64,000 nucleotides of DNA from an uncultured Cyclobacteriaceae bacterium (GTDB lineage: Bacteria > Bacteroidota > Bacteroidia > Cytophagales > Cyclobacteriaceae): positions 434,001 through 498,000 of the forward strand of contig CALSPM010000005.1 in assembly GCA_943788235.1 (NCBI GenBank). The letters run 5' to 3'. The position numbers and the translations under genes were made by a program. The notes beneath the pieces were generated by a model. The model was not told the DNA's origin. It did no database searches and saw only the letters and a program-made list of their open reading frames with translations. Position 1 is the first letter of the stretch. Each line of letters starts with the position of its first letter. Of the stretch, positions 1-64,000 are shown in pieces.

Positions 1-1
1 G

Positions 2-331
2 CTCAATACAGATCATAAACTAGGCCTCGTTTTGGAGCGAGAGCGTCACAACAGTGATTTCTATTATTTAGCATTTGAACACAATCGGGATTGGAATAAA
101 TACTGGGTCGATTATATGATAGGTATTCAAGGATATACCCAGGTCAAAGACCTTATGATCCAGGGCAGAATTACGCGTATTACCTCACTCAATTATCAGT
201 GGGTACATGAGCTAGAACCTGGAGACCCTTATGTCGGACCAGGGAATGACCGGATCAATTGGAACTTTAATTTGAGTGTGATTTATCATCTACCTACCAA
301 AAGACGGCAAATGAAAGAGAAAGGAGCTTAA
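2..331 (+). CDS. C-terminal part of an outer-membrane barrel protein, possibly Wzi-like (partial)
   Basis: The reading frame is open to the left edge, so only the last 109 codons are visible and the real start lies outside. The visible part alternates aromatic and polar residues as in outer-membrane beta strands (for example the stretch around FYYLAFEHNRDWNKYW), and a last strand, NWNFNLSVIYHL, is followed by a short basic tail. The pattern and the position beside a polysaccharide locus fit the capsule-assembly Wzi family, which holds or orders capsule at the cell surface. That family call is an inference from general resemblance; no diagnostic motif is visible in this fragment. Another porin-like family is possible. 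Confidence 0.45.
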   Translation, partial: LNTDHKLGLVLERERHNSDFYYLAFEHNRDWNKYWVDYMIGIQGYTQVKDLMIQGRITRITSLNYQWVHELEPGDPYVGPGNDRINWNFNLSVIYHLPTKRRQMKEKGA

Positions 332-669
332 GATCGTGCGGAAAGCGATACCTAATATATTACTGATGGGATCGATCCAGTCCCATGTATTTGTTAGAAG
401 ATTTTTTTGAGTTAAAGGAAGAAAGAATAGGTTTTATTTGAAAGGGGTTACAATAAGAGGACATTCATGGGGGACAAAAAGCACTAATGGCATATATTTG
501 ACAGAGATACTAAACATTACCTAAAAGTAGGGGACAAGAGTTGTTGAGTTCTTGCTTACATGAACGTTAGAAAAAGAAAAATTTCAATCATATTCATTGA
601 AGCTTATTAAGACCAAAAATCAATTCATGACTTCTATCATTTCAAAAGGGATCCGCAATCAACTAGAAA
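332..669. other. Intergenic region without a recognised gene
   Basis: This 338-base gap separates the barrel-protein tail from the flippase gene. Both strands are interrupted by stops and no protein-like frame was found. TATATTTG at 493-500 matches the Bacteroidota -7 element TAnnTTTG, but no TTTG lies at the usual distance upstream, so it is not called as a promoter. No clear terminator hairpin was found. Confidence 0.5.
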
Positions 670-1920
670 ATGAAGTGGAATAGATTGATTATCCAGAGCG
701 TGGGTTCCTTGGGTGTCCTGCAAATCACCAATTATTTGGTGCCTGTTTTAGTCATTCCACTGCTTTTGGCTCGTGTGGGACTTGAAAGCTATGGGATGAT
801 TGTTTTAGCGCAAGGCATCATGAATTTTGCAGTTGCCATTACTGATTTTGGCCTCAATTTGACAGGGACACGCTTGATCAGTCAGGCAAAAGGGAATCTC
901 AGTTTGGTGTGCACGTTGATCCAAAAAATCTTGGCCATTAAAACGTTTCTATTGTTATTGACGTTTATTGGATTGTGGTTGTTGATAAAAATAGTTTCGC
1001 CATGGCAGCCTTATGAATATCTAATATTGACTTCTTATTTTATTGTCATTGGCAACACTTTGATGCCCGTTTGGTATTTTCAAGGTATTCAAAAAATGAC
1101 ATGGTTGGCTTTGTTGAATTTCCTGAGTAAGGTGTTTTACGTTGGGGCCGTACTTTTTTTTATAGAATCGAGTGAGGATTTGCTGTGGGTGAATGTTTGT
1201 AATGGGTTGGGGTGGTGTATCGCTGCCTTTTTTGGATGGGTGGTATTGTTTATAAAAACGAAATTCCGCTTTGAAAAACAATCATTCAAAGTAATTTATG
1301 AATTTGCCCATCAAAATGTGCCAATTTTCCTCTCGGAAGGGGTGACTACGTTTTATAGAAATATCAGTGTGCTGATGGCAGGATTTTTTCTGAATGCACC
1401 ATTGATGGGAATTTACGTAATTATTGACCGAATCATGATGTTGATAGCTAATTCATACACCTTGGTATACCGGGCTATTTTTCCTATGTTATGCAATTTT
1501 GTGAAGGAATCAGATCGTATTTTGAGAGATTTTTTATATTCGATTTTTTCAAAGCTGTTGATCATGGTATTATTAGGAATGGCTGTCGTCATCTTTTTTG
1601 GGGGGGCACTTATTGAGATGCTTTCCGATGAAATTATCCTCACGGAGATAGGACCTTTTTTATGGATTTTACCCGTCTTTATTTTTTTACTTTTTTGCAA
1701 TCTTCCGATTAGCTTATTAATTATCGCCTTGGATATGAAAAAAAAGTATTTCACTTATCACTTGATAGGTCTGATCACAGTTTTAGGTTTACTCCCCCTT
1801 CTGATACCTTTTTTTGAAATTAATGGATTACTCTGCGGTATAGTTTTAGCAGAATTGGCGATGGTTATTTTTGGTGTAACCGTATTGTATAGAACCTATC
1901 GGATGTCCATCAATCCATAA
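670..1920 (+). CDS. wzx: Wzx-type polysaccharide flippase (MATE-like/MOP superfamily)
   Basis: This is a 416-residue, very hydrophobic protein with roughly 12 predicted membrane segments, the usual size and pattern of O-antigen and exopolysaccharide flippases. The first helix begins near residue 10 (SVGSLGVLQITNYLVPVLVI) and resembles the opening of Wzx proteins. Such proteins move undecaprenyl-linked repeat units across the inner membrane before polymerisation by Wzy. It fits the Wzy-dependent set on the opposite strand (polymerase at 5917-7323, Wzz-like at 8315-9388, Wza-like at 9389-11998). It is the only complete polysaccharide gene here on the plus strand, and its 3' end overlaps the convergent glycosyltransferase gene by 25 bases. 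Family confidence is good; the exact substrate is unknown. Confidence 0.8.
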   Translation: MKWNRLIIQSVGSLGVLQITNYLVPVLVIPLLLARVGLESYGMIVLAQGIMNFAVAITDFGLNLTGTRLISQAKGNLSLVCTLIQKILAIKTFLLLLTFIGLWLLIKIVSPWQPYEYLILTSYFIVIGNTLMPVWYFQGIQKMTWLALLNFLSKVFYVGAVLFFIESSEDLLWVNVCNGLGWCIAAFFGWVVLFIKTKFRFEKQSFKVIYEFAHQNVPIFLSEGVTTFYRNISVLMAGFFLNAPLMGIYVIIDRIMMLIANSYTLVYRAIFPMLCNFVKESDRILRDFLYSIFSKLLIMVLLGMAVVIFFGGALIEMLSDEIILTEIGPFLWILPVFIFLLFCNLPISLLIIALDMKKKYFTYHLIGLITVLGLLPLLIPFFEINGLLCGIVLAELAMVIFGVTVLYRTYRMSINP

Positions 1921-3023
1921 ATAGCATCTATATATTGATCGCAGACATGATCCCAAGTATATTTTTTCGAAATACCTGACCTTGCATGATTTTTTAAGTC
2001 CGTGACTCTTTTTGGATGAAGATCAAAGGCCTTGATTTTTTCGCTAATGGAATCAATGGATTTATTAAAAAAATCACCAAAGTTACCACTTGATAACATC
2101 TCATCATTGAAAGGAGTTTTCAAGGCAAGAATGGCACAGCCATAGGCCATGGCCTTTAGCATGGTAGGGTTCGTGCCTCCGAATTCATGTCCATGGAGGT
2201 AGGCATAACAATGGTGATAGAGTTCTGCTAGGGTGTCAGACTCTTTTACATAGCCGGTCATGATGACCTGATCCGAAGTTTGTGATTGAGCTTTTATTTT
2301 TTTTGCATAGGCATCTTGAAAAGGAACGTCACCCACGATCACAAGTTTCTTTTCTGAAGAACTTTGCAAAAACCCATCTAAAATAATATCGGAATTATTA
2401 TCCGGAATAAGCCTACCTACAATCAAATAATAGCTATTGGGTTGTAGATCCCATTTCTTAATCAATTCGGAGTTCTGTGAGTATCTCGGTTCGGCTCCGT
2501 AAGCAATGACGCTGGATTGAGTTTGAAATTCTTTTTTATATACCCGTTGCATCTCTACGGAATCGTTGATGATTATGTCAAAAAAACGGGTGGCTTGTTT
2601 AGAAGACCAATAAAAATATTTCGACCCCAAACCTTGCCATTTGGGTCTCATCCATTCTAGGCCATCCACATTGATCATGGTTTTTTTTCTAAACAACCTG
2701 GTCAATAAACCAAAGGGCCCGTTGGCTGAGTTGACGGCAATTACGACATCATAAGGTTGCCAGCAAGCATGCAAGAATGCAAAAAGGGAATGGCTCAATT
2801 GACTGAGTACTTTAGTTTCAATGGCCGGAAGGTAGATCAGATGGATCCCTTTGATTTGCTTGGGCCGGTGTTCAAAAAGATTCCTATGACAATAAATAGT
2901 GACCTTGATACCTTTTTCAACTAGGCGTTCGGAGAGTTCTTTGGCAAAAGTTTCGTAACCACTGTACACGTAGGGATAGCCTCGCGTACCAATGAGGGCG
3001 ATACTTGGACGTCTAGTCTCCAT
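1896..3023 (-). CDS. Glycosyltransferase with DUF1972 N-terminus (GT4-type, rhamnosyltransferase-like)
   Basis: The 375-residue protein starts with a Rossmann strand and the run IALIGTRGYPYVYSGYETF, typical of the DUF1972 domain found in Cps2T/WchF-like rhamnosyltransferases. The C-terminal half (about 190-350) is a GT-B nucleotide-sugar domain, with VGRLIPDNNSD near 200 and HEFGGTNPTMLKAMAYG near 280. The enzyme should act at the cytoplasmic face of the inner membrane, adding a sugar to the lipid-linked repeat unit. dTDP-rhamnose is a plausible donor because rfbABC lie in the same run, but that is inference. It is the last gene of the minus-strand run and overlaps the upstream glycosyltransferase by 11 bases, so translation is probably coupled. 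Confidence 0.85.
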   Translation of the reverse strand: METRRPSIALIGTRGYPYVYSGYETFAKELSERLVEKGIKVTIYCHRNLFEHRPKQIKGIHLIYLPAIETKVLSQLSHSLFAFLHACWQPYDVVIAVNSANGPFGLLTRLFRKKTMINVDGLEWMRPKWQGLGSKYFYWSSKQATRFFDIIINDSVEMQRVYKKEFQTQSSVIAYGAEPRYSQNSELIKKWDLQPNSYYLIVGRLIPDNNSDIILDGFLQSSSEKKLVIVGDVPFQDAYAKKIKAQSQTSDQVIMTGYVKESDTLAELYHHCYAYLHGHEFGGTNPTMLKAMAYGCAILALKTPFNDEMLSSGNFGDFFNKSIDSISEKIKAFDLHPKRVTDLKNHARSGISKKYTWDHVCDQYIDAIYGLMDIR

Positions 3024-4155
3024 AGATTGCGGTCAGGAGTTGCAAGATATTTTTCTCAAAGGAGGCCAGTGAAAAGTTGGTACTCACTTTTTGTTGAGCC
3101 ACTTGTCCCATAGTCCTACGTATTTTTTCATCAGACAAGTAGGGGAAAATTATTTTGGCAGCCTCTTGGGCATTGCCTAGAGGGATATGGATGCCTGAAA
3201 CTTGATGTTCAATCATTTCTAAGGCGCCGCCTTGTGCCGTAGCAATGACCGTTTTCTGACAAGACATTGCTTCTAATATAACGGTAGGAAAAGGATCGGG
3301 TGCCGTGGAGGGAAGTATAAAGAGATCTATTGTATTAAGAATGGCCATGATATCTTCTCGATAACCTAGATTGATAAAATGGCTTTTGAGTCCAAGGGTA
3401 TCTATTTTAGCATTCAATTCATCATGAAGGTATTCATTTCCAGGATAGGCATCGCCCACCATGATAAAAGTAATTGATGATTTTTTTTGCAGCAACGCTT
3501 CGGCAAGGTCTATAAAATAGCTTTGACCTTTCCATGGATGCACCCTGGCAATCATTCCAATGATTAGATGGTTTGGATGGAGAGATAATTCTTTAGATAA
3601 ATTTTGATCCGAGGATAAAGATGAATAATCTAATCCATTATAAATGACAGAAATTTTATGTTGTGGGATGAATATGGATAGGTGGTCTTTGACCGCACGA
3701 GATACCGCTATGACATGATCGGTATTTCTTGCGATCATCTTATGAATTAAATAAACAAACCAACGGGGAGATTGTATGATTTCATGTATGTGAAATATAT
3801 GTTTGAGCCGGCATTTTCTGGCCACCCATCCACCTACAATAACAGCTGCCGTATTGGAGTAGATCAAATCAATATTTTCTTGAACACATAATTGAGTCAA
3901 TTGATTTTTTGCCATCCGAAGCGTCCTAAACCTATTGATTAGGCCTTTGAAATTAAAGTATTTTCTTCTGATGATGCCTAGTTTAATAAAGCGCACCTCA
4001 ATGTATTCTTTTTTTAATGCTTGGCTTAATAATCCATCTTCAGACAGCACTACGAGAGGTTTATGGCCATTTTTTTTAAGTATCTGCAGGGTGATCAGCA
4101 AAATTTTACTGGCACCGTACATGTCAGAGGAGCTATGTAAAAAAAGGATGCGCAA
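3013..4155 (-). CDS. GT4 family glycosyltransferase
   Basis: A 380-residue GT-B protein. The N-terminal domain opens with RILFLHSSSDMYGASKILL, a short strand and glycine-containing loop. The C-terminal domain contains IGMIARVHPWKGQ near 195 and the GT4 motif FPTVILEAMSCQKTVIAT near 285, whose glutamates contact the donor. It probably adds one sugar of the repeat unit in the cytoplasm. The start codon is TTG and follows the TAA of the upstream acyltransferase directly (TAATTG). No upstream start is possible in frame, and the next ATG (residue 12) would delete the first strand, so TTG is preferred. The donor sugar cannot be told from sequence. Confidence 0.85.
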   Translation of the reverse strand: MRILFLHSSSDMYGASKILLITLQILKKNGHKPLVVLSEDGLLSQALKKEYIEVRFIKLGIIRRKYFNFKGLINRFRTLRMAKNQLTQLCVQENIDLIYSNTAAVIVGGWVARKCRLKHIFHIHEIIQSPRWFVYLIHKMIARNTDHVIAVSRAVKDHLSIFIPQHKISVIYNGLDYSSLSSDQNLSKELSLHPNHLIIGMIARVHPWKGQSYFIDLAEALLQKKSSITFIMVGDAYPGNEYLHDELNAKIDTLGLKSHFINLGYREDIMAILNTIDLFILPSTAPDPFPTVILEAMSCQKTVIATAQGGALEMIEHQVSGIHIPLGNAQEAAKIIFPYLSDEKIRRTMGQVAQQKVSTNFSLASFEKNILQLLTAIYGD

Positions 4156-4818
4156 TTACGTTCGTGTTTTTAATTTTTTTGCGGGATTACTTCCCATGAC
4201 CGAGTAGGGTGCAACGTCTTTAGTTACCACACTGCCTGCGGCGATTACAGATCCTTTTCCTATGCGTACCCCGGAAAGGATGATGCAGTTTGCGGCAATC
4301 CAGCAGTCGTCTTCGATAATTATAGGAGCTATGGCTACGCCCTGATCTTTCATGGGGACATCGATTGAATCAAAATTATGATTTTCAGCGAATAAACTCA
4401 CTCTGGGGGCCATCATCACGTTATTACCAATTTCTATATATCCTGAACATCCAATATAACTGTATGGCCCTATATTCGAGTTATTACCTATTTTTAGGCC
4501 CATTCCAACGGCGCCACCATATAGGTTACTAGGCCGAATGGTAGCATAACTTCCGATGGTAACTTTTTCACCCAATTGCATGCCTTCAGAGCTGATACAA
4601 TTAATTTCAGCACCTCTTTCTATAATGAAGTTTTTACCCACAGATAATTTGTATCCGGAAATAATTTTGACCGATGGACCTATCAAAACAAGCCCCTTAC
4701 TTGAGCCCCAAAATAAACGGAAAAATAGGCCCCTAATAAACCAAATCAATAATGTAAATAGAGAAGATAGGGTATTCCGCGTCCCCCAACCAGCTTTATA
4801 TTTATCACCGAGTATCAT
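4156..4818 (-). CDS. Hexapeptide-repeat acyltransferase (WcaF/LbH-type)
   Basis: The 220-residue protein carries left-handed beta-helix hexapeptide repeats from about 60 to 210, for example IGKGSVIAAGSVVTKDVAPY near the end. FAENHNFD near 140 contains the histidine expected for catalysis in this acyltransferase family, and the ending SVMGSNPAKKLK is typical of sugar O-acetyltransferases. A hydrophobic stretch near 18-35 may peripherally anchor it. It probably acetylates a sugar of the repeat unit using acetyl-CoA. It sits 5 bases after the upstream glycosyltransferase and abuts the next gene with no gap, so it is part of the same transcript. N-acetylation or another acyl donor cannot be excluded. 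Confidence 0.8.
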   Translation of the reverse strand: MILGDKYKAGWGTRNTLSSLFTLLIWFIRGLFFRLFWGSSKGLVLIGPSVKIISGYKLSVGKNFIIERGAEINCISSEGMQLGEKVTIGSYATIRPSNLYGGAVGMGLKIGNNSNIGPYSYIGCSGYIEIGNNVMMAPRVSLFAENHNFDSIDVPMKDQGVAIAPIIIEDDCWIAANCIILSGVRIGKGSVIAAGSVVTKDVAPYSVMGSNPAKKLKTRT

Positions 4819-4823
4819 TAATC

Positions 4824-5936
4824 CTAAGCAATGTAATTTTCAATTCCTTCAAGAAAATTCTTTTTGGAAAATTCTTTCAATCGCAATTTACCATTCTTTA
4901 TGAGCTCATTTCTAAGATTGGATGAGTTTATCAGTTTTTTCATTGCTTTGGACCAAGCGTGAGGGTCTAAAGACTGGGCAGAAAGACCCCCAGTACCTGC
5001 GATCTCATTGGTAGCTTCATTCTCCGACAAGATGACTGGTAAGCCATAAGAAAAGGCTTCAAGTATAGGAATACCAAAACCCTCATGAACAGAGGGGAAG
5101 GCATAGGCCCAGGCATTTTCATAAAACCATTTGAGCTGATTCGCTGAAGCGTATCCCGTAAAGAGAACATGCTCGTTTAGATTCAGTTGACGAACCAAAA
5201 TTTTAAGCGTTTGATAATCATCCAAATCCTTTGCGGGTCCTTTTTGACCTACTAAGACCAGTTTGTAGTCAGGGAATTCTTTCAAAAAAAGAGCAAACCC
5301 TTTAATCAAAACAGCCAGATTTTTACGCTTTTCAAGTACACCTACGTGTAAAAAGTAGGATTGATGGACTAATTTTTCATAAGGTTCTGCAACGGCTGCT
5401 ACATTAAGTTGAGGGGCACTTTGATAAATGGTTTGAATCAATCTAGGCTTCAATAAGGAGGTGATTTTTTTTTCTGTGGTTCGAGAAGCAGTGACTATTC
5501 TACTGTCGCCATGGAGACCATGTAAGACATTCCATTTAAAGTACTTTAACCACCATTTATTGTAATTTTGTGGCGTTTCCCAAAAAAAGGCATCGTGAAA
5601 AACGATGATTTTGGAGCAAGAAAGTTTCCAAAGAGGGGCATGAAAATCAGGAAAAATAACAGTTTTAGGTTGGTGTTTAAAAACTAAAATAGGTATAATA
5701 ATTTGCTTCCATATCAGCGTATACAGATGGAATAATAGGTGTCTCCATTTGCTATGCTGTTTAAAAAAATCATTTTTTGAAATACAATTTAAGCTGGGAT
5801 AAATCAAATACTCATATTTATTGGATTGACGTGTAGCAGCTAAGAGCTCTTGGATATACGTCCTGATACCTGTATTGGCCATCAATAAATATTGAATATC
5901 GAGGATGACTTTTTCTTTAGCCATAAGGTAAAGCAT
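4824..5936 (-). CDS. GT4 family glycosyltransferase (mannosyltransferase-like)
   Basis: A 370-residue GT-B glycosyltransferase. The donor domain holds VGVLEKRKNLAVLIKGF near 200 and EGFGIPILEAFSYGLPVI near 285, a canonical GT4 E-x7-E region. KIIVFHDAFFWETPQ near 110 resembles the acceptor-domain loop of WbaZ/MtfB-like mannosyltransferases. Two ATG codons are possible: residue 1, overlapping the polymerase gene by 20 bases, and residue 5 (MAKEK), overlapping by 8. Either keeps the domain intact. It is expected to extend the repeat unit in the cytoplasm. The donor sugar is not deducible. Confidence 0.85.
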   Translation of the reverse strand: MLYLMAKEKVILDIQYLLMANTGIRTYIQELLAATRQSNKYEYLIYPSLNCISKNDFFKQHSKWRHLLFHLYTLIWKQIIIPILVFKHQPKTVIFPDFHAPLWKLSCSKIIVFHDAFFWETPQNYNKWWLKYFKWNVLHGLHGDSRIVTASRTTEKKITSLLKPRLIQTIYQSAPQLNVAAVAEPYEKLVHQSYFLHVGVLEKRKNLAVLIKGFALFLKEFPDYKLVLVGQKGPAKDLDDYQTLKILVRQLNLNEHVLFTGYASANQLKWFYENAWAYAFPSVHEGFGIPILEAFSYGLPVILSENEATNEIAGTGGLSAQSLDPHAWSKAMKKLINSSNLRNELIKNGKLRLKEFSKKNFLEGIENYIA

Positions 5937-7323
5937 TAGGTGAAATGATCTGGCTATTTTTAATTTTCACACTTTGACCCACCATCCACCAGCTGATTAA
6001 GGATACGAACAGATAGAGTTCTACATTTGCTGTGAATAAAGGCAGGAGCAAGGCGAATTTTGTGGTACCAGCTACAAATGAAATGATTTGGTCATTGGGG
6101 GTGCATGCTTTTCGATAGGCTTGAATACTAGTTTTTATTGCAAGATACAAGAGACTGATGTAAAGTAGGACTCCTAAAACACCCATTTGAACCCCAAAAA
6201 TGAGAAATTGATTTTCTCCTCCTACCCTATTTTCATTGTCGACGCCATTCCCATTACCACTCATGGCCAGACCGATTCCCTCTGGAAATTCAATTATACT
6301 TTCGAGGCCCTCAAACCATTCAATAAGGTGACCTAAACTCGAAGCATTTTCAAAAGTCAACGTATCCAAAACAAAAAAATATAAATCCTCTGAGGCAAAA
6401 TACATTATATAAATAACGGAAGAAAACATGAAAAAGACACCCGACCTAAGCAATCGGTAGTATTTGAATATAAAAGCAATAAAGATTAATTCTACAATAA
6501 AAGCGGCCAGAGAGGCCCGTGAGTAAGCGAAAAAGAGTGATCCAACGATAGCCGTCATGAGGCCTGCGTAAAGTATTTGATTTGTTCTATGTGGGGTTTT
6601 AATAAAAAAAATGAACGCTATGGGAAAAGCGAGAAGGGAGGCGCTGGCAAGCTCTAAAGGATTAGCAAAAAATGCGCCAAATCTTTTTACGCCAGATTGG
6701 GTTTCAAAGGTCCATGATAGTCCATAATTTCCAGTAGGCTCAACGTCGTTTATGGCATTTTGAAAGTTACCATAATTGACAAGTGTATGCAAATGAACTC
6801 CACTAGCGAATTCTGCTAAATTGATGCAAAAAGCACCAAAAGCGATGCCCAGAATGAGCTTAAGGGTTAGTTGTGTTTGGTGGTTATTCAAGGTCATGTT
6901 TCTCCCTAAAAAATAAACGAGACCCATGAGTAGAATATTCTTGAAATAGGCGGCCTTGGCCAAAAAGGTACCTTCTCCTATCGGCAATACCAGAAAAATA
7001 AAGGCCAAAAAAATAAAAGCGCCAAATACGAGGTCTATTTTGTTAAATGAGAATTTTTTCCTATTGAGATCCGATTGATAAAAGACGAAGACTGCGAGAG
7101 CAATAAATATCACAAATTCTTTGAGATATTGAACGATAAATACCCCTATAGGGCTTTTGGTTTGTTGAAAAACGAAGCTTTGCAGCGTGATGTACATGGG
7201 TAAATACAGAATAAAGAAGAGAAGAAAGTACCATTCTTTTCCTGTTTTTATCAAAAGAAAGATAAGGTATCCTGTACCTAAAAGGAGGGTGAGGGTAATC
7301 AATATGAAAATGAAGATTGACAT
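5917..7323 (-). CDS. Wzy-like O-antigen/exopolysaccharide polymerase (multi-pass membrane protein)
   Basis: A 468-residue integral membrane protein with about 11-12 hydrophobic segments and a larger non-membrane loop before the last few helices (near 330-385, containing FENASSLGHLIEWFEGLE). This is the layout of O-antigen ligase/polymerase (Wzy_C, WaaL) proteins. The motif FFAYSRASLAAFIVELI near 265 resembles the conserved S-R-x-(S/A) turn of the family. It would polymerise lipid-linked repeat units on the periplasmic side. The setting, with glycosyltransferases on both sides and Wzz/Wza-like genes upstream in the run, supports polymerase over ligase, but sequence alone does not separate the two. 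Confidence 0.75.
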   Translation of the reverse strand: MSIFIFILITLTLLLGTGYLIFLLIKTGKEWYFLLFFILYLPMYITLQSFVFQQTKSPIGVFIVQYLKEFVIFIALAVFVFYQSDLNRKKFSFNKIDLVFGAFIFLAFIFLVLPIGEGTFLAKAAYFKNILLMGLVYFLGRNMTLNNHQTQLTLKLILGIAFGAFCINLAEFASGVHLHTLVNYGNFQNAINDVEPTGNYGLSWTFETQSGVKRFGAFFANPLELASASLLAFPIAFIFFIKTPHRTNQILYAGLMTAIVGSLFFAYSRASLAAFIVELIFIAFIFKYYRLLRSGVFFMFSSVIYIMYFASEDLYFFVLDTLTFENASSLGHLIEWFEGLESIIEFPEGIGLAMSGNGNGVDNENRVGGENQFLIFGVQMGVLGVLLYISLLYLAIKTSIQAYRKACTPNDQIISFVAGTTKFALLLPLFTANVELYLFVSLISWWMVGQSVKIKNSQIISPNALPYG

Positions 7324-7407
7324 AGTTTCTTAGGCGCTCATGACCATTCTTTGAATGTTTGGGCAAAGAGGTATCATATCAAGGTAGTAGATCAGCATAA
7401 ATAAGTG

Positions 7408-8307
7408 TCATAATTGAGTTAAATATCCCTCTAAAAAACCTTTCCAAGATATTCTCAATTTTTCTTTTCTTCCTCTTACTAGGAAATATACACTAAAACT
7501 GAGTATTTTTAATAAAAGAAAAGTATGGGTATTTATGGCATGAAAGCCTTTAGTATGTAATCGGGCTAGAAAAATTTGATTTCTCATGTTTAAGAAATGG
7601 ACAAATGGAGACAAGAAGCCCTCCGCGGTTTTATCTTTATTTTTACTACTGGCACTTACTTTATGGTATATAGGAATACTTGGATCATAAGCCAGATGAT
7701 AGCCTAATTTCCGGATTCTTAAAGACCAATCTACATCTTCGTAATAAGCAAAAAATTGGTCATTCAAGAGGCCTACTTCAGGTATGATTTTTGCTTTTAT
7801 AAGTATGCAACACCCGGTGATCCAATCGACATACTTAGATTTATTATATTTTTCAGAGTCAAATTTATTGTATCCAATGGTTCTTGTGGACGCATTCAAT
7901 GGATAATAAATACCTCCTGCATTCCATATCTTATAAGGATATTCATGGAACATTATTTTTGGCTGTACCGCGGCAATTTCAGGGCTGGAATGGAGGGTAA
8001 TCAAAAGGGGATCTATAAAATTTTTGGGAACCGTAGTGTCATTATTTAACAACATGATATACTCTGCTCCTAAAGTCAATCCATGCTTAATTCCAATGTT
8101 GTTGGCTCCTGTGAAGCCCAGATTTGTTTTTTGAGGTAATACGGTGATCTGCGGGAAGCTTTCTTTTAATTTTGCAATGGGGGTTTCTTGACTTTCATTA
8201 TCTACGACAATGATGCTAAAGGAGGCGTGAATTGATTGGTATAAGGAATGTAGGCAATCTTTCGTGTCGTCATAATTTTTCCAATTAACTAAAATAATGG
8301 CAACCAT
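7408..8307 (-). CDS. GT2 family glycosyltransferase (rhamnosyltransferase-like)
   Basis: The 299-residue protein has a GT-A fold start, AIILVNWKNYDDTKDCLHSL, the nucleotide-binding stretch IIVVDNESQE near 35, MLLNNDT near 85 (the D-x-D equivalent), WITGCCILIK near 160 and FAYYEDVDWSLRIRKLGY near 185. These are standard for the GT2 WcaA/rhamnosyltransferase group. The C-terminus has a hydrophobic stretch (LLLKILSFSVYFLV) that may bind the membrane. It lies 7 bases after the Wzz-like gene, with an 84-base gap to the polymerase gene downstream. It probably transfers rhamnose or another deoxysugar, an inference from the nearby rfb genes. Confidence 0.85.
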   Translation of the reverse strand: MVAIILVNWKNYDDTKDCLHSLYQSIHASFSIIVVDNESQETPIAKLKESFPQITVLPQKTNLGFTGANNIGIKHGLTLGAEYIMLLNNDTTVPKNFIDPLLITLHSSPEIAAVQPKIMFHEYPYKIWNAGGIYYPLNASTRTIGYNKFDSEKYNKSKYVDWITGCCILIKAKIIPEVGLLNDQFFAYYEDVDWSLRIRKLGYHLAYDPSIPIYHKVSASSKNKDKTAEGFLSPFVHFLNMRNQIFLARLHTKGFHAINTHTFLLLKILSFSVYFLVRGRKEKLRISWKGFLEGYLTQL

Positions 8308-8314
8308 GTGAGGA

Positions 8315-9388
8315 TTAACGAGAAGTTAGCATCAATTTTTTCCAAACGTATTTAAAGATAAAAAAAAGTAAATTAAAAAGTCCTCCAATTAAGCCACTTA
8401 TGGCGATCAATTTCAGCGGTTTGTCTTTATCAATGGAAAGAGGCTTGATGGGTTCATCTATGATTTGGATTAGGGGCTTTTTGTTTCTGTGTGTGATTTT
8501 GGCCATTTCTAAATTTTTAACTATTTCTTCATATACTGCGGCAGCTGCTTCGATGTCAATTTGCAGCTTTTGGAAAGGAACTTGATTGGTGTAATACAGG
8601 GGATTGGGGTTGGGTTGAAGTTCGGATATTTTTGCCAATTGATTGAGTGAACGGTCTAGAACAATACGCGTACTATCGGCTTGAATTTTCAATATTCTTA
8701 GATTTTCACCTGTTTTCTTTGTACTGGTTCTTTCATAAAAGTTATTTACAATTTCCACTAAAACAGTATTGAATTTTTCAGTAAAAAGAGCGTCATTATC
8801 CTCCACTTTTACACTTAAAATCATAAGTTTTCTATAGGGCTTGGCAATGATCAATTGTTCCTTTTTGAAATCATCGATGACTTCCATCAAGAGACTGTCA
8901 TGTTTCACGCCCATATCAGCTACGGGGATTTCAAAACTGAAATTTTCTAGTTCTGCATCACGATGCCATCGCTTGAGTAATTTTTTTCCCTTGGCATATC
9001 GGGTGATCAAACGCTCGCTATTTTCATCATCAAGGCGTGATAAAAAGGCCAATTTTAACATTTTATAGGACTTATAGAGCTCTACAATATGATCGGTATC
9101 AAATAATTGACTGTCATCAGAAATGCTGTTTAAATTAATACCTACTACGGAAGCCAAGGATCCCAATTGAGACATATTACCTTCTCCCACCTCAATGATA
9201 AACGTTGTTTCAGCAGTGTGGATAGTGTCTCTAAAAACTTCGTAGGAGATTCTTAAACCAGCTATGATCAAAGTGCCTAATACCATCTTTTTCCAATGAA
9301 GAAGGAGATAGTGAATTAAACCCTGAACCTTTTCAATGAAATCACGAAAGGAGATGCGTTCTTCGTCTATGTATTTAGGGTCATTCAA
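8315..9388 (-). CDS. Wzz-type polysaccharide chain-length determinant / co-polymerase
   Basis: The 357-residue protein has two terminal membrane helices (about 30-50 and 325-347) around a periplasmic domain with coiled-coil-like stretches, the layout of Wzz/PCP proteins. A proline-containing segment (EPIKPLSIDKDKPLK) precedes the second helix, as is usual in the family. No tyrosine-kinase domain is fused, so this is a kinase-less PCP. It is expected to set chain length with the Wzy-like polymerase and contact the Wza-like exporter encoded just before it. The start is TTG, directly after the TAA of that gene (TAATTG). The next in-frame ATG (residue 35) would destroy the first helix, so TTG is preferred. 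Confidence 0.8.
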   Translation of the reverse strand: MNDPKYIDEERISFRDFIEKVQGLIHYLLLHWKKMVLGTLIIAGLRISYEVFRDTIHTAETTFIIEVGEGNMSQLGSLASVVGINLNSISDDSQLFDTDHIVELYKSYKMLKLAFLSRLDDENSERLITRYAKGKKLLKRWHRDAELENFSFEIPVADMGVKHDSLLMEVIDDFKKEQLIIAKPYRKLMILSVKVEDNDALFTEKFNTVLVEIVNNFYERTSTKKTGENLRILKIQADSTRIVLDRSLNQLAKISELQPNPNPLYYTNQVPFQKLQIDIEAAAAVYEEIVKNLEMAKITHRNKKPLIQIIDEPIKPLSIDKDKPLKLIAISGLIGGLFNLLFFIFKYVWKKLMLTSR

Positions 9389-11998
9389 TTAAGGATTGTT
9401 TAATAAGGTGACACCTATTAAGGTCAGAGAGGTGATTAAGGAAGTCGAAATGGCAATAATATCTCCTATATTAACCCCTATTTTAATGGGCCTTTCAGGC
9501 ACAATAATTTTAGCACCTGGTGCCATTTTCGGATAGGATTTTATACCCAGAAAGCTATTGGTTCTTGCAGCATTGCCATTGACATAAACTACGTAAGTAT
9601 GCATTTTCTTAGCCCTATTATTGAAGCCACCCGCTTCATTGATATAATATTTGAGTCCCTTGGAAGATTCAAATCCTATGGTATTGGGATATAAAACTTT
9701 ACCAATGACCCTGACCGTATTCAACTTTTTAGGGATATTGATAATATCACCATCCTCCAAAACTAAATCATCAATGGTTCCTGGTTTTGATAAAATCTTG
9801 TTCAAATCCAAGGCGATGGATTCAGCCTCTATTAGATTGATATCCGTACCGGAGGAGTTATTTGATATTTCATTTATTCTATTTTTTTGAGCAATTGCTG
9901 ATAAACTCTCATTTTTAGGGCTGTATTTTTTTTGATCATAACTCAATTCCTCATTGATTTTATCGATTACTATTAAATCTGATTCGCTTGAATGAGGACT
10001 ATCCATGCGGTCTAAAAAATTCAGGAGATTAGATTTTTTTTCTTGTTGATCATTACTGCTGCGGTTAAATTCGGATTTTCGAATCAAACTAGCTCCTTCA
10101 GGATAGGCAAATTCATTGAGGCCATGCGCCTTGCTGATGATATCAGAAATTCTTTCATCAGCCGATTCAATAGGATAAGTTCCGGGTAAATGCACTTGTC
10201 CCAGAATTTGAATAGATTTCTCTTCAAAATAATTAGGATTTTTTCTGATGGTGATGTGATCAAAGGGCCTTAAGAGATACTCATTATCTGATATTTCAAG
10301 ATTTTCATTTATGACCAGTTGTTCTGTTTCGATTTGGAAATAGGCAGATTGCTCGAGGGGCCTTCTTGAAATAAATGCAGTGCCACCGATGGCTGCTTTT
10401 TTAAAACCTTTGGCTTGAAAGATTAAATCATCTATTGAAAGATTATTAGAGAAGCGATAAACGCCAGGATTATTTACTTCGCCTGTAATGCGTACAAATT
10501 GTTCTTCTTCAAAATCATAAATAGAATTAATCTGAAGGACGTCTTCTTTCTGCATTTTTATATCCCCTATTTCACCACTTAGGATTTTTTCAAGGTTTAA
10601 GGTGAGTGTTTCAACGCTATAATCTGGATGCATTCTCGTTAATAAGGCCCGTCCTGTAAAGGCATCGCCTGTTAAACCATCTGCCAGACCTATTAATATT
10701 TTTAAGTTTAAATCATCCGTCAGGGCATAAGGCCCAGGTCTGAAGACTGCACCTTTAATAATTACGCGATTTTCGAATCTATTTTGAATTTCTCCTATGC
10801 TGAAGACATCGCCATCTTGTGGGTTGAATTCGTTGAATTGTTCCTTGTAGATGTCCAAAACTTGCTTTGAAGCGTCGTTATTACGAATGACACTGATTCT
10901 TTTTTCATAGGCGCTAGAGGTGAAACCACTGGCATAGGTTAGTAAATTCTCAAAAGTTTCGTCTTCTAAGGTTTCATAGAAGCCTGGACGTTTTACCGCA
11001 CCTTGCAATTCGATTCTATTGGCATAAGGTCCGATAATGATCACATCATTGTGTTGTAGGTGTACATTGCCGTTTGTATTGCCGTTTATCAAAAAATCAT
11101 AAATATCAACCGTAGCAATCTGCTTGCTTTGTCGGTACACCTTGATGTCCCTGAGGGTACCCATAAAAGTTGGCCCACCAGCAGCATAAAGTGCATTAAA
11201 GACGGTAGATAATGCATTGATGGTGTACGTTCCTGGAACATTGACCTCCCCTACAATATTGATGCTTATATTGCGAATTTTTCCTATGGAAACTTGCAGA
11301 AAGGTACTTGGGTTAGTACCTAAAAGTTCTTTGTAAACATCAGCCAATCGGGCTTTTATTTTTTCTTGTGCTTCTTTTAAGGTGAGTCCATTCAAATAAA
11401 TGGGTCCCACATTCCTTAGGAAAATTTGCCCGTTAGTTTCAATAGATTCGGTATAATTCCACTCTGAGGCCCCAAAAACATCAATAACTATTTGATCTCC
11501 AGCACCTAATACATAGCCTATAGGAGGTGGAAAATTGAGAGTTGTTTCGAAACTTAATGCCCTATTTTTTTTATTAAAAACGTGATACCCAAAATTTTGG
11601 GTAGAGGGAAATGCATCTAACTCAATTTTTTGATTTTTTTGTACCGCCGATTGCTTTGTTTCATCGGCTTGAAGTTCTTTTTTCTTTTCCTCTTGCCTAT
11701 TCAAAAATGTTCTTTTTCGTTTATTTTCTTCATTACGTATTTTGTTGATTCTTCCTGATAGTTTAGTGATTTCTAGCGAAGATAATCCTTCTGATTTCGC
11801 ATATTGGACAATATTTTGATCGGAATAACCCATGCTTTTTGCGCGTTGCATCATCATGAGTACCTGCTCATCAGAAAGATTGTCAACTTTCATTGATTGG
11901 GCCTTCCCCATACTTTGGGCCGTGACCGTTGCTACACAACAGGCCCCGATGAACAAAGTAAAAAAGGACATTACAAAAATCTTGAAATATTTGTGCAT
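9389..11998 (-). CDS. Wza-like polysaccharide export protein with multiple SLBB domains
   Basis: An 869-residue exported protein. It has an N-terminal signal with a possible lipobox (FIGAC, Cys20) or a later signal-peptidase I site, then a charged coiled-coil-like stretch (about 75-120). A polysaccharide export domain (about 155-235, starting PPIGYVLGAGDQIVIDVFGA) and a series of SLBB domains follow, recognisable by repeats such as VNIVGEVNVPGTYTI, IKGAVFRPGPYAL, RITGEVNNPGVYRF and QILGQVHLPGTYPI. The last domain (about 760-830) is followed by a hydrophobic C-terminal stretch. It is much longer than E. coli Wza (about 380), as is common in Bacteroidota. It should form the outer-membrane or periplasmic export channel. 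It begins 111 bases downstream of cysQ, the longest gap in the run, where a promoter could lie. Confidence 0.85.
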   Translation of the reverse strand: MHKYFKIFVMSFFTLFIGACCVATVTAQSMGKAQSMKVDNLSDEQVLMMMQRAKSMGYSDQNIVQYAKSEGLSSLEITKLSGRINKIRNEENKRKRTFLNRQEEKKKELQADETKQSAVQKNQKIELDAFPSTQNFGYHVFNKKNRALSFETTLNFPPPIGYVLGAGDQIVIDVFGASEWNYTESIETNGQIFLRNVGPIYLNGLTLKEAQEKIKARLADVYKELLGTNPSTFLQVSIGKIRNISINIVGEVNVPGTYTINALSTVFNALYAAGGPTFMGTLRDIKVYRQSKQIATVDIYDFLINGNTNGNVHLQHNDVIIIGPYANRIELQGAVKRPGFYETLEDETFENLLTYASGFTSSAYEKRISVIRNNDASKQVLDIYKEQFNEFNPQDGDVFSIGEIQNRFENRVIIKGAVFRPGPYALTDDLNLKILIGLADGLTGDAFTGRALLTRMHPDYSVETLTLNLEKILSGEIGDIKMQKEDVLQINSIYDFEEEQFVRITGEVNNPGVYRFSNNLSIDDLIFQAKGFKKAAIGGTAFISRRPLEQSAYFQIETEQLVINENLEISDNEYLLRPFDHITIRKNPNYFEEKSIQILGQVHLPGTYPIESADERISDIISKAHGLNEFAYPEGASLIRKSEFNRSSNDQQEKKSNLLNFLDRMDSPHSSESDLIVIDKINEELSYDQKKYSPKNESLSAIAQKNRINEISNNSSGTDINLIEAESIALDLNKILSKPGTIDDLVLEDGDIINIPKKLNTVRVIGKVLYPNTIGFESSKGLKYYINEAGGFNNRAKKMHTYVVYVNGNAARTNSFLGIKSYPKMAPGAKIIVPERPIKIGVNIGDIIAISTSLITSLTLIGVTLLNNP

Positions 11999-12109
11999 TA
12001 GATATGCTTTTATTGACAGTAAGCAAATTTAATTAATTAATAATCAAAATAGCACTCATCTATTCATTTCCATGGGGGAATGTTAGAGGTGAGCGAATGA
12101 GAAAATGGG

Positions 12110-12880
12110 TTACCTATGAGAAGTTTTTTCTTTTCCCTGAACTAAAAAATAGGGATTCAATAAATTTTTTTTATTGTAATTTACGGGTCTTCGTGAGTTT
12201 TGGATAACCACCTTGCCTCCTGCTTCTTCCACGATTATTTGAGCTGCCGCGGTATCCCATTCCATCGTAGGTGCGAACCGGGGATATAAATGGGCTGCGC
12301 CTTCTGCGACCATGAGGAGCTTCAAGGAACTGCCTTTAGATAGAATTTCGGGTTTGATCAAGCTATCTAAAAATACTTGAGTCTCGGAGTTGAGGTGAGA
12401 GCGAGAGGCCACCACCTTAAGTCCGGATTGATTAAGATCAAAGGTGGCGGACTGAATCATTTGTCCATTTTTTTGAGCGCCGGATGCTTTGACAGCAGAA
12501 TATAGATCAGCAGTGACGGGTGTTTGTACGACACCGATTATGGGTTGATCATGGTGGATCAGGGCAATGTTCACAGTGAACTCTCCATTCCTTTTGATAA
12601 ATTCTTTTGTACCATCTAAGGGATCGATCATCCAGAATGTTTCCCAATTTTTTCTTTGTGAAAAGGGAATTTGGGCGCCTTCCTCACTTAAAATCGGAAT
12701 ATCGGTTTTTTCGAGTAGCGCTGTAATGACTCGATGGGCCGCTTGATCCGCGCGGGTCAGTGGGGATTGATCGTCTTTGGCTTCTATTTCAAAATCTCCA
12801 GAATGATAGACTTTTAGTATTTCCTCACTGGCTATGCTCGCCGCAATTTTGGCTTGCTCGAGTAATGAATTTAGGTTCAT
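12110..12880 (-). CDS. cysQ: 3'(2'),5'-bisphosphate nucleotidase CysQ
   Basis: A 256-residue member of the inositol monophosphatase superfamily. Metal-binding motifs are all present: SEEGAQIPF near 67, WMIDPLDGTKEF near 87 (DPLDGT) and MEWDTAAAQIIVEEAGG near 210 (WDxAA). CysQ hydrolyses 3'-phosphoadenosine 5'-phosphate (PAP) to AMP. PAP is the by-product of PAPS-using enzymes and is inhibitory when it accumulates. It follows cysN by 14 bases, so PAPS synthesis and PAP removal are encoded together inside the polysaccharide run. An inositol or other sugar phosphatase is the alternative, but the context favours CysQ. Confidence 0.9.
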   Translation of the reverse strand: MNLNSLLEQAKIAASIASEEILKVYHSGDFEIEAKDDQSPLTRADQAAHRVITALLEKTDIPILSEEGAQIPFSQRKNWETFWMIDPLDGTKEFIKRNGEFTVNIALIHHDQPIIGVVQTPVTADLYSAVKASGAQKNGQMIQSATFDLNQSGLKVVASRSHLNSETQVFLDSLIKPEILSKGSSLKLLMVAEGAAHLYPRFAPTMEWDTAAAQIIVEEAGGKVVIQNSRRPVNYNKKNLLNPYFLVQGKEKTSHR

Positions 12881-12894
12881 AATAGAGAATAGAT

Positions 12895-14154
12895 TTAAAT
12901 GATCATGCCTGCAGCCACGGTTTCATGGGTGGACTCATCGATTAAGATAATACTGCCCGTCGTTCTATTTTTCCGATAAGCATCTGTTAACAAAGGCTTG
13001 GTAGTACGCAGTTGTACCCGCGCCACGTCATTCATGCCGATATTGAGATTTTCAACATTACGATGGAGCGTATTCACATCTAATTTGTATCGGATTTTTT
13101 TAATGATGGCTTTGGCCTCTGAAGTGGTATGTTTAATGATGTATGTTGATTTAGGATGGGGCGCTTTATTATCGAGCCAACACATCATGATTTCAATGTC
13201 TTGATTCAGATCAGGTTGATTGTGAGACCTGACCAACATATCGCCCCGGCTTACACCTACATCATCCGTGAGATGTATGGTAACCGACATGGGAGCAAAG
13301 GCTTCAGATAGCGGACCGTTGAAGGTCTCAATAGATTTGATTTTTGATGTGAACCCTGAAGGTAATACCGTAATTTCATCTCCCGGCTTGAAGACACCTC
13401 CTGCAATTCTTCCTGCATAACCTCTGAAGTCGTGGTAGGGTGCCGTTTTGGGTCGAATGACCGTCTGCACAGGAAATCGACAATCAATGTGATTGTAATC
13501 ACTACCGATATGTAAATTTTCTAAGGTGTAGAGAAGGGTAGATCCCTCATACCAAGACATTTCTTCACTGCGATTGACTACGTTGTCTCCATTTAGGGCA
13601 CTGATGGGGATAAAGCGGATGTCTGTGATATCCAATTTGGAAGAAAAATGCTCAAAATTTATTTTAATTTTTTGAAAAATGGTTTCTTGGTAGCCAACCA
13701 AATCCATTTTATTTATACAAACAATTAGATGCGGAATTTGAAGTAAAGAAGCGATGATCGCATGCCTACAAGTTTGTTCCACAACGCCATGGCGGGCATC
13801 TATAAGCACCAAAGCGCAATTGGCAGTGGATGCGCCAGTGATCATATTCCTCGTGTATTGAATGTGACCGGGAGTATCTGCAATGATGAATTTTCTTTTG
13901 GGTGTGGCGAAATAACGATAGGCTACATCAATGGTAATGCCCTGTTCTCGTTCGTCTTTGAGTCCATCGGTAAGCAGAGATAAATCTGCCTGCGCCAATC
14001 CCTTGCGGTGGCTGGATCTCTCGACCTGATTTAGCTGATCTTCAAAGATTGATTTGGTATCAAAAAGAAGTCTACCGATCAAGGTGCTTTTACCATCATC
14101 TACACTACCGGCTGTGGTGAACCGCAATAATTCCATCTCTAAATAGGTATTCAT
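12895..14154 (-). CDS. cysN: Sulfate adenylyltransferase subunit 1 (GTPase) CysN
   Basis: A 419-residue translation-factor-type GTPase with P-loop GSVDDGKSTLIGRLL near 16, DTPGHIQYTRNM near 93 and NKMD near 148, followed by EF-Tu-like beta-barrel domains. With CysD it forms ATP sulfurylase, coupling GTP hydrolysis to formation of adenosine 5'-phosphosulfate (APS) from ATP and sulfate. It has no C-terminal APS-kinase fusion; that activity is encoded by the separate cysC two genes upstream in the run. It follows cysD by 12 bases. Two starts are possible (residues 1 and 7), both leaving the GTPase domain complete. Confidence 0.95.
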   Translation of the reverse strand: MNTYLEMELLRFTTAGSVDDGKSTLIGRLLFDTKSIFEDQLNQVERSSHRKGLAQADLSLLTDGLKDEREQGITIDVAYRYFATPKRKFIIADTPGHIQYTRNMITGASTANCALVLIDARHGVVEQTCRHAIIASLLQIPHLIVCINKMDLVGYQETIFQKIKINFEHFSSKLDITDIRFIPISALNGDNVVNRSEEMSWYEGSTLLYTLENLHIGSDYNHIDCRFPVQTVIRPKTAPYHDFRGYAGRIAGGVFKPGDEITVLPSGFTSKIKSIETFNGPLSEAFAPMSVTIHLTDDVGVSRGDMLVRSHNQPDLNQDIEIMMCWLDNKAPHPKSTYIIKHTTSEAKAIIKKIRYKLDVNTLHRNVENLNIGMNDVARVQLRTTKPLLTDAYRKNRTTGSIILIDESTHETVAAGMII

Positions 14155-14166
14155 ATTGGTGGATTT

Positions 14167-15072
14167 TTAAAAATAACCTTGTTTTTTTCGATCTTCCATA
14201 GATGTTTCAGATCGCTTATCGTCTGCTCGATTGCCGCGTTCAGTTTGCCGCGCTGCGGCTACTTCATCTACGATTTTCTCTAATGTGTCGGCATCTGATT
14301 CATCTCCTCCCGTGATGGTAATGTCGCCCAAAGTACGAAAACGAATCTTTTTTTGTATTGGTGTTTCTGTTTCATTCAAATGGATGTGCTCTGATATGGG
14401 CAGCCAAGTGTCATTGCGACGGATGACTTTGCGTAGATGCGCAAAATATAGGGACGGAATCTGAATGTTTTCAGCTAAAATGTATTGCCAAATATCCATT
14501 TCTGTCCAATTGCTTAAGGGGAACACACGAAAATGCTCTCCTTGATCATGTTTGCCATTGAACATATTCCATAATTCTGGGCGTTGATTTTTAGGATCCC
14601 ATTGTCCAAATTCATCTCGATGTGAAAAAAACCTTTCTTTAGCCCGGGCTTTTTCTTCGTCCCGTCGTGCGCCACCGACACAAGCATCAAACTGATGTAA
14701 GTCGATGGTATCGAGAAGGGTATTGGTTTGCAGGGCATTTCTGGACGCAGTTTTACCTCGTTCCTCCTTTGATCTTCCAGAATTAATGGATTCTTGAACC
14801 AATCCTACGATGAGTCGGACTTCTAAATCAGCTACTATTTGATCTCTGAATACCATAGTTTCAGGAAAATTATGTCCCGTATCAATGTGAACGAGAGGAA
14901 AGGGGATTTTAGCAGGATAAAAGGCTTTTTTAGCAAGGTGTGTTACTACGATGGAATCTTTACCTCCTGAGAATAGGATGCAAGGGTTTTCAAATTGGGC
15001 AAAAACTTCTCGAAGAATAAAAATAGATTCACTTTCTAATTCATCTAAATGTGTAAGATTATAATTACTCAT
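14167..15072 (-). CDS. cysD: Sulfate adenylyltransferase subunit 2 CysD
   Basis: A 301-residue protein of the PAPS reductase/ATP-sulfurylase PP-loop family. The ATP-binding SGGKDSIVVTHLAKKAF lies near 35, VHIDTGHNFPET near 60, and ACVGGARRDEEKARAKER near 130. The length matches CysD rather than CysH. It is the adenylyl-transferring subunit working with CysN in the cytoplasm. Its start overlaps the cysC stop in an ATGA, indicating coupled translation. No cysH (PAPS reductase) is present in the window. Confidence 0.95.
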   Translation of the reverse strand: MSNYNLTHLDELESESIFILREVFAQFENPCILFSGGKDSIVVTHLAKKAFYPAKIPFPLVHIDTGHNFPETMVFRDQIVADLEVRLIVGLVQESINSGRSKEERGKTASRNALQTNTLLDTIDLHQFDACVGGARRDEEKARAKERFFSHRDEFGQWDPKNQRPELWNMFNGKHDQGEHFRVFPLSNWTEMDIWQYILAENIQIPSLYFAHLRKVIRRNDTWLPISEHIHLNETETPIQKKIRFRTLGDITITGGDESDADTLEKIVDEVAAARQTERGNRADDKRSETSMEDRKKQGYF

Positions 15073-15665
15073 TCAAGCTTTAGTTTGGGTTCAATAAAAT
15101 CAAGTAATTTTTTTAAGGATGCCGCTGGAGCTTCCGCTTCGGTGCTGATGGTCAAGTCAGGTTGCCTTGGATTCTCAAAAGGGGCATCAATTCCCGTAAA
15201 ATTAGGAAGTAATCCTTTACGGGCTTTGGCATAAAGCCCCTTAACATCCCTTTTTTCACATATGTGCAAGGGGCAATGAACAAAAATTTCTATAAAATTT
15301 TCTACTCCTATTAGTTCCCGGGCTTGGTTCCGATCAGATTCAAGCGGAGAAATAAAAGCGGACAAGACAATGATGCCGGCATCGTTGAACAACCGAGCTA
15401 CTTCTGAAATTCGACGAATATTCTCTGTCCGATCCTTACTGGAAAACCCTAAGTCATTATTAAGGCCTAAACGGACATTGTCGCCATCCAAGAGATAGGT
15501 TTTATAACCTTTTTGATGCAAAACGGTTTCTATATTTCCAGCGAGGGTCGATTTACCCGATCCTGAAAGGCCAACCAACCAAATAACCTTAGCTTGGTGG
15601 CCGTTATTTTTCAATCGATCGGACTTGCTGATCGGATGGGTATGCCGGATGATGTTTTCACTCAT
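15069..15665 (-). CDS. cysC: Adenylyl-sulfate kinase CysC
   Basis: A 198-residue APS kinase that phosphorylates APS to PAPS. Visible features are the Walker A loop WLVGLSGSGKSTLA near 31, DGDNVRLGLNNDLGF near 65 and the serine-containing AFISPLESDRNQAREL near 106. The ATG at 15665 is preferred over a longer TTG-initiated frame at 15695. It forms an ATGA overlap with the upstream DUF2061 gene and gives the usual APS-kinase N-terminus, starting MSENIIRHTHPISK. The 3' end overlaps cysD by 4 bases. Confidence 0.95.
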   Translation of the reverse strand: MSENIIRHTHPISKSDRLKNNGHQAKVIWLVGLSGSGKSTLAGNIETVLHQKGYKTYLLDGDNVRLGLNNDLGFSSKDRTENIRRISEVARLFNDAGIIVLSAFISPLESDRNQARELIGVENFIEIFVHCPLHICEKRDVKGLYAKARKGLLPNFTGIDAPFENPRQPDLTISTEAEAPAASLKKLLDFIEPKLKLE

Positions 15666-15880
15666 TTTTTTCGACCAAATTTGACACTGAACCAAACGCG
15701 TTCATGAAAATAATAAAGCACCATTTTAAGGAAGGTTTCAGCTATGGCAACACCGGTAGCTTTTCTAATGGCCTGAGCATCGTCTCCAAAAAAGGCCAAG
15801 GCCAATAAGAAAGTCGTGGTAGAGGCAATGATGCGCCAGGTGATTGCCTTTGAAATATGTCTTAGTTTGTTTTGATCCAT
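15662..15880 (-). CDS. Small DUF2061 family membrane protein
   Basis: A 72-residue protein with two hydrophobic segments (about 13-30 and 42-58), basic ends and KAITWRIIASTTTFLLALAF, the hallmark of DUF2061. This family is often found beside cysDNC genes in Bacteroidota and other bacteria, and a role in sulfate handling has been supposed but is not established. It starts the cys group: a 60-base gap separates it from the UXS-like gene upstream, and its stop overlaps cysC in an ATGA. Biochemical function is unknown. Confidence 0.85.
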   Translation of the reverse strand: MDQNKLRHISKAITWRIIASTTTFLLALAFFGDDAQAIRKATGVAIAETFLKMVLYYFHERVWFSVKFGRKK

Positions 15881-15940
15881 GAGTTAATTCTTACCACAAG
15901 ATTAGGTAAAAGATCATTAATTTTTATCCTGCTCCTCTTA

Positions 15941-16885
15941 TTATTTTTCTGGTTTCAATATTGGCTTAAAGTAGTCAACTGTTATTTTGAGGCCTTTAAA
16001 CCTTGTAAATTGGGGCTGCCAACCTAGGAGTTTCTTTGCCAATGATATGTCTGGTTTGCGCTGTTTGGGATCGTCTTTTGGTAAGGCTTGATAGGTAATG
16101 GTAGATGAACTTTGGGTAAGTTGTAAGATTTCTTGAGCAAATTCATTGATGGTCACTTCCTGAGGATTTCCAATATTTACAGGATGTGCATAATCACTGT
16201 GGAGCAAGCAAAAAATACCCTCGATCAGATCGTCAACATAGGTGAATGATCGCGTTTGGCTCCCATCTCCAAAAGCTGTGAGCGATTTGCCTTGTAGCGC
16301 TTGACCTATAAAGGCAGGCAATACTCGGCCGTCATTTAACCTCATGCGAGGGCCGAAGGTATTAAAAATACGTACAATTCTCGTTTCCAATTGATGGTAG
16401 GTATGATAAGCCATGGTCAATGCCTCTTGAAATCGCTTGGCTTCATCATAAACACCTCTGGGGCCAATGGGATTGACATTGCCCCAATAGTCTTCCGTTT
16501 GAGGGTGCACCAAGGGGTCTCCGTAAACTTCCGAGGTAGAGGCAATCAATATTCTAGCTTTTTTTTCTTTAGCCAAACCGAGGCAGTTTAAGGTACCTAA
16601 GGATCCTACCTTCATCGTTTGAATGGGCATTTTCAAATAATCGATAGGGCTTGCAGGAGAGGCAAAATGTAAAATATAATCCAAAGGTCCGGATACGTGA
16701 ATAAACTTGGTGACATCGTGCTCATGAAATTCGAAATTAGATTTTTTGAATAAATGTTCGATGTTTTCTATGGACCCCGTACTTAAATTGTCCATGGCGA
16801 TGACATGATAATTTTCTTTGATGAATCGATCGCATAAATGAGAGCCTAAAAACCCAGCACCTCCAGTGACTAATATTTTTTTCAT
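15941..16885 (-). CDS. uxs: UDP-glucuronate decarboxylase-like (UDP-xylose synthase) SDR enzyme
   Basis: A 314-residue extended short-chain dehydrogenase. The NAD-binding loop [14 protein letters not shown] starts near residue 8, catalytic serine lies in STSEVYGDP near 117, and the Y-x3-K pair is in [12 protein letters not shown] near 145. GVYDEAKR and [10 protein letters not shown] are typical of UXS, which converts UDP-glucuronate to UDP-xylose in the cytoplasm. It overlaps rfbC in an ATGA, so it belongs to the sugar-nucleotide genes at the head of the run. An epimerase of the same superfamily is possible but less likely. If the call is right, the polymer may contain xylose or a derived pentose. 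Confidence 0.8.
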
Positions 16886-17421
16886 AGTTCATTTTCAATT
16901 TCATTAAAACTTTGACTGGCCAAATCTTTAGTAGAGAACAAGGCGCCTGCAAAATCTTCCGTGATGTTAAGTTTTGAATCATAGATACTCAAACTACGTT
17001 CTGAGGCCGCGTGATAGGGCCGATCTACTGCATATTGAAAAACGGTATGGTCTTCCAAGGTAAAATAGCCATGAGCAAAGCCTTTAGGAACCCACAAGGC
17101 TTTATCTGGGCTATCTAATTTTATTTTATAGTGTTTAAGATAAGTTTCAGATGTTTTTCTTAAATCAACGACGAGGTCAATGACCGCTCCGCTCAGTGCC
17201 AAAACAATTTTCGTCTGCGCAAAGGGATTCAGCTGAAAATGAAGACCCCTGAATACATTTTTTTTTGACTGCGCAATATTGATTTGTTCCACAGAAAAAT
17301 CGAGTCCAAATTTTTTAAATCGGGTACGATTGAAGGCTTCCATGAAATAACCACGATCATCACCATGCAAATCATGATGAATCACAAAGCAATCTTTGAG
17401 CGGCGTAGGTTTAATTTCCAT
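16882..17421 (-). CDS. rfbC: dTDP-4-dehydrorhamnose 3,5-epimerase RfbC
   Basis: A 179-residue cupin-type epimerase of normal length. It contains [15 protein letters not shown] near 21, the catalytic-histidine region VFRGLHFQ near 55, and [17 protein letters not shown] near 109. It converts dTDP-4-dehydro-6-deoxyglucose to dTDP-4-dehydrorhamnose. It overlaps rfbA by 11 bases and the downstream UXS-like gene by 4. The partner reductase rfbD is not in the window, so either it lies elsewhere or the product feeds another deoxysugar route. Confidence 0.95.
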
Positions 17422-18277
17422 CGACTAATTTCATTAAATAATTACCATAACCACTTTTTTGCAAGGGGACCGCGGCCTTTTGGAGTTGATCCGCATCGAT
17501 GAAGCCCATTTTATAGGCAACTTCTTCAATACAACCAATTTTAAGTCCTTGTCGAGATTCAATGGCCATGACAAAATCACTTGCCTCCAACAGGGATTCA
17601 ATGGTTCCTGTATCTAACCAGGCGGTCCCTCGATCCAATACTTCTACTGTTAATTTTCCCTGCTTTAAATATTCGTTATTTATGGCAGTAATTTCCAGTT
17701 CACCTCGGGTGCTGGGTTGGATATTTTTTGCAATGTCTACCACGTCTTGATCGTAAAAATACAAACCGGGTACTGCATATTTTGATTTGGGATGCGTAGG
17801 TTTTTCTTCGATGGACATGGCCTTTTTTTCATCGTCAAATGCCACGACACCGTATCTTTCAGGATCATTTACTTGATAAGCAAAGATGATCCCACCATGT
17901 GGATTGGTGCAAATTTGTAATTTTTGAGACAATCCTGAGGCATAAAAAATATTATCACCCAAGACCAATGCAACTTTTTCCTTCCCTATGAATTCCGCTC
18001 CGATGATAAAAGCTTGAGCCAAACCTTCGGGCTCGGGTTGAACCGCATATTCAAAATGACAGCCTAAATTCGCTCCGTTGCCGAACAATTGCTGGAACCC
18101 TGGGAGGTCTCTTGGAGTAGAGATGATCAGGATTTCCCGGATGCCTGCCAGCATCAAAACCGACAGGGGATAATAAATCATGGGTTTATCGTATACGGGA
18201 AGCATTTGTTTGCTTATCGCAAGGGTCAATGGGTGCAATCGAGTTCCCGAGCCACCAGCCAAAATGATGCCTTTCAT
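17411..18277 (-). CDS. rfbA: Glucose-1-phosphate thymidylyltransferase RfbA
   Basis: A 288-residue nucleotidyltransferase with the signature [16 protein letters not shown] at the N-terminus, [15 protein letters not shown] near 32, LVLGDNIFY near 105 and WLDTGT near 220. It makes dTDP-glucose from dTTP and glucose 1-phosphate, the first step of the dTDP-deoxysugar pathway. It lies 5 bases after rfbB and overlaps rfbC by 11 bases. Confidence 0.95.
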
Positions 18278-18282
18278 ATCTT

Positions 18283-19329
18283 TTAGTTATAATACGTTTG
18301 ATAATAGGCTTGGTAAGCACCCGAAGTCACATGGCTTAACCAATGTTCATTTTCAAGATACCATTTTACCGTTTTTTTGAGACCTTCTTCAAATTGTAAG
18401 GAGGGTTGCCAGCCCAGGTCATTGGCTAATTTTGAGGCGTCAATGGCATACCTTAAATCATGACCCGAGCGATCATTTACAAAAGTAATGAGCTGCTCCG
18501 AGGTGCCTGATGGTCGTTCCATGGCCTCGTCCATGAGGCGACACAATAGATGGACCAAATCTATATTTTTCCATTCATTGAATCCACCAATATTATAGGT
18601 TTCCCCAACCTTTCCTTGGTGGAAAATAACGTCAATGGCACGGGCATGATCAATGACATAGAGCCAGTCTCGAATGTTTTCTCCTTTGCCGTAAACAGGT
18701 ATGGGTTTATTGTTTTTAATATTGTTGATGGCCAAGGGAATGAGTTTCTCAGGGAAATGATTGGGGCCATAATTGTTTGAGCAATTGCTGATGACTATGG
18801 GGAGGTCATAGGTGTTGTGGTAGGCCCGTACAAAATGATCAGAGGAGGCTTTGGAAGCTGAATAGGGGCTTTTGGGATCGTAAGCGGTGGTTTCGGTAAA
18901 CAAGCCTTTTTCCCCAAGAGAGCCATATACCTCATCGGTGGAAACATGATAAAACTTTTTATCAGAGGGCTCTTTTCCCCAAGCATCTTTGGCTGCATTC
19001 AGTAAATTGACCGTTCCCAATACATTGGTTTGAATAAAATCTATGGGATGGGATATCGATCGATCGACATGAGACTCGGCTGCTAAATGGATTACGCCGT
19101 CGAGTTCATGCTTGTTGAAAAAACTTTGTACTAAGGCAGTATCACAAATATCACCCAAGATAAAATGATAATTGAGTGCCTGCTCAACATCAACAAGATT
19201 TTGCAGATTACCGGCATAGGTCAACTTATCAAGATTAAAAACTTCGTAGTGGGGATATTGTTGTACAAATCGTCGGACTACATGAGAGCCAATAAATCCT
19301 GCACCTCCGGTAATGAGAATTTTTTTCAT
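18283..19329 (-). CDS. rfbB: dTDP-glucose 4,6-dehydratase RfbB
   Basis: A 348-residue extended SDR. The N-terminus [18 protein letters not shown], the motif [11 protein letters not shown] near 125 (catalytic Thr-Asp-Glu) and the Y-x3-K in [14 protein letters not shown] near 155 identify it. It converts dTDP-glucose to dTDP-4-dehydro-6-deoxyglucose. The ATG at 19329 is chosen over an ATG 45 bases upstream because it gives the family N-terminus. The longer start would also lie upstream of the candidate -7 box at 19362-19369. It is the first gene of the minus-strand polysaccharide run. Confidence 0.93.
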
Positions 19330-19361
19330 CAAAGGATATATCAATATTGAATATATTTTGG

Positions 19362-19397
19362 CAAATATAGCCATAGTTAATAAGTGTGTTTGTCAAA
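19362..19397 (-). promoter_or_regulatory. Candidate promoter of the minus-strand polysaccharide run
   Basis: On the minus strand TATATTTG (19369-19362) matches the Bacteroidota -7 element TAnnTTTG and lies 32 bases before the rfbB ATG. A TTTG (19397-19394) is upstream, but the spacer is 24 bases, longer than the usual 19-21. This is the only reasonable element found before rfbB, and the call is weak. Confidence 0.3.
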
Positions 19398-19537
19398 GCT
19401 TAATAGTTTTTTTCAATTCTTTTACCCACTGATCAGCCGAAGAACATAAGGGGGTTTAATGAAGGTATTTTTTTTGGAGGAAGGATTATTAAGAGGAAAT
19501 GCGTAAAACCCTCAGCTTTCAACCTTATTTTTGTTTC

Positions 19538-20188
19538 ATGGATCAGATCATCGCCTTGATAAAGAAAGATTTATTGGTTGATTTTAGACAAAAATACGTC
19601 GTTGCGGGAACCGCATTATATGTTTTTGCGACCATTTATATTGCTTATTTGGCCTTTAATAACGTGATTACTCCCGCCATTTGGAATGCGCTGTTTTGGT
19701 TGATTTTGTTATTTTCAAGTATCACAGGCCTTGGCAAAAGTTTTGGCCAGGAGGCCCATCGTTCTCATTATTATTATTACTTAGCGAAGCCTGTCCATAT
19801 TTTAACTGCGAAACTTATTTATTACGGTTTTTATGAGATTTTGTTGGTCGTATTATTGACTGGGATATTTAATCTTTTTTTGGGATTTCCTGTTGAAAAT
19901 CCGTCCCTATTTTTAGTTAATCTGTTGGCAGGAGCGAGCGGCTTGTCGGTATGCTTCACGCTGATCGCTTCCATTGCGGCGAAATCTGACAATGGATCTC
20001 ATCTCATGACCATACTGGCTTTTCCAGTAATTATTCCTGTTTTATTACTTGCGGTAACCAATTCTCGTAAAATTGTTTTTGGAGCCTCTTTAGCCGATAT
20101 TTCTGGAAACCTATTGGTATTGGTCTGTTTTAATGTGATTATCATTGCATTGTCATTTATTTTATTCCCTTACAGTTGGAAAAATTGA
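19538..20188 (+). CDS. ccmB: Heme exporter membrane subunit CcmB
   Basis: A 216-residue membrane protein with about six helices. IIALIKKDLLVDFRQKY at the N-terminus and FGQEAHRSHYYYYLAKPVH near 78 are typical of CcmB. It is the permease of the CcmAB ABC transporter of cytochrome c maturation and works with CcmC and CcmE in the inner membrane. The ATG at 19538 is preferred to an ATG 39 bases upstream because the cytosolic amphipathic start then matches the family. It opens a five-gene ccm operon and ends one base before ccmC. The ATPase gene ccmA is not adjacent. Confidence 0.85.
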   Translation: MDQIIALIKKDLLVDFRQKYVVAGTALYVFATIYIAYLAFNNVITPAIWNALFWLILLFSSITGLGKSFGQEAHRSHYYYYLAKPVHILTAKLIYYGFYEILLVVLLTGIFNLFLGFPVENPSLFLVNLLAGASGLSVCFTLIASIAAKSDNGSHLMTILAFPVIIPVLLLAVTNSRKIVFGASLADISGNLLVLVCFNVIIIALSFILFPYSWKN

Positions 20189-20189
20189 T

Positions 20190-20864
20190 ATGAAATACTT
20201 AATGAAAGCGTATTGGTGGAAACTATTGACTGTAATTTTGCTAATTTATACGGTGATTGGAGGGTTCTTAATGCCCGCACCTAGATTACCGATTCTCAAT
20301 GAAACCATCAGAATTTTACATTTTCACGTACCTATGTGGTTTGGCATGATCATTATGTTTACTGTTTCTGTATTTTATGCCATCAAATATTTATCCACCA
20401 AAAATTTAATGTACGACTTGTATGCCGAGCAGTTGGTCAATATTGGGGTCATGTTTGGTGTCTTAGGCATCGTTTCAGGTATGATTTGGGCTAATTTTAC
20501 TTGGGGAGAGCCCTGGAGCAATGATCCTAAACAAAACGCATCTGCGGTTGCCTTGCTGATATATTTTGCACTTATTATTTTAAGGGGATCTTTACAAGAT
20601 GATCATCAGAAGGCCAGATTGGGTGCGGTTTACAATATTTTTGCCTTTGCTGTTTTAATTCCCTTATTGTTTGTACTCCCTAGAATGACGGACAGTTTGC
20701 ATCCGGGCAATGGTGGAAATCCTGCCTTTGGACAATATGATTTGGATAGTGATTTGAGAATGGTATTTTATCCAGCCGTCCTGGGATGGACTTTTTTAGG
20801 GTTTTGGATGGCGACCCTAAAAATAAGAGCGGCGCGTCTTCAAAAACATTTAGATTATGAATAA
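20190..20864 (+). CDS. ccmC: Cytochrome c maturation heme-handling protein CcmC (CcsA-like)
   Basis: A 224-residue membrane protein with six predicted helices. The tryptophan-rich periplasmic loop is NFTWGEPWSNDPKQNASAV near 107, corresponding to the heme-binding WWD domain of CcmC. Conserved histidines lie in LHFHVPMWFG near 44 and in SLHPGNGG near 175. It passes heme to CcmE. The ATG at 20190 is preferred over an upstream in-frame ATG inside ccmB, since the stop of ccmB is only one base before it. ccmC overlaps the next gene by 8 bases. Confidence 0.9.
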   Translation: MKYLMKAYWWKLLTVILLIYTVIGGFLMPAPRLPILNETIRILHFHVPMWFGMIIMFTVSVFYAIKYLSTKNLMYDLYAEQLVNIGVMFGVLGIVSGMIWANFTWGEPWSNDPKQNASAVALLIYFALIILRGSLQDDHQKARLGAVYNIFAFAVLIPLLFVLPRMTDSLHPGNGGNPAFGQYDLDSDLRMVFYPAVLGWTFLGFWMATLKIRAARLQKHLDYE

Positions 20865-21081
20865 AATAATGAAATTATTGTTTTTGCTCTTCTTTGTAAG
20901 CCTTCAGTTGATTGCCCGATCTCAATCTCAGATTGAGATGGCAGATGATTTTAGAGGAGAAGGAAAAATTTATGTGGTGATCATGGTAGTACTTCTTTTA
21001 TTAGGGGGAATTTTTTTCACCTTATTTCGGTTCGATAGAAGACTAAGTCAATTGGAAAAGCAAATGGGAGAGGAAAAATGA
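20857..21081 (+). CDS. CcmD-like small membrane protein
   Basis: A 74-residue protein with an N-terminal hydrophobic signal-like segment (about 5-20), a short polar stretch and one membrane helix (about 38-57, YVVIMVVLLLLGGIFFTLF). A charged cytosolic tail follows (RFDRRLSQLEKQM). Size, topology and position between ccmC and ccmE match CcmD, which helps release holo-CcmE from CcmABC. Sequence conservation in this family is low, so the call rests largely on context. It overlaps both neighbours (8 and 4 bases). Confidence 0.75.
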   Translation: MNKIMKLLFLLFFVSLQLIARSQSQIEMADDFRGEGKIYVVIMVVLLLLGGIFFTLFRFDRRLSQLEKQMGEEK

Positions 21082-21482
21082 AAAAGTCACACATCATAGG
21101 CATTGTGGTCATTGCCATGGCCATAGGAATTATCCTCACTACTGCTGGAGACGCCAGTAGTTATGTCACTTTTGAGGAGGCGAAGCGCCGTGAATCTGAT
21201 GGAGATAGGTCCAAAATTCATGTGGTAGGAAAGCTCAAAAAAAGTGAGACAGATCAAGTAACAGGTATTGTACCTATGGATGACCAACTCTCTTTCACTT
21301 TTGTGATGTTAGACGAGAATGAGTCAGAGCAAAAAGTATTTCACCCCAATCCCATTCCACAAGATTTTGATCGATCTGAACAAGTAGTGGTCGTGGGCTC
21401 CTATCGAAAAGATATATTTGTCGCCGACAAAATCCTTTTAAAATGTCCTTCCAAATATCAGGAAGAAGAAATTAAAATTTAG
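21078..21482 (+). CDS. ccmE: Heme chaperone CcmE, CxxxY type
   Basis: A 134-residue protein with one N-terminal membrane helix (about 5-22) and a periplasmic OB-fold domain. VVGKLKKSE near 50 and FHPNPIPQDFDRSEQVVVVG near 88 are family features. In classical CcmE a histidine in HxxxY binds heme covalently; here the site reads KCPSKY with Cys123 and Tyr127, the CxxxY variant known from archaea and some bacteria. The protein carries heme from CcmC to CcmF. It overlaps ccmD by 4 bases and lies 3 bases before ccmF. Confidence 0.9.
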   Translation: MKKSHIIGIVVIAMAIGIILTTAGDASSYVTFEEAKRRESDGDRSKIHVVGKLKKSETDQVTGIVPMDDQLSFTFVMLDENESEQKVFHPNPIPQDFDRSEQVVVVGSYRKDIFVADKILLKCPSKYQEEEIKI

Positions 21483-21485
21483 CTG

Positions 21486-24005
21486 ATGGTTCATTATTTG
21501 ATAGGTAACCTAGGCCATTTAATGATCATTCTTTCATTGGTCACCGCACTCGTTTCTTGTGTCGCTTATTTCAAAACAACACAAAGTAATGACCGTACAT
21601 GGGAGCGTTATGCGGATTGGAGCTATTATGTTCACGTATTGAGTTTGATCGGCGTCTTGACGGTGCTTTTTTTAATTATCAACAAGCATTATTTTGAATA
21701 CCATTATGCATGGAATTATTCATCCAAATACTTACCCATTTACTATCAGATTTCTAGTTTTTGGAATGGGCAAGAAGGATCCTTTCTTCTTTGGATGTTT
21801 TGGAATGCGATGTTGGGCTTAGTATTGATCAAAACCAATAAATTTTGGAAACCTTCGGTTATGGCCGTCATGACCTTTACCCAGTTTTGTTTGACAACCT
21901 TGATTTTAGGTGCTGTTATTTTTGAATTGAAGATTGGCAGTTCTCCCTTTTTATTACTTCGAGATGTCGTTCAGGATGCTATTTTTGTAGTGAATCCCGA
22001 ATTTATTCCTAAAGACGGCAATGGCTTGAATCCTTTGCTTCAAAATTATTGGATGGTCATCCATCCCCCGACGTTATTCTTAGGATTTGCGAGTACTGTA
22101 GTTCCTTTTGCTTATGCGATTGCGGGCTTGTGGATAGGTAAATATAAGGAATGGATTAGACCGGCGCTGCCTTGGGCACAATTTGCAGCAATGATTTTGG
22201 GCATAGGCATTTTAATGGGTGCCTATTGGGCTTATGAAACCTTGAATTTTGGAGGCTATTGGAACTGGGATCCTGTTGAGAATGCCATCTATATTCCTTG
22301 GCTCACTTTGATTTCAGCCATTCATACTATGATTGCTTATAAAAAGAATGAAAATGCGTTAAAGGCAGCCCTTATATTGGTCTTAGTGACCTATTTGCTT
22401 ATTTTGTATTCTACCTTTCTCACCCGGAGCGGGGTGCTTGGAGAGACTTCAGTTCACTCTTTTACTGACCTCGGATTATCCGGCCAGTTGCTGCTTTTTC
22501 TAGTTTTATTCCTAGTGGGATGTGTCTTGCTGCTGGTGCGTGTTTGGAAAAAAATACCCTCAACAGATAAGGAAATGTCTGCTTATTCTAGAGAATTCTG
22601 GATTTTCATGGGGGCAACTGTGCTTTGCTTGATGGCCTTTCAAATTATTATACCTACTTCCATACCTGTATACAATGAGGTACTGGGTTTTTTTGATATT
22701 GCCTCCAATTTAGCTCCTCCGGCCGATCCAGTTCAATTTTATTCTAAATTTCAATTGTGGTTTGCAGTAGGCATTGCCCTATTATCGGGGACAGGTCAGT
22801 TTTTTTGGTGGAAGCGGATGAACTTTCAAGATTTCAAAATAGAAATTCAAAAGCCCCTAATGATTTCATTGTTAATCTCAGCATTCATATTTGTTTTAGC
22901 GGAAGTACGAGAAGTTCCTTACATGATTTTATTGACTGCGAGTATCTATTCAATTACTGCCAATTTTGCTATTTTACTGCGTTTGAAGCGAACTAATGTT
23001 AAACTTTCAGGTGGTTCCATTGCGCACATAGGCGTAGGATTGATGTTGATTGGGATTCTCTTTTCTTCTGGATACAGTAAAATTCTTTCTAAAAACAATA
23101 CAGGATTGCTTTACAGTAATGAGTTTCCCGATGAGATTAATTTGAATAATCTATTGCTTTTTTTGAATGAACCGCGGGAGATGGGTGATTATTCATTGGT
23201 GTATAAAGGCATGCGAAAAAAGACTACGGATTTGGGATATGTTGATGCCAATTTACTCACGGAAACAGACAATCCATTGATTTTGGAGGCCACTGATGAT
23301 ATTTATGTTGTCTCAGAATTGAGGGCATCTAAGGGAGATCAGGTTCGTATTACCAATAATGAAAATTCGTATTTTGAAGTATTATATGAGAAGGACAATG
23401 GCGATCATTTTGCGTTGTACCCGCGCGTGCAGCTGAATGATCAAATGGGCACCGTTTACTCACCCGACATCAGTAGAACCCTTACTGCAGACATGTATAC
23501 TCACGTAAGAACGTTCCCTGATCCAGCTCAGGAAACCGACTGGGGAGAGGTTCAAGAGTACCAAGTGGCGGTTGGGGATGACTTTTTTATTAATGATTAT
23601 GTTGCGACATTTAAAAAAATGGAACGCGTTGAGCAAGTGGAGGGTGTGACATTGATGAAAAAAGATGTAGCGGTAAAAGCCGTTATTGAAATACAAGGAG
23701 AATATCAAAATTATCTAGCTGCCCCGATTTATTTGATCAAAGATCAGATGGCGGGTAAAATACCTGCCACCATCTTTGATCTAGCGGCACGGATTACTGT
23801 TGAGTCCATAGATCCTGAAACAGACAGTTTCACTTTTGGGGTGCAACGGACTCAAAAAGATTGGATCATCATGGAGGCAGTAGAAAAGCCCTACATCAAC
23901 TTACTTTGGATCGGTGCTTTATTACTGTGCTTTGGATTTTTTATTGCTATTTTACGTAGATATGAAGAGTTCATGATTTTTCGTAATAAAGGATTGGAGT
24001 CATAA
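21486..24005 (+). CDS. ccmF: Cytochrome c heme lyase subunit CcmF
   Basis: An 839-residue polytopic membrane protein. The heme-binding WWD domain GGYWNWDPVENAIYIPWL lies near 255, with SSFWNGQEGSFLLWMFWNA near 95 and VIHPPTLFLGF near 190 carrying conserved residues of CcmF/CcsA proteins. A large periplasmic domain occupies about 530-790, before a last helix. It ligates heme from CcmE to apocytochrome c. It is somewhat longer than proteobacterial CcmF (about 650), in line with Bacteroidota homologues. It closes the ccm gene set visible here; no ccmG or ccmH follows. Confidence 0.93.
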   Translation: MVHYLIGNLGHLMIILSLVTALVSCVAYFKTTQSNDRTWERYADWSYYVHVLSLIGVLTVLFLIINKHYFEYHYAWNYSSKYLPIYYQISSFWNGQEGSFLLWMFWNAMLGLVLIKTNKFWKPSVMAVMTFTQFCLTTLILGAVIFELKIGSSPFLLLRDVVQDAIFVVNPEFIPKDGNGLNPLLQNYWMVIHPPTLFLGFASTVVPFAYAIAGLWIGKYKEWIRPALPWAQFAAMILGIGILMGAYWAYETLNFGGYWNWDPVENAIYIPWLTLISAIHTMIAYKKNENALKAALILVLVTYLLILYSTFLTRSGVLGETSVHSFTDLGLSGQLLLFLVLFLVGCVLLLVRVWKKIPSTDKEMSAYSREFWIFMGATVLCLMAFQIIIPTSIPVYNEVLGFFDIASNLAPPADPVQFYSKFQLWFAVGIALLSGTGQFFWWKRMNFQDFKIEIQKPLMISLLISAFIFVLAEVREVPYMILLTASIYSITANFAILLRLKRTNVKLSGGSIAHIGVGLMLIGILFSSGYSKILSKNNTGLLYSNEFPDEINLNNLLLFLNEPREMGDYSLVYKGMRKKTTDLGYVDANLLTETDNPLILEATDDIYVVSELRASKGDQVRITNNENSYFEVLYEKDNGDHFALYPRVQLNDQMGTVYSPDISRTLTADMYTHVRTFPDPAQETDWGEVQEYQVAVGDDFFINDYVATFKKMERVEQVEGVTLMKKDVAVKAVIEIQGEYQNYLAAPIYLIKDQMAGKIPATIFDLAARITVESIDPETDSFTFGVQRTQKDWIIMEAVEKPYINLLWIGALLLCFGFFIAILRRYEEFMIFRNKGLES

Positions 24006-24017
24006 AAAAGAGACAAT

Positions 24018-24788
24018 GTGTCTTTAAGAATAGCTATTATTGGAGGTGGAAATGTAGCTACCCATTTTTTTAAGTCACTTGGTGAGAGAGGTGTCCACAA
24101 AATTTTTGTGCGAAAAAAGGAAGAAAATTCACACCTCCCTTTGACGCTTTTATCCGAGTCCAAAGATTTAAGAACATTAGACTTAGCCATAATTATCATC
24201 GCTGTATCGGATGATCAAATTATAAATGTGATGACTAATTATCATTTTGATCCGGATCAGATTATTCTTCATACTGCGGGATCTGTGGGCTTGGATGTAA
24301 TACATCAAAAGCACGCAAAATGTGGCGTGCTTTACCCGTTAATGACGCTTTCCAAAGAAGATATTATTGATTACCAGCAAATGCCCTTATTAATTGAGGG
24401 AAGTGAGGGATCTGTTTTGTTGATCACCCAACTGGCTGAAAGTATCAGTCAACGTGTAGCTTATTTTGATTCTCAAAATCGAAAAATCATTCATTTGGCC
24501 GCTGTCATTGCCAATAATTTCACTACTTCACTTCTTTTGGACGTAGAGAAGATTCTTAAAAAATATCAACTAGATAAGCATTTACTGGTACCTCTTATGG
24601 AACAAACCATACATAAAGCTTTCAACTTGGGGAGTGCAAAATCTATGACAGGGCCTGCGGTAAGAAAAGATCGGAAGATTATAGATGTGCAGTTAGGTTT
24701 ATTAAATCAGGATCCTGAAATACTCGATTTATATCAATTTTTCACCCATCGCATTCAAAAAACCAAAAGTGAGTCATCTGATAGCTGA
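24018..24788 (+). CDS. Rossmann-like and DUF2520 domain protein
   Basis: A 256-residue protein with an N-terminal NAD(P)-binding fold (RIAIIGGGNVATHFFKSL, a GxGxxA-type loop) and a C-terminal helical DUF2520 domain. The latter is recognised by GVLYPLMTLSKED near 97 and LAAVIANNFTTSLL near 155. The layout resembles ketopantoate reductase and F420-dependent oxidoreductases, but the substrate is unknown. The start is GTG at 24018; the nearby ATG at 24016 is in another frame and stops quickly. It lies 12 bases after ccmF and overlaps the next gene by 20 bases. Confidence 0.85.
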   Translation: MSLRIAIIGGGNVATHFFKSLGERGVHKIFVRKKEENSHLPLTLLSESKDLRTLDLAIIIIAVSDDQIINVMTNYHFDPDQIILHTAGSVGLDVIHQKHAKCGVLYPLMTLSKEDIIDYQQMPLLIEGSEGSVLLITQLAESISQRVAYFDSQNRKIIHLAAVIANNFTTSLLLDVEKILKKYQLDKHLLVPLMEQTIHKAFNLGSAKSMTGPAVRKDRKIIDVQLGLLNQDPEILDLYQFFTHRIQKTKSESSDS

Positions 24789-25626
24789 TATCAAGGGTTT
24801 TACCAAAGCCATTAGAATTCCCCATCTTTTTGGTATTGTAGTTGTACAATTCTTAACGGCATCCTATCTGCTGAAGGTCTCAAATGAGGTGGTTTTAAGT
24901 TGGGAATTTATTTTACTTATCGCTTCAATTACGATACTTGCCGCAGCAGGTTATTTGATCAATGACTATTATGACCAAAAGATTGATTTAATCAATCGGC
25001 CGGATAGGGTCGTCGTGGGCATACATCTACGTCGTCGTCGTGCATTGGCAGCACACATGGGCTCATCAATTTTAGCTATTATGATTGGTTTATGGGTAGA
25101 CCGGTGGCTGGGGATTTTTAATTTTTTTGCTTCTTTTATGTTATGGCTCCATAGTAACTATTTCAGGAGAGTACTGCTGTTGGGGAATATTATGGTGGCA
25201 CTAATGCATGTCATGATCATCTTAGTGGTTGCTGTGTATTTTCAAGCCTATAGCACCTATTTATTGGCCTATTCTTTGTTCGCTTTTGTAGCTATTTTTG
25301 TACGGGAAGTCGTAAAGGATTTTAGGGGGGTAAAGGGTGATGCCGTCCATGGAGTGGAAACTATTTCTGTAACGTGGGGGATTAGAACGGCTAAAAAAAT
25401 TATTTATCTATCTATTTTCTGTGGTATTATTTTCATGATCTATTTTTTGGAAGGTGCGCTTCCCATGAATTCAGGCATCTATTTTTTAGCTTTATTGCCT
25501 TTTTTGGGTTGGTTTATCTATCGAATCCACACAGCTGATACCAGATTACATTATCGAACTCTGAAAAAGAGTATTGATTGGATCATTCTATCTGGCATCT
25601 TAAGTATATTTTTACTTCATGAATAG
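24769..25626 (+). CDS. UbiA-family prenyltransferase
   Basis: A 285-residue membrane protein with about eight helices and both aspartate-rich motifs of UbiA enzymes. The first is NDYYDQKIDLINRPDR near 64 and the second KDFRGVKGDAVHGVET near 184. It should transfer an isoprenoid chain to an acceptor at the membrane. The sequence resembles proteins annotated as geranylgeranylglycerol-phosphate geranylgeranyltransferase in Bacteroidota, but the acceptor is not proven. The start is GTG inside the end of the DUF2520 gene. Its 3' end overlaps purN by 8 bases. Confidence 0.85.
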   Translation: MSHLIADIKGFTKAIRIPHLFGIVVVQFLTASYLLKVSNEVVLSWEFILLIASITILAAAGYLINDYYDQKIDLINRPDRVVVGIHLRRRRALAAHMGSSILAIMIGLWVDRWLGIFNFFASFMLWLHSNYFRRVLLLGNIMVALMHVMIILVVAVYFQAYSTYLLAYSLFAFVAIFVREVVKDFRGVKGDAVHGVETISVTWGIRTAKKIIYLSIFCGIIFMIYFLEGALPMNSGIYFLALLPFLGWFIYRIHTADTRLHYRTLKKSIDWIILSGILSIFLLHE

Positions 25627-26191
25627 GTGTAACATTGCCATTTTTGCTTCAGGGGAGGGGTCTAATGCGGAAAATATCATTAACTATTTCAAAGGCAATG
25701 ACGCTGTTAATGTGGTACTCATTGTCTCAAACAGAGCAGGTGCCGGAGTGCTCCAACGTGCTGAGAAACTGGAAGTGCCCCATTTAGTCTCTCAGCGAGA
25801 GGAATTAAATAATCCAACATTTCTGCTCTTATTGGAGCAGCAAAAAATTGACCTGATCGTTTTAGCTGGATTTCTTTTGAAAATCCCTACCTACTTAATT
25901 GCCGCTTTTTCTGATCGGATCATCAATATACATCCTGCTTTGCTCCCCAAATATGGAGGCAAAGGGATGTATGGTGATCAGGTACATAAGTCCGTTTTGT
26001 TAAATAAAGAGCTTCAATCAGGGATTACCATTCATTTGGTTAACGAGTATTATGATGAAGGTAAAATACTTTTCCAAAAAAGTTGTAAAGTCATGACGGA
26101 TGATGAGAACAAGGATTTGGCCGAAAGAATTCATCAACTTGAATATCAATATTTTCCTAAAATCATAGAAGATTACATTAATAGATTCTGA
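25619..26191 (+). CDS. purN: Phosphoribosylglycinamide formyltransferase PurN
   Basis: A 190-residue GAR transformylase using 10-formyl-tetrahydrofolate. FASGEGSNAENIINYF at the N-terminus, the catalytic NIHPALLPKYGGKGMYG near 103 and NEYYDEGKILFQ near 142 are the family motifs. It carries out the third step of de novo purine synthesis. It is followed after 45 bases by purH, which has its own candidate promoter, so both steps of one-carbon transfer in the pathway are encoded side by side. Confidence 0.93.
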   Translation: MNRCNIAIFASGEGSNAENIINYFKGNDAVNVVLIVSNRAGAGVLQRAEKLEVPHLVSQREELNNPTFLLLLEQQKIDLIVLAGFLLKIPTYLIAAFSDRIINIHPALLPKYGGKGMYGDQVHKSVLLNKELQSGITIHLVNEYYDEGKILFQKSCKVMTDDENKDLAERIHQLEYQYFPKIIEDYINRF

Positions 26192-26217
26192 TCTCTTTTT
26201 AATTGTGTTTACTTTTG
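26187..26217 (+). promoter_or_regulatory. Candidate promoter of purH
   Basis: TACTTTTG at 26210-26217 matches TAnnTTTG. TCTG at 26187-26190 stands 19 bases upstream in place of the -33 TTTG (one mismatch). It overlaps the last codons of purN and lies 19 bases before the purH ATG. Confidence 0.5.
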
Positions 26218-26236
26218 CACTTTAGAAAAATAATTC

Positions 26237-27763
26237 ATGCAAAGCTGTACCATAAAATCTGCCCTAATTTCGGTTTACAATAAAGAAGGACTCGAACCCA
26301 TCGTTAAAAAATTGTATCGCTTAGGCGTAGAGATATATTCGACCGGTGGTACCTATGCTTTCATTGATCAATTGGGCATAAAAGCAACGTTAGTCGAGGA
26401 TGTGACGGAATATCCATCTATTTTTGGAGGGAGGGTCAAAACCTTACATCCAAAAATTTTTGGAGGCATATTGAACAGAAGAGCAGATACTGGAGATGCT
26501 GCGGAAAAAAAGAAATATAATATCCCAGATATTGACTTAGTGATTGTAGACCTTTATCCTTTTGAGGAAACGGTTGCTTCTGGGGGAACCATGGAGGAAA
26601 TTATCGAGAAAATAGATATCGGGGGTATTGCCTTGATCCGAGGAGCAGCTAAAAACTTCACTGATGTGCTGATTATCTCCTCTAGAAATTATTATGGGGC
26701 ATTTTTAGATTTGCTTGAGAAGGGCGATGGCCTGACGACGGTGGATCAAAGAAAATTATTTGCATTACAAGCTTTCCATGTTTCCTCCCATTATGATACG
26801 GCTATTTTTAATTTTATGAATGAATCCAAGGAGTTGCCTGTGCACAAAGTCAGCTATGAGCAAAAGAAACCCTTAAGATACGGTGAAAACCCGCATCAAG
26901 AAGGAGTTTTCTACGGGGATTTGAATGCCTATTTTGATCAATTGGGAGGTAAGGATATTTCTTATAATAATTTAATAGATATTGAAGCTGCGGTCCAAAT
27001 CATTGCTGAATTTGATGAAGAACTAGCTTTTGGTATTTTAAAGCATAACAATGCTTGTGGCTTTGCCGTAGACTCAAATGTGAAAGCAGCATATCTTAAG
27101 GCGTATCAAGCGGACAGTACTTCGGCCTTTGGTGGCATTTTAGTCTGTAATAAAGAAATAGATCTGTTCGCAGCCAAAGAAATTCATAAACTATTTTTTG
27201 AGATTATTATTGCGCCTTCCTATGCCAAAGAGGCCTTGAAATTGCTGCAACAAAAAACGAACAGGATGATCCTTGTTCAGAAAAAAAGTTTTGAGGGTAA
27301 AGAGCAATTCAAATCTTTGTTAAACGGTATCGCTATTCAGGATTATAATGGTGCAACGGATCAGTTAAGTGATTTGAAGAGGGTAACTCAAAGGAAGCCT
27401 TCGCAAGCAGAAATTGATAACTTACTTTTTGCATCAAAGTTGTGCAAACATTCCAAATCAAATACGATTGTGCTGACCAATAATCATCAGTTATTGGCTA
27501 GCGGTGTAGGTCAGACCTCTCGAGTAGATGCCTTAGAGCAGGCAATTGCAAAGGCAAAGAAGTTTGGATTTGATTTACATGGAGCAGTGATGGCCTCTGA
27601 TGCCTTTTTTCCATTTCCAGACTGCGTAGAAATAGCTGGAGTTGCAGGGATCACCGCCATCATTCAGCCGGGAGGGTCTATAAAAGATCAGTTATCCATT
27701 GATATGTGTGATCAGAAAAATTTAGCAATGGTCTTTAGTGGACGTCGTCATTTTAAACATTAG
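26237..27763 (+). CDS. purH: Bifunctional AICAR formyltransferase / IMP cyclohydrolase PurH
   Basis: A 508-residue protein of full PurH length. The N-terminal MGS-like cyclohydrolase domain (about 1-190) has ALISVYNKEGLEPIVKKL, STGGTYAFI and GGRVKTLHPKIFGGIL. The C-terminal transformylase domain has LRYGENPHQEGVFYG near 213 and the catalytic KHNNACGFAV near 270, and ends with SGRRHFKH. It performs the last two steps of IMP synthesis in the cytoplasm. Confidence 0.97.
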   Translation: MQSCTIKSALISVYNKEGLEPIVKKLYRLGVEIYSTGGTYAFIDQLGIKATLVEDVTEYPSIFGGRVKTLHPKIFGGILNRRADTGDAAEKKKYNIPDIDLVIVDLYPFEETVASGGTMEEIIEKIDIGGIALIRGAAKNFTDVLIISSRNYYGAFLDLLEKGDGLTTVDQRKLFALQAFHVSSHYDTAIFNFMNESKELPVHKVSYEQKKPLRYGENPHQEGVFYGDLNAYFDQLGGKDISYNNLIDIEAAVQIIAEFDEELAFGILKHNNACGFAVDSNVKAAYLKAYQADSTSAFGGILVCNKEIDLFAAKEIHKLFFEIIIAPSYAKEALKLLQQKTNRMILVQKKSFEGKEQFKSLLNGIAIQDYNGATDQLSDLKRVTQRKPSQAEIDNLLFASKLCKHSKSNTIVLTNNHQLLASGVGQTSRVDALEQAIAKAKKFGFDLHGAVMASDAFFPFPDCVEIAGVAGITAIIQPGGSIKDQLSIDMCDQKNLAMVFSGRRHFKH

Positions 27764-27823
27764 ATTTAGATTTAAAAAGATTGATTATATTGTAAACAAA
27801 TAAATACGTGGATTAATAATAAT

Positions 27824-28852
27824 ATGGGCATTTTTAACTTTTTTTCTAGTGATATAGCCATTGATTTGGGAACGGCTAATACTTTAATTATCCACAAAGA
27901 TAAGGTAGTGGTAGATGAACCCTCCATTATTGCCATTGACATGGAGACCACTAAAGTATTGGCTATTGGCCGTGAAGCGATGCAGATGCATGAGAAAACT
28001 CATCATAATATAAAGACCATAAGGCCTTTGAAAGATGGTGTTATTGCAGATTTTCATGCTGCGGAGCACATGATTCGTGGAATGATCAAGATGATGGATA
28101 AAGATACAAAAAGTTGGTTTCCCACCTCCCATAGAATGGTCATTTGTATTCCCTCTGGTATCACAGAGGTAGAAAAAAGAGCGGTTCGAGATTCCGCAGA
28201 ACACGCGGGTGCAAAGGAAGTTTATATGATTCATGAACCCATTGCTGCCGCCATTGGAATTGGCATAAACATAAGTCAACCGAACGGGTCAATGATTGTT
28301 GATATCGGTGGTGGGACCACAGAAATTGCGGTCATTGCACTTTCAGGAATCGTGGCTGACCAATCAATACGCGTGGCCGGAGATTCTTTTACCAAAGATA
28401 TCTTAGACTACATGCGAAGACAGCATAATTTATTAATTGGTGAGCGTACTGCGGAGCGAGTGAAAATCGAGATAGGTTCTGCCTTAACTGAGTTAGATGA
28501 TGGGCCGGAAGATTTTGAGGTCAGAGGGAGGGATCTGATGACAGGAATTCCTAAAGTAATAAAAATATCTTATCCCGAGATAGCTTTTGCTATCGATAAG
28601 TCAGTCTCTAAAATTGAAGAGGCCGTTTTAAAAGCGCTTGAAATATCTCCACCAGAACTTTCTGCAGATATATATGAAAACGGAATTTATTTAACGGGAG
28701 GGGGTGCGATGCTGCGTGGTTTAGATAAGCGACTTTCACTCAAAACCAAATTACGCATTCATATTGCTGAAGATCCGCTGAGGGCAGTAGTTAGGGGAAC
28801 GGGTTTAGCCCTCAAAGAGCTCGAAAATTATAAACCTGTATTGATGACTTAA
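27824..28852 (+). CDS. mreB: Rod shape-determining actin-like protein MreB
   Basis: A 342-residue MreB of normal length. IDLGTANTLIIHKDKVVVDEP at the N-terminus binds the nucleotide phosphate (first residues IDLGTANT). MIVDIGGGTTEIAVIALSG near 158 is the second phosphate loop, and YLTGGGAMLRGLDKRL near 288 the adenosine motif. It forms membrane-bound filaments that guide the elongation machinery. Its TAA is followed directly by the mreC ATG. It opens the five-gene cluster mreB-mreC-mreD-mrdA-rodA, a standard elongasome set. Confidence 0.97.
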   Translation: MGIFNFFSSDIAIDLGTANTLIIHKDKVVVDEPSIIAIDMETTKVLAIGREAMQMHEKTHHNIKTIRPLKDGVIADFHAAEHMIRGMIKMMDKDTKSWFPTSHRMVICIPSGITEVEKRAVRDSAEHAGAKEVYMIHEPIAAAIGIGINISQPNGSMIVDIGGGTTEIAVIALSGIVADQSIRVAGDSFTKDILDYMRRQHNLLIGERTAERVKIEIGSALTELDDGPEDFEVRGRDLMTGIPKVIKISYPEIAFAIDKSVSKIEEAVLKALEISPPELSADIYENGIYLTGGGAMLRGLDKRLSLKTKLRIHIAEDPLRAVVRGTGLALKELENYKPVLMT

Positions 28853-29656
28853 ATGCAGCAATTATTTGTCTTTTTATTTCGTAGTCGAGTTTTAGCTTTT
28901 TTCTTTTTTTTGGAGTTGATCTCAATTTGGCTCATTTTTTCATATAATAACCTTTACAATTCATATCTATTTAATACCTCTAATAAAATTGTGGGTTCCG
29001 TCCTTGAAATGAATCATAATATTGATCAGTACTTTCAATTGGATGAAATTAATGAGAAACTTCTTGCCGAAAATGCATTATTGAGAGAAGAATTATCAAA
29101 AAAAAACTTAGGGATGATGGGCTACGATACACTCAAAGGGAATACCCATGTGATTCCAGCGCGCGTGATAAATAATGAGTTTCGAAATCCGGAAAATTAC
29201 CTGACCCTAGACAAGGGATCCTTATCTCAAATTGAACCCGGTATGGCAGTCATTTCAAGAGAGGGAGCGGTGGGGATCATTAAGTCGGTCAGCAGTCATT
29301 TTTCTACGGTCGCTTCCATTTTGAACAGAAAATTAATGACTTCCAGTCAGCTCAACAAGACGAATACTTTATGTACGGTCCAATGGAACTTAGAGGGCCC
29401 TTTGGTGGCAGACGTAAAATATATTCCTCGCCATATCAATATAGGCATTGGAGATACGGTAAGTACCTCAGGCTATAATGTAGTTTTTCCTGCAGAAATT
29501 ATGTTAGGCACTATTGTTTCCTATCAATTACCCGATGAGTCTCCTTTTTATGTTGCTAAGATTAAATTATCTTCAGATTTATCATCGATAGATGCTGTTT
29601 ATGTGATAAGAAATCCATTAAAATGGGAGATGGATAGTTTACAAACTGTTTTATGA
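28853..29656 (+). CDS. mreC: Rod shape-determining protein MreC
   Basis: A 267-residue bitopic protein. An N-terminal helix (about 10-32) is followed by a coiled-coil stretch (LDEINEKLLAENALLREELSK at about 62-82; first 20 residues are the heptad part) and two periplasmic beta domains, with DKGSLSQIEPGMAVIS near 120 and a second barrel ending in AVYVIRNP. It links MreB and MreD to PBP2. It overlaps mreD by 4 bases (ATGA). Confidence 0.93.
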   Translation: MQQLFVFLFRSRVLAFFFFLELISIWLIFSYNNLYNSYLFNTSNKIVGSVLEMNHNIDQYFQLDEINEKLLAENALLREELSKKNLGMMGYDTLKGNTHVIPARVINNEFRNPENYLTLDKGSLSQIEPGMAVISREGAVGIIKSVSSHFSTVASILNRKLMTSSQLNKTNTLCTVQWNLEGPLVADVKYIPRHINIGIGDTVSTSGYNVVFPAEIMLGTIVSYQLPDESPFYVAKIKLSSDLSSIDAVYVIRNPLKWEMDSLQTVL

Positions 29657-30168
29657 ATAGAGTCAGTTGGAAATTGTTAACGTTTTATTTTGTGGGATAT
29701 GTCATCTTTCAAATACCATTACTGCATAAATTTGTATTGTTCAACGTAGCTTTTAGCTTTTTCTACTTGGGATTTTTAGTCTTTTTTCCTTTGGGACAAA
29801 ATCCTATATTAAGGTTGATAGTAGGTTTTTTAACAGGGTTATACATTGATTTTTTTTCCAATACGCCCGGCCTTCATGCAAGTGTATGCACTTTCATCAT
29901 GCTTTTTAGAGATACTTGGTTAGGGACTATTTTAGAACATCAAAAAGGAGTTTTAGATATAAATATTTATATCTTAAAAATGAGAGGGGTATGGCTTTAC
30001 GTTTTGCCCCTTATTTTCATTCATCACCTTATGATATTTTGGATTAATTATGGCAGTTGGATGGGTTTATTTATGACATTTGACCAAATTTTGGCCAGTA
30101 CTATTTTTTCTCTTCTAAGCATTTTACTCATTAATTTGGTTATTTCTAAAAAGCCAATTCGGATATGA
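29653..30168 (+). CDS. mreD: MreD-like rod shape-determining membrane protein
   Basis: A 171-residue, five- to six-helix membrane protein with little polar sequence. The middle motif GFLTGLYIDFFSNTPGLHA near 57 corresponds to the conserved G-x-x-x-D-x-x-x-x-x-x-x-G-x-x-A stretch of MreD. The primary sequence of MreD is poorly conserved, so position between mreC and mrdA carries much of the evidence. It overlaps both neighbours by 4 bases. Confidence 0.88.
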   Translation: MNRVSWKLLTFYFVGYVIFQIPLLHKFVLFNVAFSFFYLGFLVFFPLGQNPILRLIVGFLTGLYIDFFSNTPGLHASVCTFIMLFRDTWLGTILEHQKGVLDINIYILKMRGVWLYVLPLIFIHHLMIFWINYGSWMGLFMTFDQILASTIFSLLSILLINLVISKKPIRI

Positions 30169-31964
30169 AAAGTCGGATTTTAGGTATAAAATTTTTTGTG
30201 ATTATTACCATTTCTGTACTGTCCATGAGATTATTTAGTATTCAAGTTATGGATACAGATTATCAAGAAATTGCTAATCGAAATGTAATTCAAAAAAGCA
30301 TTGAATACCCCTACAGAGGTCTTATATTTGACACAAAAGGGAAGCTTTTGTTGTATAATGACCCTGTTTTTGATTTAATGATCACGCCTAAAAATGTAGA
30401 TTTATCAGATTCATTCTTGATTAAAAAATTACTGTTCATTACGCAAAGGGAGTTTGACCAGGCCTACCTAAAGGCAACATCTTTCTCTAGAAATTTGCCC
30501 TCTATATTTTATAAACAGCTGTCCAATGAAAAATTCGCAGCATTCCAAGATAGAATGAGAGATTTGGAAGGATTTAATATCAACTCACGAACTACACGGG
30601 GTTATGCTGAAATAGGATTGGCAAATATATTAGGTTACGTGGGAGAGGTGACTCAAAATCAGTTAAATATGGATACTACAGGCTATTATAAGTCTGGCGA
30701 TAATATAGGGATCACAGGGATTGAAAAAACTTATGAAAGATCAATAAGAGGATTGAGAGGGGTTAAATACCGTAATGTAGATGTACAAGGGATCAATATG
30801 GGTTCCTTCGAGAATGGAGCTTATGATACTTTGCCTCAACCAGGAAAGAATTTGGTACTGACCATAGATGGAGCACTTCAGAAATATGCAGAGAGACTTA
30901 TGGAAGGAAAAATAGGGAGTCTGGTAGCCATAGATCCTTCGTCTGGCGAAATACTCGCCTTGGTTTCAGCTCCATCTTATGATCCTTCATTGCTTTCAGG
31001 TAGGGGATTTTCTAAGAACTTTGGAACTATTCAGAGGGACTCGCTGAAACCTTTATTCAACCGTCCTTTACAGGCCATGTATCCGCCGGGATCGATGTTT
31101 AAGACTATTCAAGCTTTGATTGCGTTAGAACAAGATCAGGTGCAGGCGGATGAAATTATTACTGTGAATAGCAAACTCATTGGCGATCACGCGCCACTCG
31201 GTAAATACGATATGCAGCGTGCGATTACAAAATCTTCAAATAATTATTTTTTTAAAGTCTTTCGCAGGATCATTCAGCAAGGGGAGCATCTAAGTCCATT
31301 TATTGACAGTAGAATGGGTTATAATAAGTGGCGGGATTATGTTTTGCAGTTTGGTTTTGGTAAAATACTGGATATAGATCTTCCCAATGAGAAAGCAGGT
31401 TTTGTTCCAAGTTTGGAATTTTATGACCAAATTTATGGGAAGGAAAGGTGGAAGTTTTCTAATATTTATTCTTTGAGCATCGGTCAGGGAGAACTTTTGG
31501 TAACCCCTCTTCAAATGGCTAATCTGGGCGTAATATTAGCCAATAGAGGGTATTATTTTACCCCACATTTGGTCAAAAAAGTAGGTGTTGAAAGGTTAGA
31601 TTTTAGTCAAAAGAGTTCCATAGAAATAGATACGGGGCATTTTGAGAGTATATTAGAAGGAATGCAGGCATTGGTATCCGTACCTGGATCAAGGGCATAT
31701 ATACCTGGTTTAGTTTTTTGTGGTAAAACTAGTACAGTTGAAAACCCGCAAGGTCTGGATCATTCGGGATTCATGGGCTTTGCTCCTAGGAATAATCCAA
31801 AAATAGCCATTGCGGTCTATGTAGAAAATGCGGGCTGGGGAGCACGTGCGGCATTGTCAACGGCTAGTTTGGCCATTGAAAAGTATGTAAACGGGTCAGT
31901 TAAAAAGAAATGGCTTGAGAATTATGTTTTAAAAGGGGATTTTCAAGATGCGAAGCCAGAATAA
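30165..31964 (+). CDS. mrdA: Penicillin-binding protein 2 (elongation transpeptidase MrdA) with KTS instead of KTG
   Basis: A 599-residue class B PBP with an N-terminal membrane helix (about 7-25), a PBP dimer domain (about 48-210) and a transpeptidase domain (about 235-585). The active-site SxxK is PPGSMFKTI with Ser310, and SxN is KSSNN with Ser357-Asn359. The third box reads CGKTSTVENPQG, so the usual KTG is K521-T522-S523, with codon AGT at 31731-31733. Other features are intact and no frameshift is seen. The enzyme cross-links peptidoglycan during elongation together with RodA, whose gene overlaps by 17 bases. Confidence 0.94.
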   Translation: MKSRILGIKFFVIITISVLSMRLFSIQVMDTDYQEIANRNVIQKSIEYPYRGLIFDTKGKLLLYNDPVFDLMITPKNVDLSDSFLIKKLLFITQREFDQAYLKATSFSRNLPSIFYKQLSNEKFAAFQDRMRDLEGFNINSRTTRGYAEIGLANILGYVGEVTQNQLNMDTTGYYKSGDNIGITGIEKTYERSIRGLRGVKYRNVDVQGINMGSFENGAYDTLPQPGKNLVLTIDGALQKYAERLMEGKIGSLVAIDPSSGEILALVSAPSYDPSLLSGRGFSKNFGTIQRDSLKPLFNRPLQAMYPPGSMFKTIQALIALEQDQVQADEIITVNSKLIGDHAPLGKYDMQRAITKSSNNYFFKVFRRIIQQGEHLSPFIDSRMGYNKWRDYVLQFGFGKILDIDLPNEKAGFVPSLEFYDQIYGKERWKFSNIYSLSIGQGELLVTPLQMANLGVILANRGYYFTPHLVKKVGVERLDFSQKSSIEIDTGHFESILEGMQALVSVPGSRAYIPGLVFCGKTSTVENPQGLDHSGFMGFAPRNNPKIAIAVYVENAGWGARAALSTASLAIEKYVNGSVKKKWLENYVLKGDFQDAKPE

Positions 31965-33216
31965 ATACCAAGTAGATACCTTATCTGTGGTTTATTTTTT
32001 ATCACTTGTTATGCTAGGGTGGATTAATATATATGCTGCGGACTATGATCTGGATGGGACTACCTCATTTTTTGATTTAAATCAAAGTTCAACAAAGCAA
32101 CTTCTTTGGATTGGCGCTTCTCTCTTTTTGATTACAGTCATTTTTATTTTGGATTATCGGTTTTACGATTCATTTGGTTATGTAATTTGGGGCATATCCA
32201 TTTTTTTTCTTTTGGCTGTATTATTTTTCGGCAAAGAAGTTGCAGGTTCAACCTCTTGGTTTGAGATTGGATTCATAAAAATCCAACCATCTGAGTTTGC
32301 TAAAATTGCCACGGCTATCGGGTTGGCAAAATACCTTAGTTCACAGAGTGTTGGAGTATCTGATAAGTATAAGTATAAGTTGGGTATTTCTGCATTGTTA
32401 TTTTTAATTCCGATGGGGCTCATTATTTTGCAAGGGGACTTGGGTTCCGCGATGGTGTTTGGAAGTTTGATTCTGGTATTATTCAGAGAAGGCCTTTCTG
32501 CGAAGTTATTGTTTTTCTCTTGCTATGCAGTTCTATTGTTTTTATTAACTCTTTTGATAGATCAATGGATACTACTTTTTATGGTACTTGCCTTGTTTTT
32601 GATAGGCTTAGGATTATTCATAAAGAATAGAAAAGCCCTAATTGTTATATTTGGGTTATCTATCTTAAGTTTTGGGTTAATTAAGAGTGTTGATTTTGTA
32701 TTGAATCAAGTGCTTAAGGAGCATCAGCAACTGAGAGTCATGTCCCTGATCAATCCAAATGCAGACCCACTCGGTATTGGATGGAATGTGATGCAATCTA
32801 AAATAGCCATTGGTTCGGGCGGTTTTATGGGTAAAGGTTTTTTGAAAGGGACGCAAACTAAATTTGATTTTGTGCCTGCCCAAACTACGGATTTCATTTT
32901 TTGTACCGTAGGAGAAGAACAGGGATGGTTAGGAGCGACTTTAATTATGATATTGTTTGGGGCTTTCTTTTTGCGGCTATTGACGATAGCGGAACGCCAA
33001 AAATCGAGGTTTGTAAGAATTTATGGTTACTCAGTGGTATCTATAATGTTTTTTCATTTCGCTATAAATATAGCCATGACCATTGGTTTATTCCCGGTTA
33101 TAGGAATTCCGCTTCCTTTTTTCAGTTATGGGGGATCGAGTTTTTGGACTTTTACCATGTTACTCTTTATTCTCCTTAAGTTGGACAGTCAAAGAATGGA
33201 CCAACTAGAGCATTGA
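31948..33216 (+). CDS. rodA: SEDS peptidoglycan glycosyltransferase RodA
   Basis: A 422-residue membrane protein of the FtsW/RodA family with about ten helices. SFFDLNQSSTKQLLWIG begins near 30, and GSTSWFEIGFIKIQPSEFAK near 92 (WFxxGxxxxQPSE) is the conserved family loop. QTTDFIFCTVGEEQGWLG near 310 holds the catalytic aspartate, and FFSYGGSSFW near 390 closes the family pattern. It polymerises lipid II with PBP2. Its TGA is immediately followed by the stop of the convergent gene at 33217 with no spacer. That would leave little room for a terminator between them. Confidence 0.95.
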   Translation: MRSQNKYQVDTLSVVYFLSLVMLGWINIYAADYDLDGTTSFFDLNQSSTKQLLWIGASLFLITVIFILDYRFYDSFGYVIWGISIFFLLAVLFFGKEVAGSTSWFEIGFIKIQPSEFAKIATAIGLAKYLSSQSVGVSDKYKYKLGISALLFLIPMGLIILQGDLGSAMVFGSLILVLFREGLSAKLLFFSCYAVLLFLLTLLIDQWILLFMVLALFLIGLGLFIKNRKALIVIFGLSILSFGLIKSVDFVLNQVLKEHQQLRVMSLINPNADPLGIGWNVMQSKIAIGSGGFMGKGFLKGTQTKFDFVPAQTTDFIFCTVGEEQGWLGATLIMILFGAFFLRLLTIAERQKSRFVRIYGYSVVSIMFFHFAINIAMTIGLFPVIGIPLPFFSYGGSSFWTFTMLLFILLKLDSQRMDQLEH

Positions 33217-34869
33217 TTAGCGAAATTTTCTGAAGATAATTTTTAATAGTTCCTTTACAATTTCAGCATTCATATCCCATTGATGTTCCTTAGCATCATT
33301 TCGGATTAAATGCTCCACAGCAGCATCAAAATTTTCTAAGTGCTCAATTTTTGTGATGGTGGCTTTAAATTTTTCATCACTGTCGCCAAATAATTCTTTC
33401 ACAAACATATACTGATGATTGATTGAAATATTAGACAAAATATTGGTAATCCGTTCTTCCTGATGGGTGTCTGCTATCGTTTTGGTTTCAGATTGGAATT
33501 GCTCATTGATAGTTTCAAAGTCTAACTTTGATAATTCAGGTTCTTTCTTGTAGCCTAAGTCACCGTTGAGGTCTTCTAGTGCGCTTGCAGCATTTTTCTT
33601 ATTTTTATAAACTTCAACGATGGGATCTTCTAATGGGAAATCATAAAGTTCATCTTGTTTTCCAGCGTCTGGATCAATTTCATCTAAGGTTTGAAATTGA
33701 TCCATTGAGTCATCCTTATCAGTTTCCAAAGAAAAGTCACTTGTTGATCTTTCTAATTCATCATTTTCAAAATCATCGTTTTTTGTTGCTTCCTGCTCAC
33801 GGATTGATAAAGTGTCTTCACTAGATGAAGAAGTTTCCGACTGATCTACCTTTTTAACCGAGTTCTCGGCAGGCGCATTATCTATTTGGGCTTTGGCGAC
33901 TTCAGAGAGAGTTTTCTTGTCATCTGGCTGATTTGAGGCAGATCGATTGCTACTTGTTGAGTGTGCTACTAGATCTTCATTTTCTGGACTGGGCGGGTCT
34001 TCTGTCACCTCTTTCTCGGAATCATCTTGCACTTTTGAGGCCATTTCTACCTCATAAGGGCTCGCTGATTCGGTTTTAGGAGCACTTTTTCCAATAACTA
34101 CTTCTGATGGTGGATCACTATCTTGTGGGTCTGAGGGGTCTTCAGCGCTGTCCATTTGATGGATGGTTTCTTGTATTTTATCTTCAACATCGTCATGCCT
34201 ACCCGAAAGCTCTGTAATGATTAAATTTCGTTCATTATTTTTTTTAATGGATGGACTAACCTCGAATAATTCTTGTTTTTCTATAATGAGAATTTCAGAT
34301 AGCCGCTCAATAAGTGGATGCTTATCAAGCGTTTCTTTCTCAAAAAAAGCAACGGCGTACTTTTTTAGGTGTTTGAGATCACGTATGTCAAAGTCATTTA
34401 GAAAATCTAGTATTAAGGATTTATGAAATACTAAGTATTTTGCAAACTGTGGGACCAATTTTTTAGTTTTGAGTAATTCTGGTCTTTTTTTGATTTCATT
34501 ATTTAAGTAGGTTGCAGGATCGAAATTGAGAATAATAAGATCTTCGACTGCTTTTTCGATGATAGGTTTGAGATTTTCGGCATTGATAAAAATATTTTGG
34601 GAAAGGATATTCATGAACTTTGAAATCATTACTTTCACTTCTGTTGCATGATAATCAAAATAAGGGCTTTCAATCCGTTGCATCTCCTCTTGCCAGCGTT
34701 CGAAGAGAGATTTAATGATGAATAGATTTAACTGTTTGATAGGTGAGATATATAGAATTTCTTTACCTGTGAGCTTTTCTTTTTCATTGAATGCCTGTGC
34801 AATCAGTTGCTCTGAAAAAACAGTTTTATATTGACTGATAAAGGATGAGTTTAATTTTTCTTGTAACAT
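33217..34869 (-). CDS. Conserved-type hypothetical protein with a long acidic disordered middle
   Basis: I do not recognise a characterised family. The 550-residue protein has a helical N-terminal part (about 1-205, including LFERWQEEMQRIESPYFDY), a very acidic low-complexity linker rich in Ser, Asp, Glu and Pro (about 220-430), and a helical C-terminal part (about 455-550, ending LKIIFRKFR). No signal peptide, membrane helix or catalytic motif was seen, so it is probably cytosolic. Two folded ends joined by a flexible acidic tether suggest a scaffold or adaptor, which is inference. It converges on rodA with no gap and is divergent from tdk across a 291-base AT-rich region where no convincing promoter was found. 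Confidence 0.8.
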   Translation of the reverse strand: MLQEKLNSSFISQYKTVFSEQLIAQAFNEKEKLTGKEILYISPIKQLNLFIIKSLFERWQEEMQRIESPYFDYHATEVKVMISKFMNILSQNIFINAENLKPIIEKAVEDLIILNFDPATYLNNEIKKRPELLKTKKLVPQFAKYLVFHKSLILDFLNDFDIRDLKHLKKYAVAFFEKETLDKHPLIERLSEILIIEKQELFEVSPSIKKNNERNLIITELSGRHDDVEDKIQETIHQMDSAEDPSDPQDSDPPSEVVIGKSAPKTESASPYEVEMASKVQDDSEKEVTEDPPSPENEDLVAHSTSSNRSASNQPDDKKTLSEVAKAQIDNAPAENSVKKVDQSETSSSSEDTLSIREQEATKNDDFENDELERSTSDFSLETDKDDSMDQFQTLDEIDPDAGKQDELYDFPLEDPIVEVYKNKKNAASALEDLNGDLGYKKEPELSKLDFETINEQFQSETKTIADTHQEERITNILSNISINHQYMFVKELFGDSDEKFKATITKIEHLENFDAAVEHLIRNDAKEHQWDMNAEIVKELLKIIFRKFR

Positions 34870-35160
34870 AAGTGCATCAAAAAATGCTAAGTCTAATAAT
34901 TCTAGTGCTAGGTAAAGCTATTGATTAGGAGGATAAAAATGAAAGCCTAAAGATTATTTTATAGTATGCAATGAATTTCTTATTAGGATAATTAAAATGA
35001 AAGTATGCCAATCTTTAAAATTTTTAACAGTTCCCGATATTTTAAAATTATTTTTTCGTGATATCTTTAAATCAGTTTTAAAGGTGAAAATGATTGAATG
35101 CATTAGGCATGAAATATATTTAAGGTAAGTCATTGTTAAAAAGGTCTAAATTATTTTATA

Positions 35161-35691
35161 ATGGGACAAATTGAAGTGATATGTGGGCCCATGTTTGCAG
35201 GTAAAACGGAAGCCCTTATTGGAAGATTAACCGAGGCTTCAAAAAAGGGAGCCCATGTCCAAATTTTCAAACCAGTGTTAGATAGTCGGTATGCTGAAGA
35301 GGTGATTATGTCACATAATTCAAACAGCTTACCCGCTTTGCCTGTGCGCAAGGCCAAGGACATCCTGAGTAAAATTAACTATTGTGATGTCGTGGGCATT
35401 GATGAGGTTCAGTTTTTTGATGATGGACTTATCATCGGTGTCAATATTTTGGCCAATCAAGGGAAGCGTGTAGTCCTCTCAGGCTTAGATATGGATTATC
35501 TTGGCAAGCCTTTTGATTTAGTTGCCCGTCTCATGAGCATAGCCGAATATGTCACTAAATTACAGGGGATATGTACGCAATGTGGAGCTGCCGCTTTTTT
35601 TTCACATAGATTATCGAAGTCCAAACGAAAAATATTGCTTGGAGAGCGAGAAGAGTATGAAGTATTGTGCAGAGCATGTTTTTATGATTAG
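35161..35691 (+). CDS. tdk: Thymidine kinase (TK1 type)
   Basis: A 176-residue type II thymidine kinase. The P-loop GPMFAGKTEALIGRL is near 9 and the catalytic glutamate lies in VGIDEVQFFDDGL near 79. Cysteines for the structural zinc are in CTQCG near 138 and CRACF near 170. It phosphorylates salvaged thymidine to dTMP in the cytoplasm. Length is at the short end of the usual 180-200. The stop overlaps the start of the porZ-like gene by 8 bases, so the two are cotranscribed. Confidence 0.93.
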   Translation: MGQIEVICGPMFAGKTEALIGRLTEASKKGAHVQIFKPVLDSRYAEEVIMSHNSNSLPALPVRKAKDILSKINYCDVVGIDEVQFFDDGLIIGVNILANQGKRVVLSGLDMDYLGKPFDLVARLMSIAEYVTKLQGICTQCGAAAFFSHRLSKSKRKILLGEREEYEVLCRACFYD

Positions 35692-37837
35692 AAAGAGCAT
35701 TTATTTCGTTATTGCTTTAATGGCATTTTATCAAACCTCCTTGCTGGCACAGCAGATGGCTGTAGGATCTTGGGAGAGTCATTTTAGTTATGCTGAAGGA
35801 CGCCATCTTGCCCTTGGAAATGGCACAGTGTTTTGTGCTACAGTTCATGGACTTTTCAGCGTGAAGGAGAATATTGTGGAAGTCGTGGATAAAAATAGGG
35901 GACTTTCCGGCGTCAGTATTTCAGCGCTAAATTTTTTCGATGAGGCACAGTTATTAGTGATTGGTTACGAAGAGGGGATGGTTGATCTCGTTTATACGGA
36001 TCACATAGTTTCGATTCAAACGATAAGTAAGATTGAAATGATTGCTTCAAAATCGATCAATGATTTTGTGAGTCAAGGAAATCATATTTATATTTCTACC
36101 GATATGGGTATCGCCTTACTTGATTTGACTACTGAGGAGATCAGCGATTTTTATAGTGAAATTGGGCCTAATGGAGGGATGGTGTCTGTTCAGGATTTAT
36201 TTATATATAATGATAGTTTGTTTGCTGTATCAAGCGAAGGCATTATAGTGGCGGATTTAAATACAAATCTTTTTGATTTTAATAATTGGGGACTTTACCC
36301 AGAAACTTACATTTTTAAATCGGCGAGTATATTTGAGCTTTTGGATGGTCTAGCAATTTTAAATGAAGATTATTTATTTATGAAATCCAATGAGGTATGG
36401 GATACCTTGTTGTTCTTGCCAGAAGTAATGAATCAAGTGATTTCAACGAATCAAAACACTTATTTTTTATCAGATCAAGGGGTTTATGAAATGGTAGAGA
36501 GAGTCGTTGTGCCCTTAATACAAGAGCGCTTTAGTTCGGGTCATGACCTTATAGTGAATGGAGAAGAATTTTGGATTGCTGATGGAGATTTGGGTTTGAT
36601 CCATATCACTAAAGATATGGATCAACGGGTGAGACCCAATGGTCCTATATACGATAAAATATCAGGAATGGATATCATTGGAGACGATTTATATGTCTTT
36701 CATGCCCCTGATCCAGATACATCATTCACTGAAACTATCGAGGGTTATTCCGTATTTAGCGGAGATCAATGGGAGGAGCATGAGATTGAGGGCTTCAATA
36801 ATATTTCAGGGGCAGTACAGTTTAGAGGTCAGTTGTTTTTATCTTCCCATGGACAGGGCCTGTATGATTATTCGGCTGCAAAACTACTTACCGATCCAGA
36901 ATTAAATAATGCTTGGATTACCGACATGTGGTCTACGGATGATCTTTTATGGTTTACTAATTATATGAGTCAGGTACCTTTAGGCAGCTTTGATGGAGAA
37001 AGCCTTTCTTTTTTATCTAGCGATCAATTGGGGACTACTACCCCGTTGTCCTTAAATGGTTCATCCGAAAATGTATTATGGATTAAAAATAGTTCCATTG
37101 AGGGTTATGGAGTTAAAGCTTTTGATCCTTCAAAAAATTTAATTTGGGGGTTGGGGCCTTCATCGAATACCCCTTCAACTGCAGTCAATGATATTGAAGT
37201 GAATCGAGATGATGAGCTTTGGATGGCAACGAAAGGGGGCCCGGCTTATTTTATAGATGCCTCTTTCATTTCCGAAGAAGCGCAAGCTTATGTACCTTAT
37301 TTTGAGAATGAGGTCTTATTTGAAGATGAAAATGTTACTGCCGTGGCATTTGATGGCGGAGATCGATTGTGGTTGGGCAGCGAGCGAGGTTTATGGGCTT
37401 TTAGCAAAACACTTCAGACGCAGATGCATCATTTTACCAGTGAAAATTCATTTTTACCTTCAAATACGATTTTGGAATTGGCTTATGATGGTCAATCAGG
37501 CGTTCTCTTCGTATTAACGGAAGAGGGCTTAGTCTCTTACCAAACTAATTCAACGGCACCTCTATCATCAAACAGTCAGATTACCATCTATCCCAATCCC
37601 ATAACGGCTGGTTATGACGGAGATCTGATTATTTCTGGGATCGTCGGGGATGCCTTGATAAAGTTTGCTACGATTGAGGGGACAATTTTATATGAGACCC
37701 AAGCCAATGGAAGTACGGCCTCTTGGGATTTGATAAAGTTTAATGGGGAGCGGTTATTAAATGGAATCTATTTGGTCTTTGTTACAGACTTAAATGGGTT
37801 GGAAAAATGGGTTGGAAAATTTGCAATTGTGAGATGA
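35684..37837 (+). CDS. porZ: PorZ-like beta-propeller protein with type IX secretion C-terminal domain
   Basis: A 717-residue exported protein. The ATG at 35684 gives a clear signal peptide (KSIYFVIALMAFYQTSLLAQ); a longer frame upstream only reads through tdk out of phase. Two propeller regions follow, with repeated blades such as FSYAEGRHLALGNGTVFCA and DRLWLGSERGLWAF. An immunoglobulin-like C-terminal domain of about 80 residues starts ITIYPNPITAG near 640, the pattern of T9SS sorting domains. PorZ is a surface component of the type IX attachment complex. The family call relies on architecture and length; another two-component-type propeller protein is the alternative. It overlaps tdk (8 bases) and recO (4 bases). 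Confidence 0.75.
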   Translation: MIRKSIYFVIALMAFYQTSLLAQQMAVGSWESHFSYAEGRHLALGNGTVFCATVHGLFSVKENIVEVVDKNRGLSGVSISALNFFDEAQLLVIGYEEGMVDLVYTDHIVSIQTISKIEMIASKSINDFVSQGNHIYISTDMGIALLDLTTEEISDFYSEIGPNGGMVSVQDLFIYNDSLFAVSSEGIIVADLNTNLFDFNNWGLYPETYIFKSASIFELLDGLAILNEDYLFMKSNEVWDTLLFLPEVMNQVISTNQNTYFLSDQGVYEMVERVVVPLIQERFSSGHDLIVNGEEFWIADGDLGLIHITKDMDQRVRPNGPIYDKISGMDIIGDDLYVFHAPDPDTSFTETIEGYSVFSGDQWEEHEIEGFNNISGAVQFRGQLFLSSHGQGLYDYSAAKLLTDPELNNAWITDMWSTDDLLWFTNYMSQVPLGSFDGESLSFLSSDQLGTTTPLSLNGSSENVLWIKNSSIEGYGVKAFDPSKNLIWGLGPSSNTPSTAVNDIEVNRDDELWMATKGGPAYFIDASFISEEAQAYVPYFENEVLFEDENVTAVAFDGGDRLWLGSERGLWAFSKTLQTQMHHFTSENSFLPSNTILELAYDGQSGVLFVLTEEGLVSYQTNSTAPLSSNSQITIYPNPITAGYDGDLIISGIVGDALIKFATIEGTILYETQANGSTASWDLIKFNGERLLNGIYLVFVTDLNGLEKWVGKFAIVR

Positions 37838-38508
37838 ATATCAAAACAGAGGGTATCGTGATCAATTATATTAAGTACAAGGAGTCATCTATCATCATCA
37901 ATATATTGACCAGAGAGTATGGGTTTCAATCTTTCATACTTAATGGAGTGCGAAGTGTAAGATCAAAAAAGAGTATAGGCTTTTTTCAGTCTTTAAATAT
38001 ACTTGAGTTGGTGGCTTATAAATCTCCTAAAGCAGACCTTTATCGGCTCAATGAGTTTAAAATTCGTCATTTGACCCCCTCTTTTCAGATTAATTTAAAA
38101 AAAAGTGCCATGGTGATGTTTTGTACCGAACTTCTGAGCAAAACCTTATTTCATGAACGAGGTGAGAATCGGGACCTGTATCAGTTCTTAAAGAATGAAA
38201 TTATTATTTTTGATGGATTAAAAGAGGGCTTTGAGTCTTTTCATGTTTATTTCTCAATAAAATATGCCAGATATTTAGGTTTTTTTATTCAGTCAGTTGA
38301 GCGTTTACTCCCCTTTAAGGAGAATTTAAGTTCACCACTTTATATATATTTGAACAATATTATTCGATCGGAATGCTATACCAGCGAGTCGACTACAGGA
38401 ATGTTAAGAAGTACGGCATTAAAACACATTATTAATTACTATAGTCTTCATGTGGAAAATTTTGGTGAGATTAAGTCATTGAAGGTTTTATCTCAAGTTT
38501 TCAAGTGA
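37834..38508 (+). CDS. recO: DNA repair protein RecO
   Basis: A 224-residue protein with an N-terminal OB-fold start typical of RecO (IKTEGIVINYIKYKESSIII, then LTREYGFQSFILNGVRS) and a helical C-terminal domain. Regularly spaced cysteines of a zinc finger are not present, as is common in Bacteroidota RecO. It helps load RecA at gaps with RecR and RecF. The ATG at 37834 forms an ATGA overlap with the porZ-like gene and is preferred to an in-frame ATG 27 bases upstream. Confidence 0.88.
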   Translation: MNIKTEGIVINYIKYKESSIIINILTREYGFQSFILNGVRSVRSKKSIGFFQSLNILELVAYKSPKADLYRLNEFKIRHLTPSFQINLKKSAMVMFCTELLSKTLFHERGENRDLYQFLKNEIIIFDGLKEGFESFHVYFSIKYARYLGFFIQSVERLLPFKENLSSPLYIYLNNIIRSECYTSESTTGMLRSTALKHIINYYSLHVENFGEIKSLKVLSQVFK

Positions 38509-38543
38509 AGCCCCAATCCAATTATTAAAATAACAGCAATGAA

Positions 38544-39725
38544 TTGACTATTCGACGGGTACGATATATCATTTTTTTACGTGATGTTTTAATACTATCG
38601 GTATCAGCATTTGGGGGACCTCAAGCTCATATTGCTATGTTTTTAGATATGCTGGTTAAAAAGCGGGCTTATTTATCAGAAACGGATTTGATTGAGCTTT
38701 TTGCCTTGTGTCAAATTTTACCTGGTCCTACTTCCACACAAACAATAACGGCGTTGGGTTATAAAATAGGGGGATCTAAATTGGCTTATTTAACGCTTTT
38801 GGTTTGGGCATTACCGGCAGTGTTATTGATGATGGCGGCGGCTCTAACCGTTGATGTTTTTAATGATCAAAATATATCTTTAGAATTTTTGAGATATGTT
38901 CAGCCTATGGCGGTGGGGATTGTTGCTTATTCGGCCTATCGAATTTCAAGTAGTGTGGTTTCGAGTATCGAAGGTTACCTCTTGATGGCTTTTGCGGCAG
39001 TTTGTTCCTTTTATTTACGCTCGCCGTATGCGTTTCCAGTCTTATTATTGTTGGGAGGTTTTATAACGGCTTTTAAATATAAACAACAACCCGAGTCTGA
39101 AAAATTACGATTGAATATTAATTGGATTCATTTTATTGCATGGGCTGCGGTCTTATCAGTAGCAGGAATATTTGGCACATTTTTTAATTTTCTTCCCGTT
39201 AAGATTTTCGAAAATTTTTACCGTAATGGGTCTTTAATTTTTGGTGGAGGTCAAGTCCTCATTCCTTTGCTCTTTACGGAATTAGTGGAATTTAAAGATT
39301 GGCTTACCTCCGAAGAGTTTATTTCTGGTTACGCCCTTGTTCAAGCAGTGCCGGGACCTACATTTTCTTTTGCTGCTTATTTGGGTGCCCTGATTATGTC
39401 TGATTTGGGCACGGGAGGACAAATTCTAGGAGGCCTACTTGCAGCAGCAGGTATTTTTTTGCCGGGTACTTTTCTTATTTTCTTTGTTTCAAAGTTTTGG
39501 GAAGATGTCAAAAGATATCGAATGATTAAAGCTTCTTTGGAGGGAATTAATGCAGTCAGTTCAGGTTTGGTAATCGCAGCGACCCTCTACTTGTTAGAAC
39601 CCATTCCTATTTCAGGAACAAATTACGGGTTAATTTTAGGTACGTTTGGGATCTTATTCTTTACTAAAATCCCAGCGCCCTTTGTGATTTTGGCTGGGCT
39701 AATCATGGGATTTGTCATCAGCTAA
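38544..39725 (+). CDS. chrA: Chromate transporter family (CHR) protein, two-domain form
   Basis: A 393-residue membrane protein made of two homologous halves. The first half has SAFGGPQAHIAMF near 19 and LPGPTSTQTITALGY near 57. The second has FGGGQVLIPLLFTELVEF near 233 and VPGPTFSFAAYLGAL near 268. FGGP and PGP motifs in both halves define the CHR family. Members export chromate, but many are uncharacterised and may move other anions such as sulfate. The start is TTG at 38544; a nearby ATG at 38539 is in another frame and stops at once, and the next in-frame ATG would lose the FGGP motif. Confidence 0.88.
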   Translation: MTIRRVRYIIFLRDVLILSVSAFGGPQAHIAMFLDMLVKKRAYLSETDLIELFALCQILPGPTSTQTITALGYKIGGSKLAYLTLLVWALPAVLLMMAAALTVDVFNDQNISLEFLRYVQPMAVGIVAYSAYRISSSVVSSIEGYLLMAFAAVCSFYLRSPYAFPVLLLLGGFITAFKYKQQPESEKLRLNINWIHFIAWAAVLSVAGIFGTFFNFLPVKIFENFYRNGSLIFGGGQVLIPLLFTELVEFKDWLTSEEFISGYALVQAVPGPTFSFAAYLGALIMSDLGTGGQILGGLLAAAGIFLPGTFLIFFVSKFWEDVKRYRMIKASLEGINAVSSGLVIAATLYLLEPIPISGTNYGLILGTFGILFFTKIPAPFVILAGLIMGFVIS

Positions 39726-39772
39726 AGATTAAAAAGCGTTGATCAGTGATCAGTCTTAATCTTCTATTTTTT
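39725..39772. terminator. Possible shared terminator between convergent genes
   Basis: An 8-base stem (AAGATTAA at 39725-39732 with TTAATCTT at 39756-39763) encloses an inner hairpin TGATC/GATCA (39740-39744 with 39748-39752, loop AGT). A T-rich run follows to 39772. It covers the junction of the chrA stop and the stop of the convergent membrane-protein gene. The inner loops make the prediction moderate. Confidence 0.4.
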
Positions 39773-40673
39773 CAAAGTCAAACTCTTCCAAAAACTTTTG
39801 CGCTTGTTCAACATTTTGAAAGTTAAACATTTTGGTATCTCCTTTATTACTAAAGATCTCAATTTTAACGGCTTCTACTTCTTTATTATTGGCCAGCGGG
39901 TTAGATATCAATCGGGCCGTATCAGACGCATTTTCTTTGACCTTAAAAGTTAGGGCAACCGTTTTTCTTTTAACTCGGCCACAATAAGAACACGAAAATT
40001 CTTGGCTTATACTACCGTCCCAAAATTCTGTTGCTTCCTCTATTACTTCTTCTTTTACAAGACGTAAGGTTCGAAAACCGCAATTATCACATTCATGTGC
40101 ATTGAGATGGCCTTTGTATTTTTCTATGTGCGTGTAGCCTGTTTCTTTATCAATCCATACATCGTAATCCACGGAAAAAACATTTTCTTCAGCTTGCTGC
40201 CCTTCATCTAGATAGGCATCCTCTTCTTCCTCACTGAGCAATTTCATCTTGTTCCCAGTAGTTGGATTGATTCTTGGGGTATACCTCAATTTTTCAAGTC
40301 GAGCACTAATTTTTCCGGGGTAGTAATAGGTAAATATTAGGTGAGCAACATATCCATATAGTGTCCCAAAGCAGAGACCCATAAAAGCCCTGATGGCAAA
40401 CCACGGCATAGGAGCCCTTTCGACAATATCTTCTTGCAGAATGTTTACTAAACAGAAAATGGACAATGCAATCATAATTTGGGAAAAACGGAGCACTTTA
40501 ATCTCAGATTCGCTGGCAACTTCGTGTTTCGCCTTCATCGATTTTTTGGTACTATATACGATCCAATAAATCACTACTGATAAAATGGAAATAATTAAAA
40601 ATGCGATGATTAGCCATTGCATGGTTACTGCCCAAAGGTCTAAAAAGGTTAGTTCACTATCTTGCATGTTCAT
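39756..40673 (-). CDS. Membrane protein with zinc-ribbon-like cysteine pairs (unknown function)
   Basis: A protein of 305 residues from the ATG at 40673 (a TTG further upstream and an ATG at 40667 are alternatives). Three hydrophobic helices lie in the first 130 residues (WLIIAFLIISILSVVIYWIV, then around SQIMIALSIFCLVNIL and FMGLCFGTLYGYVAHLIF). A cytosolic part follows with HECDNCGF and SCSYCGRVKR, spaced about 40 residues apart, forming a four-cysteine zinc ribbon pattern. I recognise no named family. The membrane anchor plus zinc ribbon could sense or recruit a partner, which is speculation. Confidence 0.8.
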   Translation of the reverse strand: MNMQDSELTFLDLWAVTMQWLIIAFLIISILSVVIYWIVYSTKKSMKAKHEVASESEIKVLRFSQIMIALSIFCLVNILQEDIVERAPMPWFAIRAFMGLCFGTLYGYVAHLIFTYYYPGKISARLEKLRYTPRINPTTGNKMKLLSEEEEDAYLDEGQQAEENVFSVDYDVWIDKETGYTHIEKYKGHLNAHECDNCGFRTLRLVKEEVIEEATEFWDGSISQEFSCSYCGRVKRKTVALTFKVKENASDTARLISNPLANNKEVEAVKIEIFSNKGDTKMFNFQNVEQAQKFLEEFDFEKIED

Positions 40674-40861
40674 TGCTTTATTGATTAGAATCAAGTAAAA
40701 TTAATATAAATTCATTGAAAAACAGATGTCAAGATTAAAGAAATGCTGAATTTTACTTGAAATGAAACCAAATAGATCTTTCTGAAAGGAGTAAATAACC
40801 TCAAAACAGGCATAGATTGGGGCTATTAAATTGCTTTTAGGACAATTATTACAGATTATAC

Positions 40862-42484
40862 TCAATAAGAAATAAGTGAATCAGCCAGTTCAAATAAGGT
40901 CTTAGCATGCATGAAAATTTCATCTCCATTGTTATAAACAGGATAAAAACCTTCACTTTTCCAAATTCGACGTCCAATGTAAGCCTTTATTAAAAGTTGC
41001 ATTCGTTCTTTTGAAAGTTTAAATTGAGAGGGATTAAAGATGATACCATTCTTATCGGCTTGCAATTGGATTTCTCTCAACTGCTGTGTGCTTATTTGAT
41101 AGTCAGAAATAAATTTTTGTAATCCCAATTCTTTTAAATATTTTTCATTTGTCGTAGCATAGGACAAGGCATATTCGGCGAGGGTGTTTGACGTAAATAA
41201 TGCATTCAAATAAGCACTATTATGACTGGTATCGTAGGGCACAAAATAATCTGGGACGATGCCCCCGCCTCCATGAACTGTTCTGCCGTTTTCGGTTTTA
41301 TAAATCAAGGTATCATTGATTTGCATACTGTCCTTAACGAACATCTCACCATTGGCAAACCGTTCAAAATATTCTTCTCGATATTCGGTTGGCGTATTTT
41401 CATAAGGTTTTTGAATGCACCTACCGCTAGGGGTATAATACCTTGAGATCGTTAATCTTAATTGACTGCCATCTCCAAGATCAATAGGCATTTGAACCAG
41501 CCCTTTACCAAAAGTTCGACGCCCTACTATGAGGGCTCGGTCATGGTCCTGTAATGCACCAGCAACAATCTCTGAGGCGGATGCCGAGCCTTCATCAACG
41601 AGCACAATTAATGCACCTTTTTTAAAGGTTCCACGAGGAGTTGATCGGTGGGTATTATTAAACCGATCTTGTTTCCCTTTGGTATAAACGATCATTTTAT
41701 TTTCTTCGAGAAATTCATCTACCATTGAGATTGCTCGGCCCATGTAGCCTCCAGGATTGCCTGTAAGATCTAAGATAAGTTTGGACATATTCATTTGGTT
41801 CAAGGCCTCAAGGGCTACTTTGAATTCTTTAAAGGTGGTAGCTGAAAATCTACTTATTTTAATATAACCTATCTCATCATCCACCATATAATGGGCATCT
41901 ACTGAATATTGTGGAATAACGTCTCTTTCAATACTAAATTTGAGCAGTTCTTTTCGTCCATGGCGTTGGATATAAACAGCTACGCTAGATCCTTTGGGAC
42001 CCCTTAATCTTTTGACCACATCACTATTTTTCATTCCAACGCCAGCAACAATATCTTCATTCACACGGATGATTTTATCACCTGATTTTATCCCTAATTT
42101 TTCTGAGGGGCCACCACTGAGCGGGGATATTACGTTTATAGTATCATGAAAAATATTAAATTCAATACCTATGCCGTCAAAATTACCTTGGAGTTGCGCG
42201 TTCATATAAGCACTATTCTCGGCATTGATATAAGATGAATGAGGATCCAATTTGGCAAGCATCTCCTCAATGACCGTTTCTACCATTTTATCTTCCGACA
42301 CTTCATCTACATAGTTCTCATCAATATAAGATATAATTTTTTTTAATTTGTTAAAATTTTTGTTGAAAAATGTTTTTTCAGCATCTATTCCGGTTATTTG
42401 GGTACCAATAAGCACACCTAGGCTGATCGATAGACTTATGTAAAGGAGTAATTTGTTAGTTTGATTAGCTCGCGGATTTTGCAT
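40862..42484 (-). CDS. S41 family carboxyl-terminal processing protease (CtpA-like)
   Basis: A 540-residue periplasmic protease anchored by an N-terminal helix (LLLYISLSISLGVLIGTQI). A PDZ domain spans about 85-170 (GIEFNIFHDTINVISPL, GIKSGDKIIRVNEDIV). The catalytic core has DLTGNPGGYMGRAISMVDEF near 240, the nucleophile in DEGSASASEIVAGAL near 300 and the lysine in GRRTFGKGLVQMP near 325. Such proteases trim or degrade periplasmic and lipoprotein substrates from the C-terminus. About 115 bases separate it from the divergent RIC-like gene. Confidence 0.92.
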   Translation of the reverse strand: MQNPRANQTNKLLLYISLSISLGVLIGTQITGIDAEKTFFNKNFNKLKKIISYIDENYVDEVSEDKMVETVIEEMLAKLDPHSSYINAENSAYMNAQLQGNFDGIGIEFNIFHDTINVISPLSGGPSEKLGIKSGDKIIRVNEDIVAGVGMKNSDVVKRLRGPKGSSVAVYIQRHGRKELLKFSIERDVIPQYSVDAHYMVDDEIGYIKISRFSATTFKEFKVALEALNQMNMSKLILDLTGNPGGYMGRAISMVDEFLEENKMIVYTKGKQDRFNNTHRSTPRGTFKKGALIVLVDEGSASASEIVAGALQDHDRALIVGRRTFGKGLVQMPIDLGDGSQLRLTISRYYTPSGRCIQKPYENTPTEYREEYFERFANGEMFVKDSMQINDTLIYKTENGRTVHGGGGIVPDYFVPYDTSHNSAYLNALFTSNTLAEYALSYATTNEKYLKELGLQKFISDYQISTQQLREIQLQADKNGIIFNPSQFKLSKERMQLLIKAYIGRRIWKSEGFYPVYNNGDEIFMHAKTLFELADSLISY

Positions 42485-42559
42485 AATATACTTTTCATTT
42501 AAAAATGTAAAGATCGGTCAAAAAAAAATATTAGAGGCAGGCTTTTGAAATTTGATTTT

Positions 42560-42593
42560 TTTGGTGTGGATGATTTTCGAATTTTTATATTTG
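42560..42593 (+). promoter_or_regulatory. Candidate promoter of the RIC-like gene, very close to its ATG
   Basis: TTTG at 42560-42563, a 22-base spacer and TATATTTG at 42586-42593 fit the Bacteroidota promoter pattern with a slightly long spacer. The -7 box ends 7 bases before the ATG at 42601, so transcription would start at or next to the start codon and the mRNA may be leaderless. Confidence 0.5.
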
Positions 42594-42600
42594 TAGTTCC

Positions 42601-43329
42601 ATGCAAATGATAGACAAAACTATTTCAATGCTTCTTACAGAAAATCCAATTCATGGGAGGGTTCTGCACAGTTTGGGTGTCGATTTCGAAGCTAATTATG
42701 ATCGATCTTTAGCGGAGGTTTGTAAAGTTTTCAAGTGGAACCAAAAAGCGATTGTAAAAGCTTTTGAATTAGAAAACATCAATATAAAACCAACTTATGA
42801 AGAACTCAAAAAACGTTCATTAGGGGAGCTTATTGTTTGTTTAAAACAATCACATGTTACTTTCGTCAAGGAATGTTTACCCTATATTGGTGCTTTAATT
42901 GATAAGTTAAAAGGTCCAGCACCACTGATTACGGATTTGAAATTAGTATTTCCACTCTTTTTTGAAGATTTCGTTACCCATATCCATGAAGAGGAAGATG
43001 GATTATTTGATTATATTAAGATTTTAGTGGGCATAAAACAGGGCAAAGTGATCAATCCCTTAAAAAAATTATATCGGCTCAGGGAGATTAATTTAGCAAC
43101 CATCGCTTTAGATCATAAAGATGAAGATGAAATGAAAAGTATGAGGGTGTTGGTAGCGGAACTCCCGGAGACAGAATTGATCATGAGTCTTGTCAAGAAA
43201 GAATTTCAAGCATTTGATCAGCTTTTACGGTTTCATGCCAAAATAGAGGATCAACTTCTGTTTCCAAGGGCAATCGCAATGGAAAAACAAATTTGGGCTG
43301 ACATTATGCAGCACTCAGTGAATAACTAA
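42601..43329 (+). CDS. RIC/ScdA-like hemerythrin-domain protein (di-iron)
   Basis: A 242-residue helical protein. Possible iron ligands follow the YtfE/ScdA spacing: His85 (QSHVTF), His127 and His129 with Glu130-132 (THIHEEEDGLF), His172 (LDHKDED), and His212 with Glu216 (RFHAKIEDQLLFPR). RIC proteins repair iron-sulfur clusters damaged by oxidative or nitrosative stress. The N-terminal segment keeps the ScdA_N outline (ENPIHGRVLHSLGVDFEANY, then SLAEVC) but lacks the usual adjacent cysteines, so it may be a divergent or regulatory member. A simple hemerythrin-like oxygen or metal binder is the alternative. Its TAA overlaps the ruvX ATG. Confidence 0.8.
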   Translation: MQMIDKTISMLLTENPIHGRVLHSLGVDFEANYDRSLAEVCKVFKWNQKAIVKAFELENINIKPTYEELKKRSLGELIVCLKQSHVTFVKECLPYIGALIDKLKGPAPLITDLKLVFPLFFEDFVTHIHEEEDGLFDYIKILVGIKQGKVINPLKKLYRLREINLATIALDHKDEDEMKSMRVLVAELPETELIMSLVKKEFQAFDQLLRFHAKIEDQLLFPRAIAMEKQIWADIMQHSVNN

Positions 43330-43742
43330 TGGGACGCATTCTAGCAATAGATTACGGGTCGAAGCGTAGTGGCATAGCCACTACGGACCCATTGGGGATC
43401 ATAGCTACGCCACTCGAGGTGTTATTAACCCATCACATTTTCGATTTTTTAACTCAATATTTCGAAAAAGAAGAGGTAGAAAAGGTGGTGGTTGGCTGGC
43501 CACAAAGGCGAGATGGATCTGATACTAATAATACTCCATTGGTGAGGGCTTTTTTAAATAGATTTAAGAAATTATTTCCTGAGATGCCTGTGGCTTTGCA
43601 GGACGAGTGGAATACTTCAAACTTGGCCATGACGGCGCTCATTGAGAGCGGAGTTAAGAAAAAAGGGAGACGAGATAAGCTTGCCATCGATCAAGTTAGT
43701 GCCGTTTTAATTTTACAATCTTATATGGAATTAAAAAAATGA
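43329..43742 (+). CDS. ruvX: Putative pre-16S rRNA nuclease / Holliday junction resolvase-like YqgF (RuvX)
   Basis: A 137-residue RNase H-fold protein of standard YqgF length. RILAIDYGSKRSGIATTDPLG at the N-terminus carries the first catalytic aspartate (first residues RILAIDYGSKRSG). VVGWPQRRDGSDTNNTPLV near 55 and LQDEWNTSNLA near 92 hold further conserved acidic residues, and DQVSAVLILQSYM closes the fold. It matures the 5' end of 16S rRNA in E. coli. It overlaps the RIC-like gene by one base (TAATG) and def by 4 (ATGA). Confidence 0.92.
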   Translation: MGRILAIDYGSKRSGIATTDPLGIIATPLEVLLTHHIFDFLTQYFEKEEVEKVVVGWPQRRDGSDTNNTPLVRAFLNRFKKLFPEMPVALQDEWNTSNLAMTALIESGVKKKGRRDKLAIDQVSAVLILQSYMELKK

Positions 43743-44302
43743 TATATCCTATTACGCTTTATGGCGATCCTATTTTAAAAAAACCTGCAAAAAAGGTTGC
43801 TTCAGATCAAAAGGACGTGTCGGTACTTGTTGCAGATATGTTTGAAACCATGTCTCATGCCAGTGGGGTAGGGTTGGCAGCCCCTCAAATCGGGAAGTCT
43901 TTGAGAATATTTGTGATGGACAGTACTCCGATGAAGGCGTCAGAAGAGCCAAGTGAGCCGGGCTTGAGGCAAGTGTTTATTAACCCGGAAATTATTGAGG
44001 AGTATGGCGAAAAATGGCCATTTGAGGAAGGTTGTTTGAGTATTCCGGGTATTAGGGAAGATGTTCTGCGTGCGTCCCATGTAAAAATTGCTTTTTTTGA
44101 TGAACTCTGGAAACAACATACCTGTGAATTTGATGGGGTAGATGCTCGTATTATTCAGCATGAGTACGATCATATCGAGGGCATACTATTTACAGACCAT
44201 ATCTCAGCTTTTAAGAGAAGGTTACTTAAAGGTAAATTGACGAATATCAGTAAGGGAAAAGTAGACGCGGAATATAGGGTTAAAGTACCTTATCGAAAAT
44301 GA
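43739..44302 (+). CDS. def: Peptide deformylase
   Basis: A 187-residue deformylase with all three signature motifs: GVGLAAPQIG near 42, EGCLSIPG near 99 (metal-ligand cysteine) and QHEYDHIEG near 141 (HExxH). It removes the formyl group from nascent protein N-termini. It overlaps ruvX and the amidase gene by 4 bases each, giving a tightly coupled unit. Confidence 0.96.
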   Translation: MIYPITLYGDPILKKPAKKVASDQKDVSVLVADMFETMSHASGVGLAAPQIGKSLRIFVMDSTPMKASEEPSEPGLRQVFINPEIIEEYGEKWPFEEGCLSIPGIREDVLRASHVKIAFFDELWKQHTCEFDGVDARIIQHEYDHIEGILFTDHISAFKRRLLKGKLTNISKGKVDAEYRVKVPYRK

Positions 44303-45090
44303 CGGATTTAAAAATAAGCCTCATTCAATCTGATTTATACTGGGGAAATATTGAGGCCAATCTGGCTTATTTTGAAGAAAAAATATGGGCCATTTCGGAG
44401 GAAATAGATCTGATTGTTTTACCTGAGATGTTTTCTACTGGATTTACAATGAATGTAAAGCAGTTATCAGAGCCTCCACATTTCAGAACTTTTCGATGGA
44501 TGGTGCAAATGGCGAATCAAAAGAAGTCGGTCATCATGGGATCTTACATCATCAAAGAAAAGAATAGTTATTTTAATCGCTTGTATGCGGTTTATCCAGA
44601 TGGTACGTATCGCTACTATGACAAAAAGCATTTATTTGCTTTAGGAAAGGAGCAAGATTTTTTTGAGCCTGGAGAGGAGAAGACTATCATCACTATAAAA
44701 GGGTGGAAGATCTGTCCGCTAATTTGTTATGACCTCAGATTTCCAGTTTGGTCGAGATTAAATTCTAATGGCCTTGACTTATATGAATATGATGTGTTAA
44801 TTTATATTGCCAGTTGGCCAAAAATGAGGATTAATGCTTGGGATACTTTGTTGAGTGCACGGGCGATAGAGAATCAAAGTTATTGCGTCGGGGTAAATCG
44901 GACGGGCATAGATGGCAATGGATTGGAGTACCTTGGACATTCGTGCGTCTATGATTTCTTAGGAGATCGACAGGCAGATCTTGGAACGTCAGTTACCACT
45001 TTGACTACTGTACTGAGTAAGGAGGGCTTGAATCTTTTTAGGAGTAAGTTCCCTTTTCAAAAAGAGGCTGATCCCTTTAATTTTCTTTAA
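44299..45090 (+). CDS. Nitrilase-superfamily omega-amidase (YafV-like)
   Basis: A 263-residue carbon-nitrogen hydrolase. The catalytic triad is visible: Glu in LPEMFSTGF near 46, Lys in YYDKKHLF near 112 and Cys in LICYDLRFPVWSR near 146. The sequence resembles YafV/omega-amidase, which hydrolyses 2-oxoglutaramate and 2-oxosuccinamate as metabolite repair. It overlaps def by 4 bases, and its 3' end overlaps the convergent 130-residue gene by 14 bases. Confidence 0.88.
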   Translation: MTDLKISLIQSDLYWGNIEANLAYFEEKIWAISEEIDLIVLPEMFSTGFTMNVKQLSEPPHFRTFRWMVQMANQKKSVIMGSYIIKEKNSYFNRLYAVYPDGTYRYYDKKHLFALGKEQDFFEPGEEKTIITIKGWKICPLICYDLRFPVWSRLNSNGLDLYEYDVLIYIASWPKMRINAWDTLLSARAIENQSYCVGVNRTGIDGNGLEYLGHSCVYDFLGDRQADLGTSVTTLTTVLSKEGLNLFRSKFPFQKEADPFNFL

Positions 45091-45469
45091 GTAGTAGGTT
45101 TATTTTTTGAATGAAAGGGTCGTAGGCTTCAAAAAAACTAATAGGTATTTTTTGCTTTAACTTTTCCAACAATATACAGGTGTTTAAACTGATTATGGTG
45201 TGCTCTTGAGTATTTTGCAGGACTTGATTCAAGATTTTACTCAATCCATTGATACGATGCCCCGATTCAAAAGTTAAAATGATTAAGCAATCAGGATTTT
45301 CAGATATGAATTGGGAGGCCAACTCAAAAAATAAAGTATCAGAGAAGGCATCTAAATGAAAGTAGTCCAGGGTATTTGTTAATTTTGAGAGCGCTTGAAT
45401 GATGGGACTGTGATAACTTCCCATAGGAAGCTCATCGGTTGACTCATAAATCAATACTGATCTCATCAT
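45077..45469 (-). CDS. Hypothetical protein, 130 residues
   Basis: I do not recognise this family. The protein begins with a hydrophobic strand (RSVLIYESTDE), has a second strand and turn (DCLIILTFESGHR near 60) and a third (EHTIISLNTCILL near 90). This pattern resembles a small alpha/beta flavodoxin-like or Rossmann-like fold. No signal peptide, membrane helix or known catalytic motif is seen. It is convergent with the amidase gene and divergent from murF, with only 32 bases before the murF ATG. It could be a real orphan or a lineage-specific gene. Confidence 0.6.
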   Translation of the reverse strand: MMRSVLIYESTDELPMGSYHSPIIQALSKLTNTLDYFHLDAFSDTLFFELASQFISENPDCLIILTFESGHRINGLSKILNQVLQNTQEHTIISLNTCILLEKLKQKIPISFFEAYDPFIQKINLLLKEN

Positions 45470-45489
45470 AATAATTGTTTAATGCAATT

Positions 45490-45497
45490 TATATTTG
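45490..45497 (+). promoter_or_regulatory. Candidate -7 element of murF
   Basis: TATATTTG matches TAnnTTTG exactly and ends 4 bases before the murF ATG at 45502. No TTTG stands at the standard distance upstream, so the call is tentative. If used, the transcript would begin at the start codon. Confidence 0.35.
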
Positions 45498-45501
45498 ATC
45501 C

Positions 45502-46773
45502 ATGGAAAAATTCATAGAATATCTGTATTCCAAGTTTTTATTATGTAGCAGCGTATCTATTGACAGTCGCACCGTAGCTGAAGGAGCGCTGTTTTTTGGA
45601 CTTAATGGTCCAAATTTTAAAGGGAGTAAATATGCTGCGGCTGCCTTAGAGAAAGGAGCATCTTTTGCGGTTATAGATGATCCTGATGAGGCTAATGATC
45701 CAAAAATTATTTATTGTGAAGATCCATTAAAAGGCCTACAGGATCTTGCGAAGTTTCATCGTGCATTTTATAAAAAATCATTAATTGCTTTGACTGGTTC
45801 TAATGGAAAAACCACGACTAAGGAGTTAATGTTTCAAGTATTAAGTAAAAAATACATTACCCATGCTACCAAGGGAAATTTAAACAATCGCATTGGCGTA
45901 CCGTTGACCCTGTTGGGAATTACTCCACAGACCCAAATGGTAATCATCGAGATGGGAGCGAATCACGTGGGTGAAATCAATGAATTATGTCAGATGGCTC
46001 AACCGACCCATGGATTAATCACCAATATTGGATATGCCCACACAGCTACTTTTGGTGGATTTGAAGGAGTCGTCAGAGGGAAGAGTGAGTTGTTTGAATA
46101 CCTGCGAACTTCCCATGGATTGCCATTTATAAACATAGAAGATAAAGTACTGGCCAATATGACTAAAAGATTTAAAGAGAAGATTACGTATCCCAGTACT
46201 GATATGGTGTTCGTTGCTGCTCAGCCCATGGTATCTTACGAAAGGGCTGAAGTGACTCATCAGACTCATCTTCTCGGTGCATACAACTACATGAATTTAG
46301 CGGCAGCCTATGCCGTAGGTACTTACTTTGAAGTTGAAGAGGAATCAATAATTGATGCCGTAAATAACTACCAGTCGGATAATATGCGATCTCAATTGTT
46401 ATTAAAAGGAACGAATCAGATACTCCTTGATGCGTACAACGCAAATCCTGATTCCATGCGGGTAGCATTGAGAAGCTTAGAATCATTTGAGGGGGATAAA
46501 GTTGCGATTTTAGGAGATATGAATGAGTTAGAAGATAGTGCAGCGGCGCATTTTCAATTACTCCAAGAAGCAGATCAAATGGGATTGAGAATGATCATCA
46601 CGGTAGGACCCCAGATGGCCTTGATCAAGGGCCGTTTTCCAGAAGTTAAATGGTTCGGCACTGCAACAGAGGTTACTCATTTTGTCCGAGAGATGTCCTT
46701 TGAGCATACTACCGTTTTACTAAAGGCATCAAGATCGATCGAATTGGAGGGGGTTGTCTCATCTTTTAATTAA
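45502..46773 (+). CDS. murF: UDP-N-acetylmuramoyl-tripeptide--D-alanyl-D-alanine ligase MurF
   Basis: A 423-residue Mur ligase. The N-terminal domain has VSIDSRTVAEGALFFGL near 18, which contacts the UDP substrate. The central domain has the ATP loop ALTGSNGKTTTKEL near 96, NNRIGVPLTLL near 130 and VIEMGANHVGEI near 155. The C-terminal domain has LLDAYNANPDSM near 310 and AILGDMNELED near 335. It adds D-Ala-D-Ala to the peptidoglycan precursor in the cytoplasm. Its length is normal for MurF. Confidence 0.95.
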   Translation: MEKFIEYLYSKFLLCSSVSIDSRTVAEGALFFGLNGPNFKGSKYAAAALEKGASFAVIDDPDEANDPKIIYCEDPLKGLQDLAKFHRAFYKKSLIALTGSNGKTTTKELMFQVLSKKYITHATKGNLNNRIGVPLTLLGITPQTQMVIIEMGANHVGEINELCQMAQPTHGLITNIGYAHTATFGGFEGVVRGKSELFEYLRTSHGLPFINIEDKVLANMTKRFKEKITYPSTDMVFVAAQPMVSYERAEVTHQTHLLGAYNYMNLAAAYAVGTYFEVEEESIIDAVNNYQSDNMRSQLLLKGTNQILLDAYNANPDSMRVALRSLESFEGDKVAILGDMNELEDSAAAHFQLLQEADQMGLRMIITVGPQMALIKGRFPEVKWFGTATEVTHFVREMSFEHTTVLLKASRSIELEGVVSSFN

Positions 46774-46778
46774 ACAAT

Positions 46779-47429
46779 ATGGAACAAGTTTTTCAATTTT
46801 TAAAAAAACTAAAGGAGCACAACAATCGTGAATGGATGCAAGACCATAGAGATCTTTATCTGGAATGCAAGACGGGGGTTACTGAGCTGATCCTACAATT
46901 GATCAATGGAATTAGTCAGTTTGATTCGGGGATCGCAAGCTTACAGCCCAAAGATTGCCTATTTCGCATCAATCGAGATATTCGATTTAGTAACAATAAA
47001 GACCCTTATAAAACCAATTTTGGAGCTGCGATTACTGCAGGGGGAAGAAAAACAGGAAATCCTTCCTATTACCTACATATTGCTCCTGATAAATCATTTT
47101 TTGCGGGAGGGATGTACATGCCCAGTCCGGATAAGCTCAAAAAAATTAGGCAAGAGATTGATTACAATGCTTTGGCACTTAAGGCAATCACATCGGAAGT
47201 CTCTTTTTTTAAAACCTTTGGACCCATTACAGGCCAGGCTTTAAAGACCAGTCCAAAGGGCTACACTTCAGATCATCCAGAGATTGCATTATTGAGATTA
47301 AAATCCTTTTTGGTGAAAAAGGACCTAACCGACCATTCCTTTCATTCATCCCATCATTTGTCTCGATTGATTACTTTGGGTGAGATGATTCATCCCTTTA
47401 ACAAGTATTTAGAGATTGCTATCAGTTAG
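46779..47429 (+). CDS. DUF2461 family protein
   Basis: A 216-residue protein with the DUF2461/TIGR02453 features: FLKKLKEHNNREWMQDHRD near 7, FRINRDIRFSNNKDPYKTNF near 68 and YYLHIAPDKSFFAGGMYMPS near 99. The function of the family is not known. It starts 5 bases after murF and is probably cotranscribed with it. Confidence 0.88.
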   Translation: MEQVFQFLKKLKEHNNREWMQDHRDLYLECKTGVTELILQLINGISQFDSGIASLQPKDCLFRINRDIRFSNNKDPYKTNFGAAITAGGRKTGNPSYYLHIAPDKSFFAGGMYMPSPDKLKKIRQEIDYNALALKAITSEVSFFKTFGPITGQALKTSPKGYTSDHPEIALLRLKSFLVKKDLTDHSFHSSHHLSRLITLGEMIHPFNKYLEIAIS

Positions 47430-47450
47430 TGTAAAATAAATTCACATTTG

Positions 47451-47481
47451 TTTGCAATAAATGATAACTCAGTTAATTTTG
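47451..47481 (+). promoter_or_regulatory. Promoter of tRNA-Val
   Basis: TTTG at 47451-47454, exactly 19 bases of spacer, and TAATTTTG at 47474-47481 form a full match to the Bacteroidota consensus TTTG-N19-TAnnTTTG. It lies 13 bases before the tRNA 5' end. This is the best promoter match in the window. Confidence 0.75.
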
Positions 47482-47494
47482 TAGTCCATTTTTA

Positions 47495-47569
47495 GGGCGC
47501 TTAGCTCAGTTGGTTCAGAGCACCTCGTTTACACCGAGGGGGTCGGGGGTTCGAATCCCTCAGCGCCCA
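47495..47569 (+). tRNA. tRNA-Val (anticodon TAC)
   Basis: The cloverleaf folds fully. The acceptor GGGCGCT (47495-47501) pairs with AGCGCCC (47562-47568) and the D stem is GCTC/GAGC. The anticodon stem CCTCG/CGAGG carries loop TTTACAC with anticodon TAC at 47530-47532. The T stem GGGGG/CCCTC has loop TTCGAAT, and the discriminator base is A at 47569. The 3' CCA is not encoded. It stands alone, and decayed DNA lies directly on its 3' side. Confidence 0.97.
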
Positions 47570-47743
47570 CATCTTCTAATGAGTTTACCATTTTATCTTT
47601 CAATATTGATGATAGTATGTTGCCAATGTATTACATCTTTTCATCCATAACCTTTATATTATTATTTTAATGTTAATATAAAATTAAGAGCCAATTATCT
47701 GAATATAAACTACTTAAATAGTTATTTATCAATGTTTTAGATG

Positions 47744-47773
47744 AAAAAAAGGGATGGTTTTTATGTCATCCCT
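47744..47773 (-). terminator. Rho-independent terminator for the minus strand
   Basis: On the minus strand GGGATG (47772-47767), a 10-base loop and CATCCC (47756-47751) are followed by seven T (47750-47744). It lies 48 bases after the stop of the small minus-strand ORF at 47821 and would end transcription of the decayed minus-strand unit before it reaches the tRNA. Confidence 0.55.
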
Positions 47774-47820
47774 ATTGATTTTCTCACTTTTATTTATTTA
47801 GCAAAGGTTTAAGATAATCC

Positions 47821-47931
47821 CTACTTTTGAATTATGTCAATCAGTGATAGAAAGGTGTTGTAATCATTGTTAATTAGGTTTTCAACCTCTTTTGAAGACT
47901 TATAATCATTGAATTCCTTTTCTTCTTTCAT
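47821..47931 (-). CDS. Small hypothetical ORF, 36 residues, in a decayed region
   Basis: An ATG-initiated frame of 36 residues, starting MKEEKEFNDYKSSKEVENLI, highly charged and helix-prone. It lies downstream of the XRE-type regulator fragment on the same strand and just before a terminator. Another frame immediately upstream (MDNNALKTLKGK) could be its original N-terminus separated by a frameshift. It may be a remnant of a small partner gene of the regulator. No family is recognised. Confidence 0.3.
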   Translation of the reverse strand: MKEEKEFNDYKSSKEVENLINNDYNTFLSLIDIIQK

Positions 47932-48006
47932 CTTTTCCTTTAAGTGTTTTTAAGGCATTATTATCCATACATTTAAGTTTAACATATCTAACTTACAAAA
48001 CTATTT

Positions 48007-48177
48007 TTAAGTTATTTCATCCCAATTACTAACTAAGTATTTTACTGAATCTGAAACTTCAACTTTACATTTAATAGTTTTAGCAATTTTTAATGCCAGG
48101 ACGGTGGATGGAATGTAGATACCATTTTCAATAGTATAATTACTCTTTCTCGATACTTCTGCAAACACTGGTATTCC
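48007..48177 (-). pseudogene. Fragment of an XRE-family helix-turn-helix regulator
   Basis: On the minus strand an open stretch of about 56 codons reads FAEVSRKSNYTIENGIYIP and continues STVLALKIAKTIKCKVEVS. This is the second half of a Cro/C1-type HTH domain: recognition helix, the ENG-x-Y-x-P turn, then LALKIAK. The N-terminal half is missing. A stop lies just upstream in frame (48180-48178) and no start codon gives a full domain. The fragment stops abruptly next to the VCBS remnant on the other strand. Such regulators are common in mobile elements and toxin-antitoxin pairs. Confidence 0.6.
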
Positions 48178-48181
48178 TTAA

Positions 48182-48487
48182 CCTTTTCAAGCCCAGATGA
48201 GTCCTATCAATGATTTTTGGTTTGGCGATCTAAATAGGGATACTTATACGGATATTGTGATGGTTTCTAATGACAAAAATGGTTCTAGTCCTATTGGCTC
48301 ATATAATGCAAATACAGGAGGTATTTTGTTTGGATCTTCCGAGGTAGGTCTTTTTCAGAGTTTCGAGTTTTTCCAGAGTCAGTGTCACCTGAGCGATAAT
48401 AGAATTCTTCTCCTTGATGATGAGCAATGGGTTTTGATTCCCAACGCAGGCAACTTAACCATTGCTCTTTTGAAAATAGGGCAGTAA
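48182..48487 (+). pseudogene. Detached C-terminal end of a VCBS/UnbV lipoprotein
   Basis: The frame begins right after a stop at 48179-48181 and reads PFQAQMSPINDFWFGDLNRD, then TYTDIVMVSN. This aligns with the last propeller blade of the large UnbV proteins at 54522-61667, for example YQFQLFPIYDFLLEDFNTDG followed by YIDLLAAGN. A 96-residue protein from the internal ATG at 48197 is possible, but it would lack a signal peptide and nearly all blades. I therefore read this as the remnant of a fourth paralogue whose 5' part was lost. It ends normally at a TAA. Confidence 0.65.
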
Positions 48488-48520
48488 TTGATTTTTGGAA
48501 TGTTAGGTGGATGTAAGAAG

Positions 48521-49558
48521 TCAGTTGACTTTGGAACTTTCTCTTCGAATTACTTTGGTTTTAATAATCACCGTTTCCTCGCTGACTTTTGATGTGGCAC
48601 TGATTTTAGAAAAAAGTAGCTGAGCTGCCTTCATACCCATTTCAAAACCGGGTTGATCTACGGTAGAGATTGAGGGCTCATAGAGCATTGAAATGGCCCA
48701 ATTACTAAATCCAATTACTTTCAGTTCTTCAGGAACCCTTAAGTTTTGTTTTTTGGCCACTTTAATTAAACCGGTGGCGAGCATATCAGTAGTAGCAAAG
48801 ACACCATCTAATTGGGGATATTTTTTCAATAGTTTTTCTGAGCAAACCATGCCCAATTGTTCTCCCTCAATTATTTTTTCATTAAAAATAATCAAATCGG
48901 TATTCAAATTAGATTTAGATTCGTTTATTGCTTTTTGGTAGCCTTGTACACGCTGCAAATTAATTACATTTCGAGGGCCTGAGATACATGCAATTTGGGA
49001 AGCACCTGCTTCCAAGAGATGTTTGGTTGCCATATAGCCCGCATGGATGTCATCAATAATTACTTTTGAAACTTTTAGATTTGGAGGAGCGATATCAACA
49101 AAAACCAAAGGGATTTTTCTTTCAATTAATTCATTTACATAATCATCAGAAGTACCGTCACTTTGGTAGGACATAATGATACCATCAGTACCTCCATTTA
49201 GGAGATTTTTAATTTCATTAATTTCTTTATGTAAATCGTAATTAGTAGGGAGAATCAAGCAACGGTAACCATGCTTTTGGGCTTCTCTTTGAACACCTAG
49301 AAGTATCTTTCCAAAAAATTCGTGAACTACTATTTTTGGCAGTAGTATGCAAATAGTGTGGGTTTTTTTCTTTTGTAAGCTGCGTGCTGCATAGTTGGGT
49401 TGATAATTATGCTTTACAGCATATTCTTTAATTTTTTTTTTTGTAGATGATTTAACAACAGAACTATCCGATAACGCACGGGATACGGTAGAAGGATTAA
49501 TTTTTAAGGCCTTTGCAATGTCTGTTATCGTGATCTGGTTATATCTATTTTGTTCCAT
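48521..49558 (-). CDS. LacI family transcriptional regulator
   Basis: A 345-residue regulator. The DNA-binding domain (about 7-60) has ITITDIAKALKINPSTVSRA and the hinge helix NYQPNYAARSLQ. The sugar-binding periplasmic-type domain follows (TICILLPKIVVHEFFGKIL, then GIIMSYQSDG). The ATG at 49558 is preferred over one 27 bases upstream because the shorter protein begins just before the HTH. It is divergent from susC across about 310 bases that hold two matching operators, so it most likely represses susCD (and itself) until a sugar ligand binds. The ligand is unknown. Confidence 0.9.
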   Translation of the reverse strand: MEQNRYNQITITDIAKALKINPSTVSRALSDSSVVKSSTKKKIKEYAVKHNYQPNYAARSLQKKKTHTICILLPKIVVHEFFGKILLGVQREAQKHGYRCLILPTNYDLHKEINEIKNLLNGGTDGIIMSYQSDGTSDDYVNELIERKIPLVFVDIAPPNLKVSKVIIDDIHAGYMATKHLLEAGASQIACISGPRNVINLQRVQGYQKAINESKSNLNTDLIIFNEKIIEGEQLGMVCSEKLLKKYPQLDGVFATTDMLATGLIKVAKKQNLRVPEELKVIGFSNWAISMLYEPSISTVDQPGFEMGMKAAQLLFSKISATSKVSEETVIIKTKVIRRESSKVN

Positions 49559-49710
49559 GTTTAGTGATAGGATCAAATTGAACATCTCATCATATTCCCA
49601 ATTTGCAATTTAAACTATGAAAAATGTACTTTAAGGTTGAACAAGTTACATGAACAAGTTAATAAATCATTAAAAATTTAATATAAAATAATAGTAGTGC
49701 AAAGAAATAA

Positions 49711-49724
49711 TGCAAACGTTTGTA
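49711..49724. promoter_or_regulatory. LacI-type operator, left copy
   Basis: TGCAAACGTTTGTA is a near-perfect palindrome around a central CG, the classical form of LacI/GalR family operators. It lies about 150 bases before the regulator ATG and mirrors the right copy. Confidence 0.8.
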
Positions 49725-49742
49725 TAATAATTATATAAAAAA

Positions 49743-49756
49743 ACAAACGTTTGCAT
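49743..49756. promoter_or_regulatory. LacI-type operator, right copy
   Basis: ACAAACGTTTGCAT is the reverse complement of the left copy over 13 bases. The centres are 31 bases apart, about three helical turns, so two dimers would lie on the same face of the DNA. This favours cooperative binding. Confidence 0.8.
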
Positions 49757-49867
49757 AAAAATTAAATAAAAAATCTCTTTTATAAGGACTTAATATTATT
49801 TAAAATGCATCGTTGGAAGCTTAGATTAATCTACGAATTCCCAATTTTAACTTAAATAAATACAAAC

Positions 49868-52804
49868 ATGAAGAAGAAAATTTTGCTTTTAAGCACTTCC
49901 TTATTTCTGTGTATTGCGTCTGCTTGGGCTCAAAGAACAGTTTCAGGTAAAGTGACTTCGAGTGATGACGAGTCGGCAATTCCAGGGGTCAATGTGGTCC
50001 TTAAAGGAACGAGTTCCGGTACTATCACTGATTTTGACGGTAACTATCGAATAGAGGTACCTGAAGCAGGTGGAACATTAGTTTTCACTTTTATTGGTTT
50101 ACTTTCTCAAGAAACGGTTATCGGTTCCCGGTCAATAATAGACGCGAGTATGGAATCTGATTTGGCAGAACTAGACGAGATTGTCGTGACGGGTTATGGA
50201 ACCCAAGAAAAGAAAGAAGTGACTAGCGCCGTGACCAGTGTTAAGGCCAAAGACTTTAACAAAGGTATGGTGAACGATCCCGTTCAGCTTATTCAGGGTA
50301 AAGTAGGCGGATTGACGGTGGCAAGACCAGGGGGTGATCCCAATGGGAACTACACCTTAAGATTAAGAGGAGTTTCTACTTTTGGTGCCAATGCTTCCCC
50401 ACTTATTGTAATTGACGGAGTGATCGGTGGATCTTTGAATACAGTAGATCCCAATGATATAGCTTCTATGGATGTTTTGAAAGATGGTTCTGCTGCCGCG
50501 ATTTATGGATCGAGAGGATCTGCCGGGGTTATCATTATTACTACCAAAACGGGAGAATCCGGTAAAACTGCCATCAATTATAATGGATCTGTTGCATTCG
50601 AGAGCGTTGCTAACAGCATTGAATTCATGGATGCTGATGAGTACAAAGCCCTTCCTGGAGCTGTAGACTTAGGTGGAAGTACCGATTGGTTGGATGAAGT
50701 TACAGAAACTGGTGTTTCTCAAATTCACAATATATCTATGTCAGGAGGAGCCAAAAGTACAACCTACAGAGCTTCCATTAATGTAAGAGACGTGACCGGT
50801 GTTGGAATGAATTCTGGCTTTAATCAGCTTAATGCTAGATTAAATTTATCTCAAAAGGCGTTAAATGACCGTATGAAAATCAATGTGAATATTTCTGCCA
50901 CATCCAAAGACTCTGAATATGGATTTACAGAATCGTTCCGATACGCCATCGCAGCCAATCCAACTATGCCAGTATATGCTGATGCCTCTGGCGGAGGAAT
51001 CACTGGTGGTGCGGCGACAGGTGGATATGCTGAACGAGATATTTTTGATTTTTACAATCCAGTTTCTATTTCTGATCAAAACATCAATCAGGGTACAGAT
51101 TTGAGACTATTGGGAAGTGCAAAGGTTGACTATGATTTTAGTGATTTGGTAGATGGCCTTAGCGCTGCTGTTTTTTATTCTGAACAGCGAACTACTGATG
51201 AGCGAGCACAGTACTTCAAAAAATCTGCCTATTTCGTAAACGGACGAAACGGAGTAGCCAGTCGTAATTGGGCAGGTACGGAAAATAAACTTTTTGAATC
51301 TACCTTTAACTATAATAAAGCTTTTGGTGGAAATGATTTAACTGTTTTAGCAGGATATTCATACCAAGAATTTTTCAATGAAGGTTTTGGAATGGGAGGG
51401 TCTAACTTTCTGACAGATGCTTTTACATATAACAATATGGGTGCATCTCTTGATTTTCCAAACGGCCTTGGTAATGCTAATAGCTATGCTAATTCCAATA
51501 AGTTGATTGCATTTTTTGGTCGAGTGAACTTAAATATATCAGATAACTATTTTGTATCTGCTAGTGTTCGACAAGAAGGTTCGACAAGGTTTGGAGAAGA
51601 AAACAAATGGGGACTCTTCCCAGCGGTCAGTGCAGGAGCCAACTTGAATAATATTCTTAGTTTGAGTGGTGTAGACCAATTAAAGCTGAGAGCCAGTTTT
51701 GGAATTACAGGTGCACAGCCAGGTGAAAGTTATCTATCTAAAAGACGATATGGACCTAGTGGTAGCTTCTTTTATGGAGGTGCTTTTGTACCAAGTTACG
51801 GACCACAAAGTAATCCTAATCCTGATTTGAAATGGGAAGAAAAAGCAGAAATTGATGTGGGTCTTGATTTCTCCGTGATGAACGGTAAGCTCTCTGGTAG
51901 TTTTGACTGGTATCAGCGGACGACCTCAGATTTACTTTTTTTGATTGACGTACCTGTTCCTCCAAATTTATATAATCAAACTTGGAAAAACGTAGGTGAG
52001 ATGACCAATTCAGGAATAGAAATTACCTTGAATTATCAAGTGGTTGATAATGGCTCTTTTTCTTACAACACAGGTATCAACTTTGCAACCTTTAAAACCA
52101 TTATAGATAAGTTAGAGGTTTCTCCATTGTATCAAGGTGCTATGGGATCTCCAGGGCAAAGTGCCGTAAATTTGGCTCGCGTAGCCGTTGGTGAGGAGTT
52201 AGGTCAGCTTTGGTTGCCTGTTTATAACGGACCTGATGCGACTACTGGTGCACCTACGATGAAAGATTTAAACGGAGATGGCACCTTTTGTGATTGTAAT
52301 GATGATAAGCAGGTAGTAGGAAATGGATTACCTGATTTTACTGTAGGATGGAACAATAGTTTAACCTTTGGTAATTTTGATTTAAATGTATTCTTTCGAG
52401 GAGCTTTCGGACATGATGTACTCAACTCATTCAGAGGATTCTATGAAAATTATAGTCCTACTGTCATCAGTAACTGGAATGTAGTTAAAGGTTCTGATTT
52501 AGACCCAAATTTAACGGATGCTGCAGTTAATGATACACATGTTGAGTCTGCAGATTTCCTAAAATTGGATAATGCAACCTTGGGTTATACTTTGCCGGTT
52601 GGTAGTAACAATGCCGGATTTAGAAGTTTGAGAATCTTCGTAGCTGTTCAAAATGCATTTGTGCTGACGGGTTACACAGGAATTGATCCTGAGGTAAGAT
52701 ATATAGATATTGAAGGGGATAATGCTTTGGCTCCAGGTATTGAAAGAAGAAATACCTATTTCACAACAAGAACTGTTTCGGCAGGGATCAATATTGGTTT
52801 TTAA
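49868..52804 (+). CDS. susC: SusC/RagA-type TonB-dependent outer-membrane receptor
   Basis: A 978-residue receptor. Signal peptide about 1-21 (ILLLSTSLFLCIASAWA), carboxypeptidase-regulatory-like domain about 23-98 (RTVSGKVTSSDDESAIPGVN), and a TonB-box-like stretch LDEIVVTGYGTQ near 105. The plug carries the SusC signature MDVLKDGSAAAIYGSRGSAG near 200. The barrel follows and ends in an aromatic residue (INIGF). With SusD it imports an oligosaccharide or glycopeptide across the outer membrane using TonB energy. The LacI operators upstream indicate sugar-controlled expression. susD follows after 7 bases. Substrate unknown. Confidence 0.95.
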   Translation: MKKKILLLSTSLFLCIASAWAQRTVSGKVTSSDDESAIPGVNVVLKGTSSGTITDFDGNYRIEVPEAGGTLVFTFIGLLSQETVIGSRSIIDASMESDLAELDEIVVTGYGTQEKKEVTSAVTSVKAKDFNKGMVNDPVQLIQGKVGGLTVARPGGDPNGNYTLRLRGVSTFGANASPLIVIDGVIGGSLNTVDPNDIASMDVLKDGSAAAIYGSRGSAGVIIITTKTGESGKTAINYNGSVAFESVANSIEFMDADEYKALPGAVDLGGSTDWLDEVTETGVSQIHNISMSGGAKSTTYRASINVRDVTGVGMNSGFNQLNARLNLSQKALNDRMKINVNISATSKDSEYGFTESFRYAIAANPTMPVYADASGGGITGGAATGGYAERDIFDFYNPVSISDQNINQGTDLRLLGSAKVDYDFSDLVDGLSAAVFYSEQRTTDERAQYFKKSAYFVNGRNGVASRNWAGTENKLFESTFNYNKAFGGNDLTVLAGYSYQEFFNEGFGMGGSNFLTDAFTYNNMGASLDFPNGLGNANSYANSNKLIAFFGRVNLNISDNYFVSASVRQEGSTRFGEENKWGLFPAVSAGANLNNILSLSGVDQLKLRASFGITGAQPGESYLSKRRYGPSGSFFYGGAFVPSYGPQSNPNPDLKWEEKAEIDVGLDFSVMNGKLSGSFDWYQRTTSDLLFLIDVPVPPNLYNQTWKNVGEMTNSGIEITLNYQVVDNGSFSYNTGINFATFKTIIDKLEVSPLYQGAMGSPGQSAVNLARVAVGEELGQLWLPVYNGPDATTGAPTMKDLNGDGTFCDCNDDKQVVGNGLPDFTVGWNNSLTFGNFDLNVFFRGAFGHDVLNSFRGFYENYSPTVISNWNVVKGSDLDPNLTDAAVNDTHVESADFLKLDNATLGYTLPVGSNNAGFRSLRIFVAVQNAFVLTGYTGIDPEVRYIDIEGDNALAPGIERRNTYFTTRTVSAGINIGF

Positions 52805-52811
52805 TTGAAAC

Positions 52812-54443
52812 ATGAATAGAAACATGAAAAATATATTAGATAAAAAGTTTTACGTAATGCTCTTAGGGTTGCTTTTCTTCGCCCCAGCATGTACAGATTT
52901 AGATGAAGAATTATTTAGTGATGTTACGGATGAAAATTTCTTCCAATCGGATGATGAATTTATTTCAGCATTAGGAGGCGCTTATTCCTCATTTTATGGC
53001 ATAGGGAACCACTCAAATTTGTGGTCATCAAATGAAATTTCATCTGATGAAATGGTAATTGCCACAAAAGGAGGGGATTGGTACGATGGAGGAATTTTGC
53101 TCCAGTTACATCAGCACAATTGGACACCAGATAATGGTTTTTTCAATAACACTTGGGGATTCCTATATTCGGGCATCAACACGGCAAACCGACTGATTGC
53201 ACAGTTTGAAAATATTGAATCAGACAATTCAACAGCCTATATCAATGAATTAAGAGCAGTAAGAGCCATATGGTATATGTGGGCAATGGATGCTTTTGGA
53301 AATGTTCCTTTGGTGACGGGATTTTCGGATGAAGTACCTAAAAACGACGCAGATTTTCAAACAGGACGTACAGCAGTGTATACTTTTGTGGAAACTGAAT
53401 TAACTGCTGTTATTGCTGATTTAGATGCTAGCGTTGGTGGAAATGCTTATGCTCGAGTAAATCAAGCTACAGCGTGGGCAGCGCTAGCTAAGTTGTATAT
53501 AAATGCGGAGGTTTATTCAGGAGGAGCAACCAGTGAATGGGCTAAGGCAATTAACGCAGTGGATCAGGTTGAGACTTTTGGATATGCATTAGAAAGTCTT
53601 TATTCGAGCAACTTTAAACAAGAGAATAGTGGTTCATCTGAAAACATATTCGTAGTACCTTATGATAAGGTGTTTGCTCAGGGCTTTAACTGGCCGATGA
53701 TGACGTTACATTATGCAAGTCAAAGTGTATTTGAATTTACTGAACAGCCTTGGAATGGGTATGCTACCGTAGAGGAATTTTATAATTCTTATATCGATAC
53801 GGTAAATAACCCAGGAACCACAGGTGCCGTTTGGAGAGGTCTTGCTACCCCCGATCCGTCGGATCTGACAAAACCTAATGGTCGAGGAACCCTTGATTCA
53901 AGATTAAGTAATTTCTTAGTAGGGCCTCAGCTCCTCCCAGACAACACTCAAGCTCAGGATCCAGCAGCTGACGAGGATGATCCTGATGGTGCCGGGCTTA
54001 ATTTTACCCCTGAAAGCAACGTAATCTATCCGAATGGATGGAGACAAGGCGGAGCCAGAATTGGTAAATATACTTACGAGCAAGGTGGAACTAATAGTAT
54101 GTCCAATGATTTTGTCATATATCGTTGGGGAGACATGAAGTTGATCAGAGCAGAGGCCAATCTCAGATTGGGAAATGATGCACTGGCACTAGCTGAGGTA
54201 AATGAGATTAGAGCGCGCGCTGAAGTGACACCGTTTACTGTACTTACTCTTGATAATTTATTGGCAGAACGAGGTCGTGAAATGTTTGCAGAATTGAGCA
54301 GAAGACAAGATTTGATTCGCTTTGGTAAGTTTGATGATGCATGGTGGGAGAAAGAAGTATCTACTTCAACCTACAATGTGTTCCCCATTCCACAACCACA
54401 ACTAGATGTTAACTCTACATTGGTTCAAAATCCGGGGTACTAA
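52812..54443 (+). CDS. susD: SusD/RagB-type substrate-binding lipoprotein
   Basis: A 543-residue surface lipoprotein with lipobox LFFAPAC (Cys27 from the first ATG; an ATG four codons later is also possible). The N-terminal region (DLDEELFSDVTDENFFQSDD) and TPR-like helices with NTANRLIAQFE and ELRAVRAIWYMWAMDAFGNV are standard for SusD. The C-terminal domain has DMKLIRAEANLRLG and LLAERGREMFAELSRRQDLI. It forms the lid over the SusC barrel and captures the substrate. A strong terminator lies 21 bases after the stop. Confidence 0.95.
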   Translation: MNRNMKNILDKKFYVMLLGLLFFAPACTDLDEELFSDVTDENFFQSDDEFISALGGAYSSFYGIGNHSNLWSSNEISSDEMVIATKGGDWYDGGILLQLHQHNWTPDNGFFNNTWGFLYSGINTANRLIAQFENIESDNSTAYINELRAVRAIWYMWAMDAFGNVPLVTGFSDEVPKNDADFQTGRTAVYTFVETELTAVIADLDASVGGNAYARVNQATAWAALAKLYINAEVYSGGATSEWAKAINAVDQVETFGYALESLYSSNFKQENSGSSENIFVVPYDKVFAQGFNWPMMTLHYASQSVFEFTEQPWNGYATVEEFYNSYIDTVNNPGTTGAVWRGLATPDPSDLTKPNGRGTLDSRLSNFLVGPQLLPDNTQAQDPAADEDDPDGAGLNFTPESNVIYPNGWRQGGARIGKYTYEQGGTNSMSNDFVIYRWGDMKLIRAEANLRLGNDALALAEVNEIRARAEVTPFTVLTLDNLLAERGREMFAELSRRQDLIRFGKFDDAWWEKEVSTSTYNVFPIPQPQLDVNSTLVQNPGY

Positions 54444-54464
54444 TAGTTGACGTAAATTTTATAC

Positions 54465-54500
54465 AAAAAGCAAGTGGTTTTCCACTTGCTTTTTTATTTT
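54465..54500 (+). terminator. Strong Rho-independent terminator after susD
   Basis: A perfect 13-base stem (AAAAAGCAAGTGG at 54465-54477 with CCACTTGCTTTTT at 54482-54494) has a TTTT loop and is followed by a T-rich run. It ends 21 bases before the ATG of the first UnbV lipoprotein. It should end or strongly reduce transcription from the susCD promoter. Confidence 0.88.
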
Positions 54501-54521
54501 TTAGAATTTTTTGTTAAAAAA

Positions 54522-57500
54522 ATGAGGTTACTTGCTTTCATATTATTGTCTTTGACATTGGCATGTACCCAAACCCAAGAACTGCGTTTTACGCGATTGA
54601 CGGAGAAACAATCGGGCATTGATTTTAACAATAAATTATCTTACACTGAGCAGCTCAATCCTTATACTTACAAGAACTTCTACAATGGTGGGGGAGTAGG
54701 TGTAGGTGACATCAATAACGATGGGCGCCCAGATATCTTCTTTTGTGGCAATCAGGTTTCAAATAAATTGTATCTCAACAAAGGAGAGATGAAGTTTGAA
54801 GACATTACCGAACAGGCGGGCCTTATGAGTCAAAATGTTTGGAGTGCAGGTGTCAGCATGGTAGACATAAATGGAGATGGACTTCTCGATATTTATGTTT
54901 GTAAATCAGGCCCCCCAGGAGGGAACAAGCGGCATAATGAGCTGTTCATCAATAATGGCGATCTAACCTTTAGTGAGCAGTCTGTTCAATTTGGGTTGGA
55001 CAATGAGGGACTTTCCAGTCATGCTGCTTTTTTTGATTACGATCTCGATGGAGATTTAGATTGTTATTTACTCAATAACTCCATCAAGTCGGTGGGTGGG
55101 TATGATATCATTGAGAACCAGCGCAATAGACCTGATTCCCTTGGAGGAAATAAATTATTGCGTAATGATGAGGGTTATTTTAATGATGTTACTAAAGAGG
55201 TAGGTATTTATGCCAGTGACATCGGCTTTGGATTGGGAGTGACTATTGGCGATATCAATCAGGATCAATGGCCAGACATCTATGTGTCAAATGATTTTTT
55301 TGAAAGGGATTATTTGTATATCAATGATCAGAAGGGCGGATTTAATGAAGTAATTGAGGCATATATTCAAGAGATGTCTAAGGGCTCTATGGGAGCCGAT
55401 TTTGCGGATATAAATAACGATGGACAGAGCGAAATATTTGTTACTGAAATGCTACCCGAACACCATCAAAGACAGGTATCAAAGGCTCTATTTGAAAGTT
55501 GGGATAAGCATCAGCTTTTGGTAAAAAATGGCTATGCCCATCAATTTGGTAGAAATGTTTTACAACTAAATAATGGTAATAATACGTTTTCTGAAATCAG
55601 TAGATATGCGGGAGTAGAAGCAACTGATTGGAGTTGGGGTGCGTTGATTTTTGATATGGACAACGACGGATATAAAGATATTTTTGTAGCCAATGGCATT
55701 TACAAGGACCTTTTGGATCTAGATTATGTCAATTTCATGTCTCAACCCGGTCAAATTAAAAATATTATTAAAACGGAGAATGATGCCATCAAGAGCATGA
55801 TTGACTTAATGCCCTCTGAGCCTTTAGCCAATTACGCCTTTCATAATAAAGGAGAAAACACTTTTGAAAATAAGGCAGAAGTGTGGGGACTTACCGATCT
55901 CACCTTTTCAAGTGGTGCGGCTTATGGTGATTTAGATAATGATGGTGATTTAGATTTGGTAGTTAATAATGTAAATATGCCTTCCTGGATTTATCAAAAT
56001 AATACTCAAGAGCTGGACAGCCTTCAGAATCATCTCACAATTAAACTCAAGGGAGTGGGCCAAAATTCACAAGCGATAGGTTCAAAAATCAAAGTATATG
56101 TGGAAGGACAGATTTTTTATCAGGAATTAAATCCCTTTCGGGGGTTTGAATCTACGGTGGATACCAAGGTTTTATTTGGATTAGGGAATCACAAGCCAGA
56201 TTCCCTCGAAATAATTTGGCCAGATGGACGTTCAACCCTTCTTTATGATGTCCCCGTCAACGACAGGCTATCCTTCGATCAGAAAGAAGGGCAAAAGATG
56301 ACTGTGCACAAAGATATAAATGGAACTATTTTCAAAGAGGGGTCTGATTTATTGAGGTTTACGCACAAAGAGCAACCGTATGTTGATTTTGACAAAGATC
56401 GTTTGTTATTTCAGATGAATTCAACTGAGGGTCCGTGTCAATGTAAGGCAGATGTCAATCATGACGGTAGGGATGATCTCTATATAGGAGGGGCTTCTGG
56501 TCAATCAGGTGCTTTATTTATTCAAGATGAAGTGGGCTTTCAAAAAATAAATGAACCTTTTGATCAAGCAATATCTTCAGAAGACCTCTCTTGTACTTTT
56601 TTTGATGCCAATGGAGATGGTCATTTAGATCTATACGTCGCTTCAGGGAGTAGTGAGTTTGATGTGTATGATTTGGGATTATTGGATCATTTGTTTTTTG
56701 GAGATGGTCGAGGAGCTTTTAGGGATAGCCATCAAAAGCTACCAAATAAGGGCTTTGAATCTAGCAGTGTTGTAGTTCCTTTTGATTTTGACCAAGATGG
56801 GGATTTGGATTTATTTGTCGGGGGCCGTCAAAGAGCAGGTTATTACGGAGTGCCTACGAACTCACACCTTTTAGAGAATGATGGTTTGGGTAAGTTTGTC
56901 AATGCGACCCAAATAAGGGCGCCCCTTTTTCTGAAACTGGGAATGATTACCGATGCGATCACTACGGATCTTGACCAAGATGGGATAGAAGAATTAATTG
57001 TGGTGGGACACTGGATGGCACCTAAGGTCTTTAAACTTATTCAAAATCAATTTATCGATGCTACGGATCAATTTCAACTTGGAGGATATGCCGGCTTATA
57101 CAATACAATTTCCAAAGGGGATTTTAATGAAGATGGCTATGTTGATTTGATTTTTGGTAACCAAGGAACCAATTCGAGATATCACGCCTCTACAGATTAT
57201 CCTTTAGGCCTTTTGGTAAATGATTTTGATCAAAATGGTTCTATCGATTTGATTGTTTCCATGTTTGATGAAAAAATTGAATATCCGTTGGTACAGTTAA
57301 AAGAGCTCAGTATGCAATTGCCTTACATCAAGAAAGACTACCTAAAGTTTTCAGATTTTAAAACAGCTACCTTAGAAGATATTTTCGGAGAAAAACTTGA
57401 TAAAGGGGGTTATCATCTCAAGGTAAATGAATTAAAATCTTTCATGTGGATGAATCATCCAAAAGCTGATTATCACATCGCTGAGTTACCTTATCAGTTC

Positions 57501-57806
57501 CAATTATTTCCAATTTATGATTTCCTTTTAGAAGATTTTAATACAGATGGGTATATAGATTTACTCGCAGCAGGTAATTTTTTACGTGCCAAGCCAGAAA
57601 TAGGTAGTAATATGGGTGGATATACTGTACTTGCTGAAGGAAATGGGACAGATGCTTTTAAATTTGTAAAAAATAAAAATTCAGGTATCAGTATTTCGAA
57701 GGAAATCAGAAGTATCGAAAGTTTAATTTTCAAAAATCAACAAACTATTATTTTTGGGGTAAATGATGGGCCAAACAAAATATTTATAAAAAATGAGCGT
57801 AATTAA
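54522..57806 (+). CDS. Large VCBS/FG-GAP propeller lipoprotein with central UnbV (ASPIC) domain, copy 1
   Basis: A 1094-residue lipoprotein (lipobox LTLAC, Cys15). The ATG at 54522 is chosen because a longer frame would begin inside the terminator. Seven calcium-binding FG-GAP-type motifs (DxNxDGxxD, for example GDINNDGRPDIFF and GDLDNDGDLDLVV) occupy about 60-500. The UnbV/ASPIC domain lies at about 510-575 (GVGQNSQAIGSKIKVYVEG). Seven more motifs follow to the end (ADVNHDGRDDLYI to EDFNTDGYIDLLA). This suggests two seven-bladed propellers joined by the UnbV domain. UnbV proteins are widespread in Bacteroidota but their function is unknown. Context with SusCD points to surface glycan or ligand binding. 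It overlaps the next gene by 14 bases. Confidence 0.88.
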   Translation: MRLLAFILLSLTLACTQTQELRFTRLTEKQSGIDFNNKLSYTEQLNPYTYKNFYNGGGVGVGDINNDGRPDIFFCGNQVSNKLYLNKGEMKFEDITEQAGLMSQNVWSAGVSMVDINGDGLLDIYVCKSGPPGGNKRHNELFINNGDLTFSEQSVQFGLDNEGLSSHAAFFDYDLDGDLDCYLLNNSIKSVGGYDIIENQRNRPDSLGGNKLLRNDEGYFNDVTKEVGIYASDIGFGLGVTIGDINQDQWPDIYVSNDFFERDYLYINDQKGGFNEVIEAYIQEMSKGSMGADFADINNDGQSEIFVTEMLPEHHQRQVSKALFESWDKHQLLVKNGYAHQFGRNVLQLNNGNNTFSEISRYAGVEATDWSWGALIFDMDNDGYKDIFVANGIYKDLLDLDYVNFMSQPGQIKNIIKTENDAIKSMIDLMPSEPLANYAFHNKGENTFENKAEVWGLTDLTFSSGAAYGDLDNDGDLDLVVNNVNMPSWIYQNNTQELDSLQNHLTIKLKGVGQNSQAIGSKIKVYVEGQIFYQELNPFRGFESTVDTKVLFGLGNHKPDSLEIIWPDGRSTLLYDVPVNDRLSFDQKEGQKMTVHKDINGTIFKEGSDLLRFTHKEQPYVDFDKDRLLFQMNSTEGPCQCKADVNHDGRDDLYIGGASGQSGALFIQDEVGFQKINEPFDQAISSEDLSCTFFDANGDGHLDLYVASGSSEFDVYDLGLLDHLFFGDGRGAFRDSHQKLPNKGFESSSVVVPFDFDQDGDLDLFVGGRQRAGYYGVPTNSHLLENDGLGKFVNATQIRAPLFLKLGMITDAITTDLDQDGIEELIVVGHWMAPKVFKLIQNQFIDATDQFQLGGYAGLYNTISKGDFNEDGYVDLIFGNQGTNSRYHASTDYPLGLLVNDFDQNGSIDLIVSMFDEKIEYPLVQLKELSMQLPYIKKDYLKFSDFKTATLEDIFGEKLDKGGYHLKVNELKSFMWMNHPKADYHIAELPYQFQLFPIYDFLLEDFNTDGYIDLLAAGNFLRAKPEIGSNMGGYTVLAEGNGTDAFKFVKNKNSGISISKEIRSIESLIFKNQQTIIFGVNDGPNKIFIKNERN

Positions 57807-58362
57807 TTATTTAACGATAGTCGTATGTGTGCTTTTAATAGGTTGTCAGTCAGATAATGATTTGGTAGCGTTAGCTAAGCGTGAACACGCCAGTGGAGTC
57901 ATACTAGATTCACTTTTTCTAGGGTTGAAGTTTGGCATGGAAAAGCAAGAATTTTTTGATCATTGTCGGAAGATCAATCGTGAAGGTCTGGTTACCCATG
58001 GCAATGAAAATATGTCGGTAATGTATCTTTTTGAAGATATGGATGATCAGAAAATTGCTTTTAACTTTTATCCTGAATTTAAAAATAATAAAACGGACAA
58101 GTACAAAGCGACATTTAGTTATTATGCTTGGGCACCATGGAATAAAGATCTCCAATCGGATGATCTCCTCAAAATATTACCTGATATTTTGGAAGAGTGG
58201 TATGGAGGTAATGCATTTATTGAGGTGCGAGGGGCCAAAGGCTTGCATTATTATAAAATAGATGGAAATCGTCAAATCGATCTGTCCATTAGGGATGACC
58301 GGTCGGTAGTGGTATATTTCACAGATCTGCGTAAATATGAACTAGCCTTTGAGCAGTTATGA
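57793..58362 (+). CDS. Hypothetical lipoprotein between two UnbV proteins
   Basis: A 189-residue protein with a lipoprotein signal (VVCVLLIGC, Cys18). The mature part is mixed alpha/beta with many aromatic residues (FSYYAWAPWNKDLQ near 105, HYYKIDGNRQIDLSIRDD near 155). I do not recognise the family. It overlaps the upstream UnbV gene by 14 bases and the downstream one by 4 (ATGA), so it is cotranslated with both and may form part of their complex. Confidence 0.85.
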   Translation: MSVINYLTIVVCVLLIGCQSDNDLVALAKREHASGVILDSLFLGLKFGMEKQEFFDHCRKINREGLVTHGNENMSVMYLFEDMDDQKIAFNFYPEFKNNKTDKYKATFSYYAWAPWNKDLQSDDLLKILPDILEEWYGGNAFIEVRGAKGLHYYKIDGNRQIDLSIRDDRSVVVYFTDLRKYELAFEQL

Positions 58363-61300
58363 GGGTGGATAAAGAGATCATCATATTGATGATGCTTATT
58401 TTTTTTGGGTGTAGTAATGAAAAAGACACCCCTCTTTTTAGGACTATCTCATCATCGGAGTCTGGCATTTATTTTTCTAATGATTTAGTTTTTGATCAGG
58501 AGTTTAATATTTTTAAATATCGTAATTTCTATAATGGGGGAGGTGTGGCCATTGCTGATTTCAATAACGACAGCTTGAGTGATATCTATTTAATATCAAA
58601 TATGTCGAGCAATCGACTCTATCAAAACAATGGAAATTTAAATTTCACAGACATTACCAAAACTGCTGGAGTCGCCGGCACACGAGCTTGGAGTACAGGG
58701 GTAAGTGTCGTAGACATTGATGGGGATGGATGGCTTGATATCTATGTATGCAATTCGGGTGATATTAAAGGGGACAACAAGCAAAATGAACTGTTTATTA
58801 ATAACAGAGACGGAACTTTTTCCGAAAATGCAGCCGGCTTTGGCTTAGATGATAAAGGGTTTTCAACGCATGCAGCTTTTTTTGATTATGATCAAGATGG
58901 GGATGTCGACATGTATCTACTCAATAATTCTTACCAGGCCATCGGGAGTTTCAATTTGATGCGCAACGAACGACCAAATCGAGATCAGGTGGGTGGAGAT
59001 AAATTATATAGAAATGAGGGAAATCAATTCACAGATGTCAGCGAAGAGGCCAATATCTATGGGAGTCTTATCGGCTTTGGATTAGGGGTTACTGTAGGTG
59101 ACGTAGATCGAGATGGCTGGTTAGATATTTATGTTTCCAATGATTTTTTTGAGCGGGATTATCTTTATATCAATAAGCGAAACGGAACATTCAAAGAAGT
59201 ACTTGAGGATAGGATTAAGAGCACGAGTGCGGCATCAATGGGAGCAGATTTAGCAGACTTAAACAATGATGGTTATCCAGAAGTATTTGTGACGGATATG
59301 CTTCCAGACAATAACGAACGTATCAAAACAGTAACTACTTTCGACAGTTGGGATCGATTTCAATATTCATTACAAAATGGTTACGGCCATCAGTTTACCA
59401 GGAATACATTGCAATTAAATAGAGGAGATGGATCTTTCAGTGAAATTGGAAGATACGCAGGGGTGGAAGCTTCAGATTGGAGTTGGGGTGCACTTATTTT
59501 TGATTTTCAAAATGATGGATTCAAAGATATCTTTATTGCCAATGGGATTTATCAAGATTTGACCAATCAAGATTTTTTGAGATACATTACTGAAGAAAAG
59601 GTTTCAAAGAAAATAACCTCGAGTGGCAAAGTGGACTATAAAATGCTCATTGATTATATTCCAAGTGTACCGATTTCCAATCATGCCTATCTTAATGATA
59701 AGAATTTAACTTTTGAAAATCAATCCTCTCAATTGGGTTTGGCCGCACCTAGTTTTTCAAGTGGCTCAGCTTATGGAGATTTAGACAATGACGGAGATTT
59801 AGATCTAGTTGTCAACAATACCAATATGCCTTTCTTTTTGTACGAGAATCAATCAAATCTGATATATCCTGACCATCATTACTTGCGGTTTAACTTACAA
59901 GGGGAAGGAAAAAACACACAAGCTTTGGGAACTAATATTACAGTTTACGAGGGAAAAAATAAATATTATTTGGAACATCTTCCTACACGTGGTTTTGAGT
60001 CTACGGTTGACCATCGACCTTTATTTGGTTTAGGTAATGTGATCCAAGTAGATTCTATTAGGATTAATTGGCCTTTGGGCAAGACCACTCTACTGGGAAG
60101 TACTGAGGTAGATCAAGACCTTTGGATATCAGCATCTTCGGCAGTATCCAAGCTAGAAAAAACCACAAAATCAACGCCTGATTTTGTACAAAATCCTAAA
60201 GTATTAGCTGACTATAAGCATACTGAAAACACTTTTGTAGATTTTGATCGTGATCGGTTAACGTTTCAAATGATTTCTACTCAAGGTCCTTGTTTGTGTA
60301 CTGCAGATATTAACAATGATGGGCTGGATGATGTCTATATTGGGGGAGCGAAAGATCAAACAGGATATTTAGCCTTACAAAATCTTTCAGGAACATTTGA
60401 TCGTATGGCTCTGGATACTTTTGCTAAAGATAAGGGTTCAGAAGATGTTGATTGTGCTTTTTTCGATGCTAATGGAGATGGTGCTATGGATCTTTACGTG
60501 GTCAGTGGAGGTAGTGACTTTCAGTTGGGGGCACCACAGTTAGGAGATCGACTGTATTTTTCGGATCATGATTTTAATTTTACCAAAGCAAAGCAAATAT
60601 TACCTGTAAATAAGTTCGAAAGCACCTCTGTAGTGATTCCAGCTGATTATGACGAGGATGGAGATATAGATTTGTTTGTTGGAGGTCGTTTGCAATCTGA
60701 GGCCTACGGATTCCCGCGCAATGGTTATATTCTAAATAACGATGGTGCGGGCAATTATACCAATGTATCCAATGACATAGCACCTGACTTGAAAGAAATA
60801 GGCATGATCACAGATGCAAAATGGGCAGATATTGACAATGATAAAGATCTTGATTTGATTGTGGTCGGAGAATGGATGCCTATTGCTTTTTTTATCAACG
60901 ATCAGGGTAGATACAACAGGAGAGATTTGATGCCCCAATCCAATGGATGGTGGAATGTCTTGGAGATAGAAGATCTCAATGGAGATGGAAGGGTAGATTT
61001 AATATTGGGTAATCATGGATTGAATTCACGCTTCAAAGCATCAGAAGAAAGGCCCCTGCACATGTTGGTAAAAGACTTTGATCGCAATGGTACCATTGAA
61101 CAAATTATATGTCAATTTGAGGGAGATAAATTATTTCCCTTGTCACTTCGACACGACCTATCCATGCAAATCCCTAGTATTAAGAAGAAATATTTAAAAT
61201 ACGATAGTTATAAGGATCAGGAAATCACAGATATATTTGGTTCCAAAGGATTAAATGGAGCGTTAGATTTAACTGCGAGCCATCTGGCTTCCACCATATT

Positions 61301-61667
61301 TTTGAATAAAGGATTGATGGAATTTGAAAAAATGGATCTACCTGATGAAGTACAATATTCATGTGTTTATACAGTTGAGGTGGCTGATTTTAATTTTGAT
61401 GGTTATTCAGATATTTTATTTGGAGGGAATTTATACGATGTTAAACCAGAAATGGGTCAGTATGACGCAAGCTATGGGACGTTATTGATTGGAGACGGTT
61501 CGGGACAATTTGTGATTAAAGGACAAGTGGCATCTGGAATCATACTGGATGGAAGCGTTAGGAATTTGTCATTTATTGATACGAAGGAAGGAAAAATACT
61601 ATTGGTAGCCAACAATAACGCTCAAATACAGGTCTACCAACCCCAAGTTCAAATCAAAACGGATTGA
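58359..61667 (+). CDS. Large VCBS/FG-GAP propeller lipoprotein with central UnbV (ASPIC) domain, copy 2
   Basis: A 1102-residue lipoprotein (lipobox IFFGC, Cys18), clearly paralogous to copy 1 throughout. Seven FG-GAP-type motifs come first (ADFNNDSLSDIYL to GDLDNDGDLDLVV), then the UnbV domain at about 514-580 (GEGKNTQALGTNITVYEG), then seven more (ADINNDGLDDVYI to ADFNFDGYSDILF). Conserved blocks such as GRYAGVEASDWSWGALIFDF recur in all three copies. It is probably surface exposed with the SusCD pair, but no enzymatic motif is visible. Its TGA overlaps the TTG start of copy 3. Confidence 0.88.
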   Translation: MRVDKEIIILMMLIFFGCSNEKDTPLFRTISSSESGIYFSNDLVFDQEFNIFKYRNFYNGGGVAIADFNNDSLSDIYLISNMSSNRLYQNNGNLNFTDITKTAGVAGTRAWSTGVSVVDIDGDGWLDIYVCNSGDIKGDNKQNELFINNRDGTFSENAAGFGLDDKGFSTHAAFFDYDQDGDVDMYLLNNSYQAIGSFNLMRNERPNRDQVGGDKLYRNEGNQFTDVSEEANIYGSLIGFGLGVTVGDVDRDGWLDIYVSNDFFERDYLYINKRNGTFKEVLEDRIKSTSAASMGADLADLNNDGYPEVFVTDMLPDNNERIKTVTTFDSWDRFQYSLQNGYGHQFTRNTLQLNRGDGSFSEIGRYAGVEASDWSWGALIFDFQNDGFKDIFIANGIYQDLTNQDFLRYITEEKVSKKITSSGKVDYKMLIDYIPSVPISNHAYLNDKNLTFENQSSQLGLAAPSFSSGSAYGDLDNDGDLDLVVNNTNMPFFLYENQSNLIYPDHHYLRFNLQGEGKNTQALGTNITVYEGKNKYYLEHLPTRGFESTVDHRPLFGLGNVIQVDSIRINWPLGKTTLLGSTEVDQDLWISASSAVSKLEKTTKSTPDFVQNPKVLADYKHTENTFVDFDRDRLTFQMISTQGPCLCTADINNDGLDDVYIGGAKDQTGYLALQNLSGTFDRMALDTFAKDKGSEDVDCAFFDANGDGAMDLYVVSGGSDFQLGAPQLGDRLYFSDHDFNFTKAKQILPVNKFESTSVVIPADYDEDGDIDLFVGGRLQSEAYGFPRNGYILNNDGAGNYTNVSNDIAPDLKEIGMITDAKWADIDNDKDLDLIVVGEWMPIAFFINDQGRYNRRDLMPQSNGWWNVLEIEDLNGDGRVDLILGNHGLNSRFKASEERPLHMLVKDFDRNGTIEQIICQFEGDKLFPLSLRHDLSMQIPSIKKKYLKYDSYKDQEITDIFGSKGLNGALDLTASHLASTIFLNKGLMEFEKMDLPDEVQYSCVYTVEVADFNFDGYSDILFGGNLYDVKPEMGQYDASYGTLLIGDGSGQFVIKGQVASGIILDGSVRNLSFIDTKEGKILLVANNNAQIQVYQPQVQIKTD

Positions 61668-64000
61668 AACAGATCACATCTATAGGATGTTCAATACTTG
61701 TACTTCTTGCTTCATGCATGAAGAAAAAAGAGGGAGATTATAAGTTTTTAGAAGTGCCATCGGCACAGTCCCATGTTTCGTTTGTCAATAAACTTGAGCA
61801 TCAAGAAGACTTTAATATCATTGATTATCTCTACTATTATAATGGGGGTGGAGTTTCTATCGGAGACATCAACAATGATGGCTTATTTGACATTTATTTC
61901 AGTTCTAATGAGGGATCTAATAAGTTATACTTAAACAAAGGGTCTTTTTCATTTGAAGACATCACTGAAAGTGCAGGAGTCGCTAGTCTGGGTAAATGGA
62001 AGACCGGAATCAACATGGCGGATATTAATGGGGATAATCTGCTCGACCTTTACGTATGTCGAGTCAGTGGATATGAGGGGCTCGAGGGGCATAATGAGTT
62101 GTACCTAAACAATGGAGATTTGACTTTTACTGAAAGTTCTGTGAAGTATGGATTAGATTTTAGTGGGTTTTCTACCCAATCTTCTTTTTTTGATATGGAT
62201 AAAGATGGAGATTTAGATCTTTATTTATTGAATCATGCGGTCCATACACAAAAGAGTCATGGGCGTGCAGATCTGAGGTTTGATGTGGATCAGCTGTCTG
62301 GAGACCGAATATTTGAAAATATTGGAGGTTATTTTGAAGATATCACGAGTACCACCGGTATTTATTCTTCACAAATAGGCTATGGATTGGGTATTGGACT
62401 TTCAGACTTTAATCAAGATGGATTTACAGATCTTTATATTTCAAATGATTTTAGCGAAAATGATTACCTCTATATAAATAATGGAGATAAAACATTTTCG
62501 GAGCGACTTACTGATATGGCACATCATAGCAGTCGCTTTTCTATGGGGAATGACATTGCCGATTATAACAATGATGGTCGGGTAGATATCATTACATTGG
62601 ATATGCTTCCGGAGGATGAGGTAGTTCGGAAACGTTCTGTCGGGGAAGATTCTTACGAGATATTTCGTATGAAATTACAATTTGGTTATATGAATCAATA
62701 CAGTCGAAATACTTTGATGCTCAATAGAGGGGAAAAATTTTCTGATGTAGCCATGCTTGCAGGCATTCACGCCACTGATTGGAGTTGGGGTCCATTATTT
62801 GCAGATTTCAATAATGATGGATGGAAAGATATTTTCATATCAAACGGTATTGCCAGAAGGCCCAATGACTTAGATTATATCGATTTTATTTCAGGTGATA
62901 AGGCACGAAATAATCCAAATTTATCTGATGCTGCTATCGTTTCAGAGATGCCCCTTGGAAAGGTAAAAAATTATTTTTTTTCAAACAATCAAGATTTAAC
63001 CTTCGAAAATGTAACGGAAATTTGGTCAAATGCGGGCGCTCAAATCACCAATGGAGCGGCTTATGCTGATTTAGATAATGATGGAGATCTTGATTTGGTA
63101 TTGAATAATTTGAATGAGGAAGCCGATATTTTAGAAAACCTAATCCTTCGTGAAGGCGTAGATCATGAGGGCTCGAATTTCCTCAAACTTCGATTTTTTG
63201 GTGCAGAGGGAGCTCCTGTTTTGGGTACGCGGGTGACTGCCTTTGTGGGTGAGCAGATTCAAATGTATGAATTGTTTTCTGTTCGGGGGTTTCAGTCAAG
63301 CACAACCAACGAAATCATCATGGGTTTAGGAGCTTCCAATGAGATCGACTCTTTACTGATTGAATGGCCCAATGGGTCTGTAGAGTGGCAAGGGGCCATC
63401 CAAGCAAATCAACTTTTGAAGTTATGGATGCCAGAACAACAGCCTGTAAAAAAACAGTCAAAGCCTCCTTTAAAGGAAACGATATTTGAAAATGTGACGG
63501 CTTCATTGGGGATAGATTATAAACATCACGAAAACAGATTTGTTGAATTCAATAGAGAGCCATTAATCCCACATATGAACAGTCAAGAAGGCCCTGCGAT
63601 TTGTATTGGAGATGTCAATGGAGATGGACAAGACGACTTTTTTGTGGGTGGAGCAAGAGGTCAGTCTGCTCATTTGTATCTGCAGCTCGCGTCGGGATTT
63701 AAACTGGTAAGAACATTTGAGGAAGACAAAATATTTGAGGATGTAGATGCTGCCTTTTTTGATGTAGAAAATGATGGTGACCTCGATCTTTTGGTAGTTA
63801 CTGGGGGAAATGAGTTTGATAAAAACTCTCCCAATGAATTGTCAAGAATTTATTTAAATGATGGTAAAGGTTCTTTTGAGAAGGCGAAGGATATGTTGCC
63901 AAATTTGTATGAGACGGGCTCTGTTGTGGCCGTTCATGATGTAAATAATGATGGATTTTTCGATATTTTTATAGGTAGAGTAGCGGTTCCATGGCATTAT
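61664..64000 (+). CDS. Large VCBS/FG-GAP propeller lipoprotein with central UnbV domain, copy 3 (partial)
   Basis: An open frame of 779 codons runs to the right edge. The start is TTG at 61664, overlapping the TGA of copy 2 (TTGA). It gives a lipoprotein signal (SILVLLASC, Cys18) that an ATG at codon 19 would lose. Seven FG-GAP-type motifs precede the UnbV domain (about 513-585, GAEGAPVLGTRVTAFVGE) and three of the second set are visible (GDVNGDGQDDFFV, FDVENDGDLDLLV, HDVNNDGFFDIFI). It is more divergent than copies 1 and 2, which keep closer sequence to each other. The remaining blades lie outside the window. Confidence 0.85.
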   Translation, partial: MKQITSIGCSILVLLASCMKKKEGDYKFLEVPSAQSHVSFVNKLEHQEDFNIIDYLYYYNGGGVSIGDINNDGLFDIYFSSNEGSNKLYLNKGSFSFEDITESAGVASLGKWKTGINMADINGDNLLDLYVCRVSGYEGLEGHNELYLNNGDLTFTESSVKYGLDFSGFSTQSSFFDMDKDGDLDLYLLNHAVHTQKSHGRADLRFDVDQLSGDRIFENIGGYFEDITSTTGIYSSQIGYGLGIGLSDFNQDGFTDLYISNDFSENDYLYINNGDKTFSERLTDMAHHSSRFSMGNDIADYNNDGRVDIITLDMLPEDEVVRKRSVGEDSYEIFRMKLQFGYMNQYSRNTLMLNRGEKFSDVAMLAGIHATDWSWGPLFADFNNDGWKDIFISNGIARRPNDLDYIDFISGDKARNNPNLSDAAIVSEMPLGKVKNYFFSNNQDLTFENVTEIWSNAGAQITNGAAYADLDNDGDLDLVLNNLNEEADILENLILREGVDHEGSNFLKLRFFGAEGAPVLGTRVTAFVGEQIQMYELFSVRGFQSSTTNEIIMGLGASNEIDSLLIEWPNGSVEWQGAIQANQLLKLWMPEQQPVKKQSKPPLKETIFENVTASLGIDYKHHENRFVEFNREPLIPHMNSQEGPAICIGDVNGDGQDDFFVGGARGQSAHLYLQLASGFKLVRTFEEDKIFEDVDAAFFDVENDGDLDLLVVTGGNEFDKNSPNELSRIYLNDGKGSFEKAKDMLPNLYETGSVVAVHDVNNDGFFDIFIGRVAVPWHY

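Follow-up and report, generated by a model that had tools for sequence, protein, structure and literature searches.

A SusC-SusD cassette with three UnbV lipoproteins in an uncultured Cyclobacteriaceae bacterium, a possible surface importer

The stretch of 64,000 nucleotides analysed here (the window) ends within an array of genes that follows a divergent lacI-susC pair (Table 1), and the SusC, SusD and LacI neighbours that a first-pass annotation had given to its UnbV genes are real by Pfam and TIGR04056. The lacI-susC gap is of 283 bp, susC and susD are adjacent with 7 bp between them, and the following genes overlap by 14 bp (U1/S), 4 bp (S/U2) and 4 bp (U2/U3). The gene of the small lipoprotein S was absent from the array as first described.

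Table 1. Genes, domains and candidate operators of the locus (window positions; window-equivalent positions for features outside the window)
Feature	Position	Strand	Basis or remark
LacI-family regulator	48521..49585	-	Pfam Peripla_BP_1 7.8e-30, LacI HTH 4.1e-9; divergent from susC
Candidate LacI-type operator, palindrome TGCAAACGTTTGTA	49711..49724	.	in lacI-susC gap
Second candidate palindromic operator AACAAACGTTTGCA	49742..49755	.	in lacI-susC gap
SusC/RagA TonB-dependent transporter	49868..52804	+	TIGR04056, 685 bits vs cut-off 368
SusD/RagB lipoprotein	52812..54443	+	Pfam; closest solved chain SusD 3ck7, E 2e-27 (PDB)
U1, 1094-aa lipoprotein, repeats - UnbV - repeats	54522..57806	+	ORF, Pfam, aligned columns
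UnbV/ASPIC domain in U1	56073..56270	+	PF07593
S, 189-aa orphan lipoprotein	57793..58362	+	between U1 and U2
U2, 1102-aa double-repeat UnbV lipoprotein	58359..61667	+	ORF, Pfam, aligned columns
UnbV/ASPIC domain in U2	59922..60122	+	PF07593
U3, third UnbV protein	61664..64000 in window	+	1088 aa complete, ends at window-equivalent 64930
UnbV/ASPIC domain in U3	63221..63418	+	PF07593
GH13 alpha-amylase, outside window	window-equivalent 65009-67753		downstream of U3; Pfam, PDB matches
Vanadium-haloperoxidase homologue, outside window	window-equivalent 67961-69280		after GH13; match to 4cit

The same annotation had spoken of an enzyme-free SusCD locus and had proposed to inspect the genes past position 64000. 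It is true that no glycoside hydrolase lies within the window, but the inspection revealed a GH13 alpha-amylase gene that begins 78 bp after U3, 1.0 kb beyond the window edge, followed after a 207-bp gap by a peroxidase gene, and the idea of an enzyme-free locus is therefore rejected for this genome. The locus, like other SusCD loci, combines adjacent susC and susD, a carbohydrate-active enzyme gene (outside the window) and a linked LacI regulator, and the two enzymes bring it near to a known kind of polysaccharide utilisation locus (PUL). The GH13 protein carries a C-terminal T9SS sorting domain (Pfam) and the GH13 motif strings, which we take to have the catalytic-motif roles, and its closest solved chains are the alpha-amylases 8xx9 and 8dge (PDB). 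With 8dge/8dl2, presumably the BoGH13A-Sus-type alpha-amylase, it shares the GH13 catalytic core (E 3e-109), whereas the T9SS domain sets it apart from that type. The peroxidase is most like the vanadium iodoperoxidase of Zobellia galactanivorans (4cit, 4usz); its alignment with 4cit (E 8.7e-151) spans residues 34-435 and preserves the active-site stretches K-x6-RP, SGH and SR...H, whose residues we assume to have vanadate-binding roles; unlike the Zobellia enzyme, this homologue, putative in its activity, is linked to SusCD and UnbV genes.

In each of U1, U2 and U3, FG-GAP_3/FG-GAP repeats flank a single UnbV_ASPIC domain, scored at 64.2, 52.3 and 54.3 bits, respectively, against a curated Pfam cut-off of 23.4, so that these proteins have the composition of CRTAC1-like proteins. 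Their best solved match is CRTAC1 itself (PDB 9etn, E 8.6e-23 by profile), with further matches to integrin alpha chains (PDB). The likeness to CRTAC1/UnbV-ASPIC proteins covers the FG-GAP-type repeats and the UnbV/ASPIC domain after them, while the second repeat half beyond UnbV, the lipoprotein signal, the tandem position-specific paralogues and the SusCD operon are features unlike CRTAC1. The first-pass annotation had counted seven motifs, UnbV and seven more motifs in the two proteins complete in the window; their lengths and the repeats on both sides of one UnbV domain stand, but the second "seven" is nominal, one motif lying in an insertion. The third protein, which had been given the same repeats and UnbV domain, was borne out, being complete beyond the edge. 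The three proteins have 12, 10 and 9 strict DxDxDG/DxNxDG loops, respectively, and the by-eye count on aligned columns with degenerate loops included is 7+7. The half-versus-half profile alignment of U2 (the best of six has E 2.2e-27, the runner-up, one repeat out of register, E 1.2e-24) pairs loops 1-6 of the first half with those at 650, 703, 763, 824, 872 and 1010. A further loop, at 906, is part of an insertion, and the final segment looks like a blade that has no calcium loop. Thus, 7+7 blades are plausible in these proteins, but 7+7 equivalent calcium loops are not.

The UnbV genes are part of a cassette, SusC-SusD-U1-S-U2-U3, that recurs in this order across distant families of scattered Bacteroidota. 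S, which may resemble the BamE/SmpA-type folds, was found in 12 of the 198 sampled Bacteroidota genomes; among 55 aligned sequences Cys18 is the sole invariant column, no Pfam family was matched by more than two of the 55 members at E <= 1, and the only PDB match has E 0.29. Two sets of loci were compared, with labels assigned by phmmer searches that used proteins from the window and from its relatives as references, rather than by curated annotation. The named loci, being the best 80 of 583, are biased toward close relatives; the random set comprises the 11 other genomes among the 12 with S, and at a stricter label threshold it kept the S label in 10/11 and both SusC and SusD in 7/11. The random locus L206 is the same place as the named locus L079, the loci L061 and L099 were judged to be contigs of G006 and G016, and one recent duplication was seen in the relative L128. 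On sequence comparison, U1, U2 and U3 are three ancient position-specific paralogues: the best cross-locus matches keep their position in 117/122 proteins, a count raised by loci that are almost identical to each other (L097 and L103, for example), and the position labels need three changes on the tree, where the minimum is 2 and shuffled labels average about 58. On these two results, the idea that the array arose by recent tandem duplication is rejected.

At the same site within the genus two states alternate. In G001, G005 and G008, where S was not found, the site holds a SusE/F-GH13-SusC'-SusD'-peroxidase locus of the starch type, while G000, G003 and G006 have the cassette with GH13 and peroxidase, and G007 carries both the cassette and the SusE/F-GH13-SusCD-peroxidase module. 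The SusF_SusE family (PF16411) had no match in the genomes of G000, G003 and G006 as assembled; it matched in 3 of the 10 genomes searched (G001, G004, G005) and also in the G007 locus. Among the seven genomes of the genus that were compared, G006 diverges most, and it has the same state as G000, so that the change may have run in either direction. G000 and G007 are 75% identical in GH13, as against 90% in the peroxidase and 95% in XylA, and this divergence of the GH13 alleles indicates that the genes now side by side may have come together recently.

That the large proteins are surface binding proteins of a SusCD locus, as had been suggested at first, remains the best reading; they are most likely surface ligand-binding or scaffold parts of the SusCD importer. 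In the mechanism proposed, SusC/SusD would form the outer-membrane importer, and the large calcium-loop repeat lipoproteins U1, U2 and U3, with the small S, would capture the ligand on the cell surface and present it to SusCD, in the role that SusE/SusF have in the starch system. The ligand here would be an alpha-glucan of the starch, glycogen or maltodextrin type, most likely since the next gene encodes the GH13 alpha-amylase with its C-terminal T9SS domain, predicted to be secreted. To this reading as a whole, a Sus-type surface importer with an alpha-glucan ligand in this genome, we give an even chance. SusC/SusD, the GH13 alpha-amylase and lipoproteins are shared with the starch Sus and the marine alpha-1,4-glucan PULs, and GH65, GH31 and GH97 lie near some relatives, as in the North Sea Flavobacteriia, whose alpha-1,4-glucan PUL is described as having GH13, often with GH65 and GH31 and sometimes with GH97 (PMC6298971). 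The differences are that the window's genome has three UnbV giants and an orphan lipoprotein instead of a SusE/SusF match and that a vanadium-haloperoxidase homologue is present. SusD, whose closest solved chain is SusD 3ck7, scores 152.6 bits with the NCBIfam model for starch SusD, well short of its cut-off of 725. The U proteins are suggested as a possible stand-in for SusE/F; however, Maribacter isolates are reported to have alpha-glucan PULs that lack SusE/F (PMC6298971), so the absence of SusE/F is no proof of replacement by the U proteins. As Bacteroidota have many UnbV giants of unknown role, the three with the orphan lipoprotein offer a defined set to express.

A further difference from the starch Sus, whose regulator is SusR, is the LacI regulator, which would repress the operon at both palindromes until a sugar signal. 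The palindrome core CAAACGTTTG has two occurrences in the whole window, both within the lacI-susC gap, and a loose palindrome pattern is present in 14/15 such gaps of divergent-pair loci (raw count; two gaps duplicate others). Beside eight cassette loci lacI adjoins alpha-glucosidic catabolic genes: beta-phosphoglucomutase with GH65 in L087, L104, L105 and the random locus G191/L220, and beta-phosphoglucomutase with GH31 in L049, L100, L139 and L154.

Those eight sets and the alternation with the SusE/F-GH13-SusCD locus speak against the view that the cassette is a general surface capture module, with GH13 incidental in this genus and the ligand a glycoconjugate, a glycan of another kind or a small osmolyte (for example, trehalose or a glycerol glucoside), although a small alpha-glucoside would fit the catabolic sets too. 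Alpha-glucosidic hydrolases were recognised near 7 of the 37 named loci that carry S and span 19 kb or more and, by phmmer labels, near only 1 of the 11 in the random set, even after the upstream flank there had been widened by about 12 kb; alpha-glucan is therefore not supported as a universal cassette ligand. Some cassettes have other hydrolases nearby (three occurrences of GH127 in L068, a GH20 in L054 and, next to the LacI gene of L089, a GH32), and together with the scarcity of alpha-glucosidic ones they indicate that alpha-glucan is not bound up with the cassette in general. Near the peroxidase, GH37 trehalase and an SSS symporter are found in L154, L169 and L173, and glycerol kinase with glycerol-3-phosphate oxidoreductase in L169 and L185, the latter also with an MIP channel; trehalose-like PULs are described for North Sea Flavobacteriia (PMC6298971). 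With this evidence on both sides, the general module is regarded as possible, if on the unlikely side. A role of the UnbV proteins as adhesins or in a matrix, with the importer operon shared by chance, is quite doubtful: their very large size, the CRTAC1 and integrin alpha matches, and the kinship of the repeat family with integrin-type propellers (PMC8023676) would suit this, but the SusC-SusD-U1-S-U2-U3 order and the position-specific paralogues recur across distant families, which favours a job shared with SusCD. A catalytic UnbV domain, which the first-pass annotation had entertained, is highly improbable. The unknown function of the domain and the loci with no recognised hydrolase are the sole points for it; the stretch matches only UnbV_ASPIC and the equivalent part of CRTAC1 in the libraries searched, and in the window's genome a GH13 is close by.

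The peroxidase might instead be the true partner of the cassette, in a surface halogen or peroxide chemistry serving iodine capture or the detoxification of the algal oxidative burst, which we hold to be unlikely. The match to 4cit is in its favour, as is its presence in 17/37 long S-bearing named loci and, with wider flanks, in 5/11 random loci. Across 59 related genomes, an UnbV gene lies within 10 kb of at least 20 of the 33 peroxidase homologues at >=50% identity (at least 11 within 1.5 kb), and within 1.5 kb of at least 16/21 at 39-49% and at least 2/13 below 39%, these being raw proximities from the 64 of 67 rows inspected (30 of the 33 in the >=50% class). In Arenibacter C-21, with at least five peroxidase homologues, iodine uptake required glucose, oxygen and calcium, and a peroxide-generating system could replace glucose (PMC5064120). 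Against such a partnership, more than half of the cassettes counted have no peroxidase, three genus members have it in the SusE/F-GH13-SusCD locus with no cassette, and here the GH13 gene and the 207-bp gap stand between U3 and the peroxidase. It is likewise very doubtful that SusC-SusD-U1-S-U2-U3-peroxidase would be a distinct calcium-dependent machine, with three propellers docked on SusCD and capture coupled to haloperoxidase chemistry, one that would account for the dependence of iodine uptake on calcium and peroxide in marine Bacteroidota. Among the matches listed in the open-access literature, no paper was found that brings SusD and a haloperoxidase together with UnbV or FG-GAP proteins; PMC5064120 counts iodoperoxidase homologues as well as SusD proteins for a single genome and does not connect the two. 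The recurrent vanadium-haloperoxidase neighbourhood provides a genetic handle on the purpose of those enzymes, and in G104 of the random set a further peroxidase was seen alongside the cassette in the wider flank.

The cassette SusC-SusD-U1-S-U2-U3, in which U1, U2 and U3 are giant UnbV double-repeat lipoproteins and S is an orphan lipoprotein gene not mentioned in the first-pass annotation, was also found in the same order in Algoriphagus, Belliella, Maribacter, Winogradskyella, Marinoscillum, Saprospiraceae and others. Its component parts are of known kinds; however, no description of a fixed three-paralogue UnbV cassette with an orphan lipoprotein and a frequent peroxidase neighbour was found in the open-access literature searched, and S has no relative detected in Pfam and PDB. 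The genes U1/S, S/U2 and U2/U3 overlap by 14, 4 and 4 bp, respectively, and each U protein scores above the Pfam cut-offs for FG-GAP_3, FG-GAP and UnbV_ASPIC. In the lacI-susC gap, the exact core CAAACGTTTG is present in two copies and nowhere else in the window, while a looser version of the pattern occurs in 14 of 15 lacI-susC gaps (19 loci examined), a raw count in which two of the 15 are duplicates and against which no chance frequency is set.

Features of the cassette and its flanks (window-equivalent coordinates, continued past the window edge)
Feature	Position	Strand	Remark
tRNA-Val	47495-47570	+	anticodon tac
ORF	48197-48487	+	96 aa
LacI regulator	48521-49585	-	divergent, faces SusC
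SusC	49868-52804	+	
SusD	52812-54443	+	
U1	54522-57806	+	complete, 1094 aa
S	57793-58362	+	189 aa, between U1 and U2
U2	58359-61667	+	complete, 1102 aa
U3	61664-64930	+	1088 aa, complete past the window end
GH13 protein	65009-67753		914 aa, T9SS sorting domain; next after U3
PAP2-family protein	67961-69280		439 aa, lipoprotein-like start; after GH13
Xylose isomerase, xylulokinase-like FGGY kinase, sodium symporter	69313-73852 (locus L009:8314-12853)	opposite to peroxidase	

With the use of phmmer, the S gene was detected in 51 of the 80 named loci, which are the top-scoring 80 of 583 and hence biased to close relatives, together with both SusC and SusD in 40 of the 51, and all three U genes were present in 39 of the 51 U-S cassettes parsed. 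The best cross-locus match lay at the same position for 117 of 122 full-length U proteins, and the three position labels required 3 changes on the FastTree tree versus a shuffled mean of about 58; therefore, the three U genes are ancient and distinct components. In an even draw of 198 Bacteroidota genomes, S was found in 12 (the window's own counted), and the other 11 all carry a U gene beside S, with both SusC and SusD in 8/11 within about 20 kb and in 9/11 with wider flanks. In the locus L128 (G034:C78:121000-140900) the cassette is doubled to U-S-U-S-U and its S genes score equally, which probably reflects a recent tandem duplication. Three related cassettes of the even draw (L223, L225 and L226, from G080, G169 and G180) have an extra set upstream, namely a UnbV protein of ~1120-1140 aa, an unlabelled protein of ~1160-1185 aa and a UnbV-like protein of ~600 aa. 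The window's genome (G000) encodes five more UnbV_ASPIC genes with frames of 629-896 aa (C2:28524, C3:235961, C3:278622, C5:781586 and C14:906), two of the five being near a SusC gene (L161, L163), and those at C5:781586 and C14:906 have neighbours of similar size (L164, L165).

The seven plus seven motifs previously proposed around the UnbV domain are retained in each U protein when degenerate loops are included in a by-eye count on aligned columns, but the strict calcium loops number 12 in U1, 10 in U2 and 9 in U3. In the profile alignment of the U2 halves, built on 64 sequences, loops 1-6 of the first half pair with those at 650, 703, 763, 824, 872 and 1010 (E 2.2e-27), and the loop at 906 falls inside an insertion; the alternative alignment, one repeat out of register, scores E 1.2e-24. 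The C-terminal stretch of U2 reads like a blade lacking a calcium loop.

The earlier view of a locus without a visible glycoside hydrolase did not survive inspection past the window end at 64000 (the window being G000:C5:434001-498000 of a 3.25 Mb genome), where U3 is followed by a GH13 gene and then a gene for a peroxidase homologue of the PAP2 family. The closest solved chains to the GH13 protein are alpha-amylases, 8xx9 (E 1.3e-153) and 8dge (E 3e-109), and that to the PAP2 protein is the vanadium-dependent haloperoxidase 4cit (E 8.7e-151), whose sequence is the same as that of 4usz, named as the Zobellia iodoperoxidase (PMC5064120). Further along the contig, about 5 kb of L010 (G000:C5:512000-531000) reads N. 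The xylose isomerase gene is convergent with the peroxidase gene in all seven genus genomes examined. At this site, G001, G005 and G008 have the order SusE/F, GH13, SusC', SusD', peroxidase, adjoining xylA (the SusE/F gene of G008 being only partly on the contig), and S was not found in these three; G007 has the cassette and then the whole SusE/F-GH13-SusC'-SusD'-peroxidase module, its SusE/F protein matching PF16411 at 1.2e-29; and in G000, G003 and G006 only GH13 and peroxidase follow the cassette. Matches to PF16411 were obtained in 3 of the 10 genomes searched (G001, G004, G005), with none in G000, G003 and G006. Between G000 and G007 the identity is 75% for GH13 versus 90% for the peroxidase and 95% for XylA, so the amylase allele differs. 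These arrangements may be read as one genus site with two alternative alpha-glucan modules, and the change may have run either way, because G006, the most divergent genome compared, has the G000 state. In L122 (G003), SusC and SusD are each broken into two ORFs, presumably by a frameshift or assembly error, and U2, GH13 and the peroxidase are 97-99% identical to those of the window.

From family knowledge and gene order, SusCD would perform import, the U proteins and S would most likely be surface ligand-binding and scaffold parts standing in for SusE/F, and LacI would exert control, while adjacency and the genus comparison suggest that in the window's genome the amylase would cut alpha-glucan extracellularly. 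However, alpha-glucan PULs without SusE/F are already on record in Maribacter (PMC6298971), and on that basis loss of SusE/F alone is no proof of a takeover by the U proteins. The named set has 179 neighbour proteins of 330 aa or longer within 7 kb, for which the Pfam tally (top 25 families per scan) was alpha-amylase 7, GH127 at least 5, GH65 at least 4, LacI 12, SSF 6 and MFS_1 at least 6. Of the S-bearing named loci, 37 span 19 kb or more, and among these 17 contain a peroxidase, 11 a LacI and 7 an alpha-glucosidic hydrolase. Among the lacI neighbours identified, beta-phosphoglucomutase stands next to lacI with GH65 in L087, L104, L105 and L220, and with GH31 in L049, L100, L139 and L154, eight loci altogether, of which L100 and L154 lack S, and an MFS sugar carrier is also present in L049, L100 and L139. 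Against the alpha-glucosidic pattern are counted L089, with GH32 and an MFS carrier beside the LacI gene, three GH127 genes in L068 and one GH20 gene in L054; among the 11 loci of the even draw, LacI with beta-phosphoglucomutase and GH65 was labelled, with wider flanks, in one (G191, the L220 locus just listed).

Peroxidase homologues, present in 34 of 59 related genomes (E 1e-20; own genome counted), are clearly linked to UnbV genes. Of the 33 homologues at ≥50% identity (30 inspected), 20 have a UnbV gene no more than 10 kb away, 17 of them within 5 kb and 11 within 1.5 kb; at 39-49% such a gene lies within 1.5 kb in 16/21, versus 2/13 below 39%, the contrast group being divergent homologues rather than random genes. 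A halogen role is worth testing, since iodine uptake by Arenibacter C-21, which has at least five such homologues, needed glucose, oxygen and calcium, and a peroxide source could replace glucose (PMC5064120); yet most of the counted cassettes have no peroxidase gene, and in the even draw it occurs in 4/11 loci, or 5/11 with wider flanks. Some homologues without a UnbV neighbour are accompanied by GH13, GH37 trehalase and symporter genes (L169, L173). GH37 trehalase (L154, L169, L173), GH13 and an SSS symporter, as well as glycerol kinase and glycerol-3-phosphate oxidoreductase (L169, L185), are seen near peroxidase homologues, a gene content pointing to a trehalose or glucosylglycerol theme.

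Behind the LacI gene of the window, the 96-aa ORF with the propeller-like start FGDLNRDTYTDIVMVSND gave no match in a Pfam scan and may be what is left of an FG-GAP protein. The tRNA-Val gene and the 3' end of lacI are about 1 kb apart, and the tRNA gene, as a guess, may mark an insertion site.
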